Origin: Candidatus Omnitrophota bacterium
GTDB lineage: Bacteria > Omnitrophota > Gorgyraeia > Tantalellales > Tantalellaceae
Direction of reading: 5' to 3'
Length of the DNA stretch: 45,833 bases
NCBI GenBank assembly: GCA_018813285.1
Contig: JAHJBY010000006.1
Coordinates: 1-45,833 of the forward strand
The position numbers and the translations under genes are program-made. The notes beneath the pieces are model-generated. The model ran no database searches, was not told the DNA's origin, and worked only from the letters and a program-made list of their open reading frames with translations. Shown here in pieces: positions 1-45,833 of this stretch (its first letter is position 1; each line of letters starts with the position of its first letter).

Positions 1-202
1 CCCCCGCCGTAAACGGCGGGGTTTAGCCTGTCCCGCCTGTCCCGCCTGTCCCGCCTGTCCCGCCTGTCCCGCCTGTCCCGAGCGAAGTCGAGGGGAGCGA
101 AGTCGAGGGGAGCGAAGTCGAGGGGAGCGAAGTCGAGGGGAGCGAAGTCGAGGGGAGCGAAGTCGAGGGGAGCGATAGTGAAGGGCGCCGCCGAATGTAT
201 TA
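1..202 (-). mobile_element. Composite non-autonomous repeat element, reverse orientation, truncated by the window edge
   Basis: Hairpin CCCCGCCGTAAACGGCGGGG at 2-21, six 9-bp units GCCTGTCCC (26-79), six 15-bp units GAGCGAAGTCGAGGG (80-169), then GCGATAGTGAAGGGCGCCGCCGAATGTATTAA. Its reverse complement matches the 26061 copy, and its ends match the 2723 copy. Confidence 0.7.
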
Positions 203-240
203 AGCCAGTTTCGCATGGCAAATAAACGCTTCAAATCTTC

Positions 241-268
241 TTGACAAATCCCACAATATCGTTAGAAT
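241..268 (+). promoter_or_regulatory. Candidate sigma70-type promoter for fabG operon
   Basis: TTGACA (241-246), 16-bp spacer, TAGAAT (263-268), upstream of ATG 301. Confidence 0.6.
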
Positions 269-300
269 TAGGGTGGCAAATTCGATGGGATCGGAGGAAA

Positions 301-1044
301 ATGAAGCTGGAAAACAAAGTTTCTATGGTTACCGGGGCTGCTCGCGGGATAGGCAGGGAGATCGCGTTTACCCTGGCAAAAGAAGGGTCAGCGATAGCCA
401 TATGCGACGTTAGCGAGGAAGCCCTGTCTCAGACAAAGAATGAAATAGAGGGGGCTACCGGCCGAAAGGTCCTTGCGGAAAAGGTGGATGTAACTTCTTT
501 TCCCGCATGCCAGGGCTTTGTTAACAAAATTCTTGACAATTTTGGCAAATTGGATATACTTGTCAACAATGCCGGCATAACCCGGGATAACCTCTTACTC
601 AGGATGTCTGAGGATGAGTGGGATGCCGTGCTTGGGGTCAATCTGAAAGGGGCCTTCAACTGCATAAAGGCAGTTGCCCGCCCGATGATGAAACAGCGAT
701 GCGGAAGAATAATCAACATGGCGTCTATCATCGGAATAATGGGTAACGCCGGCCAGGCGAATTATTCGGCAAGCAAAGGCGGGTTGATAGCGCTGACCAA
801 AACGGTTGCCAAGGAACTTGGCGCAAGGAACATAAATGCAAATGCGATCGCGCCCGGTTTTATCCAGACGGATATGACCGATAAGCTTTCTCCCGGGATG
901 AAAGAGGCCATGTTGAAGATGATCCCTCTCGGGAAGATGGGAGACACCAGGAATGTCGCGGATCTGGTGCTTTTCCTGGCTGGTGAAGGCTCATCGTATA
1001 TTACAGGACAATGCATTCAGGTGGATGGCGGCATGGTGATGTAG
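301..1044 (+). CDS. fabG: 3-oxoacyl-[ACP] reductase FabG (start corrected from 241 to ATG 301)
   Basis: SDR fold: TGAARGIGR, NNAG, YSASKGG; SD GGAGG before ATG 301. Confidence 0.93.
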   Translation: MKLENKVSMVTGAARGIGREIAFTLAKEGSAIAICDVSEEALSQTKNEIEGATGRKVLAEKVDVTSFPACQGFVNKILDNFGKLDILVNNAGITRDNLLLRMSEDEWDAVLGVNLKGAFNCIKAVARPMMKQRCGRIINMASIIGIMGNAGQANYSASKGGLIALTKTVAKELGARNINANAIAPGFIQTDMTDKLSPGMKEAMLKMIPLGKMGDTRNVADLVLFLAGEGSSYITGQCIQVDGGMVM

Positions 1045-1107
1045 ATATTGAGAGTGGGTTTGTAAGTAGGAATTTAGTGGTAAGGGAAGTGCAAAAAGGA
1101 GGAACAA

Positions 1108-1353
1108 ATGGCTGACATAGCTGAAAAAGTCAGATCGATCGTTGCGGAACAGCTTGGTGTCAAGATAGAAGAAGTCAAAGATGAAGCGAAGTTTATCGAC
1201 GATCTTGGGGCGGATTCCCTGGATACGGTCGAACTTGTTATGGCCCTTGAAGAGGAATTTGGGGCTGAAATACCCGATGAAGAAGCTGAAAAGCTTACCA
1301 CAGTTGGCGATGCCGTCAAATACATAGAAGGCAAAGCTGGACAACAATCATAA
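1108..1353 (+). CDS. acpP: Acyl carrier protein
   Basis: 81 aa acidic protein with GADSLD phosphopantetheine site; SD AAGGAGG. Confidence 0.97.
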
Positions 1354-1383
1354 TGCGCGGTTAAAAACCTTCCAGAGAAAATA

Positions 1384-2640
1384 ATGCCGAAGAGAAGAGT
1401 AGTTCTTACGGGAGTGGGGGCGATCACTCCCGTAGGAAACAATATACCGGATTTTTGGGATGCTGTTGTCACCGGTAAAACGGGTGTCAGATTACTGACC
1501 GCGTTCGATTGTTCCGGTTTTAATTCTCACATAGCCGCCGAAGTCAAGAATTTTGACGCCTTGCGTTATATGACATCCAAACAGGATAAGAGGCTTGATC
1601 TATTCGTTAAATTCGCTCTGGCGGCGGCAAAGATAGCCTTTGAGGATAGTGGTCTCGACTCGAATAAGATGGAACGTGAAAGGATCGGGGTGTACATGGG
1701 ATCCGGCATCGGCGGTTTGCATACGATCGAAGAAGAGCACATCAAATACATGAAAACAGACCCCGCGAAAGCTCCCTCTAAAATATCCCCGTTTTTGATA
1801 CCGATGCTTATCGTGAACATGGCTTCCGGTATTGTATCCATAGAACTTGGGTTAAAGGGACCTAACTCATGTGCCGTAACGGCATGCGCGACGGCAAGTA
1901 ATTCTATAGGCGACGCTTTTAAAATATTGCAAAGAGGAGACGCGGATGTTATGTTTGCCGGAGGTTCTGAAGCTGCGACCACTCCTATGGGGTTTGGAGG
2001 ATTCTGCGCTTTGAAGGCCCTTTCAACCCGGAATGACAACCCCGAAAAGGCATCCAGGCCGTTTGACAGGGACAGAGACGGTTTTATAATGGGTGAAGGC
2101 GCTTCGGTCGTTGTGTTGGAGGAATTAGAGCATGCCCGAAAACGTGGAGCGCGCATATACTGCGAGATGATGGGATATGGCATGAGCAGCGATGCATACC
2201 ATATGACGGCTCCGGATCCGACGGGAGATGGTGCCGTGAGATGCATGACGGCGGCGTTGAAAGATGCCGAACTCAATGCAGAGGACGTTGATTACATAAA
2301 CGCCCATGGGACATCCACACAGCTTAATGATAAAATGGAAACCGGCGCTATAAAACGGGTTTTTGGCGATCGCGCTAAAAAGATCCCAGTTTCGTCTACA
2401 AAAGGGGTTACAGGGCATTTGCTTGGCGCAACCGGAGGAGCGGAACTTATCGCCTGTATGAAAGCCATTGAGAATCAGGTCGTACCACCCACTATAAATT
2501 ATGAGACGCCGGATCCGGAATGTGATCTTGATTATGTGCCGAATACGGCGAGGGAAACGAAAGTTGATGTGGTGATAAGCAATTCATTGGGTTTTGGCGG
2601 GCACAATGTGACTTTGGCGATCAAAAAATTTGTTGGATAA
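1384..2640 (+). CDS. fabF: Beta-ketoacyl-ACP synthase II
   Basis: Full-length KAS II; CATASNSIGDA active-site Cys, HGTST and GHLLGATGG motifs. Confidence 0.96.
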   Translation: MPKRRVVLTGVGAITPVGNNIPDFWDAVVTGKTGVRLLTAFDCSGFNSHIAAEVKNFDALRYMTSKQDKRLDLFVKFALAAAKIAFEDSGLDSNKMERERIGVYMGSGIGGLHTIEEEHIKYMKTDPAKAPSKISPFLIPMLIVNMASGIVSIELGLKGPNSCAVTACATASNSIGDAFKILQRGDADVMFAGGSEAATTPMGFGGFCALKALSTRNDNPEKASRPFDRDRDGFIMGEGASVVVLEELEHARKRGARIYCEMMGYGMSSDAYHMTAPDPTGDGAVRCMTAALKDAELNAEDVDYINAHGTSTQLNDKMETGAIKRVFGDRAKKIPVSSTKGVTGHLLGATGGAELIACMKAIENQVVPPTINYETPDPECDLDYVPNTARETKVDVVISNSLGFGGHNVTLAIKKFVG

Positions 2641-2641
2641 T

Positions 2642-2722
2642 TTAAATGAGCCGGATCCAGGCAGTTAACATTGCGTAGCGGGAAGTTAAGGTGTGTTAAC
2701 TGTTAAGGTCTGGCTCATTTAA
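2642..2722. repeat. Long interrupted inverted repeat downstream of fabF
   Basis: Outer arms TTAAATGAGCCGGA/TCTGGCTCATTTAA (one G-U), inner arms CAGTTAACA (2662-2670)/TGTTAACTG (2694-2702). Confidence 0.75.
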
Positions 2723-2831
2723 TACATTCGGCGGCGGTAAACCCCGCCGTTTACGGCGGGGTTACATGTGAGTCGCCTCAGTATGAATACTTACATGGAA
2801 GCCCCGGGCTTCAGCCCGGGGAGTTGAAAGG
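2723..2831 (+). mobile_element. Composite non-autonomous repeat element, copy lacking the tandem arrays
   Basis: TACATTCGGCGGCG left end; hairpin AACCCCGCCG-TTTA-CGGCGGGGTT (2740-2763); hairpin CCCCGGGC-TTCA-GCCCGGGG (2802-2821); GAGTTGAAAGG right end. Near-identical to the 26061-26226 copy. Confidence 0.75.
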
Positions 2832-2842
2832 TTTCATAATTT

Positions 2843-2870
2843 GAGACTTGAGTCCTAAACTCTGAACTAA
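2843..2870 (+). repeat. Degenerate heptad array
   Basis: GAGACTT GAGTCCT AAACTCT GAACTAA, then GAAGGAG (SD). Confidence 0.5.
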
Positions 2871-2884
2871 GAAGGAGACGGATA

Positions 2885-4039
2885 ATGGATTATCTTTTAA
2901 CCGAAGAACAGCAGATGATAAAGGACCTTTGTCATCGGATAGCTGAAGAAAAGATCAAACCGGTAGCTGCCGAATACGACGAGAGCGGTGAATTCCCGTG
3001 GCCCATAATGAAGATTTTTGCCGAATCGGATATTTGCGGGATATACATCCCGGAAAAATACGGTGGAATGGGCGGAGGGATACTTGAACTTGCGATCGCC
3101 ACGGAAGAACTTTGTTGGGGCTGCGGCGGCATTTCTCTGGCATTTGCCGCGACCGGACTTGGAACATTTCCTATCCTGTTATACGGAAACGAGGAACAGA
3201 AAGCCAAATATCTTCCTGAAGTAGCGTCAGGGAGAAAACTTGCCGCGTTCGCGCTTACTGAGGCTGAGGCCGGTTCCGATGCCGGTTCGATCAAAACGAC
3301 CGCTAAAAAAGACGGTGATAGTTATATTCTTAACGGGACTAAGCAGTGGATCACAAACGGCGGCGAAGCCGAGATCTATACAGTAGTAGCTATGACGAAT
3401 AAAGCAAAAGGCGCGAGGGGCGCGAGCGCGTTCATTGTCGACAAAGATACGCCTGGGTTAAGCTTTGGAAAAAAAGAGAACAAGATGGGGATACGCGGTT
3501 CGGCGACCAGAGAAGTGATCTTTACCGATTGCCGCGTTCCAAAAGAAAACCTTCTTGGTAAAGAAGGTCTCGGGTTTATCGTTGCCATGAAAACCTTTGA
3601 TAGTTCCCGGCCGGGTGTTGCGGCACAGGCACTCGGTATAGCCCAAAGGGCTCTTGACGAATCTGTGAAATATGCCCACGAGAGAAGACAGTTCGGCACT
3701 TCGATATCTTCTTTTCAAGCGATACAGTTCATGTTAGCGGATATGGCTATTCAGGTAGAAGCGTCCAGGGCTTTGATCTATTCGGCCGCGCGAATGATAG
3801 ATTCGGGAGCCAAAAATATCGCGAAAGTATCCGCGATGTCCAAGACGTTCGCTTCGGATACGGCCATGAAGGTCACGACCGATGCCGTGCAGATATTCGG
3901 AGGGTATGGCTACATGAAAGAATACCCGGTTGAAAAACTGATGAGAGACGCTAAAATAACACAGATCTACGAAGGGACGAACCAGATACAGCGCGGTGTG
4001 ATCGCTTCCGCGTTGATCAAAGAGGCCCTGGCGAAATAG
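2885..4039 (+). CDS. Acyl-CoA dehydrogenase, possibly the CarC-like/bifurcating partner of the adjacent Etf
   Basis: Full-length ACAD; FALTEAEAGSD, QIFGGYGYMKEYPVEKLMRDAKITQIYEGTNQIQ. Confidence 0.93.
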   Translation: MDYLLTEEQQMIKDLCHRIAEEKIKPVAAEYDESGEFPWPIMKIFAESDICGIYIPEKYGGMGGGILELAIATEELCWGCGGISLAFAATGLGTFPILLYGNEEQKAKYLPEVASGRKLAAFALTEAEAGSDAGSIKTTAKKDGDSYILNGTKQWITNGGEAEIYTVVAMTNKAKGARGASAFIVDKDTPGLSFGKKENKMGIRGSATREVIFTDCRVPKENLLGKEGLGFIVAMKTFDSSRPGVAAQALGIAQRALDESVKYAHERRQFGTSISSFQAIQFMLADMAIQVEASRALIYSAARMIDSGAKNIAKVSAMSKTFASDTAMKVTTDAVQIFGGYGYMKEYPVEKLMRDAKITQIYEGTNQIQRGVIASALIKEALAK

Positions 4040-4049
4040 GTTAAAGCTT

Positions 4050-4838
4050 ATGAAGATCATTGTTCTTATCAAACAGGTACCGGAAACGACCGATGTCAGG
4101 ATCGACCCTGAGACAAATACGCTGATACGAGAGGGTGTTGACTCAATAATCAATCCTTTCGACATGTATGCGATAGAAGAAGCGCTTCGGGTGAAAGAGA
4201 GGCTCGAAGGAGCGAAGGTTGTTGTGATAAGCATGGGTCCGCCGCAGGCAGTAGACGCGTTGAAAGAAGCGTTGTCGATGGGGTGTGACGAAGCGGTGCT
4301 TTTGAGCGATCGTAAATTCGCCGGTAGCGATACGTGGGCGACGAGTTATACGCTTGCCCAGGCTATAAAAAAGATCGGTGATTACCGGCTTATATTTTGC
4401 GGTAAGCAGGCGTCTGACGGGGATACGGCCCAGGTTGGCCCGGGAGTTTCCACGCATCTGGATATACCTCAGGTAACTTATGTTAAACATATAGAACAGA
4501 TAGACACGCACGCGGCGAAAGTGGAAAGAATGACGGAAGAGGGATATGATATTATTGAAACCCCTCTGCCGGCTGTTCTTACCGTGGTTAAAGAGATCAA
4601 CGAACCGCGTCTTCCGTCTCTTAAGGGTAAAATGCGGGCGAAAAAGGCAGAGATACCTGTGTGGGGAGCCGGCGATATTTCCTGCGATGAAGATAAGATA
4701 GGTCTGGATGGGTCTCCGACGCGGGTGGTGAAGATATTCACCCCGCCGCCGCGTGAAGGCGGCCGGATACTTACGGGAGAACCAGACGAGGTTGCGAAAG
4801 AGCTCGCAGGGTTGATAAAAGACATTGTCACAGGTTAA
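4050..4838 (+). CDS. etfB: Electron transfer flavoprotein beta subunit
   Basis: MKIIVLIKQVPETTDVRIDPETNTL...NPFDMYAIEEALR typical EtfB. Confidence 0.95.
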   Translation: MKIIVLIKQVPETTDVRIDPETNTLIREGVDSIINPFDMYAIEEALRVKERLEGAKVVVISMGPPQAVDALKEALSMGCDEAVLLSDRKFAGSDTWATSYTLAQAIKKIGDYRLIFCGKQASDGDTAQVGPGVSTHLDIPQVTYVKHIEQIDTHAAKVERMTEEGYDIIETPLPAVLTVVKEINEPRLPSLKGKMRAKKAEIPVWGAGDISCDEDKIGLDGSPTRVVKIFTPPPREGGRILTGEPDEVAKELAGLIKDIVTG

Positions 4839-4911
4839 CTACGTACGAGCCTGGAACCTGCGGCCGGTCGAAATGACGGGGCTTGGTTGGGATAACAGGA
4901 CGCGGGTGAAA

Positions 4912-4939
4912 AAGCCGAAAACTGAGAACCGAAAACTGA
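4912..4939 (+). repeat. Degenerate heptad array (RAAMYGA)
   Basis: AAGCCGA AAACTGA GAACCGA AAACTGA. Confidence 0.65.
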
Positions 4940-4957
4940 AAGAGGGGAATCAAGCGA

Positions 4958-6151
4958 GTGGCAAATAATGACGCTATACGGGTATTGAACGATAAGTGTA
5001 CCGGTTGTACGCTGTGTGTTAAGGTATGTCCGTTTGGCGCGATAACGATGGAAGAGAAAAAAGCCGTCATTAACCTTATGAAATGCACAGTTTGCGGTGC
5101 CTGTGTAGAAATTTGCAAGTTCAAGGCGATCGTTATACAGAAAAAGGACGAAGAAAAGATCGATTTTTCTCACCATAAGGATGTATGGGTATTTTCAGAG
5201 CAGAAAAAAGGTCAGGTTCAGTCGATATCATTTGAACTTCTTGGTAAGGGACGAGAGCTCGCGGACAAACTGGGAGCGCGACTTTGCGCGGTTCTTCTGG
5301 GTGACAAGATAGAAGATAAAGCGAAAGATCTTATCGCGCGCGGCGCCGACAAGGTCTATCTGGTTAATTCTCCAAAACTCCACGTCTACCAGGATGAGCC
5401 TTATACGAAAGTGTTGGTGGAGTTGATAAAGAAATATAAACCGGAAGTGGTCTTATGCGGCGCTACGGTTATTGGTCGAAGCCTGATCTCTCGTGTAGCG
5501 GTTAAGATCGGGGCCGGCCTGACGGCCGATTGCACGGGATTAGATATAGATCCGGACGAAAAACTTCTTCTGCAGACCCGGCCCGCTTTTGGCGGCAACA
5601 TAATGGCGACGATAATCAGCCCTAACACCAGGCCGCAGATGGCGACGGTGCGGCATAAGGTAATGGCTGAAGCGGAGCCGGACGCGAAAAGAAAAGGTGT
5701 GATCATAAAAGAGGAATTCCCGGAAGATGTTTACACGTCCAGGAGTATCCTGATAGATGTGGTTGAGGAAATAGAGGCAACAATAAATATCGCGGAAGCT
5801 GACATAATTGTTTCGGGCGGGCGCGGTTTGAGAGAGAAGGAAAATTTTGACATTATAAGGGAGCTTGCTCTGGCGTTGAATGGGGCTGTTGGGGCTTCCC
5901 GATCCGCCGTTGACGCGGATTGGATACCATATTCCCACCAAGTGGGGCAGACAGGAAAGACAGTGTGCCCGAAATTGTATATCGCTTGCGGCATCAGCGG
6001 ACAGATACAGCACCTCATCGGCATGAAGTCTTCAGACGTCATTGTCGCTATCAATAAGGATCCCGACGCGCCGATCTTCAGCGTAGCCACCTATGGGATA
6101 GTGGGTGATCTTTTCAAGGTTGTCCCAAAGCTCACTCAGTATTTCAAGTAG
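4958..6151 (+). CDS. etfA: Electron transfer flavoprotein alpha subunit with N-terminal 2x[4Fe-4S] ferredoxin domain
   Basis: CTGCTLCVKVCP and CTVCGACVEICK clusters fused to EtfA FAD domain (SGGRGL, GASRSAVDADW, GQTGKTVCPKLYIACGISG). Confidence 0.93.
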   Translation: MANNDAIRVLNDKCTGCTLCVKVCPFGAITMEEKKAVINLMKCTVCGACVEICKFKAIVIQKKDEEKIDFSHHKDVWVFSEQKKGQVQSISFELLGKGRELADKLGARLCAVLLGDKIEDKAKDLIARGADKVYLVNSPKLHVYQDEPYTKVLVELIKKYKPEVVLCGATVIGRSLISRVAVKIGAGLTADCTGLDIDPDEKLLLQTRPAFGGNIMATIISPNTRPQMATVRHKVMAEAEPDAKRKGVIIKEEFPEDVYTSRSILIDVVEEIEATINIAEADIIVSGGRGLREKENFDIIRELALALNGAVGASRSAVDADWIPYSHQVGQTGKTVCPKLYIACGISGQIQHLIGMKSSDVIVAINKDPDAPIFSVATYGIVGDLFKVVPKLTQYFK

Positions 6152-6270
6152 AAAAGGTCGAAATATTTTTCGCCATCTACACCGGCGCCATGTCGTTTCG
6201 CGGCGCGCGTTTTTAAAATCCACCATTCACGATTTATTTTCTTGACAACTGGGACACACTTGGGCATACT

Positions 6271-6298
6271 TTGACAAGGTTATTCATAAATGTATAAA
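6271..6298 (+). promoter_or_regulatory. Candidate promoter upstream of merR-like/smc; a second TTGACA lies at 6242
   Basis: TTGACA (6271-6276), 16-bp spacer, TATAAA (6293-6298). Confidence 0.5.
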
Positions 6299-6334
6299 CC
6301 TCTATAAAGCTGTACAAGGTATTTTAGGGTGTAA

Positions 6335-6532
6335 ATGATCTCACAGATGAAAAAGAAACTCAATGTTCAGGAAGTAGCGGATATTCTCGGTATTTACCGG
6401 GGGACTGTCATCAACTATGAGAAAAAGGGGATATTCCCATTGTCGCATAGAAATCCGATCAATGGCTATAGGGAGTATATTGAAGAGGACGTTGAGGTGT
6501 TGAGAAAAATACTTGAGGAAGGGAACGCATAA
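6335..6532 (+). CDS. Small MerR-type/excisionase-type helix-turn-helix protein
   Basis: 65 aa; LNVQEVADILGIYRGTVINYEKKGIFP...NGYREYIEEDVEVLRKI is a MerR-like winged HTH with no effector domain. Confidence 0.8.
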   Translation: MISQMKKKLNVQEVADILGIYRGTVINYEKKGIFPLSHRNPINGYREYIEEDVEVLRKILEEGNA

Positions 6533-6545
6533 AAAAGGACAAATA

Positions 6546-9500
6546 ATGTATCTAAAAAAACTGGAAATAGTTGGATTCAAGTCGTTCTTAAGCAAGACGA
6601 TCTGCAAATTCGAATCCGGAGTTACAGCGATAGTAGGACCGAATGGGTGCGGCAAAAGCAATATCGTTGACGCCATAAAATGGGTGTTTGGCGAACAATC
6701 GCCGAAGTCTATGAGGTCCAGCGTAATGCAGGACGTCATATTTAACGGGACAGAAAAGAAGGAGCCGGTCAATATGGCGGAAGTGTCGATCACTCTGTCG
6801 AATGAAGACAGGTCCCTTCCGATGGATTACGATGAGGTTAAGATCACACGCAGGCTTTTTCGTTCCGGTGAAAGCGAATATCTGCTTAATAAGACCCCGG
6901 TAAGGCTTATGGACGTGAGGAGTCTGTTGATGGGAACCGGGCTTGGAACAAGTTCCTATTCTGTTATTGAACAGGGAAAAATGGACCTTGTTCTCAGTTC
7001 TAAACCCGAGGAGCGCAGATACGTTTTTGAGGAGGCCAGCGGGATCACGCGTTTTAAGGCGAAAAAGCGGGAAGCCTTGTTGAAACTCGAACGGACAGGA
7101 GAAAATCTTGTCAGGATAAACGATATCATACGGGAGGTCGAGCGGCAGATAAAAGCGATAGAAAGGCAAGCCCGCAAGGCTGATAGATATAAGTCCGCTT
7201 TTGAAGAATTAAAAACCCTGGACGTAAAATTGGCGTATAAAAGATTCCGAGAGCTCGGAACCGACAACACAAGTGTCGATATCAGAGCGGACGATCTTAA
7301 AAAACAAGCGGATATTCTTAAACGGGAGCTGGAAGAGTTTAACGATTCCCTTGCTGACGAAAGGCGGAGGTTCAATGTTCTCATGGAGGATCTTCAAGCC
7401 GCGCATGGTGAAGTCGTGCGGCTTGCTTCGGATATCGATAAAAATACCCATATGGCATCTGTGAATAGAGAGCGTGTCAGTGAACTTCAAAAGTATGTCG
7501 AGCGGCTCGATTGGGAAGTGGAGAAGATCACGGAGAGGAAAGAAACTGTGGCAAAGCGTTTGGCGACACTGGAAGCGCAGTGCGGTAATGTGGGCGCCGG
7601 CCGAAGAAAAGAAGAGGAGGAACTTAGCCAGGCAGAGGGAATTGTAGAGAATATCGCGTCTTCGCTGCAACACCATAAACACGAGTTGAAGATCAATACG
7701 GAAAAAACGGTCGATCTTGTTTCGGAAGAGACCCAGCTCTCGAACGCGTTAATAAAGCTTAACGCTGACACGCAAAATGTTGTTACCAGGGAAAAACGTT
7801 TGCGGCTGGAAAAAATGAACGTAGAAAGGGAAAAAGAGAACATTTGCGGACAATTGAGAGCGGTTGAAGAAAAAACGGATACTGTCAAAGGCGAGCTTGA
7901 ATCCCGGCAGGCGGAGTTTGACGCTCTTACCGGTGAGATCGGCGCTAAGCAGGGCCGGTTAACGGTGTCAAAAGATGATAAAGTCGCAAAAGAAAATTGT
8001 CTTCATGAGATCCGGCCGAGGATAGAGTTTTTGGAAAAACTTATATCTGAGCGTGAAGGGATGAAGGATAGCGTGAAGGAGGTCATGAAACTCGTAGAGT
8101 CCTGCGACCCGCGTTTTAACGGTATTCGCGGCATACTTCCGGAAATTATCAGTGTTCGCGGGGGATATGAGGAGTCTTTGGAATCGGTCATGGGGGACTT
8201 TTCGCAAGCGGTGGTAGTTGATACCCGCGAGGCAGCGGATAATATTATCAAACTTTTGTCTGAGAGGTCTCTCGCGAGCGTGAGTTTTATAATACTTGAA
8301 GAACTCGCTTTTTCTGATGGCGCTCCAGCCGTTCCGCGCGGAACATTTGATAATGCCGCGAGCGCTTTGATCACAGAGGAGCCTTATCGGTTGGCATTGG
8401 AAAAGATCCTGAATGGTATTTTTCTCGCGACTTCACCGGAAGAAGCCCGGGGATTTATCAAGAACAATCCCGGTTTTCATGGACGTATCATATGCGAAAA
8501 AGGTGAACTGATACAGTGCGGCCGGTACCGGAGTAAAAATTATTCATCAACGGAGACGGTGTCACTTTTCGGACGCCGGGAAAAATTACAGGAGATGCAG
8601 GAAAAGGAACGGTACATAAAAGATGAATTATCGGCGATAGAGGACATCATCGCGGGTCTCAAAAAGTGGATCGATGACGCGATAATAAGAAAAACCGGCA
8701 TGGAAGTGTGCCTCAGGGAAAAACAAGTGGAGTTTGCGGATGTGTCATCAAGAATGATGGTTATCAGGGAAAAATCCGGATCGCTTTCCGAGGAGCTTGT
8801 CATTCTAACCGGCGAACTTGAAGAGGAAGCGGAGTCCTTACGGCAGCTGGACAGTGAAAAAAAAGAAGCACACAGGCGTCTTGCGGAAGTTGAAAATGAA
8901 AACAGCATGATCGAACACAGCATCGAAGTGGCGAAGAGTACCATACAGGAAGAAAACGGGAAGAGAGAGGAGTTGTTTCACAGAATATCCGACATCAAAG
9001 TGAGGCTTTCCGCCACTAGAAAAGAAGAAGAGCATCTTGTGGAAAATTTTGAGAGAGAAAAAGCAACATATGCCCGTATTGATGAAGATGTGGAAGAAAA
9101 GAGGCAGGGAATAATAGAAAGTGGAAGCCGCATAAAGACGCTGGAAGACGAAGTGAGGGCTCTTGAGGCCGCAAACAGTGAATCAGCGGAGATGAAGGAA
9201 AGAAAAATAGCCGAGGGCGCGGAGAAGAAAGGGCAGAAAGATCATTTAGCCGGGATTATCAGCGTAAAAGAAAAAAATACGCGAGATAAAGAGGAAATGC
9301 TGGAAAACGTAAGAAATAACGCGCGGGATTTTGATATCAAAGGCAAAGAACTTGAATACAAAAAAGACGCGCTCAAACAAAAGATCTCTGATTCTTACAA
9401 GGTGGATATCGCCTCGGCGGACATCGAGATAGAGGAAACATTCGATCCTCGCCAGGCAGAGGCCAAGGTGGAAGAGCTGAAGATAAGAATAGAGAGAATG

Positions 9501-10136
9501 GGAGAGGTGAGCATAGGGGCGGCCCAAGAACATAAGCAGCTTGAAGAGAGGTTCAGTTTTCTTACAAAACAGAGGGATGACCTGCAGAAAGGCAGGGAGG
9601 ACATCTTGCATGCGATCACGCGGATCAATCGCACAACACGCAAGATGTTCATGGAAACGTTTGAAGCGATACAGAGAGAATTCAGTGATTATTTTAAGAT
9701 GTTGTTCAATGGTGGAAAAGCCGAATTGATCCTCGCGGATGAACGTAATCCTCTGGAATGCGGCATTGACATCATTGTCAGGCCTCCCGGAAAAAAGCTA
9801 CAGAACATTATGCTTCTTTCCGGAGGCGAAAAAGCCATGACGGCCATTGCGCTTATTTTTGCGATCTTCAAAGTGAACCCGAGTCCATTCTGTATACTGG
9901 ACGAGATAGACGCTCCATTGGATGAATCGAACATTGTGAGGTTCTCCAACATTTTGAAAGAGTTCCTCAAACTATCGCAGTTCATCATTGTTACCCACAA
10001 CCGTATGACCATACAATTAGCGGATGTTCTTTATGGTATTACCATGGAGGAGAAAGGGGTGTCGAAGATGGTATCGGTGAGATTCTCTGAAGAGGTTGAT
10101 ATTCCCGAAGATGAAGAGATCCCGGTTGCTGTGTGA
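6546..10136 (+). CDS. smc: Chromosome segregation protein SMC (start corrected to ATG 6546)
   Basis: MYLKKLEIVGFKSF, GPNGCGKSNIVDAI Walker A, hinge GIRGILPEIISV, LLSGGEKAMTAIALIFA signature, FCILDEIDAPLDESN Walker B. Confidence 0.96.
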   Translation: MYLKKLEIVGFKSFLSKTICKFESGVTAIVGPNGCGKSNIVDAIKWVFGEQSPKSMRSSVMQDVIFNGTEKKEPVNMAEVSITLSNEDRSLPMDYDEVKITRRLFRSGESEYLLNKTPVRLMDVRSLLMGTGLGTSSYSVIEQGKMDLVLSSKPEERRYVFEEASGITRFKAKKREALLKLERTGENLVRINDIIREVERQIKAIERQARKADRYKSAFEELKTLDVKLAYKRFRELGTDNTSVDIRADDLKKQADILKRELEEFNDSLADERRRFNVLMEDLQAAHGEVVRLASDIDKNTHMASVNRERVSELQKYVERLDWEVEKITERKETVAKRLATLEAQCGNVGAGRRKEEEELSQAEGIVENIASSLQHHKHELKINTEKTVDLVSEETQLSNALIKLNADTQNVVTREKRLRLEKMNVEREKENICGQLRAVEEKTDTVKGELESRQAEFDALTGEIGAKQGRLTVSKDDKVAKENCLHEIRPRIEFLEKLISEREGMKDSVKEVMKLVESCDPRFNGIRGILPEIISVRGGYEESLESVMGDFSQAVVVDTREAADNIIKLLSERSLASVSFIILEELAFSDGAPAVPRGTFDNAASALITEEPYRLALEKILNGIFLATSPEEARGFIKNNPGFHGRIICEKGELIQCGRYRSKNYSSTETVSLFGRREKLQEMQEKERYIKDELSAIEDIIAGLKKWIDDAIIRKTGMEVCLREKQVEFADVSSRMMVIREKSGSLSEELVILTGELEEEAESLRQLDSEKKEAHRRLAEVENENSMIEHSIEVAKSTIQEENGKREELFHRISDIKVRLSATRKEEEHLVENFEREKATYARIDEDVEEKRQGIIESGSRIKTLEDEVRALEAANSESAEMKERKIAEGAEKKGQKDHLAGIISVKEKNTRDKEEMLENVRNNARDFDIKGKELEYKKDALKQKISDSYKVDIASADIEIEETFDPRQAEAKVEELKIRIERMGEVSIGAAQEHKQLEERFSFLTKQRDDLQKGREDILHAITRINRTTRKMFMETFEAIQREFSDYFKMLFNGGKAELILADERNPLECGIDIIVRPPGKKLQNIMLLSGGEKAMTAIALIFAIFKVNPSPFCILDEIDAPLDESNIVRFSNILKEFLKLSQFIIVTHNRMTIQLADVLYGITMEEKGVSKMVSVRFSEEVDIPEDEEIPVAV

Positions 10137-10160
10137 AAAATACAGTACCGTTTATCAAAT

Positions 10161-10245
10161 CAATCCCACACCTGTACCTGATGGCAATCCCACACCTGTA
10201 CCTGATCGCAATCCTACACCTGTACCTGATCGCAATCCCACACCG
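10161..10245 (+). repeat. 24-bp tandem repeat, about 3.5 copies
   Basis: CAATCCCACACCTGTACCTGATSG at 10161, 10185 and 10209, with a partial at 10233. Confidence 0.9.
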
Positions 10246-10342
10246 GGGGGAAAGTTAAAGATAGACCCGTCCCCGGAATCAATCTCCGACCTGTCCCCAT
10301 ACGACAAAGCCAAAAAGATTTTCACACTAAAATCTAGGATCC

Positions 10343-10371
10343 TTGCCTCTTGCCGCGTGATACCGTATAAT
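10343..10371 (+). promoter_or_regulatory. Candidate promoter of cinA, potentially giving a leaderless mRNA
   Basis: TTGCCT (10343-10348), 17-bp spacer, TATAAT (10366-10371), 6 nt, ATG 10378. Confidence 0.55.
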
Positions 10372-10377
10372 ATTCGC

Positions 10378-10863
10378 ATGAAAGCTAAACCGATCGAATT
10401 TGAGATCGCGGTGCGATTCCAAAAGCAAAAAAGGACTTTCGCGCTCGCGGAATCATGCACCGGCGGATTGATTTCACACCGCATAACCAATGTTCCCGGG
10501 AGTTCGGAATATTACCGCGGTGGGGTGGTCGCTTACTCTAACGAGATCAAGATATCTGTCCTTGGAGTACCTGAAGAGCTTATCAAAAAAAATGGCGCCG
10601 TAAGCCGGCAAGTGGCCAGGGCCATGGCGGAAGGCGCGCGGTGTTTGACAGGCGCCGATATTACCGCGGCGGTGACCGGGATCGCCGGTCCCGGCGGCGG
10701 AAACGCAGCAAAACCGGTGGGGTTGGCATATATTGCTGTTTTGACGGAAAGATCCTGCAAAACAAGCAAAGTGTTTGCTGATGGGAGCCGTGTGGAAATA
10801 AAAACAGCATTTGCCGAAGCTGTTCTGCGCGAAGTAAAAAAATCATTGGTTCTTAAATTATGA
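10378..10863 (+). CDS. CinA C-terminal-domain protein (nicotinamide-nucleotide amidase type)
   Basis: TFALAESCTGGLISHRITNVPGSSEYYRGGVVAYSNEIK...GIAGPGGG; N-terminal part of the supplied ORF is repeat read-through. Confidence 0.9.
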   Translation: MKAKPIEFEIAVRFQKQKRTFALAESCTGGLISHRITNVPGSSEYYRGGVVAYSNEIKISVLGVPEELIKKNGAVSRQVARAMAEGARCLTGADITAAVTGIAGPGGGNAAKPVGLAYIAVLTERSCKTSKVFADGSRVEIKTAFAEAVLREVKKSLVLKL

Positions 10864-11423
10864 ACATCCGTACTTTCATAGCGCTGGAACTTTCCGATGA
10901 AGCTAAAAAAGAGATGTCGCGCGTAGAAGAGATACTGAAGAAGACGGACGCGGATGTAAAATGGGTCATACCCGAGGCGATCCATATCACTCTAAAATTT
11001 CTTGGCAATATCCGAAAAGAAAATGTTTTGTCTGTGAATGAAAATTTGAAATCTGTCGCGTTCAAAACCTCTCCGTTTGATATTACGTTGGGTGATATAG
11101 GGGTTTTTCCGGGATGGGACAGGCCGAGGGTTTTGTGGATAGGGATCGATGAAGGGTGTCGCCCGCTCGAAAAATTGGCCGGATCAGTTCGAGCAGCCAT
11201 GTCCGGAGAGGGGGAAAGCGAAGAGGAACTTTCAATAAGCCCTCATATTACGATAGGCAGAGTAAAATCAGGCAGAAACAAGGCTGGCTTACAGGATGAA
11301 TCCACCTCTATTAAAGTTGTACCGGCTTTGGTACATATCTCTCGCTTAGTATTTTTTGAGTCTCTTTTAACAAAAGAAGGCGCTGTTCATACCGTTTTAT
11401 CCGCTTGGGATCTCACCGGTTGA
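10860..11423 (+). CDS. thpR: RNA 2',3'-cyclic phosphodiesterase (2H phosphoesterase)
   Basis: RTFIALELSDEAKKEM; HITLKFLG and HITIGRVK HxT/S motifs; ATGA overlap with cinA. Confidence 0.9.
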   Translation: MNIRTFIALELSDEAKKEMSRVEEILKKTDADVKWVIPEAIHITLKFLGNIRKENVLSVNENLKSVAFKTSPFDITLGDIGVFPGWDRPRVLWIGIDEGCRPLEKLAGSVRAAMSGEGESEEELSISPHITIGRVKSGRNKAGLQDESTSIKVVPALVHISRLVFFESLLTKEGAVHTVLSAWDLTG

Positions 11424-11476
11424 TCTCCCGCTGTATCTATTTGAAAGAAAAGGCCTTCCGTATGTGTCTCATATGG

Positions 11477-11497
11477 TGAATGGTGAATCGTGCATCG
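11477..11497 (+). repeat. Degenerate heptad array (TGAATSG)
   Basis: TGAATGG TGAATCG TGCATCG, directly abutting the palindrome at 11498. Confidence 0.55.
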
Positions 11498-11522
11498 TAG
11501 GGGCGAAAAATATTTCGCCCTA
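11498..11522. repeat. Dispersed palindromic repeat GTAGGGGCGAAAAATATTTCGCCCTA
   Basis: Inverted repeat GGGCGAAA-AATA-TTTCGCCC; same core as at 17633-17654 and, in reverse orientation, 6156-6174. Confidence 0.75.
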
Positions 11523-11551
11523 AAAAATGAATAGTGAATGGGTTCAAGAAA

Positions 11552-11593
11552 AAACTGAAAACTGACAACTGAAAACTGAAAATTGAAAACTTA
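11552..11593 (+). repeat. Heptad array (AAACTGA)
   Basis: AAACTGA AAACTGA CAACTGA AAACTGA AAATTGA AAACTTA. Confidence 0.85.
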
Positions 11594-11610
11594 GATTCAC
11601 GAATTAAGGC

Positions 11611-11640
11611 TTTACAAGAAATCCCTTAAGTCTGTATAAT
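11611..11640 (+). promoter_or_regulatory. Candidate recA promoter
   Basis: TTTACA (11611-11616), 18-bp spacer, TATAAT (11635-11640). Confidence 0.5.
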
Positions 11641-11700
11641 ATAGCGCTAACGGATGATACAATAAGAACATTGTAAGCTAACCAATTTTAAGGAGGAACA

Positions 11701-12741
11701 ATGGCTAAAAAGACGACGTGTAAAGATGTAGGTGAAGCTTCCGCAAGCGGGTCCGATGCTAAAAGAAAAGCGCTGGAGCTTGCTTTGAGTAAGATAGAAA
11801 AGGATTTCGGTGAAGGAGCCATAATGAAAATGGGGGAAAATTATCGAGCCGATATAGGAGTGATCCCCACAGGATCGCTTGGCCTTGATGAGGCTCTTGG
11901 TATTTTTGGTGTTCCGCGCGGCAGGATAGTTGAGATCTATGGGCCGGAGGCAAGCGGTAAGACCACACTCACCCTTAATATTCTGGCGAGTGCTCAAAAG
12001 TTGGGCGGCAATGTCGCGTTCATCGACGCGGAGCACGCGTTTGATCCATCTTATGCCAAGAAGGTAGGTGTAGACTTGGACAACCTGTTGATATCACAAC
12101 CGGATAACGGTGAACAGGCTCTTGAGATCGCGGAAACCCTGGTTCGCAGCAACGCCATAGACGTTATCGTCATAGATTCCGTGGCTGCTTTAACGCCGCG
12201 CAAGGAGATAGAGGGCGATATGGGCGATTCGCATATGGGATTACAGGCACGTCTGATGAGTCAGGCATTGAGAAAGCTGACGGCCATAATCAGCAAAACC
12301 CGGACTTGCGTGATATTCATCAATCAGATCAGGATGAAAATAGGCGTAATGTTCGGCAACCCGGAAACCACTACGGGCGGCCGGGCGTTAAAGTTCTATA
12401 CGTCGGTTCGGATAGACTTAAGGCGCATAGCGTCACTTAAAAAAGGGGATGTGGTAGTAGGTACCCGTGTCAGGGCAAAAGTGGTGAAGAACAAACTCGC
12501 GGCGCCGTTCAAACAAGCCGAGTTCGATATTTTATTTGATGAAGGGATATCGCGTGCCTCCGGCCTTATTGACATAGCGGAGACCATGGGGATACTGACA
12601 AAGACAGGGACATGGTTTTCCTTTGGGGATGAAAAAATAGGGCAGGGAAAAGAGAACGCGAGGTTGCATCTAAAAGAGAACACTAAATTGCTTAACAAAA
12701 TTGAGACCGAAGTCCGGCGTGGCATCGGCATTGAGGGTTAG
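11701..12741 (+). CDS. recA: Recombinase RecA
   Basis: [12 protein letters not shown] Walker [64 protein letters not shown]. Confidence 0.98.
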
Positions 12742-12766
12742 TCGCGTTTTTAAACGGAATAAAATA

Positions 12767-15517
12767 ATGATGTCAGCAGAGATAAGAGATCGGTTCCTGA
12801 AATTTTTTGAAGGCAAAGGGCATACCCTCGTCGCGAGCGATATGCTTGTGCCCAGGAACGATCCGACAATTCTTTTTTCCGGCGCCGGAATGAACCAGTT
12901 CAAAGACCAATTCATGGGTAAGAACATAACGTTCAAGCGTGCCGCGTCATGCCAGAAGTGTTTGAGGACGGGTGACCTTGAGAATGCAGGCAAAACACCG
13001 AGACATCATACTTTCTTTGAGATGCTCGGAAATTTTTCTTTTGGTGATTATTTTAAAAAAGAGGCCATACTCTGGGGTTGGGAGTTCATGACTGTAGATA
13101 TGGGGATCTCCTCAGAACGTTTATGGGTATCCGTGTATGAAAAAGATGAGGAATCATACGAAATATGGCGTGATGTCGTAAAAGTGCCGAAGAATCGGAT
13201 AGTCAGGCTTGGGCCAAAAGATAATTTCTGGCCGGCCGATGCCCCGGCAAAAGGGCCTAATGGGCCATGCGGCCCGTGTTCGGAAATATTCTTTGATCTC
13301 GGTCAGGCGCCCGGCGGTGTATGCGACAACCCGAATTGTGATCCGGCATGCGATTGCGGCAGGTTTTTAGAAGTTTGGAACCTTGTTTTTACCGAATTTG
13401 AAAGAAAATCGGACGGCAGCCTGGTACCCTTACCGAACAAGAACATAGACACGGGCATGGGGATGGAACGCATTGCTCAGGTGACGCAGGGAGTATCCAC
13501 GAACTTTGAGACGGATCTGTTTAAACCTCTTACGGCTTGTATAAAAAGAGAAATAGGTGATGCCTCCGGTGATATCCCTTTGAAGGATATATATCTGGTT
13601 GCCGATCATCTCAGGGCCGTGGTTTTTGCCATAGCGGACGGGGTCTGGCCGTCTAATGAGAAGCAGGGGTATGTGATCAGAAAGCTCATAAGGCGTGCGT
13701 ATCTGAAGAACGCCCGGAATAAGCCGTTTCTCTACAAAGTGGTGCCTGTGGTGACGGACCTTATGCGGGAAGCATATCCCGGCCTTGGAGAGAAAAGGGA
13801 GCACATAAGCGCGATCGTCAAGGCGGAAGAAGAAAAATTTAACGATACTTTAAATTCAGCCATGCCGGTTCTGGATGATATGCTTTCTGCCGGGGCGCGG
13901 GAGATGAAGGGTGAAGACATTTTTAAACTGGTGGATACTTACGGCCTTCCCCTGGACGCGATCGAAGAGAAGACAGCTCCGATGGGGGTTAAATTGGATC
14001 ACGCCGGTTTCCGCGTCCTGATGGATGGCAGAAAGGAACAATCTCGCAGGGGTAGCAATATCGATAAGACATGCATTTTTAAGCCGGACTTATTCAAGGA
14101 TGTTCCGGTCCCTGAGACATCGAGCGACCTTCCGCTTATGGCCGAGATCTTATTCATTTTAAAAGATGGTAAACCGGCAGACGAGGTGAGTAGAGGCGAA
14201 ATAGCTGAAGTGGTACTCTCGCCGCAAAGCGGCGAATTTTATGTTGCCCAGGGCGGCCAGGTAGGGGATTCCGGTACCATCACGAAAAAAGGCGCCTTAA
14301 TGAATGTTGTGGATACCTGTCAAGCCGGCGGGCGTAAAGTATTGGAGGTTAGTGTAGAAGGTGGGTGTTTTAGGAAGAAAGACAAAGTGATTCTTTCTCC
14401 GGACGCAGGACGAAAGAAGAGAACGGCCATGAACCATACCGCGACACATCTTCTTCAGGCGGCGCTCAGGCAAGTTCTTGGCGGGGAGGTCAAGCAGTCG
14501 GGATCGCTGGTGGATGGACACCATCTCAGGTTTGATTTTACACATACGCGAAAAGTGACGGATCGGGAGCTCGGAAGAATTGAGGACATTGTTAACGGTT
14601 GGATCTCAGAAAATATTTCTGTTTGTAAAGAGACCATGTCGCTCTCTGCGGCCAAAGAAAAAGGAGCGTTATCGTTTTTTGGAGAAAAATACGGTGAAAC
14701 AGTCAAAATGGTGTCAGTCGGCAATGTGTCGCGAGAACTTTGCGGCGGGATACACGTGGATAATACTTCGGAAATAAGCATATTTAAGATCATGTCCGAA
14801 AGTTCTATCGCAAGCGGGATAAGACGTATCGAGGCCCTGACGGGTTCCGATGCCGTGAACTGGCTAAGGACGCGTATGGAAAAGTTTCTGAAGGAATTCG
14901 AGGACTTTTTCGTCGATCCCGCGGACAGGGATGATGTGGGGGAAAAAGTCGAAGGCATCCCGGAAGCGCTTAAGGCAACCAGAAGTTTTCTTGGGCGGCG
15001 AGCGGCAGATGTTGATATCGGTATTGTGCATGATTACGGGACTATCATCATGCCCGTTTTCGCAAAAACTGAAGAATATGTCACCAAGGCCATGAAACGG
15101 CGCCAGAAAACAGCGGCGGACGATATTTTTAACGAAGTTAAGACCAGGATCAATGGGCTATTGGATAGCGCCGAGATGATCGGGGCGGTGAAATATGTGT
15201 CTGACGTTCTTCCGAACGTGGATATGTCCGTGCTTAGAAAGGTTATGATCCATGCCGGAAAGAAAATAGGGTCCGGCGTGATAGTAATGGGAAGCAGCAT
15301 GGACGGAAAAGTGTCCTTGTTCTGTTCCGTAACCTCCGATCTTGCGGAGAAAGGGCTCAGCGCGAGGAATATTGTGAACGGTGTTGTCGATAATATCGAA
15401 GGCGGCGGTGGAGGTAACGAGACCTTTGCCCAAGCCGGCGGGAAAAACCCGGACGGATTAAAACACGCGCTGTCCGAGGCCAAACGCATGGTGAAAGAAG
15501 CGGGGGACATCATATGA
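12767..15517 (+). CDS. alaS: Alanyl-tRNA synthetase (start corrected to ATG 12767)
   Basis: IRDRFLKFFEGKGHT, NDPTILFSGAGMNQFK, HTATHLLQAALR editing motif, CGGIHV, DHA1 C-terminal region with GGGG motif. Confidence 0.97.
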   Translation: MMSAEIRDRFLKFFEGKGHTLVASDMLVPRNDPTILFSGAGMNQFKDQFMGKNITFKRAASCQKCLRTGDLENAGKTPRHHTFFEMLGNFSFGDYFKKEAILWGWEFMTVDMGISSERLWVSVYEKDEESYEIWRDVVKVPKNRIVRLGPKDNFWPADAPAKGPNGPCGPCSEIFFDLGQAPGGVCDNPNCDPACDCGRFLEVWNLVFTEFERKSDGSLVPLPNKNIDTGMGMERIAQVTQGVSTNFETDLFKPLTACIKREIGDASGDIPLKDIYLVADHLRAVVFAIADGVWPSNEKQGYVIRKLIRRAYLKNARNKPFLYKVVPVVTDLMREAYPGLGEKREHISAIVKAEEEKFNDTLNSAMPVLDDMLSAGAREMKGEDIFKLVDTYGLPLDAIEEKTAPMGVKLDHAGFRVLMDGRKEQSRRGSNIDKTCIFKPDLFKDVPVPETSSDLPLMAEILFILKDGKPADEVSRGEIAEVVLSPQSGEFYVAQGGQVGDSGTITKKGALMNVVDTCQAGGRKVLEVSVEGGCFRKKDKVILSPDAGRKKRTAMNHTATHLLQAALRQVLGGEVKQSGSLVDGHHLRFDFTHTRKVTDRELGRIEDIVNGWISENISVCKETMSLSAAKEKGALSFFGEKYGETVKMVSVGNVSRELCGGIHVDNTSEISIFKIMSESSIASGIRRIEALTGSDAVNWLRTRMEKFLKEFEDFFVDPADRDDVGEKVEGIPEALKATRSFLGRRAADVDIGIVHDYGTIIMPVFAKTEEYVTKAMKRRQKTAADDIFNEVKTRINGLLDSAEMIGAVKYVSDVLPNVDMSVLRKVMIHAGKKIGSGVIVMGSSMDGKVSLFCSVTSDLAEKGLSARNIVNGVVDNIEGGGGGNETFAQAGGKNPDGLKHALSEAKRMVKEAGDII

Positions 15518-16740
15518 AGAGGATTACGGTAGGCAGCGAGAAATTTAAAAATCTTGTTAACAGGCACGAGCAGGGTAGAAAACGGCTGCAGAAAAAAGTC
15601 GCGGGTATAATCGAGAACGTCAAGGCGGATGGTGATGACGCGCTGATATGGTACACTAAAAAGTTCGACAGAGTTGACCTTACTCGCAAAGACCTGCGTG
15701 TTACCGAGGCGGAGATTAGCGGCGCGTATCAGGATATAAAACCCGAGCTTGTGATAACGCTCAAAAAGATCATTCGGAACATAAACAAGTTCTACAAGAA
15801 TCAGACCCCGCGTTCCTGGACCATTAAGCATGAATCGGGGATAGAACTGGGCGAAAAGTTTGGGCCGATCGAGCAGGTGGGGATATACGTGCCAAGCGGC
15901 ACGGCGCCTTTGGTCTCAAGTGTTTATATGACCGTTTTGCCGGCTAAAATAGCCGGTGTTAAAAGGATAGTTTTACTTTCGCCGCCGAACAAATACAGGA
16001 CTATAGATCCACATATACTTGTTATGGCGAACCTATTGAAGGTCGATGAAATATATAAGATCGGAGGAGCGCAGGCCATAGCGGCTCTGGCTTTCGGAAC
16101 ACGTACTATTCCGAAAGTCGATAAGATCGTAGGGCCCGGTAACGAATATGTGACCGAGGCGAAACGGCAGGTATTCGGGTATTGTGATATCGACATGATG
16201 GCCGGTCCGAGTGAGGTGTTGATCATTGCTAATCATTCCGCCAATGTTGAATATATCAAGAAGGATCTATTGGCCCAGAACGAGCATCACAAGGGCCTTG
16301 CGGTTTTGGTGACACCTTCCAGGAAGATTTTTAACGCTTTTCATAGTGATGATTCGATAAAGGGTTGTCTTATAAAAGTGAAAAATCTTGAAGAAGCCGT
16401 GAATGTTTCAAACATGATAGCGCCGGAGCACCTGCAGTTGATGGTCAGGTCTCCGAGGAGATTGATAAAGAACATTGTTAACGCGGGCGCGATATTCTTA
16501 GGTGAATACTCTCCTGTTGCGTTGGGAGATTATGTCGCCGGGCCCAGCCATGTGCTTCCCACCGGAGGAACGGCACGGTATTTTTCCGGGCTCAATCTGC
16601 GAAGTTTTGTTAAGAGCTCGCATGTGATCTCATATTCCCGCAAGGCGCTGCTCGATTCAGCCGGTTGGGTGCGGGAACTTGCGGAATTGGAGAAACTGGA
16701 TAAACACTGGGAATCAATTAAAGCGCGATGTGAAGGATAG
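15514..16740 (+). CDS. hisD: Histidinol dehydrogenase
   Basis: GIYVPSGTAPLVSSVYMTVLPAKIAGVKRIV, GPGNEYVTEAKRQVFG, AGPSEVLIIA; ATGA overlap with alaS. Confidence 0.97.
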   Translation: MKRITVGSEKFKNLVNRHEQGRKRLQKKVAGIIENVKADGDDALIWYTKKFDRVDLTRKDLRVTEAEISGAYQDIKPELVITLKKIIRNINKFYKNQTPRSWTIKHESGIELGEKFGPIEQVGIYVPSGTAPLVSSVYMTVLPAKIAGVKRIVLLSPPNKYRTIDPHILVMANLLKVDEIYKIGGAQAIAALAFGTRTIPKVDKIVGPGNEYVTEAKRQVFGYCDIDMMAGPSEVLIIANHSANVEYIKKDLLAQNEHHKGLAVLVTPSRKIFNAFHSDDSIKGCLIKVKNLEEAVNVSNMIAPEHLQLMVRSPRRLIKNIVNAGAIFLGEYSPVALGDYVAGPSHVLPTGGTARYFSGLNLRSFVKSSHVISYSRKALLDSAGWVRELAELEKLDKHWESIKARCEG

Positions 16741-16746
16741 GAGAAA

Positions 16747-17409
16747 ATGATGGGATTGTTTAGAAAAATATTTGGTAAGACAAAAAGTGCCACCGCGAAA
16801 AGGAAGACCAGTTACACGAGAAAATCGAAGGAAACCGAAATAAGCATTCCGTTACTTAATATTGACGGAACGGGAGAGACCGATATTGTCACTTCAATAG
16901 GCTTTCTCGATCACATGCTGACCCTTTTTGCGTATCACGGGTATTTCGATCTCAAGTTAAAAGCAACCGGGGATACACATGTGGATAATCACCACCTTAA
17001 CGAGGATGTGGGTATTGCCATGGGCGAAGCCTTCAAGCAGGCGCTTGGTGACGAAAAAGGTGTTGTGAGGATGGCATCGGTGGAGATCCCGATGGATAAC
17101 GCGGGCGCGAAGGTTACAATAGATCTTTCTAACCGGTTTGCGTTCAGGTTTGTGGATAAAAGAGACGGGTCTTCGGAAGACATAAGGGACGAAGAAGGCT
17201 ACTCGATACATTACGCGAAAGATTTTCTTGAGAGTTTTGCGAAAAAACTCTGCATGAACCTTCACGTTGAAGTGCTGGGCACTCGTGACGCCGATATGCA
17301 TCATTACCTTGAAGCGGTTTTTAAAACGCTGGGTATCGCATTGGATAAGGCGACCAGGATCGATCCAAGAAGGGCGGGAGAAGTGCCGTCCAGTAAGGGG
17401 ATATTGTAA
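16747..17409 (+). CDS. hisB: Imidazoleglycerol-phosphate dehydratase with an extra N-terminal basic segment
   Basis: GFLDHML, DNHHLNEDVGI, MHHYLEAVFK IGPD motifs; N-terminus MMGLFRKIFGKTKSATAKRK. Confidence 0.95.
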   Translation: MMGLFRKIFGKTKSATAKRKTSYTRKSKETEISIPLLNIDGTGETDIVTSIGFLDHMLTLFAYHGYFDLKLKATGDTHVDNHHLNEDVGIAMGEAFKQALGDEKGVVRMASVEIPMDNAGAKVTIDLSNRFAFRFVDKRDGSSEDIRDEEGYSIHYAKDFLESFAKKLCMNLHVEVLGTRDADMHHYLEAVFKTLGIALDKATRIDPRRAGEVPSSKGIL

Positions 17410-17464
17410 TAGCGAATTGTGAATACGAGGGGCGGGGTTCCCCCGCCATGAAACGTCGGGTCAT

Positions 17465-17560
17465 CCCTCGGCTTCGCTCCCCTCGGCTTCGCTCCCCTCG
17501 GCTTCGCTCCCCTCGGCTTCGCTCGGGACAGGCGGGACAGGCGGGACAGGCGGGACAAGG
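17465..17560 (+). repeat. Paired tandem arrays: 15-bp x4 then 9-bp x4
   Basis: CCCTCGGCTTCGCTC period 15 (17465-17524); GGGACAGGC period 9 (17525-17560). Confidence 0.95.
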
Positions 17561-17601
17561 GTCAAAATAGTTGTTAGTTTTCGGAGCTTAATAGGTACTC
17601 T

Positions 17602-17629
17602 AAAAACCAGAAACTAAAAACTAAAAATG
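17602..17629 (+). repeat. Degenerate heptad array (AAAAACT)
   Basis: AAAAACC AGAAACT AAAAACT AAAAATG. Confidence 0.6.
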
Positions 17630-17632
17630 GTA

Positions 17633-17654
17633 GGGGCGAAAAATATTTCGCCCC
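17633..17654. repeat. Dispersed palindrome GGGGCGAAAAATATTTCGCCCC, 11 nt before hisH start
   Basis: Inverted repeat GGGGCGAAA/TTTCGCCCC; same core as 11498-11522. Confidence 0.8.
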
Positions 17655-17665
17655 AAAAATAAATT

Positions 17666-18274
17666 ATGATAGGGATCATTGATCACGGATCAGGCAATTT
17701 GAGAAGCGTGTATAATGCTTTTCGCTATCTTGGGGAGGACGTAAAAATATGCGATACTCCGGAGGCGCTTAGATCCGTGGATAAGATAGTGCTACCCGGC
17801 GTTGGATCGTCAAAAGACGCGCTTGCCGGGTTTTCCAGGAAAAGGCTGATCGAGCCGCTTTTGAATGAGATAGGCGGCGGCAAACTGTTTCTTGGGATAT
17901 GTCTGGGGCTTCAGCTTCTTTTTGACCGGAGTGCCGAAGGAGGAGGCACTGATTGTTTTGGTTTGATAAAAGGATCGGTAAACATTTTTCCGGGTGGACC
18001 GGGCCTTAAGGTTCCGCAAATAGGGTGGAATACCGTTGAACTGTCCGGGGATGTGTGTCCGTTGTTCAAAGGCGTAAAAGACGGAAGTTATTTTTATTTT
18101 GTTCATTCTTTCTATTGCGATAGCAGTGAGCCGGAATTTACTGTCGGAAAAACTGAATATGGTGTGAATTACGCGTCAGCGGTTTGGAAAGAGAATATTT
18201 TTGCGGTTCAATTTCACCCTGAGAGGTCACAAAAGAATGGGCTGGATGTTTTAAGGAATTTTGTGGAACTATGA
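17666..18274 (+). CDS. hisH: Imidazole glycerol phosphate synthase glutaminase subunit
   Basis: GSGNLRSV, LGICLGLQLLF nucleophile elbow, FAVQFHPERS. Confidence 0.96.
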   Translation: MIGIIDHGSGNLRSVYNAFRYLGEDVKICDTPEALRSVDKIVLPGVGSSKDALAGFSRKRLIEPLLNEIGGGKLFLGICLGLQLLFDRSAEGGGTDCFGLIKGSVNIFPGGPGLKVPQIGWNTVELSGDVCPLFKGVKDGSYFYFVHSFYCDSSEPEFTVGKTEYGVNYASAVWKENIFAVQFHPERSQKNGLDVLRNFVEL

Positions 18275-19005
18275 AGATAATACCGGCAATAGATATAATC
18301 GGTGGAAAAGTGGTCAGGCTTTTTCAGGGGAAATACGATAAAAAAACGCATTATTCTGACGATCCTGTTAAGGTCGCGAAAAAATGGGAACAGCAAGGTG
18401 CGGAGTGGATCCATGTTGTTGATCTTGATGGCGCAAGGGCGGGAGCGCCTAAGAATGCTGATATAATCGGAGATATATGCAAGGCCGTAAAAGTTCCCGT
18501 TCAGTCAGGAGGGGGTCTGCGGAATCTGGATTCCGTCAGACGAATGATAGACAAAGGCGTGATGAGAGTGATAATTGGTACCAGGGCGTACAAAGACCCC
18601 GATTTTATAAAAAAACTTGTTAAGGAATTCGGTAATAAGATAGCTGTAAGTATTGATGCGATGGGGAAAGTTGTTGTGTCGGATGGCTGGAAATATTCCG
18701 CCATGTTATGGGTAGATGAGACTGCTGCGGAGATGGTTGAATGCGGTGTCTCGACCCTGATATTTACCAACGTAATGAGAGATGGAACGCTTATGGGGAT
18801 AGAAAAAGAATGGGTTAAAAAAATATTGGATATTGCAGGTAATAGCAAGATCATTATCGCGGGCGGGGTATCAACGTTTGATGATATAAAAATGTTGGCG
18901 GGATTGAATGAAGAAAAATTATATGGTGTTATTGTTGGAAAAGCGGTCTATGAAGGCACATTGGATCTTTTAGAAGCCATAAAATATCTTAAGACGATAG
19001 GATAG
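18271..19005 (+). CDS. hisA: Phosphoribosylformimino-5-aminoimidazole carboxamide ribotide isomerase
   Basis: IIPAIDIIGGKVVRLFQGKY, VVDLDGARAG, VQSGGGLRN. Confidence 0.96.
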   Translation: MKIIPAIDIIGGKVVRLFQGKYDKKTHYSDDPVKVAKKWEQQGAEWIHVVDLDGARAGAPKNADIIGDICKAVKVPVQSGGGLRNLDSVRRMIDKGVMRVIIGTRAYKDPDFIKKLVKEFGNKIAVSIDAMGKVVVSDGWKYSAMLWVDETAAEMVECGVSTLIFTNVMRDGTLMGIEKEWVKKILDIAGNSKIIIAGGVSTFDDIKMLAGLNEEKLYGVIVGKAVYEGTLDLLEAIKYLKTIG

Positions 19006-19014
19006 AGGATATAA

Positions 19015-19044
19015 ATAAGAGCACATGTGCTCATGTGCTCTTAT
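19015..19044. repeat. Perfect 12-bp inverted repeat with alternative nested palindrome (hisA-hisF gap)
   Basis: ATAAGAGCACAT-GTGCTC-ATGTGCTCTTAT; also GAGCACATGTGCTC (19019-19032) and direct repeat ATGTGCTC x2. Confidence 0.85.
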
Positions 19045-19115
19045 AGCTTTGAATGCGCACGGCGCAATACGCAATACAAATTGGCGCTAAGCGCGCAGTA
19101 ACGAGGAGGCTATCA

Positions 19116-19874
19116 GTGTTGGCAAAGAGGGTAATACCTTGTCTTGATGTCGCGGACGGCAGGGTGGTAAAAGGTGTGAATTTTGTGGATCTAAAGGACG
19201 CCGGTGATCCGGTTGAGAACGCGAAAACCTATGACGATGAAGGCGCGGATGAATTGGTTTTTCTTGATATCACGGCCACTCATGAGGCGCGGAAGACAAT
19301 GGTGGATCTCGTGAAAAAGGTCGCCGAACAGGTGTTTATGCCGTTTACCGTCGGCGGCGGGATCTCTTCCAACGACGACATAAGGGATCTTTTGAACGCC
19401 GGGTGCGATAAGATATCGATAAATTCTGCCGCTGTTGTCAGACCTGATTTTATCAGGGAAGCCGCCGGAAGGTTTGGTTCTCAATGTATTGTAGTCGCAA
19501 TTGACGCAAAACGAAGAAAGGACAATGAGTGGGAAGTTTATGTGCGAGGAGGACGTGAGGCAACCGGTATTGATGTTCTCGAGTGGGCCAAACAGGCCGA
19601 AAAACTGGGAGCGGGGGAAATACTTCTTACGAGCATGGATCGTGACGGTACAAAAGACGGGTTTGATGTCGAACTTACGCGGGCTGTTTCGGAGGCCGTT
19701 GGTATACCTGTGATCGCTTCAGGCGGATGCGGTACCCTGGAGCATTTTGTTGAAGCGCTTACGAAAGGGAAAGCGGATGCCGCGCTGGCCGCGTCTATTT
19801 TTCATTTTCGAGAATTCTCTATCGCGGAAGTAAAAAAATATCTCGGCGCGCAGGGGATAGAGGTGCGCCTATAA
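19116..19874 (+). CDS. hisF: Imidazole glycerol phosphate synthase cyclase subunit (start corrected to GTG 19116)
   Basis: [31 protein letters not shown] upstream. Confidence 0.96.
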
Positions 19875-19886
19875 TCGAGAGACAAT

Positions 19887-19928
19887 ATGTGATGGGTGAT
19901 TGTGTACGCAATACGCTAAGCGCAGAGC
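19887..19928 (+). repeat. Degenerate heptad array upstream of hisI
   Basis: ATGTGAT GGGTGAT TGTGTAC GCAATAC GCTAAGC GCAGAGC. Confidence 0.5.
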
Positions 19929-19941
19929 GCGTGGAGAAGTT

Positions 19942-20319
19942 ATGGAATTTATAGATAATCTAAATTTTGATGACAAAGGCCTCATACCGGCGATAGTACA
20001 GGACAGCGCTACCGGGCAAGTCTTGACGCTTTGCTACATGAACAAGGAAGCCCTTGAGAAGACCATGGATGAAAAGAAGATCTATGTTTTTCGCAGGTCA
20101 AAAGCCCGCGTTATGGTGAAGGGTGAGCGCTCAGGGTGCGTACAACTGGTTAAAGATGTATTTGTGGATTGTGCGGATAATTCCGTGCTTTTCAAAGTGG
20201 AACAGACGCGTGCGGCGTGTCACGAGGGGTATTTCAGTTGTTATTACAGAAAAGTGGATGAAAACGGCGGACTGACCGTTGTGAGTGAGCGCGTTTTTGA
20301 CCCGAAGGAAGTGTACTAG
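19942..20319 (+). CDS. hisI: Phosphoribosyl-AMP cyclohydrolase (no fused HisE domain)
   Basis: LIPAIVQDSATGQVLTLCYMNKEAL, DCADNSVLFKVEQTRAACHEGYFSCYYR. Confidence 0.95.
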   Translation: MEFIDNLNFDDKGLIPAIVQDSATGQVLTLCYMNKEALEKTMDEKKIYVFRRSKARVMVKGERSGCVQLVKDVFVDCADNSVLFKVEQTRAACHEGYFSCYYRKVDENGGLTVVSERVFDPKEVY

Positions 20320-20324
20320 TTACG

Positions 20325-21800
20325 ATGTATTATCCGGACAAACAACAGTTCATAGAATTAAGCAAGAAGGGCAACGTTATTCCTGTTCATAGCGAGGCGT
20401 TTGCGGATTTTGATACGCCGTTATCCGCGTTCCTCAAAATCGACGAGGGTGAATTTTCGTATCTGCTTGAATCCGTAGAGGAAGCGGAGCGTCTTGGGAG
20501 GTATTCGTTCATGGGAAGCAATCCGTCCATGGTCATAGAAAGCAAGAAAGACAAAATAACCATCAGAAAAGGGAATTCGGTAGATACGTATGTGACAAAA
20601 ACGGATCCTATGGAAGAAATTAAGACCATCATGGACGGATTCAAATTTGTCGGCACCAAAGGCCTTCCGAGATTTTGCGGCGGACTTGTCGGATACATGG
20701 GATACGATATGGTAAGATTTTTTGAAGACATTCCGGATAACAATCCCGAAGAACTGGATATGCCGGACATGCAGTTTGTTCTGACGGATACTATTTTGAT
20801 GTTCGATCATGTGGATCACAAGATAAAGGTTGTTTCCAACGCGATGATCGACGGCGATCCTGCCGCTCTTTATGACGAGGCCTGCGCTAAGATCGACAGG
20901 ATTATAAAAAAATTAAAAAAACCCACAACGGCGCCGAAGCAGAAAAAGTCCGGTACCGAAACTTTCGAAATAGAGTCGAATTTTACGGAAGAAGGATTTT
21001 CAAAAATAGTCGAAGCGGCGAAAGAGCACATCCGTGCGGGCGACATAATCCAGGTGGTGCTTTCCCAGAGGCTCAAGCGAAAGACAAGGGCGGACGCGTT
21101 TTCAATATACAGGGCGTTAAGGTCGGTTAACCCATCACCGTATATGTTTTACCTGAAGTTCGGACGGTACCGTATAGTTGGATCTTCACCGGAGATACTT
21201 GTGCGCTGCGAAGACGAGGTGGTTGAAGTGCGGCCGATAGCCGGTACGCGGAAACGCGGAAAAGACGCGGCGGAAGACATGCTACTTGAAAAGGAACTGC
21301 TGGCCGATCCCAAAGAAAGGGCTGAACATATAATGCTTCTTGACTTGGGCCGGAATGATATCGGCCGGGTATGTGATTATTCCACCGTGAAACCTCGAGA
21401 AGTTATGCGCGTAGAAAAATATTCACATGTGATGCATATCGTCAGTGATGTTGTCGGCAAACTCCGGGATGATAAGAACATCTTTGATTTGATAAGGGCC
21501 ACTTTTCCGGCCGGGACGGTTACCGGCGCTCCAAAGGTGAAGGCCATGGAACTCGTCGACAAATTTGAGAACACACGCCGGGGGCCCTATGCCGGATGCG
21601 CGGGGTATATAGGATTTTCAGGCAATATCGACTTGTGTATTACTATACGAACGATCGTTTTCTCCGGGGATACCGCGCATATTCAGGCAGGGGCTGGCAT
21701 AGTGCTTGATTCCGAACCGGAGAAAGAATATCACGAGACTTTGAACAAGGCCATGGCCTTGATAAGGGCGATCGAGTTCGCGGAAAAGGGGCTTAAATGA
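20325..21800 (+). CDS. trpE: Anthranilate synthase component I
   Basis: Chorismate-binding motifs: GSSPEILVR, RPIAGTRKRG, FPAGTVTGAPKVKAMELV, QAGAGIVLDSEPEKEYHET. Confidence 0.96.
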   Translation: MYYPDKQQFIELSKKGNVIPVHSEAFADFDTPLSAFLKIDEGEFSYLLESVEEAERLGRYSFMGSNPSMVIESKKDKITIRKGNSVDTYVTKTDPMEEIKTIMDGFKFVGTKGLPRFCGGLVGYMGYDMVRFFEDIPDNNPEELDMPDMQFVLTDTILMFDHVDHKIKVVSNAMIDGDPAALYDEACAKIDRIIKKLKKPTTAPKQKKSGTETFEIESNFTEEGFSKIVEAAKEHIRAGDIIQVVLSQRLKRKTRADAFSIYRALRSVNPSPYMFYLKFGRYRIVGSSPEILVRCEDEVVEVRPIAGTRKRGKDAAEDMLLEKELLADPKERAEHIMLLDLGRNDIGRVCDYSTVKPREVMRVEKYSHVMHIVSDVVGKLRDDKNIFDLIRATFPAGTVTGAPKVKAMELVDKFENTRRGPYAGCAGYIGFSGNIDLCITIRTIVFSGDTAHIQAGAGIVLDSEPEKEYHETLNKAMALIRAIEFAEKGLK

Positions 21801-22381
21801 TACTGGTTGTCGACAACTACGATTCATTTACATACAATCTGGTTCAATACGTGGGTGAATTAGGCGCGGAAGTAAAAGTATACCGCAATGATAAGATCAA
21901 GATTGATGACATAAAAGCCCTTTCCCCGGACGCAATTATTATATCACCCGGCCCTGGCAGACCGGATGATGCCTGTGTCTCGAAAGATGTAATAAGGGAA
22001 TTCGCCGGCAAGGTACCGATACTGGGCGTATGCCTGGGGCATCAATGCATAGCCGAAGTGTTCGGGGCGTCCGTAGTGAGGAGCGATCGTATAATGCATG
22101 GAAAGGTGAGTAACATATACCACGACGGCAATAGTATATTTGCCGGGCTCTCGTGCCCTTTTGTGGCGACAAGATATCATTCGCTTGTTGTTGCTCCGGA
22201 TACGCTGAAAGAACCTATGGAACTTACGGCCTGGACAGATGCTAATGAAGTGATGGGTTTGCGGCACAGAGAGATGCCGGTATATGGCGTTCAGTTCCAC
22301 CCGGAATCTATCCTGACGGTGGAGGGTAAAAAGCTTATAGAGAACTTTATTCAGGAAAAATCATGTCTACTCGACACATAA
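21797..22381 (+). CDS. trpG: Anthranilate synthase component II (glutamine amidotransferase)
   Basis: DNYDSFTYNLVQY, ISPGPGRPDDA, GVCLGHQCIAEVFG, GVQFHPESILT. Confidence 0.96.
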   Translation: MILVVDNYDSFTYNLVQYVGELGAEVKVYRNDKIKIDDIKALSPDAIIISPGPGRPDDACVSKDVIREFAGKVPILGVCLGHQCIAEVFGASVVRSDRIMHGKVSNIYHDGNSIFAGLSCPFVATRYHSLVVAPDTLKEPMELTAWTDANEVMGLRHREMPVYGVQFHPESILTVEGKKLIENFIQEKSCLLDT

Positions 22382-23403
22382 AAAACGCGATCAGAAAAAT
22401 AACCGGTTTAAAAAATCTCACAGAAGATGAAACACGATCGGTCTTTAACGAGATCATGAGCGGCGATGCCACTCTGGCGCAGGTCGGGGCGTTTCTTGCC
22501 GGGTTACATATGAAAGGGGAAACTGTCGATGAGATCACCGGAGCGGCCAAAGTGATGAGGGAAAAAGCGGTAAAAATAAACGCCGGATCAGCCGGCGATG
22601 TAATACTGGATACGTGTGGAACAGGCGGCACCGGTAAGGAAACATTTAACATTTCTACCGCGGCGAGCTTTGTCGCCGCGGGTTGCGGCGTCAAGGTGGC
22701 TAAACACGGTAATCGCGCGTCTTCCGGACGCTGCGGTTCGGCAGACGTGCTGGAAGCTTTGGGGGTTAAGGTCGACGCGCCGGTCGCGGTTGTGGAAAAA
22801 TGTATTAACGACGCTAATATCGGGTTTCTTTTCGCGCCGTTATTTCATAAGGCGATGAAGTATGCCGCCGGGCCGCGCAAAGAGATCGGGACACGGACGA
22901 TATTTAATTTGCTCGGTCCATTATCGAACCCTGCCGGGGCGACGTGCCAGGTCATGGGGGTCTATGATACTGATCTTACGGAGACGATGGCCGAAGTTTT
23001 GGGAAAGCTTGGGGTGAAAAGGGCATATGTTGTGCATGGAGAAAACGGATTTGACGAAGTTTCGATAACGGGACGCACTAAAGTGAGCGAGTTGAAAGAT
23101 GGACGGGTCAAATCATATGATGTTACTCCCGAAATTTTCGGAATAGATACGGTGAAAAAAGCGGATATCGAAGGTGGGGACGCGAAAAAGAATGCTGTGA
23201 TGATGAGGTCGGTTTTGAATGGGGAAAAAAGCACGGCATTGGATATTGTTCTCGCGAACGCCGGCATGGCGCTTGTGGCCGCGGGATGCGCCGGTGATTT
23301 TAAAGAAGGAACTAAAAAGGCGCTTGTGTCTATAACTTCCGGTATGGCTTGTCGTGCGCTGGAACGGCTCATAGAAATAACCAATTCGGAAGGTGAAACA
23401 TGA
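22363..23403 (+). CDS. trpD: Anthranilate phosphoribosyltransferase
   Basis: DTCGTGGTGKETFNISTAASFVAAGCGVKVAKHGNRASSGRCGSADVLEALG. Confidence 0.97.
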   Translation: MSTRHIKNAIRKITGLKNLTEDETRSVFNEIMSGDATLAQVGAFLAGLHMKGETVDEITGAAKVMREKAVKINAGSAGDVILDTCGTGGTGKETFNISTAASFVAAGCGVKVAKHGNRASSGRCGSADVLEALGVKVDAPVAVVEKCINDANIGFLFAPLFHKAMKYAAGPRKEIGTRTIFNLLGPLSNPAGATCQVMGVYDTDLTETMAEVLGKLGVKRAYVVHGENGFDEVSITGRTKVSELKDGRVKSYDVTPEIFGIDTVKKADIEGGDAKKNAVMMRSVLNGEKSTALDIVLANAGMALVAAGCAGDFKEGTKKALVSITSGMACRALERLIEITNSEGET

Positions 23404-24176
23404 TCCTCGGCAAGATCATACAAAAAAAACGGGAAGAAGTGGATGCTAAACGGGCAAAGCTCGACTTGAACGCGCTTCGTGAGAAAACTGTTTTGGTCGA
23501 AAGCCATGGAGTATTCAAACGGAACATATCTCGAAGAGGACACATTAACCTCATTGGTGAGATCAAGAAAAGCTCACCTTCAAAAGGGATAATCCGCGGG
23601 GATTTTGATCCGGTACAGATAGCCTGGTCATATCAGGCGGCCGGGGCAAGCGCGATAAGTGTCGTGACCGACGAGAGATTTTTCGATGGCAAACTGGAAT
23701 ATGTCAAGATGGTGAAAGAGAGGGTGAGCGTTCCGGTTTTGCGTAAAGATTTTATAATAGACGAATACCAACTATATGAATCCGCGGTGATCGGAGCGGA
23801 CGCGATACTTTTGATCGCGCGCATACTGACGCAGGAGGAACTGACGGATTACCTCGCTATTGCCCGTGGGATAGGGCTGGACTGTCTGGTGGAAGTCCAC
23901 AACGAGGAAGAATTGGAGAAGGCATTAAAAAGCCATGCCGCCATCATCGGCATAAATAATCGGGATCTATCGACTTTTAGAGTCGATTTTTCAAAGACGG
24001 AGCGTCTCATAAGGCTGATCCCGGAAAACAAGGTAATAGTTTCTGAAAGCGGGATAGAGACTTATGAACAGGTGATGCTCCTAAAAAGTCTGGGGGTTAA
24101 TGCCGTTTTAATAGGTGAAACGTTCATGCGGGCGACGAATATCGGTCAGAAAGTCAGAGAGTTGATGGGAGAATGA
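23400..24176 (+). CDS. trpC: Indole-3-glycerol phosphate synthase
   Basis: LIGEIKKSSPSKGIIR, VLRKDFIIDEYQLYES, GINNRDLSTF, VSESGI. Confidence 0.96.
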   Translation: MILGKIIQKKREEVDAKRAKLDLNALREKTVLVESHGVFKRNISRRGHINLIGEIKKSSPSKGIIRGDFDPVQIAWSYQAAGASAISVVTDERFFDGKLEYVKMVKERVSVPVLRKDFIIDEYQLYESAVIGADAILLIARILTQEELTDYLAIARGIGLDCLVEVHNEEELEKALKSHAAIIGINNRDLSTFRVDFSKTERLIRLIPENKVIVSESGIETYEQVMLLKSLGVNAVLIGETFMRATNIGQKVRELMGE

Positions 24177-24216
24177 TATCGGGTGTTTTTATGGAGCGTG
24201 AAGGATCGCGGGAAAA

Positions 24217-24867
24217 ATGACAAAAGTAAAAATTTGCGGATTAACAAATGCTGAAGACGCGCTTCTGGCCCGCGCGTACGGCGCCGATCTGGTGGGATTT
24301 CTTTTTGCTGACGAATCTCCCAGATTTATTGTCCCCGGCGAAGTGAAAAAGATCGTGCAGGTGCTTCCCGCGGATGTAGGCAAGGTGGGCCTTTTTAAGG
24401 ATCACACCCTGGAAGAAGTGAAAGAGAATGTGAAGTTATGCCTTCTGGATCATGTTCAGCTGCATGGGGATGAAAGCCCGGAGTTTTGCCGCCGCCTCCG
24501 GAAGATATTAAAAGCGAGTGGATCGGATGTTAAAATCATCAAAACATTCAAGGTGAAGGACAGAATTATGGGAATCCCGCCGGATGAATATGACGATGCG
24601 GATTACTATCTTTTCGATACATATCATCCGAAAATGATGGGCGGTACGGGGATCCGGTTTGACTGGGATGTTTTAGGCGAAGTAGAAGGCGGCAAACCTT
24701 TTTTTATAGCAGGAGGCCTTAAGCCGGAAAATGTCGCCGATGCGATAAGGGTGCTCTCGCCTTATGGCGTGGACGCCGCAAGCGGTGTGGAAAGATCCGT
24801 GGGAAAAAAGGACAAGGACAAAATCAAGGAGTTTATTCTAAATGCGAAAAACGCGAAAAGTACCTGA
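24217..24867 (+). CDS. trpF: Phosphoribosylanthranilate isomerase
   Basis: [44 protein letters not shown]. Confidence 0.95.
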
Positions 24868-26041
24868 TAATAAGGGATACTTCGGGCCGTATGGAGGAAG
24901 GTTTATTCCTGAAACATTGATGCCGGCCGTTGGGGAACTAACATCAGCTTACAATAAGGTATGCAAGACTTGGGAGTTCAGGCGGCTTCTGTCTTCATAC
25001 TTAAAAAAGTATGCCGGACGGCCTACTCCGCTTTATTTCGCGCGCGCGCTTACCGAAAAGCTTGGGGGGGCGCGAATATACCTGAAAAGAGAAGATCTGC
25101 TTCATACCGGTGCTCACAAGATCAACAATACGATTGGGCAAGCCCTTCTTGCGGTTAAAATGGGCAAGAAAAGGCTGATAGCTGAAACGGGAGCCGGACA
25201 GCATGGAGTAGCTACCGCCACCGTTGCCGCGTTATTCGGTCTTAAATGCGATGTGTATATGGGTACAGAAGATGTTCGCCGGCAGAGCCTTAATGTGTTT
25301 CGCATGAAACTTTTAGGGGCGACGGTTATCCCGGTGAAATCGGGTTCCCGTACGTTGAAAGACGCGACAAACGAAGCGATCAGAGATTGGGTGACCAATG
25401 TAGGAAATACACATTATGTTATCGGATCCGTTGTTGGCCCGCATCCTTATCCGATGATGGTAAGGGATTTTCAGTCTGTTATAGGGAAAGAGGCGCGCAG
25501 GGATGTTCTCAAAAAAGAGCACAGATTACCGGATTATCTTCTTGCTTGTGTCGGGGGAGGAAGCAATGCAATTGGTCTGTTCCACCCATTTTATAAAGAT
25601 AAGAGTGTGAAGTTTATCGGCGTCGAAGCCGCGGGGCTTGGCATTAATAGCGGACATCACTCCGCGCCTCTTAGTAAAGGGCGAACCGGTGTTTTGCACG
25701 GCAGTAAAAGTCTTCTGTTGGAGGATAAAGACGGACAGGTGCAGCTGGCGCATTCGATATCCGCCGGGTTGGATTATCCCGGGGTCGGTCCGGAACACGG
25801 GTACTACAGAGACACGGGTCGGGCGGGATATGTGTCGATCACTGATGCCGAGGCGATCGGCGGGGTAAAACTTCTGTGCGAAACGGAAGGGATTATTCCG
25901 GCGCTTGAATCAGCGCATGCGATAGCGTACTTGAAAAAACTGGCGGAAAGAACAAGGAAAAAAGATATCATCGTGGTCTCTCTGTCAGGGCGCGGCGACA
26001 AAGACTTGGATATCATAAGGGAATATGAGAGTAGTCGATGA
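24842..26041 (+). CDS. trpB: Tryptophan synthase beta chain
   Basis: [65 protein letters not shown]. Confidence 0.97.
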
Positions 26042-26060
26042 CCAAAAGTCGGATCGTTGA

Positions 26061-26226
26061 TACATCAGGCGGCGCCCTTAGCTATCGCGCCCCTCGCTCC
26101 GCTCGGGACTTCGCGGGACAGGCAGGACAGGCTGAACCCCGCCGTTTACGGCGGAGATGTATATGAGCCGCCTCAGTATGAATCCATACTTGGAAACCCT
26201 GGGCTTCAGCCCGGGGAGTTGAAAGG
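26061..26226 (+). mobile_element. Composite non-autonomous repeat element, full copy with short arrays
   Basis: TACATCAGGCGGCGCCCTTAGCTATCGC; CCCTCGCTCCGCTC; GGGACAGGC AGGACAGGC; hairpin CCGCCG-TTTA-CGGCGG (26139-26154); hairpin CCCTGGGC-TTCA-GCCCGGGG (26197-26216); GAGTTGAAAGG. Confidence 0.75.
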
Positions 26227-26260
26227 ATACATAGTACATGGAAGAAAAGACGGAGAGATA

Positions 26261-27076
26261 ATGAATCGGATCGATCAGGCGTTTAAGAGATTGAGGGAAG
26301 AAGGTAAGAAGGCGTTTATACCGTATGTAACGGCTGGAGACCCGGATATGGCTGTCTCAAAGGAGATAATCGGGGCGATAGCTGACGCCGGAGCGGATAT
26401 CATCGAGATCGGGATCCCTTTTTCGGATCCGCTTGCTGACGGACCGACTATCCAGAGAGCTGGCGACAGATCGTTATCGGGCGGGTGTTCCGTCAAGAAG
26501 ATCATGAACATGGTGAAGGAACTGAGAGGTTCTATTTGTGTGCCGTTTGTTTTTATGACGTATTTTAATGTCATTTTAAGTTATGGAATAGAACGTTTTG
26601 TGGCTGACTCCTTAAAATACGGAGCTGATGGTGTTATTGTACCCGATCTTCCGCTGGAAGAGGCCGGCATGTTAATAAAAGAAGGCGCCAAACAGGATTT
26701 TTCAGTAATACTTTTATCCGCGCCGACTACTCCGATAGACAGGTTCAAGAAGATCGCCGCCAGGTCACGGGGGTTCGTGTATTATGTTTCGTTGACAGGT
26801 GTTACCGGGGCGCGAAAAACTTTTTCAGACAAAATAAGCGATAATGTAAAAAAATTTAAAAAAGTGACTTCTATGCCTGTTTGTGTAGGGTTTGGCATAT
26901 CCAAACCCCGGCATGCGGCGGAGATGGCACAGTTTGCCGACGGGGTGATAGTGGGTTCGGCGATAATCAATGTAATAGAAAAAAACATGGGTAGCAAAAA
27001 GAAGATGATCAAGGATGTAGGGAAGTTTACCAAATCTATTGCAAGGGCCGTGCATGGGGTGATAACTGAAAACTGA
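26261..27076 (+). CDS. trpA: Tryptophan synthase alpha chain (start corrected from 26057 to ATG 26261)
   Basis: FIPYVTAGDPDM, EIGIPFSDPLADGPTIQ, YYVSLTGVTGAR. Confidence 0.96.
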   Translation: MNRIDQAFKRLREEGKKAFIPYVTAGDPDMAVSKEIIGAIADAGADIIEIGIPFSDPLADGPTIQRAGDRSLSGGCSVKKIMNMVKELRGSICVPFVFMTYFNVILSYGIERFVADSLKYGADGVIVPDLPLEEAGMLIKEGAKQDFSVILLSAPTTPIDRFKKIAARSRGFVYYVSLTGVTGARKTFSDKISDNVKKFKKVTSMPVCVGFGISKPRHAAEMAQFADGVIVGSAIINVIEKNMGSKKKMIKDVGKFTKSIARAVHGVITEN

Positions 27077-27083
27077 GAACTGA
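27063..27083 (+). repeat. Heptad array overlapping the 3' end of trpA
   Basis: TAACTGA AAACTGA GAACTGA; the TGA at 27074-27076 is the trpA stop. Confidence 0.75.
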
Positions 27084-27105
27084 AAGCCAATGAGGGCGGG
27101 AAAAC

Positions 27106-27540
27106 ATGAAGAAGCGGGTAATGGCTCTGGATGTGGGAACGAAGAGGATCGGTGTTGCTGTTAGTGATGAGATCGGCATGTTAGCCCAGGCGAGAGGATA
27201 CATCGAGAGGCTAAATGACCGGAAGGCCGTAGAAGAGATACATCTCGCCGCCGAAAAAGATGATGTGGGAAAAATAGTCATTGGTTTGCCGATAAACATG
27301 GATGGCACTTCTGGCGAACGTGCGTGTGATAGCCGCAGATTCGCCGGGAGGGTAAAGGACGCAACCTGCATTCCTGTAGTGTTATGGGATGAACGCTTGA
27401 GCACTAAAGAGGCCGAACGTGTTATGCTGTCAGCGGATGTTTCCCGCAAAAAAAGGAAAGAGGCGATCGATAAACTTGCCGCGCAGATAATACTTCAGGG
27501 CTATCTGGACGCGCGAGAAAACGGCGGAGAATATGTATAA
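27106..27540 (+). CDS. ruvX: Putative Holliday junction resolvase YqgF/RuvX
   Basis: MALDVGTKRIGVAVSDE, VIGLPINMDGTSG, WDERLSTKEAE. Confidence 0.95.
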   Translation: MKKRVMALDVGTKRIGVAVSDEIGMLAQARGYIERLNDRKAVEEIHLAAEKDDVGKIVIGLPINMDGTSGERACDSRRFAGRVKDATCIPVVLWDERLSTKEAERVMLSADVSRKKRKEAIDKLAAQIILQGYLDARENGGEYV

Positions 27541-28801
27541 AAAACATCAGCTCAATAATGGGCTCAAGATCATAGCTTCCCCCATGCCTCATATGAACTC
27601 TGTTTCACTGGGGATATGGATAGGAGTGGGCGGGCGATATGAGTCAGCCCGCGAGAGCGGCATTAGCCACCTTGTTGAGCATATGCTTTTCAAAGGGACA
27701 TGGATGCGAAGCGCCCGCGAGCTCAAAGAATCTGTTGAGGGCGTCGGCGGATCCCTGAACGGGTTCACCGCGGATGAGGCCACATGTTACATGGTTAAGG
27801 TTCCCTCACATCGCCTTAAATTAGGGCTGGATATTTTGACGGATATGGTTTTTAACGCCAGGTTCGACAAAGAAGATATAGATCGAGAAAAACTTGTTGT
27901 GCTGGAAGAAATAAAAATGTACAAGGACCAACCGGCTGAGCGGGTTATGGAGATACTTTGCGGGACCATGTGGCCCGCGAATGCCCTTGGGCGCCCGCTT
28001 ACGGGGACTATTGCGACTGTCAAAAGTTTTAAAAGAAACGATATCATCAAGTTCAAGGAGAATAATTATCACCCGGCTAACATGGCTGTGATCGCCTCCG
28101 GCAAACTTGCCCCGGAAACCGTTATCGAATACGCGTCAAATTTATTCAAGGGCACGCGCCGCAAAAAAGCGTCATTCGAGACCCCGAATATGGGTCAGAA
28201 ATGCTTCCGTGCCAGGTTTTCCCAGGGAGATACGAACCAGACGCATCTGGCGATGGGGTTTTATGCCGTCGCTAAAAATATGCGGGAACGGTTTGCGATG
28301 AAATTGATGAGTGTTATTCTTGGCGGTAACATGTCTTCAAGATTGTTCGAAGAACTGCGTGAAAAACACGGGTTATGTTATGATATCGGCTCCGCTTATA
28401 AACGCCACCGTGATGTGGGGGAGTTCGTGATACATGCCGGTGTGGATAATAAAAAGGCCCTGAAGGCGGTGGTGGCTATACTGGACGAGCTTCGCAAAAT
28501 CAGGGATGCAGGGGCGACCGGGGGCGAACTTTCCAGGACAAAAGAATTTGTTAAAGGGCAGTTCCAGCTGGCGCTTGAGAATACGTCGGCCCGGATGATG
28601 TGGTTTGGAGACAGGCTTATGCTTGACGGGAACATCCCATCGCCGGAGTCTATTTTGGAGGAAGTTGATCGTATCACAGGAGATGATATTAAAAAAGCTT
28701 GTGAAAGAATATTCAAAACGCAATTGATAAATCTGGCCGTGGTTGGTAAAACGAGCTTGAAAGACAAGAATCAGATGAAAAAAGCACTCGGTGCATTATG
28801 A
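27533..28801 (+). CDS. M16-family zinc peptidase (processing-peptidase-like)
   Basis: HLVEHMLFKGT (HxxEH), SLNGFTADEATCY. Confidence 0.94.
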   Translation: MYKKHQLNNGLKIIASPMPHMNSVSLGIWIGVGGRYESARESGISHLVEHMLFKGTWMRSARELKESVEGVGGSLNGFTADEATCYMVKVPSHRLKLGLDILTDMVFNARFDKEDIDREKLVVLEEIKMYKDQPAERVMEILCGTMWPANALGRPLTGTIATVKSFKRNDIIKFKENNYHPANMAVIASGKLAPETVIEYASNLFKGTRRKKASFETPNMGQKCFRARFSQGDTNQTHLAMGFYAVAKNMRERFAMKLMSVILGGNMSSRLFEELREKHGLCYDIGSAYKRHRDVGEFVIHAGVDNKKALKAVVAILDELRKIRDAGATGGELSRTKEFVKGQFQLALENTSARMMWFGDRLMLDGNIPSPESILEEVDRITGDDIKKACERIFKTQLINLAVVGKTSLKDKNQMKKALGAL

Positions 28802-29883
28802 GAAGTTCATTTAAATTGACCAGGATCTTTGACATAGACATAAGGGTGCATATAACATTTCTCCTTTTTCTATTGTTCTTTTTTGTTACGTCCGGCCCAA
28901 ACGGGGTAGTGCTGATACTTGGCATTTTTGTTTGTGTGACCATTCACGAACTTTGCCATTCACTTGCCGCTATGCATTTCGGGATAAAGGTGAAAAAAAT
29001 AATGCTTCTGCCGATAGGCGGTGTTGCTTCTATGTCCGATGAGCCAGGGAAACCGTTCCAGGAACTGGTAATAAGTCTGGCTGGCCCGATGTCGAATATT
29101 CTAATACTTTTAATATTCTATCTACCTCTGCGCATGCTTCTCGGGAACGATACGTTAATGTACCCGCTTCTGGCGATGACTGGCAAAGCCCGGTTTGCCG
29201 GCGGGTTCAGCGTGATCGCGTACATATACTGGCTTAATCTCGTACTGGCGGCTTTTAACATGTTGCCGGCTTTTCCCATGGATGGCGGAAGAGTGCTCCG
29301 GGCACTTCTATCTTATCGCATGAGCCGCAGGAAGGCGACGAATATTGCCGTTAGGCTGGGGCATGTTTTCGCTCTTTTTTTCGCGTATATCGGTATAGTC
29401 CATGGAAATATCTTCCTTCTGATAATAGCGGTGTTCGTTTATACCGCGGCCTCCAACGAGGGTTTACAGGTGAATGTCAGCGAGACAATAAGGGGTTACA
29501 CCATTAAAGATATCCTGCCGGACGATTTTATTTCTGTTTCACCGGAGACTCATCTGGGGCAAGTGTTAGAGTTCGTGTTGCACTCTCATCAGGAAGATTT
29601 TCCCGTAATGGAAAGCGGGCATTTGGTGGGTTTTCTAACAAAAAAGGACTTTATTCGCGGCCTGCATGTGAAGAACTCTGAAGCCGGTGTCAGCGAAATA
29701 ATGCGCACGGATATACCGGCGATAAGAGTGAATACGCCTTTGCATGAAGTCCGGAAACTTATGCAGCTTCATGGTACCGGTGCTATGCCGGTCATTGCGG
29801 GTGATAAAGTGATCGGCATGATCACGGCGGGAGACATAGATCGTGTATACATTACTGCCAATGATCTAACAGAGGGGATATGA
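28798..29883 (+). CDS. M50 site-2-type membrane metalloprotease with C-terminal CBS domains
   Basis: TIHELCHSLAA (HExxH), NMLPAFPMDGGRVLRALL, two CBS repeats; ATGA overlap with M16 gene. Confidence 0.93.
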   Translation: MRSSFKLTRIFDIDIRVHITFLLFLLFFFVTSGPNGVVLILGIFVCVTIHELCHSLAAMHFGIKVKKIMLLPIGGVASMSDEPGKPFQELVISLAGPMSNILILLIFYLPLRMLLGNDTLMYPLLAMTGKARFAGGFSVIAYIYWLNLVLAAFNMLPAFPMDGGRVLRALLSYRMSRRKATNIAVRLGHVFALFFAYIGIVHGNIFLLIIAVFVYTAASNEGLQVNVSETIRGYTIKDILPDDFISVSPETHLGQVLEFVLHSHQEDFPVMESGHLVGFLTKKDFIRGLHVKNSEAGVSEIMRTDIPAIRVNTPLHEVRKLMQLHGTGAMPVIAGDKVIGMITAGDIDRVYITANDLTEGI

Positions 29884-30527
29884 ACATGGTCGAAAAAAAA
29901 GTGATAATCGCGCCGAGTATTTTGTCGGCGGATTTTAGCAGGCTCGGAGAGGAAATAAAAGCGATAGAGACGGGAGGCGCCGACTGGGTCCATATTGACG
30001 TGATGGATGGTTTGTTCGTGCCTAATATTACGATAGGACCTCTTGTTGTGGCGGCCATCAGGCCTGTAACGAAACTTTTTTTTGATGTGCATCTAATGGT
30101 CGATAACCCTGAGGAGTACGTGGTTCCGTTCATTGACGCCGGAGCCGATATGATCACGTTCCATATGGAGGCTTGCGAGAATCCGAAAGCGATCGTGGCT
30201 AAAATAAAGAGCCACGGGAAAAAGACCGGTGTGTCCATAAAACCCGGAACAGATGTTTCGAGTTTGGACGCGATCCTGGGAATGGTAGATCTGGTGCTCG
30301 TTATGACAGTTGAGCCCGGGTTTGGCGGCCAATCTTTTATGGCTGACCAGATGGAAAAAGTTAAAGAAATACGAAAAAAATTTAATGGCCTCATACAGGT
30401 TGATGGGGGCATAAACGCCGGGACCGCGCGTATCGCGGTTTCATCCGGCGCGAATGTGCTGGTGACCGGCACTTCTGTTTTTGGCCAGGATAATTATAAG
30501 AAAGCTATCAAAGAATTAAGAGGGTGA
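29880..30527 (+). CDS. rpe: Ribulose-phosphate 3-epimerase
   Basis: APSILSADFSRLGEEI, VHIDVMDGLFVPNITIGP, VEPGFGGQSF, VDGGIN. Confidence 0.97.
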   Translation: MNMVEKKVIIAPSILSADFSRLGEEIKAIETGGADWVHIDVMDGLFVPNITIGPLVVAAIRPVTKLFFDVHLMVDNPEEYVVPFIDAGADMITFHMEACENPKAIVAKIKSHGKKTGVSIKPGTDVSSLDAILGMVDLVLVMTVEPGFGGQSFMADQMEKVKEIRKKFNGLIQVDGGINAGTARIAVSSGANVLVTGTSVFGQDNYKKAIKELRG

Positions 30528-30560
30528 TCGATACTATTTCAAACCCGGCAGGAGGTAAAG

Positions 30561-31985
30561 ATGGGAAAGATCGAATTTGGAACGGATGGATGGAGAGCGA
30601 TAATAAGCGAGGATTTCACTTTTGAGAATGTCGCGATAGTGGCGCAGGCCATTGCGGATTTCCTCAGATCTAAGAAAGACCCGATCTACCGAAAACGAAA
30701 GATAGTGGTGGGTTATGACACGCGTTTTCTTTCGGACAAATATGCCGAGATAACTGCCCGTGTTCTGGCCGCGAACGGAATTAAGACCGTTTTATCTGAT
30801 GAACCGTGCCCCACACCGGCAGTGAGCTATTACATAAAGAAGTACAAGCTGACCGGTGGAGTGATGATCACGGCCAGTCACAATCCCCCGGCGTACAATG
30901 GTGTGAAATATAAAGGGTACTTCGGTGGTTCGGCGGGAAGCGACATAATTGACGCGATCGAAGCACGTCTTTACAAAAAATCTGTCAAAGACATGCCGCT
31001 TGAAGAAGCTGTTGGTAAAGGCAAAGTGATAGTTAAAGACATCATAAGCCCGCAACTGGATTTTATAAAGAAGTACGCTGACATGAAAAAATTAAAAAAA
31101 GGAAAACTAAAAGTTCTTGTCGACTCAATGAACGGCGCTGGCGGTACATATCTTGGGGAGATCCTGAAAAACACCGGTATAAAAGTCGATTATATGTACG
31201 CGGAGAGGAACCCGGGTTTTCACGGCAGGGCACCTGAGCCCAACGTGAAACACCTGAAGGAGCTTATTTGCCGCGTAAAAAAAGGAAAGTATGATCTTGG
31301 CGTGGCCACAGACGGGGACGCGGACCGTGTTGCCATTGTTGACGCGCGCGGCGCGATCTTAACCGGCCATAAAGTTATGGCGCTTTTACTTAAACATCTC
31401 GTAGAGAACCGAAAAATGCGCGGCGGCGTCATCCAAACCGTTTGTGGAACAGGTTTGATCAATAAGATGTGCAGGGAGTACGGTTTAAAGATATACGAGA
31501 CGCCTGTTGGGTTCAAGTACATATGTGATCTGATGTATAAAAACAATATCCTGCTTGGAGGTGAAGAGACCGGCGGCATAGGTTTCAAGAACTATATACC
31601 GGAAAGAGACGGGTTTCTTTCCGCTCTTCTTATGATGGAGCTTGTCATTTCCGAGAAAAAACCACTCAAGAATATTGTCGCGGAGCTTAACAAAAAATAC
31701 GGCAACTATGTGTATGAAAGAGAGGACGTTCTTTTTCCGAGGTCAAAACGAAAAAAGATTACTAGTGGATTAAAGAAAAATCCTCTTAAAAAAGTTATGA
31801 ATAAAGAGGTTGTGGAGTTGAATGATTCGGATGGGTTTAAGTTCAGCTGTAAGGATGGGACATGGCTGCTTATCAGACTGTCAGGAACAGAGCCGAAACT
31901 CAGGATTTATAGTGAGACTCCTTCTGTAAAACAGTCACTAAAATATATTGAGTTCGGCAAAAAATACGCGTTCTCCGTAATGTAG
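30561..31985 (+). CDS. Phosphoglucomutase/phosphomannomutase family protein
   Basis: FGTDGWRAI, TASHNPPAYNGVK phosphoserine loop, DGDADRVAIVD, GGEETGGIGF. Confidence 0.94.
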   Translation: MGKIEFGTDGWRAIISEDFTFENVAIVAQAIADFLRSKKDPIYRKRKIVVGYDTRFLSDKYAEITARVLAANGIKTVLSDEPCPTPAVSYYIKKYKLTGGVMITASHNPPAYNGVKYKGYFGGSAGSDIIDAIEARLYKKSVKDMPLEEAVGKGKVIVKDIISPQLDFIKKYADMKKLKKGKLKVLVDSMNGAGGTYLGEILKNTGIKVDYMYAERNPGFHGRAPEPNVKHLKELICRVKKGKYDLGVATDGDADRVAIVDARGAILTGHKVMALLLKHLVENRKMRGGVIQTVCGTGLINKMCREYGLKIYETPVGFKYICDLMYKNNILLGGEETGGIGFKNYIPERDGFLSALLMMELVISEKKPLKNIVAELNKKYGNYVYEREDVLFPRSKRKKITSGLKKNPLKKVMNKEVVELNDSDGFKFSCKDGTWLLIRLSGTEPKLRIYSETPSVKQSLKYIEFGKKYAFSVM

Positions 31986-31988
31986 ACA

Positions 31989-33788
31989 ATGAAAAAAATA
32001 GACCGAATAAGAAATTTTTGCATTATCGCGCATATTGACCACGGTAAATCCACACTGGCCGACAGGATCATTCAGGCTACGGATGCTGTGGTGAGAAGGG
32101 ATTTTCGCGACCAGTTCCTGGACACTATGGACCTGGAAAGGGAACGCGGGATCACCATAAAATCCAGCGCGGTGAAAATAGAATATAAAGCGCAAGACGG
32201 TGAAGTGTATTATCTTAATTTGATCGATACGCCCGGACATGTTGATTTTACATATGAGGTGTCAAAATCTATTGCCGCCTGCGAAGGGGCGCTGATCCTT
32301 GTCGATGCCGTTCAGGGGGTCGAGGCCCAGACGATTGCCAATTTTTATCTCGCGCTTGAACATGATCTGGTGATTATTCCGATTATTAACAAAATTGACC
32401 TCGCGCGCGCGAGGATAGATGATATTAAACTCCAAATGATAGATGTTCTGGGCGCTGATGAAAATGATATTATCCTGGCCAGCGCGAAGGATGGTATAGG
32501 CATTCAAGAAATACTGGAGGCCGTGATTGCGCGCGTACCTCATCCTGTGGGCAGTCGGAGGGAACCCCTGCAGGCGTTGATATTTGATTCATCCTATGAC
32601 GTTTACCGCGGGGTTATAGTGTATGTCCGGATAGTGAACGGGCATATCAAAGCCGGCATACAAGTGGGAATGATGAACAGCGGAAGGCAGTACGAGGTGA
32701 AAGAAGTCGGTATTTTCACCCCGGAGGAAATGGTTGTCGATGAATTGAACTGTGGAGAAGTCGGTTACATAATCTGTAACATCAAGGATGCGAGCGAGGT
32801 AAAGATCGGTGATACAATCACCGATGCCAAAGTTCCGGCTGAGAAACCGCTACCCGGTTATAAACAAGTGAAACCTATGGTCTTTAGCGGCATCTATCCC
32901 GTTTCGAACGAGAATTATGTAGAACTCAAAGACGCAATGGAAAAACTCAGGCTTCAAGACTCATCATTCCTTTATGAAGCCGATACTTCAGCCGCGCTCG
33001 GTTTCGGTTTCAGGTGCGGTTTTCTCGGACTTTTGCATATGGAGATAATCCAGGAGCGCCTGGAAAGGGAGTTTGACCTGGATCTTATTTTAACATCACC
33101 AAGTGTGAATTATAAGATAAAGCTAACCAGCGGAAAAATTTACGATATAGATAACCCAACAAAATATCCCGACAGAGAAAAGATAGAATACGTGGAGGAG
33201 CCGTTCGTTTATTGCAACATATTCGCGCCGAGTGTTTCACTCGGCACGCTTATGAAGTTATGTGAAGGCAAAAGAGGGGAGTTTGTGAGCACGAAATATC
33301 TGGATCCCACAAGAGTGCAGTTAACATACAATATGCCGTTAGCTGAGATAGTTATAGATTTTTATGACAAAATAAAATCGTCAACTCAAGGCTATGGTTC
33401 GTTGGATTATGATTTTACAGGATATAGAAAAGCCGACATAGTAAAATTGGAGATATTAATAAATTCCGAGCTATGTGACGCGCTTTCATCCATAGTACAC
33501 AGGGAAAGGGCGCGTGAAAGAGGGATGGAATTGGCCAAAAAACTCAAAGAAACCATTCCCAAACATCTTTTTAAAATAGCTATACAGGCCGCCATCGGGG
33601 GAGCTATCATTGCGCGAGAGACGGTTGCGGCGTTGAAGAAGAACGTAACAAGTAAGTGCTACGGCGGAGATATAACACGGAAAAGAAAATTGTGGGACAA
33701 ACAAAAAGAAGGGAAGAAAAAAATGAGAAGAATAGGCAATGTTGATGTTCCGAAAGAAGCCTTCTTGAAAGCTATGAGGGTGGCATGA
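31989..33788 (+). CDS. lepA: Elongation factor 4 (LepA)
   Basis: IRNFCIIAHIDHGKSTLADR, DTPGHVDF, LGFGFRCGFLGLLHMEI, C-terminal GGDITRKRKLWDKQKEGKKKMR. Confidence 0.98.
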   Translation: MKKIDRIRNFCIIAHIDHGKSTLADRIIQATDAVVRRDFRDQFLDTMDLERERGITIKSSAVKIEYKAQDGEVYYLNLIDTPGHVDFTYEVSKSIAACEGALILVDAVQGVEAQTIANFYLALEHDLVIIPIINKIDLARARIDDIKLQMIDVLGADENDIILASAKDGIGIQEILEAVIARVPHPVGSRREPLQALIFDSSYDVYRGVIVYVRIVNGHIKAGIQVGMMNSGRQYEVKEVGIFTPEEMVVDELNCGEVGYIICNIKDASEVKIGDTITDAKVPAEKPLPGYKQVKPMVFSGIYPVSNENYVELKDAMEKLRLQDSSFLYEADTSAALGFGFRCGFLGLLHMEIIQERLEREFDLDLILTSPSVNYKIKLTSGKIYDIDNPTKYPDREKIEYVEEPFVYCNIFAPSVSLGTLMKLCEGKRGEFVSTKYLDPTRVQLTYNMPLAEIVIDFYDKIKSSTQGYGSLDYDFTGYRKADIVKLEILINSELCDALSSIVHRERARERGMELAKKLKETIPKHLFKIAIQAAIGGAIIARETVAALKKNVTSKCYGGDITRKRKLWDKQKEGKKKMRRIGNVDVPKEAFLKAMRVA

Positions 33789-34378
33789 AGTTTTCATCCG
33801 GCAAATGGCGATACTGGTGGGAGGAATGGATAAAACCGATATTGATAGCGGCCGTGTTGGCTTTGTTTATCCGAACATTCATTGTTCAGCCGTTCAAAAT
33901 TCCATCGAATTCAATGTATCCGACACTAAAACCCGGGGACAGGATATTTGTCAGCAAGTTTATATACGGGGCTAAAATACCTTTTACAGATCTTTCGTTA
34001 CCTCCCGTGCGGGATCCGGAGACAGGAGATATTGTCGTTTTTCTGTCGCCGATAGAAAAGAAAAAATATCTTGTTAAACGTTTCATTGCCTGCGGGGGAC
34101 AAAAAATAGAGATCAAAGACGGGAGTATTTTTATAGACGGCCGAAAGATAGAAGGCAGCCCGATGAACAAGCTCTTTTATTATAACCGGGGCAAATACGG
34201 TATGGAGGACGAGGTTATAACGGTTCCCGAAGGCCATTTTTATGTACTTGGTGATAACAGCGCGAACTCCATGGATTCCAGATACTGGGGGTTTGTTCCG
34301 GATAAGAATATGGCTGGAAAAGCATTTGTGATCCACTGGCCTATCCGAAGAATGCGCCTTCTTAGCGAGGGGGATTAG
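33785..34378 (+). CDS. lepB: Signal peptidase I
   Basis: IPSNSMYPTLKPGDRIFVSKF catalytic Ser, YLVKRFIACGGQKIE catalytic Lys, GDNSANSMDSRYWG. Confidence 0.96.
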   Translation: MKFSSGKWRYWWEEWIKPILIAAVLALFIRTFIVQPFKIPSNSMYPTLKPGDRIFVSKFIYGAKIPFTDLSLPPVRDPETGDIVVFLSPIEKKKYLVKRFIACGGQKIEIKDGSIFIDGRKIEGSPMNKLFYYNRGKYGMEDEVITVPEGHFYVLGDNSANSMDSRYWGFVPDKNMAGKAFVIHWPIRRMRLLSEGD

Positions 34379-34411
34379 ACTGAAACATTTAAATGTCAGG
34401 CACGGTGAAAG

Positions 34412-34948
34412 ATGAACTGGGCAAACAGATTAACTATAACCAGGATAGTATTCGTTCCGGTGTTCATATTGTCCATACTGTATCATCGGCTCGATATCGC
34501 GTTCGTAATATTTCTTGTCGCCGCGATAACTGATGGGTTGGACGGGTATATAGCGAGAACGCGGAATGAGAAAACTCGCTTTGGGGCTGTTTTAGATCCG
34601 ATAGCCGATAAACTTCTTGTAGGTAGCGCGTTTATCTGTTTAAGCATAGTGACCGGGCTCCCGGAATACTTGAAAATGCCCACATATGTTCCGCTTGTGG
34701 TTATCAGCAGGGACGTCATCATACTTATCGGCGCGCTCGTCATATATCTTTTGGCGGGAAAAATAGATATCAAGCCTACGGTGCTGGGTAAGCTTACCAC
34801 TGTTTTTCAGATGTCGACGATCATATTGGTGCTACTGCGTTTTCATTATTCCAGTTGGATGTGGAATATAGCTGTTGTATTCACCGTGATCTCCGGTCTG
34901 GATTATCTTAGAATAGGCGCGAAGCAGGTAAATGAAAAAGCACATTGA
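34412..34948 (+). CDS. pgsA: CDP-diacylglycerol--glycerol-3-phosphate 3-phosphatidyltransferase
   Basis: CDP-alcohol phosphatidyltransferase motif DGLDGYIARTRNEKTRFGAVLDPIADK. Confidence 0.93.
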   Translation: MNWANRLTITRIVFVPVFILSILYHRLDIAFVIFLVAAITDGLDGYIARTRNEKTRFGAVLDPIADKLLVGSAFICLSIVTGLPEYLKMPTYVPLVVISRDVIILIGALVIYLLAGKIDIKPTVLGKLTTVFQMSTIILVLLRFHYSSWMWNIAVVFTVISGLDYLRIGAKQVNEKAH

Positions 34949-36281
34949 TATCATTCCATCTGTATGTATCGTCGGCAGACCCAATGTTGGGAAGTCCTCC
35001 TTATTTAATCATCTGCTCGGGCGCAGAAAAGCGGTTGTAATAGAGGAGTCCGGCACAACGCGTGACAGGGTTTCCGCCGTGGTGAACATAAATGACCATC
35101 GCTTCAAAATAGTCGATACAGGTGGATATCTGCCGGGTGATATAGACGAAATTTCAGGCAAGGTTAAGAAACAGATATACAGGGCAGTAGAAGAAGCCTC
35201 CCTTGTGATCATGGTTACGGATGCTATCGACGGTATTATGCCGGCTGATCGTCAGGTAGCGGAAGTATTGAGAAAATCCGGCCAGACAGTCATTCTTGCG
35301 GTGAACAAAGCTGATAATAAGAAATTCGAGAATGAGGCAGTTGAATTTTATGCTCTCGGTTTTGGCGATCCGACCAGCATTTCATGTCTCCACGGCAAGG
35401 GTTTTAAAGATCTAAAAAAACGGATTATCGCCTCATCGGTTAGTCTATTGAAACATTCCAGGGAAAGTGAACCGGAGGCCATGAAGATCGCGGTAGTTGG
35501 AAGGCCGAACGTTGGGAAATCCTCATTTGTTAATTATCTCCTCAAAAAAGAACGTGTTATTGTAAGTAGCATCCCGGGGACCACGAGGGATTCCATAGAT
35601 TCCGAGTTCACTTATGACGGTGATGAGTATATTCTGGTTGATACCGCGGGTATTCGTCACAAACGGAAGATAAAAAGTGTAGTGGATACTTTCAGCATAA
35701 TGCGCTCAAAGGAGTCCATCAAAAGAGCTGATGTGGTAATGCTGCTACTTGACGCGGCAGATGGTATGACCAATGACGATTCCGGGATACTGGATTTTAT
35801 CGAGGAAAACGGAAAGGCGTGTCTTGTGCTTGTTAACAAATGGGATCTCGCCAGGGAAGTGGATGGTGTTACGGCGGAAGAATATGAGAGGCAGATTGTT
35901 TACGCTTCCCCGCGTCTCAGAATTTTCCCCATGTTGTTCACCTCAGCCGCATCCGGCAAAGGTGTTCTTAAAAGCCTTTCGGTTGCCAGGGTGCTTAACG
36001 CGAATTTAGATCTCAAGACGCCAACGCCTCTATTAAACGGGTTGTTCAAGGAAAATGATCCTTCGCGCGTGCCGATCCCGCGTAGAAAGAAGAGGCCAAA
36101 CTTTTTATACATAACGCAAACCTCATGCCGGCCGATAGAGTTCAGCTATTTTATAAATGATCCACAGGCAGTTCTTTCGGCGCATCTCAATTTTATTGAA
36201 AATGTGCTCAGAGATAATTTGTCATTGAAAGGAATAGCGATAAAGATCAAATTGAAACGGTCAAGAAAGGGGAAGAGGTAA
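34932..36281 (+). CDS. der: Double GTPase Der (EngA)
   Basis: Two GTPase domains: GRPNVGKSSLFNHL and GRPNVGKSSFVNYL; KH-like C-terminus. Confidence 0.97.
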   Translation: MKKHIDIIPSVCIVGRPNVGKSSLFNHLLGRRKAVVIEESGTTRDRVSAVVNINDHRFKIVDTGGYLPGDIDEISGKVKKQIYRAVEEASLVIMVTDAIDGIMPADRQVAEVLRKSGQTVILAVNKADNKKFENEAVEFYALGFGDPTSISCLHGKGFKDLKKRIIASSVSLLKHSRESEPEAMKIAVVGRPNVGKSSFVNYLLKKERVIVSSIPGTTRDSIDSEFTYDGDEYILVDTAGIRHKRKIKSVVDTFSIMRSKESIKRADVVMLLLDAADGMTNDDSGILDFIEENGKACLVLVNKWDLAREVDGVTAEEYERQIVYASPRLRIFPMLFTSAASGKGVLKSLSVARVLNANLDLKTPTPLLNGLFKENDPSRVPIPRRKKRPNFLYITQTSCRPIEFSYFINDPQAVLSAHLNFIENVLRDNLSLKGIAIKIKLKRSRKGKR

Positions 36282-36889
36282 TGATGTATTTTACGGGTGG
36301 GCTTATTGCCGCGTATTTTTTAGGTTCCATTCCGACCGCTTATGTTTTCGGCAAACTCTTAAAAAAGATAGACATCAGGGAATATGGAAGCGGCAATGTG
36401 GGGGCTACCAATGTTTTCAGGACTGTGGGAAAGATACCCGGGATCATAGTTCTTTTGCTGGATTTTTTGAAAGGTTTGGCTGCGGTTACACTGATCCCGA
36501 TAATCCTTGCGAAAATTTCACCTACGGTGACTGAATATTCTTTTCTCTACATTTTTCTTGGCGCGGCGGTTATTGCCGGCCACGTATGGACTGCATTCCT
36601 GCGTTTTAAGGGAGGCAAAGGTGTTGCCACGACTGCCGGTGTCATGGCGGGATTATCCCCGTGGCTGTTACTCGCGTCTTTTATAGTTTGGGTAATAGTT
36701 TTCAGTGTTACGAAATATGTCTCACTTGCATCGATCATTGCCGCGACCTCGCTTCCGATATTTGCCGTTATTGCCGGGGAAAACTTCTATTTCATAGTCT
36801 TCTGTGCGGTCCTATGTATTGTGGGAGTTTTCGGCCACAGATCAAACATAAGACGCCTTATCCTCGGGGAAGAAAAAAAGATTCTGTAA
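36281..36889 (+). CDS. plsY: Glycerol-3-phosphate acyltransferase PlsY
   Basis: YFLGSIPTAYVFGK, GSGNVGATNVFRTVG, FLRFKGGKGVATTAGV, GHRSNIRRL. Confidence 0.96.
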   Translation: MMYFTGGLIAAYFLGSIPTAYVFGKLLKKIDIREYGSGNVGATNVFRTVGKIPGIIVLLLDFLKGLAAVTLIPIILAKISPTVTEYSFLYIFLGAAVIAGHVWTAFLRFKGGKGVATTAGVMAGLSPWLLLASFIVWVIVFSVTKYVSLASIIAATSLPIFAVIAGENFYFIVFCAVLCIVGVFGHRSNIRRLILGEEKKIL

Positions 36890-36915
36890 ACAATAAAAAA
36901 GTCAGAAAAAGTCCC

Positions 36916-36943
36916 TTGATTTAGTTCTAAATTCCTGTATAAT
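36916..36943 (+). promoter_or_regulatory. Candidate promoter of the plsY-gpsA island
   Basis: TTGATT (36916-36921), 16-bp spacer, TATAAT (36938-36943). Confidence 0.55.
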
Positions 36944-37027
36944 TGAACTTGTTAGATGCACAGAAAGCTATGTTGTATGGTGATCTTTGTAAGAACTTTT
37001 AAAAAGTCGATAATTTGAGGTGCCGAA

Positions 37028-37393
37028 ATGAAGGAATTGGTTTACAAAACAGTGGATGGGACGCGGCCTCGGAAAAAAGAGGTTTCGATCGAGGAGATCG
37101 AAGACCGCAGACAAATGCGTGTTACGAAAAAGTGGACGTGCAAATATTTTGTAAAATCATGCCAAAGATTTTCGCCCGGAGAAAATATCCAAAGATGGTT
37201 GACTGCAAATCAGCATCGCAAGAGCAGCGTGAAAAATTGCTATGTTCTTCGTCATATGGATTCTTGTACGGGGGATGTGAAGATCGTATGTAAGGTTATT
37301 GGTGAATTTTTTGTTGTTAACGGTTTGACCGTCATGAAAATTCTGTACGCAAATTCATTGAGAGTTCATATGACGCGGGTCAAACAAGGATAG
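37028..37393 (+). CDS. Hypothetical basic, Cys-containing 121-aa protein
   Basis: Own promoter-like sequence and GAGG SD; no family recognised; five Cys. Confidence 0.65.
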   Translation: MKELVYKTVDGTRPRKKEVSIEEIEDRRQMRVTKKWTCKYFVKSCQRFSPGENIQRWLTANQHRKSSVKNCYVLRHMDSCTGDVKIVCKVIGEFFVVNGLTVMKILYANSLRVHMTRVKQG

Positions 37394-37402
37394 AGGCAGA
37401 TC

Positions 37403-37519
37403 ATGCATGTCGAACACGGAGAAAATTTAATACACTTTGCCATGGTGGTTGTGGCTTTGGTTAAGCTTGGGTTGATCAAGTGCCAACTGTCAATGTGCGA
37501 GTTATTGAAACACAAATAA
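37403..37519 (+). CDS. Candidate 38-aa small protein MHVEHGENLIHFAMVVVALVKLGLIKCQLSMCELLKHK
   Basis: ATG 9 nt after the upstream stop, AGAGG SD-like sequence, hydrophobic central stretch; below the supplied ORF track's length cutoff. Confidence 0.4.
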   Translation: MHVEHGENLIHFAMVVVALVKLGLIKCQLSMCELLKHK

Positions 37520-37567
37520 TAACCAATTTACCTCCAAGAAGAGGAATGGTGTGTAGCCGTTCCGGAG

Positions 37568-37602
37568 TCGGGGACAGACGTATTCTGTCCCCGATTTTTT
37601 TT
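37568..37602 (+). terminator. Rho-independent terminator
   Basis: TCGGGGACAGA-CGTAT-TCTGTCCCCGA followed by TTTTTTTT. Confidence 0.92.
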
Positions 37603-37627
37603 ATGTGCGCCCGGCAGGGCGCACATA
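37602..37627. repeat. Second perfect hairpin directly after the terminator
   Basis: TATGTGCGCCC-GGCA-GGGCGCACATA, 11-bp stem. Confidence 0.8.
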
Positions 37628-37747
37628 CTTGGGAGTTAAAGAATTCACCTCATTAAAGGATTTTCATCACGATTTGCCGTTAGAAACGCATCCCCGACCT
37701 ATTATATTGACTCACAATATTATATATGTTAAACTTTGGACATTATC

Positions 37748-38728
37748 ATGAGCAAAGTAGCTGTTATAGGTGATGGTGGATGGGGGACGGCTCTGGCAAT
37801 GTCCTTGTATTCCGGAGGTGTGGATACGGTTTTATGGAGTTATTCCCCTGAATATGCCGAATTTTTAAAGAAAAACCGAGAAAATGTAAAGTTTTTGAAG
37901 GGGATAAAAATTCCCGAGGGTTTAAAGATAACCGCGGATGAGGCGGAGGTTATTGGAGCCGATGTTGCTCTTTTTGTGGCTCCATGTGAGTATTTGCGGG
38001 AGGTCGCGGAGCGGTTTTCAGGGGCTAAATTCGGCTGTATTATCAGCGCGACCAAAGGGATCGAGAATATAACGCTTGAGAGGCCCTCGGAAATGTTATC
38101 AGGGATTTTCCCGAAGGTGCCGATAGGGGTCTTGTCGGGTCCCAGCATTTCTCTTGAAGTGGCGAAAAAATTTCCTACTACTGTAGTTTTCGCGGCTGAA
38201 CATGGGTGGAATAAAAAAGTTCAAAAATTATTTAACACAAAGAGTTTCCGTGTGTATACTGCAAGCGATGTTATTGGTGTGGAACTGGGTGGTGCTTTGA
38301 AAAATGTGATCGCTATCGCCGCGGGTGTTTCCGACGGCATGGGCTTCGGGACCAATACGAAAGCGGCGCTTTTGACAAGAGGATTAGCGGAGATCATCAG
38401 GCTGGGTGTTGCCGCCGGAGCCAGAAAAGAGACATTCAGCGGACTGTCGGGGATCGGAGACCTGGCAACCACATGCATGAGTCCGCATAGCAGGAACCGC
38501 TGGTTTGGTGCCGAAATAGGAAAAGGAAGAAAGCCGGAGGAAGTCTTGCGTGAAACGGAAAAGGTAGTCGAAGGTGTTGCTACTTCCCGATCGGCATATG
38601 AACTCGCGGCAACATATTCCGTGGATATGCCTATAACACGGAAGGTATACGAGATCATATATCAAAACAAGGATCCGCGTTCGGCTGTCGAAGAATTGAT
38701 GACGCGCGATCCGAAAGATGAAGATTAG
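37748..38728 (+). CDS. gpsA: Glycerol-3-phosphate dehydrogenase [NAD(P)+]
   Basis: KVAVIGDGGWGTALA, SATKGIE, GPSISLEVA, GALKNVIAIAAG, GIGDLATTCMSPHSRN; start placed at ATG 37748 rather than TTG 37736. Confidence 0.96.
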   Translation: MSKVAVIGDGGWGTALAMSLYSGGVDTVLWSYSPEYAEFLKKNRENVKFLKGIKIPEGLKITADEAEVIGADVALFVAPCEYLREVAERFSGAKFGCIISATKGIENITLERPSEMLSGIFPKVPIGVLSGPSISLEVAKKFPTTVVFAAEHGWNKKVQKLFNTKSFRVYTASDVIGVELGGALKNVIAIAAGVSDGMGFGTNTKAALLTRGLAEIIRLGVAAGARKETFSGLSGIGDLATTCMSPHSRNRWFGAEIGKGRKPEEVLRETEKVVEGVATSRSAYELAATYSVDMPITRKVYEIIYQNKDPRSAVEELMTRDPKDED

Positions 38729-38776
38729 AGACGAAAAGTAAAAGGGCCCGTCGATCTTAATTCGCGGGTTCCATGT

Positions 38777-38854
38777 CGGGATGTGGCGCAGTCTGGATAG
38801 CGTACTTGTCTGGGGGACAAGGGGCCGCCGGTTCGAATCCGGCCATCCCGACCA
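38777..38854 (+). tRNA. tRNA-Pro(GGG), CCA encoded
   Basis: Acceptor CGGGATG/CATCCCG + ACCA; anticodon stem CTTGT/ACAAG with loop CTGGGGG; T arm GCCGG-TTCGAAT-CCGGC. Confidence 0.95.
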
Positions 38855-38878
38855 GGTATTAATAGTCTCGGGGCAAAA

Positions 38879-39022
38879 TAGTCAATGGTCGATAGCCCAT
38901 AGTCGTTAAGGCGTGAGGATAGAGGCGAGAGGCAAGAAAAAAGGGGCAGAGGGCCAGGGTCAGGAGTACATGTGTCGTGTGTTCATGAATACACAATACG
39001 CGATACTCGATACGCAATACTA
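38879..39022 (+). repeat. Chain of four different degenerate heptad arrays between tRNA-Pro and hom
   Basis: TAGTCAA TGGTCGA TAGCCCA TAGTCGT (38879-38906); GCGTGAG GATAGAG GCGAGAG GCAAGAA (38911-38938); GGGCAGA GGGCCAG GGTCAGG (38944-38964); AATACAC AATACGC GATACTC GATACGC AATACTA (38988-39022). Confidence 0.75.
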
Positions 39023-39035
39023 AACAGGAGCCGTT

Positions 39036-40337
39036 ATGCGATCAATCAACATAGGTTTGATAGGAGCCGGGACGATCGGCATCGGGGTCATTGATTCGGT
39101 TATAAAGAATGGCGGGCTTATCGCGGAAAGGACAGGGGTGCTTCCGGTGATAAGAAGTGTTTGCGACACGAACGCGAGCGTTCTTAAAAATATTATCGGT
39201 ATTGACAACCTTATCAAAACTACCAGTGCTGATGCGATCATCGGGGATAAAGAGATCGACATAGTCGTTGAGCTCATAGGTGGGGTTTACCCGGCGAAGG
39301 AGATAGTCCTCGCGGCTTTGACTAATCGAAAACATGTCGTAACAGCCAATAAGGCGCTTCTTTCGGAGCACTGGAAGGAAATATTCACGGTAGCTTCTAA
39401 AAATAGCGTATTTGTCGGTTTTGAAGCCAGTGTCGGAGGCGGCATACCTGTAATACGCGTTATTCGTGAGAGTTTTGTATCTAACAACCTTGAGATTATT
39501 TATGGCATTCTGAACGGCACCACTAATTTTGTGCTTACCATGATGGCTAAACATGATCATTCGTTCGATAAGGCGCTCTCCATTGCGCAAAAGAAGGGTT
39601 TTGCCGAAAGTGATCCACGGATGGATATCAGCGGTAGGGATTCAGCGCATAAATTGACTATTCTTTCACTCCTGGGTTTCGGTGTCAGCGTGATCCCTGA
39701 TGATATTTATACCGAAGGTATCGAAGCTATAACCCCTCAGGATATTCGCTATGCGGAAGAATGGGGATACAGCATAAAACTTCTGGCGATCGCAAAAAAT
39801 ACCCGGAAGGGTCTGCAATTAAGAGTTCACCCGACCCTGATCCCGTCGCGTCATCTTTTGGCGGGTGTCAACGGAGAAAACAATGCTGTATACATAAAAG
39901 GTGATTTTGTCGGTGAATCGCTTTTTTACGGAAAGGGGGCCGGCGCGGATCCCACGGCGAGCTCGGTTATGAGCGATATTGTTGAAATCGCGAAGCATGT
40001 AGTCTGTTGCGGTAAAGAACATTCTGTTCCCGGAGAATTACCTCATGATTTCGTAACGTCAGACATTGTCAACATAAAGGAACTCATTTTGCCGTACTAT
40101 CTCAGATTTTCCGTTATAGATAAACCGGGTGTCCTTTCCGGAATATCGTCCGTTCTTTCGGAGAACGACATAAGTATTGCCAGTATGTCTCAGGAGGAAA
40201 GGAAGGTAGGCGAGACCGTTCCGGTGATAATGTTGACCCATAAAGCTTGTGAGGGCAATATGAGGAAAGCGATCGAGGCGATCGACAAAATGGATTTTGT
40301 GATGGATAAAACAATGGTCATCCGGGTTGAAATGTAA
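39036..40337 (+). CDS. hom: Homoserine dehydrogenase with C-terminal ACT domain
   Basis: IGLIGAGTIGIGV, VTANKALLSEHW, GILNGTTNFVLT, C-terminal DKPGVLSGISSVLSENDISI ACT. Confidence 0.96.
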   Translation: MRSINIGLIGAGTIGIGVIDSVIKNGGLIAERTGVLPVIRSVCDTNASVLKNIIGIDNLIKTTSADAIIGDKEIDIVVELIGGVYPAKEIVLAALTNRKHVVTANKALLSEHWKEIFTVASKNSVFVGFEASVGGGIPVIRVIRESFVSNNLEIIYGILNGTTNFVLTMMAKHDHSFDKALSIAQKKGFAESDPRMDISGRDSAHKLTILSLLGFGVSVIPDDIYTEGIEAITPQDIRYAEEWGYSIKLLAIAKNTRKGLQLRVHPTLIPSRHLLAGVNGENNAVYIKGDFVGESLFYGKGAGADPTASSVMSDIVEIAKHVVCCGKEHSVPGELPHDFVTSDIVNIKELILPYYLRFSVIDKPGVLSGISSVLSENDISIASMSQEERKVGETVPVIMLTHKACEGNMRKAIEAIDKMDFVMDKTMVIRVEM

Positions 40338-40366
40338 TACTGCCGTTACTCAGGCGGGGAGGAAAA

Positions 40367-41431
40367 GTGGGAGTTATTGAGCGATATAAGCGGTATTTGC
40401 CGGTGACAGGCAAGACGCCGATAATAACATTGGAGGAAGGCGACACACCGCTTATAAAAGCCGACCCTATCGCCGAGAAAATAGGGCCCGGATATGACGT
40501 GTGGTTGAAATGCGAAGGACTCAACCCGACGGGCAGTTTTAAGGATCGGGGAATGACAATGGCTGTATCCAAAGCTGTAGAAGAGGGGGCGAATGCCGTA
40601 GTATGCGCTTCAACCGGGAACACTTCAGCTTCGGCGGCAGCTTATGCGGCAAGGTCAAATATAAAATGCATAGTGATCATTCCGGAAGGAGCCATTGCGC
40701 TTGGCAAATTGGCACAGGCGTTGATACACGGGGCGAAAGTAATAGCGATCAGGGGGAATTTTGACCAAGCATTGGAGATAGTACGTGAGATGAGCGAAAA
40801 ATATCCGGTTACGCTGGTTAACTCAGTGAATCCCTACAGGATCGAAGGGCAGAAAACGGGATCTTTCGAGATCTGTGATAAACTGGGACATGCGCCTTTC
40901 TACCATGCCCTGCCTGTTGGTAACGCGGGGAACATTACCGCGTATTGGAAGGGGTACAAAGAATACAAAGAAAAGGGGAACATTTGCCGGCTTCCCGTGA
41001 TGCTGGGATTCCAGGCTGCGGGATCAGCACCTATTGTTGAAAAGAGGGTGATAAAGGATCCTGAGACTATAGCGACAGCAATTAAAATTGGGAATCCGGC
41101 TAGTTGGGAACAAGCCGAAAATGCGCGAGATGAATCAGGCGGTTTGATCGAAAAAGTCACTGACGAGGAAATAATAGAGGCGTATAAGTTTTTGGCGGAG
41201 CGAGTCGGTGTTTTTGTAGAGCCTGCTTCAGCTACCAGTGTTGCCGGCATAATGAAAAAAGCACAGGATGGATATTTCCCGGACAATTCAAGAGAAAGAA
41301 AAAGGAAAGATATCGTGTGCATATTGACCGGGCATGGTTTGAAAGATCCGGACAGGGCGATAAAATGTCTTGAGCATCCGGTTGTAGTTAACGCGGATAT
41401 AGATGATGTTATCAAGGAGGCGGGACTTTAG
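40367..41431 (+). CDS. thrC: Threonine synthase
   Basis: LKCEGLNPTGSFKDRGMTMAVSKA PLP lysine motif, CASTGNTSASAAAYAA. Confidence 0.95.
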   Translation: MGVIERYKRYLPVTGKTPIITLEEGDTPLIKADPIAEKIGPGYDVWLKCEGLNPTGSFKDRGMTMAVSKAVEEGANAVVCASTGNTSASAAAYAARSNIKCIVIIPEGAIALGKLAQALIHGAKVIAIRGNFDQALEIVREMSEKYPVTLVNSVNPYRIEGQKTGSFEICDKLGHAPFYHALPVGNAGNITAYWKGYKEYKEKGNICRLPVMLGFQAAGSAPIVEKRVIKDPETIATAIKIGNPASWEQAENARDESGGLIEKVTDEEIIEAYKFLAERVGVFVEPASATSVAGIMKKAQDGYFPDNSRERKRKDIVCILTGHGLKDPDRAIKCLEHPVVVNADIDDVIKEAGL

Positions 41432-41433
41432 CT

Positions 41434-42636
41434 ATGAAGTATGTGATTCTTGTTCCAGATGGCATGGCCGGTCTTCCGATCGAAGAGCTGGGCGGACGCA
41501 CTTGCATGGAAGCTGCCGATATTCCGAATATGGACACGATCGCTCGACGAGGTGTGGTTGGCACGGTAATGAACGTGCCGAAAGGGATGACACCGGCCAG
41601 TGATGTGGCAAATCTTTCGATTTTGGGATATGACCCGGCAAAATATTATTGCGGGCGAGGTTCCCTGGAAGCGGCCAATCTTGGTATAGAACTCGATGAG
41701 AACAGCGTTGCTTTTAGGTTCAATACCGTTACGGTTTCAGATGGAAAAATGATCGACTACAGTGCCGGACATATCAGCACCAAAGAGACGTTGGTTCTGG
41801 TTGATCTGTTAAATCGCAAAATCGGAAGCGAAAAATTCCGTTTTTACGCGGGATGCAGTTATCGCAATTTATTAGTGGTCACCTGTGCGTCGTCAGAAGA
41901 AGCAGATCGGCTTAAGAAGATCGCGTGTTGTCCGCCGCATAACATCCTTGATCAATCTATTGAGAAACATCTGCCAAAAGACAAAGAATTAGCGGATATT
42001 ATGGAGAGATCACGCAAGGTGTTAGAGGAAACCGATGTTAACAAGGTTCGAGTGGATCTCGGCCAAAACCCGGCCAACATGATATGGTTGTGGGGACAGG
42101 GAAAAAAACCGAGCATTCCGACGTTCAAGGATGAGTTCGGTATTACCGGTGGCATAATCTCGGCTGTGGATCTTCTCAAGGGCATGGGAAAGATACTCGG
42201 TCTTGAGGTTGTGGATGTTCCGGGAGCAACGGGATATTACGATACGAATTATGAAGGAAAAGCAGTCGCCGCGCTTGACGTACTTAAGAGGAACGATATG
42301 GTGTTCATTCATGTGGAGGCGCCGGATGAGGCAGGGCATAACGGTGATATTCGGGCGAAGATAACGGCTATTGAGAATCTTGACAGTAAGATCGCCGGAC
42401 CTATCATCAAAGAACTTACGGATAAGTGTGATTTCCGGGTGCTTGTGTTGCCGGATCACCCTACACCCGTTAAACTCAGGACCCATACGGCTGACCCGGT
42501 GCCCTTCGCGATAGCCGGTAAGGGTATTGATGCTGATGATGTTGTGGTTTTTACTGAAAACTCGGCGAAAGCCGGTAGTATGAAAATACGACACGGACAT
42601 GAACTGATGAAATTTTTTTTGGGGAAAAGGAAATAG
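41434..42636 (+). CDS. iPGM/ApgM-family protein; likely homoserine kinase (ThrB2-type) by context, otherwise phosphoglycerate mutase
   Basis: [85 protein letters not shown] alkaline-phosphatase-superfamily metal motifs; sits between thrC and lysC. Confidence 0.88.
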
Positions 42637-42646
42637 AAAAAAAGAT

Positions 42647-43876
42647 ATGGCTAAAAAGAGAATAATTGTGCAGAAATACGGAGGGACCAGCGTAGCCGAC
42701 CCGGGAAAAATAAAGCATGTAGCAAAACGGGTAAAAGAATGTAAAGATCGTGGATACGATGTAGCCGTTGTGGTGTCGGCCCTTGGTAAAACGACAGACG
42801 CTCTGTTAAATCTGGCTGCTGAGATCAGCAGCGATCCGGTGGAACGTGAACTGGATATGCTAATGTCGACCGGAGAACAGGTTTCCGTGGCGCTTCTGGC
42901 GATGGCGCTTCATGAAATAGGTGAGGAGGCGATATCCTTCACGGGTGCCCAGGTGGGTATTATAACGGATTCTTCGCATACTAAAGCCAGGATCCTGGAC
43001 ATATCTACTAAAAGGATCAAGGAACAGTTCGCAAAAGGGCGAATAGTGATTGTGGCCGGTTTTCAGGGAACGGATCCCGATCAGGAAATAACGACCCTCG
43101 GACGCGGTGGTTCAGATGTAACGGCAGTGGCATTAGCCAAGGTTCTCAGTGCGGAAGTCTGTGAGATATATACGGACGTTAAGGGTGTTTATACGGCTGA
43201 TCCCCGGACAGTAAAGAACGCGCGCAAGCTGGAAAACATAAGTTATGATGAGATGCTCGAGTTTGCTTCTCTTGGAGCTCAGGTGATGCAGGCGAGAAGC
43301 ATTGAGGTTGCGAGTAAATTCAATATACCCATACATGTAAGGGCGAGTTTTTGCGATGAGCAAGGGACAATGATATGCAAGGAGGTTAAGAAAATGGAAG
43401 ATGTACTGGTTCGCGGGGTAACCGTAAATAAAGATGAGGCAAAAGTTACCGTGTGCGACGTTCCGGATAAACCGGGTGAAGCGAGCCGGTTGTTTGCATG
43501 TCTGGCCAAGGCAAACATTAACGTGGACATGATCATACAAAACGTTTCCAGGACGAGGCGTACCGACATATCTTTTACGGTTCATGCTTCTGATCTAAAA
43601 AGGACGCAGGAAGTCGTTAAAGAGGCCAATAAAAAGATCGGGGCTATAGACGTAAAGTTTGACAAAGACGTCGCCAAGTTGTCTGTTGTCGGGGTTGGAA
43701 TGCGCAGCCATTCCGGCGTCGCGGCCAAGATGTTCGGTGCGCTTGCTTCAGAAAAGATAAACATTGATATGATCTCCACCAGCGAGATAAAGATATCCTG
43801 CGTGATCAGGAAGAAAGACGCTGAGGCGGCTGTAAGGGTAACCCATAAAGCTTTTGGTTTAAATAAAAAGAAATGA
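42647..43876 (+). CDS. lysC: Aspartate kinase with tandem ACT domains
   Basis: [42 protein letters not shown], tandem ACT region. Confidence 0.96.
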
Positions 43877-43930
43877 ACCTGAAAAAAAGCGGGCGATAGC
43901 GTACGTCCGCGACAAAACGGCAGGCGAGAC

Positions 43931-45526
43931 ATGAAAAAAATACAAATGTATGATACGACGTTGCGGGACGGCGCGCAGTTTGAGGGGATATCTTTTTCCG
44001 TCAAGGACAAAATGCTCATAGCTGGAAAACTTGACGAACTCGGCGTCGACTATATCGAAGGTGGATGGCCGGGGGCCAATCCAAAAGAAGATGAGTTTTT
44101 CGTAGCGGCCGCTAAATCCTTGAAGCTTAAAACGTCAAAACTTGTCGCTTTTGGAAGCACCAGGCGTGTTAACGCGAAAGCGTCTTCGGACGTAATTCTC
44201 AAGGGGTTGCTTGCTGCCGAAACGAAATACGTAACTATCTTTGGTAAGAGCTGGGACCTGCATGTCAAAGCAGTGCTCAGGACTTCTTTGAAAGAGAACC
44301 TCAAGATGATAAGCGATTCCGTGGGTTTCCTCAAAAAGCAGGGACGGCATGTCATGTTTGACGCGGAACATTTTTTTGACGGATACGAAGAAAACCCGGA
44401 GTATGCCCTGAGTACCCTGAAAGCAGCTTCCGAGGCCGGCGCCGAGGCTATTATTCTTTGCGATACTAACGGCGGGTGTGTTACAAGCAGGGTGTTTGAG
44501 ATCGTCGAAGAGGTTGGAGAAGAACTGAACGCACGCTTGGGAATACACACGCATAATGACGCGGAAATGGCGGTTGCCAATTCTATTGCCGCGGTGCAGG
44601 CGGGTTGCGTGCAGGTCCAGGGAACATTCAATGGATATGGTGAACGATGTGGCAATGCCAATCTTGTTTCGATCATCCCGACTTTAAGGTTTAAACTTGG
44701 ATACGATTGTCTGTCTGATTTTGCGCTCAAAGAGCTGACAGAAGCGTCGAGATATGTCGCGGAGACCTCTAACATGAGACACCAGGATTCTCAACCTTAT
44801 GTTGGCAACAGCGCGTTCGCGCATAAGGCCGGTGTCCATGTCAACGCAATATTAAAAAATCGCAGATCTTATGAACATGTCGATCCTGTTATAGTAGGCA
44901 ATAGACGACGCATGTTGATATCAGAATTGTCAGGAAAATCCAGCATTATGGCGAAAGCTAAAGAAATGGGGCTTGTGATAGACAAAAAATCGGATAAAGC
45001 CAACAAAATACTGATCGAAGTTCAGGACATGGAAAAAAACGGTTATCAGTTCGAACTTGCTGAGGCTTCCCTGATGATGCTTATGCGCAGGGCCGTTGAG
45101 AAAGAAAAAAAACATTTTGTAATAAAAGACATCAGGGTCATTGTGGAGAAGCGGTTGGACGGGGATATCATTTCCGAGGCTACGGTAAAGGTTGAGGCGA
45201 ATGGTAAGGCGATGCATACTGTTTCTCTTGGTGACGGGCCTGTGCACGCGCTTGACAAGGCGCTCAGGAAGTCACTACAGGAATGTTATCCCGCCATTAG
45301 AGATATGCATTTGTCTGATTTCAGCGTGAGGGTTCTGGATGAAAAAGCCGGGACAGCGGCGAAAGTGCGTGTTCTTGTGCAGTCTCAGGACAAAACCGAT
45401 TCGTGGTGGACCGTGGGTGTCTCCGAGAACATTATCGAAGCGAGCTGGAAAGCGCTTATCGATTCTGTTGAATATAAATTCATAAAAGACGATAAAACAA
45501 AAAAGAGAAAGAAAGCCGGAAAATGA
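43931..45526 (+). CDS. cimA: (R)-citramalate synthase
   Basis: [52 protein letters not shown]; LeuA-type C-terminal regulatory domain. Confidence 0.95.
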
Positions 45527-45833
45527 CGAGAGATATTCCTACCAGATATGACCCCAAGAAAATAGAAGAAAGGATCTACAAAAGCTGGGAAGACGAGAAA
45601 TCATTTCATGCCGAAACCGGAACGGGTAAGGTTTCGTACAGCATAGTTATACCGCCGCCGAATATCACCGGTGTTCTCCATATGGGTCACGCTCTCAATA
45701 ATACGATCCAGGACATCCTGGTAAGATGGAAACGCATGCAGGGGTATGAAACATTATGGCTGCCTGGTACGGATCATGCCGGTATTGCCACGCAGAATGT
45801 TGTCGAAAGGGACATGTCCGCCGAAGGGGTAAA
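45523..45833 (+). CDS. valS: Valyl-tRNA synthetase, 5' part (truncated by the window end)
   Basis: ATGA overlap with cinA-independent cimA stop; translation [27 protein letters not shown]...[49 protein letters not shown]. Confidence 0.95.

Follow-up and report, generated by a model that had tools for sequence, protein, structure and literature searches.

A probable non-autonomous, PATE-like derivative of the IS200/IS605 type in Omnitrophota, with a candidate guide complementary to both ends

The palindrome-associated transposable elements (PATEs) of Haloquadratum walsbyi, according to the partial description compared here, lack a transposase and terminal inverted repeats and are present in many copies (PMC3119063). 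IS608 and ISDra2 insert 3' of a short fixed target that is kept on the left (TTAC and TTGAT) and carry subterminal hairpins; a guide lying 5' of the hairpin reads their cleavage sites by base pairing, and changes in it retarget insertion (PMC5934647, PMC6006769).

The window analysed here is contig C136 of an Omnitrophota MAG, taken as a whole stretch of 45,833 nucleotides, and comprises three copies of a small element (Table 1). Each copy presents the same layout, formed by a left hairpin, a central guide of 7-10 nt and a right hairpin, and the parts described in the original prediction were identified at all three places. The array-free form has an almost constant length of about 115 bp, and the size range of the element, 80-200 bp, is too short for transposase coding. 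Because a covariance model built from the small elements alone matches tnpA-bearing IS200/IS605 elements at their ends, the element is best read, with a probability of about 0.85, as a PATE-like, non-autonomous derivative of that type, folding as left hairpin, guide and right hairpin and moved by TnpA in trans. No description of a mobile-element family in Omnitrophota was found in a literature search, and this element adds one to the phylum.

Table 1. Features of the element copies and related arrays in the window
Feature	Position	Strand	Remarks
Copy A, target TTGAT	26057-26061	+	Left cleavage site C_L; host sequence kept on the left
Copy A	26062-26232	+	With arrays; trpB-trpA intergenic (flanking genes by Pfam)
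Copy A, left-end basal stem strand	26068-26074	+	GGCGGCG; partner strand 26167-26172
Copy A, nested array	26075-26132	+	15-bp and 9-bp type units; missing from short copies
Copy A, left-end apical hairpin	26137-26156	+	Loop TTTA
Copy A, central guide	26176-26185	+	GTATGAATCC; first part complements left end/target, last 8 nt complement right end
Copy A, right-end hairpin	26197-26216	+	CCCTGGGC-TTCA-GCCCGGGG
Copy A, right cleavage site C_R	26225-26232	+	GGATACAT; family form GGATTCAT, 1 mismatch
Copy B, target TTAAT	2719-2723	+	
Copy B	2724-2837	+	Complete array-free unit; R2 match E 3.6e-20
Copy B, left-end hairpin	2742-2761	+	
Copy B, guide	2781-2790	+	
Copy B, right-end hairpin	2802-2821	+	
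Copy C	198-1	-	Left part only, contig start inside copy; target TTAAT at 203-199
Copy C, arrays	26-175	-	6.1 x 9 bp and 6.4 x 15 bp
Solo array	17465-17557	+	Both unit types as in elements, without element ends

The element is repeated far beyond chance. The BLASTN search proposed in the original prediction returned 29 matches in the own genome (G000; 1.76 Mb in 146 contigs), the next copy at E 6e-48. About 24 full or partial copies lie in this genome, and a related genus gave 11 matches. The fold z-score of the element is -3.6. A first covariance model, built from 15 array-free copies, identified the element in 79 of 384 Omnitrophota genomes, and about 100 copies were read out from class members after that search. 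Model R2, a covariance model from small elements alone, extended the count to 128 of the 384 genomes, all of them from one class except G395 and G406 (both weak). In a pattern scan of named genomes the sole other carrier was Candidatus Omnitrophota nW3bin14 (G002), and the same kind of scan identified no element in viral contigs or in plasmids. Variants of the layout include two tandem copies in G340, the second abutting the first (L155:2583-2811), and a shorter form of about 80 bp in genus g37 (L304-L323), where a single short hairpin that varies in sequence, e.g. CCCCGATAAATCGGGG, forms the left end.

The boundaries are sharp and recur across copies. In the 24 copies with both ends defined (G000 and G002 together) the sequence left of TACAT is TTNA, with A at -1 in 23, T at -3 in 21 and T at -4 in 20, the consensus of the left junction being TTNA followed by T with constant ends. 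The right boundary of the family is GGRTTCAT, and the first two bases to the right of the element are [TA][AG] in 24/24. No outermost inverted repeats are present at the termini in G000, and some class members carry a subterminal ATTCGAC...GTCGAAT pair. Testing the boundaries by the reading frames of the joined flanks did not discriminate.

A precise empty site was identified at one locus, murF, from which all the empty-site evidence comes. This gene contains an in-frame copy in G111 (Mur ligase domains by Pfam), and the orthologous murF is uninterrupted in 10 other species of the genus; in G126, G091, G217, G188, G200 and G238 the sequences flanking the copy adjoin, overlapping by the 2 bp AT. 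At the empty site TTTAT is followed directly by the right flank, so the element inserts 3' of TTTAT and duplicates no target bases. The G111 insertion (L199:1325-2806, element at 2001-2109) adds a net 102 nt by abutting alignments; the frame stays open, and the likely essential enzyme would therefore bear an element-encoded peptide. The limits of copy A, target and element, were set by the empty-site rule. The coordinates first proposed for the three copies were revised. The copy at 26061 is real but does not end at 26226, since the boundary GG[AGT]TTCAT runs 6 bases further; the copy at 2723 does share the right half with it but, instead of ending at 2831, is with its target a complete array-free unit of 115 bp; and the reverse copy placed at 1-202 was confirmed, the element itself being confined to 198-1 and truncated by the contig start.

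The arrays were originally proposed as cargo, and they are carried along with the element, but they are not intrinsic to it: they form a separate repeat family that is also found solo. The two array types meet at 21 junctions in G000 (<=2 mismatches), 6 of them inside elements and most others solo, and units of CCCTCGRCTTCGCTC and GGGACAGGC form solo arrays in the window and on other contigs of this genome. Since the array-bearing elements share a common insertion point and a leading CCTTCRCTATCGC-like stretch, the simplest reading is one nesting event: an unrelated repeat probably entered the left-end stem of a single lineage once and was then copied along, with the number of units shifting. 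In other genomes, palindromic REP-like repeats were observed in hairpin loops or between the left hairpin and the guide (L157:2297-2459, L158:1905-2084, L165:2465-2605, L317 and L318). Two contigs of the MAG, the window itself (1-198) and C41 (G000:C41:1-228), begin inside array-bearing copies; assembly therefore breaks at the element, and a copy with TnpA may be hidden in this way. A 24-bp tandem repeat at 10161-10244 of the window (CAATCCCACACCTGTACCTGATCG, 3.5 copies) has no relation to the element.

In both sequence and structure the ends of the element match those of IS200/IS605 elements that carry TnpA and occur in the same class. A search for PF01797 (Y1) was made in the 384 genomes, and R2 was run on 32 loci with mostly IS200-type TnpA and, for control, on 42 RAYT loci. 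In the IS200-type set 11 of the 12 distinct matches at E<=2 sit at the expected IS ends and on the tnpA strand; single E-values are modest, and it is the positions of the matches that constitute the evidence. Both ends were matched at the TnpA loci L238 of G285 (E 4.6e-4 and 0.05) and L235 of G206 (E 0.011 and 0.025), the right end at L350 and L249, and the left end at L237, L241 and L227; two IS605 elements, L236 and L240, were matched after tnpB. Among those found, the TnpAs of L235 and L350 are nearest to that of L238 (61% and 54% identity), which presents the motifs DHVH and YIEEQ, near those of IS200-type TnpA. The elements of G285 and G206 resemble the small-element model in the left and right hairpins, at both ends and on the tnpA strand; they differ in carrying tnpA, in guide layout and outer ends and in belonging to other genera. 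No TnpA-bearing element with the exact central-guide layout was found among the loci searched. Five contig ends of G027 (L035, L038, L041, L044 and L047) present a right end like that of L238, the pattern that a multi-copy IS would leave where assembly breaks it.

The longer Y1-bearing parent expected in the own genome was not identified there. Its two Y1 genes, with the motifs NHIH/NHVH and YIE[ML]NP, are of RAYT type, these being motifs of RAYT classes (PMC6006769), and their ends are unmatched. As no IS200-type TnpA was found in the own MAG, we infer that mobilisation occurs in trans. Two other candidate parents were discarded: the right-end-only matches in G111 and relatives belong to an even shorter form of about 80 bp, and the left-end-only matches in G002 (L057 and L059) are loci without transposase. 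Y1 is present in 69 of 79 element-bearing genomes versus 297 of 384 overall, a difference too weak to use; the other 10 of the 79 gave no Y1 match, though MAGs lose multi-copy IS.

The fold obtained with RNAalifold comprises the left hairpin with its basal stem, the right hairpin and a central ATGAAYCC paired with the right end GGRTTCAT, the guide/right-end pairs changing from C-G to U-A to A-U. Covariation was examined in 30 diverse elements. The left-end apical hairpin has 90.0% of its cells paired and 7/7 pairs changed on both sides, and the right-end hairpin 91.3% and 7/8; the C:G to T:G change originally noticed in the right hairpin is real and belongs to this wider covariation. The helix of guide and right end, taken with both hairpins, has 89.5% of cells paired versus 73.4% when shuffled (covariation score 0.437 versus 0.166), and that of guide and left end with both hairpins 89.2% versus 73.8% (0.431 versus 0.155); shuffling does not take kinship away, so these counts are not probabilities, but a slid-register control, which retains kinship, lost both pairings when the partners were slid by 1-3 columns.

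The guide complements both ends, TTNATAC on the left and GGRTTNAT on the right, and target, guide and right end covary across lineages with TTTAT, TTGAT, TTGAC and TTAAC. Whole-word switches were identified in the order left-target/guide/right end: TTGATAC/GTATCAACCC/GGGTTGAT, TTGACTC/GAGTCAACCC/GGGTTGAC, TTGACAC/GTGTCAACCC/GGGTTGAC, TTAACAC/GTGTTAATCC/GGATTAAC and TTTATAC/GTATAAACCC/GGGTTTAT. In another subgroup (L222 and L225) the left ATCCCGC pairs with a central GCGGGAT. Exceptions are the third target base, where the left pairing breaks in 14 of the 30 elements, and the guides that resemble TATTTCGCTCC or TATTCCGCCC in some subgroups, which fit the right end only in part. No complementary guide was identified 5' of the left hairpin in the small elements.

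These pairings suggest a mechanism in which the transposing single strand would fold into left hairpin, central guide and right hairpin, and a Y1 (HUH) transposase TnpA, supplied in trans, would bind the hairpins by analogy with IS608 (PMC5934647). The guide would determine both cuts by pairing with the left site (target TTNAT plus the AC of the element) and the right one (GGRTTNAT), and the excised circle, presumably single-stranded, would enter 3' of a new TTNAT and leave no duplication. Simultaneous pairing with both ends is impossible for the shared bases, and the cuts would therefore use the guide in turn or in two molecules. That one central DNA guide serves the left/target and right ends in turn, the lineages having been naturally re-addressed among the four targets, has in our judgement about even odds; if so, altering the guide once would redirect both excision and landing. 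The guide-and-hairpin code of IS200/IS605 was reportedly worked out on two laboratory elements. A natural, class-wide set in which target, guide and right end change together gives independent evolutionary support for DNA-guided target choice, and the compact design, with one guide for both ends in about 110 nt, would give a Y1 transposase a minimal substrate that can be retargeted.

Several single-strand systems have folded ends and insert asymmetrically, and the real fold of the element would also fit an integron attC-like or a Helitron/IS91-like origin. The attC core GTTRRRY is absent by inspection and the attC reading was dropped; insertion 3' of TTNAT and the likeness of the hairpins to tnpA loci favour IS200/IS605 over attC, Helitron and IS91 alike, leaving this origin the least probable of those weighed. 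Strong secondary structure could also mean that the repeat is a conserved structured RNA, or a regulatory element of intergenic regions, which recombination has copied without any transposition, and weak Rfam matches were obtained to HgcC (E 0.051) and Acido-Lenti-1 (E 0.51). Both miss the gathering scores (25.8 of 50 bits and 22.7 of 37 bits), and the precise murF empty site, the constant ends at unrelated loci and outermost bases that covary with the target make a structured RNA very improbable.

Spread by RAYT (TnpA_REP) transposases, as for REP/REPIN-like repeats, has in its favour that RAYTs are common in the class and that the only Y1 genes of the own genome are of this type. In the 42 RAYT loci R2 gave 2 matches, none at gene ends, and the element ends resemble those of IS200/IS605 rather than RAYT-linked ones. 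The element also has two different hairpins in fixed order, and the GTAG/GTGG foot described 5' of the hairpin in REPs (PMC6006769) is absent by inspection, so that this origin is judged unlikely. The preferred reading thus remains the non-autonomous, PATE-like derivative of IS200/IS605 type put forward in the original prediction, to which the empty site, the recurring boundaries and the ends shared with TnpA-bearing elements lend support.

Among known systems, REP/REPIN sequences with their RAYTs resemble the element in being short, palindromic, repeated and non-coding and in their link to Y1 enzymes; the Omnitrophota element differs in having no RAYT linkage, two distinct hairpins and no GTAG foot. 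PATEs, as far as their partial description extends (PMC3119063), are alike in lacking a transposase, in their many copies, in near-terminal palindromes related to IS605-type transposons, in the lack of target duplication, in a host genome with few or no intact TnpA and in the nesting of small mobile repeats in palindromes. They belong to another phylum and have other sequences, whereas the Omnitrophota element is one compact family across a whole bacterial class; compared with that same partial description, it adds a central guide that complements both ends, as well as the covariation of guide and target. IS608 and ISDra2 share the short target retained on the left, the subterminal hairpins and the guide-read cleavage sites, but they carry tnpA and have a separate tetranucleotide guide 5' of each of the two hairpins. 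In the Omnitrophota element one guide of 7-10 nt between the hairpins matches both ends, and this shared central guide, as read from the sequence, appears to be the new point, unlike the two guides of IS608.
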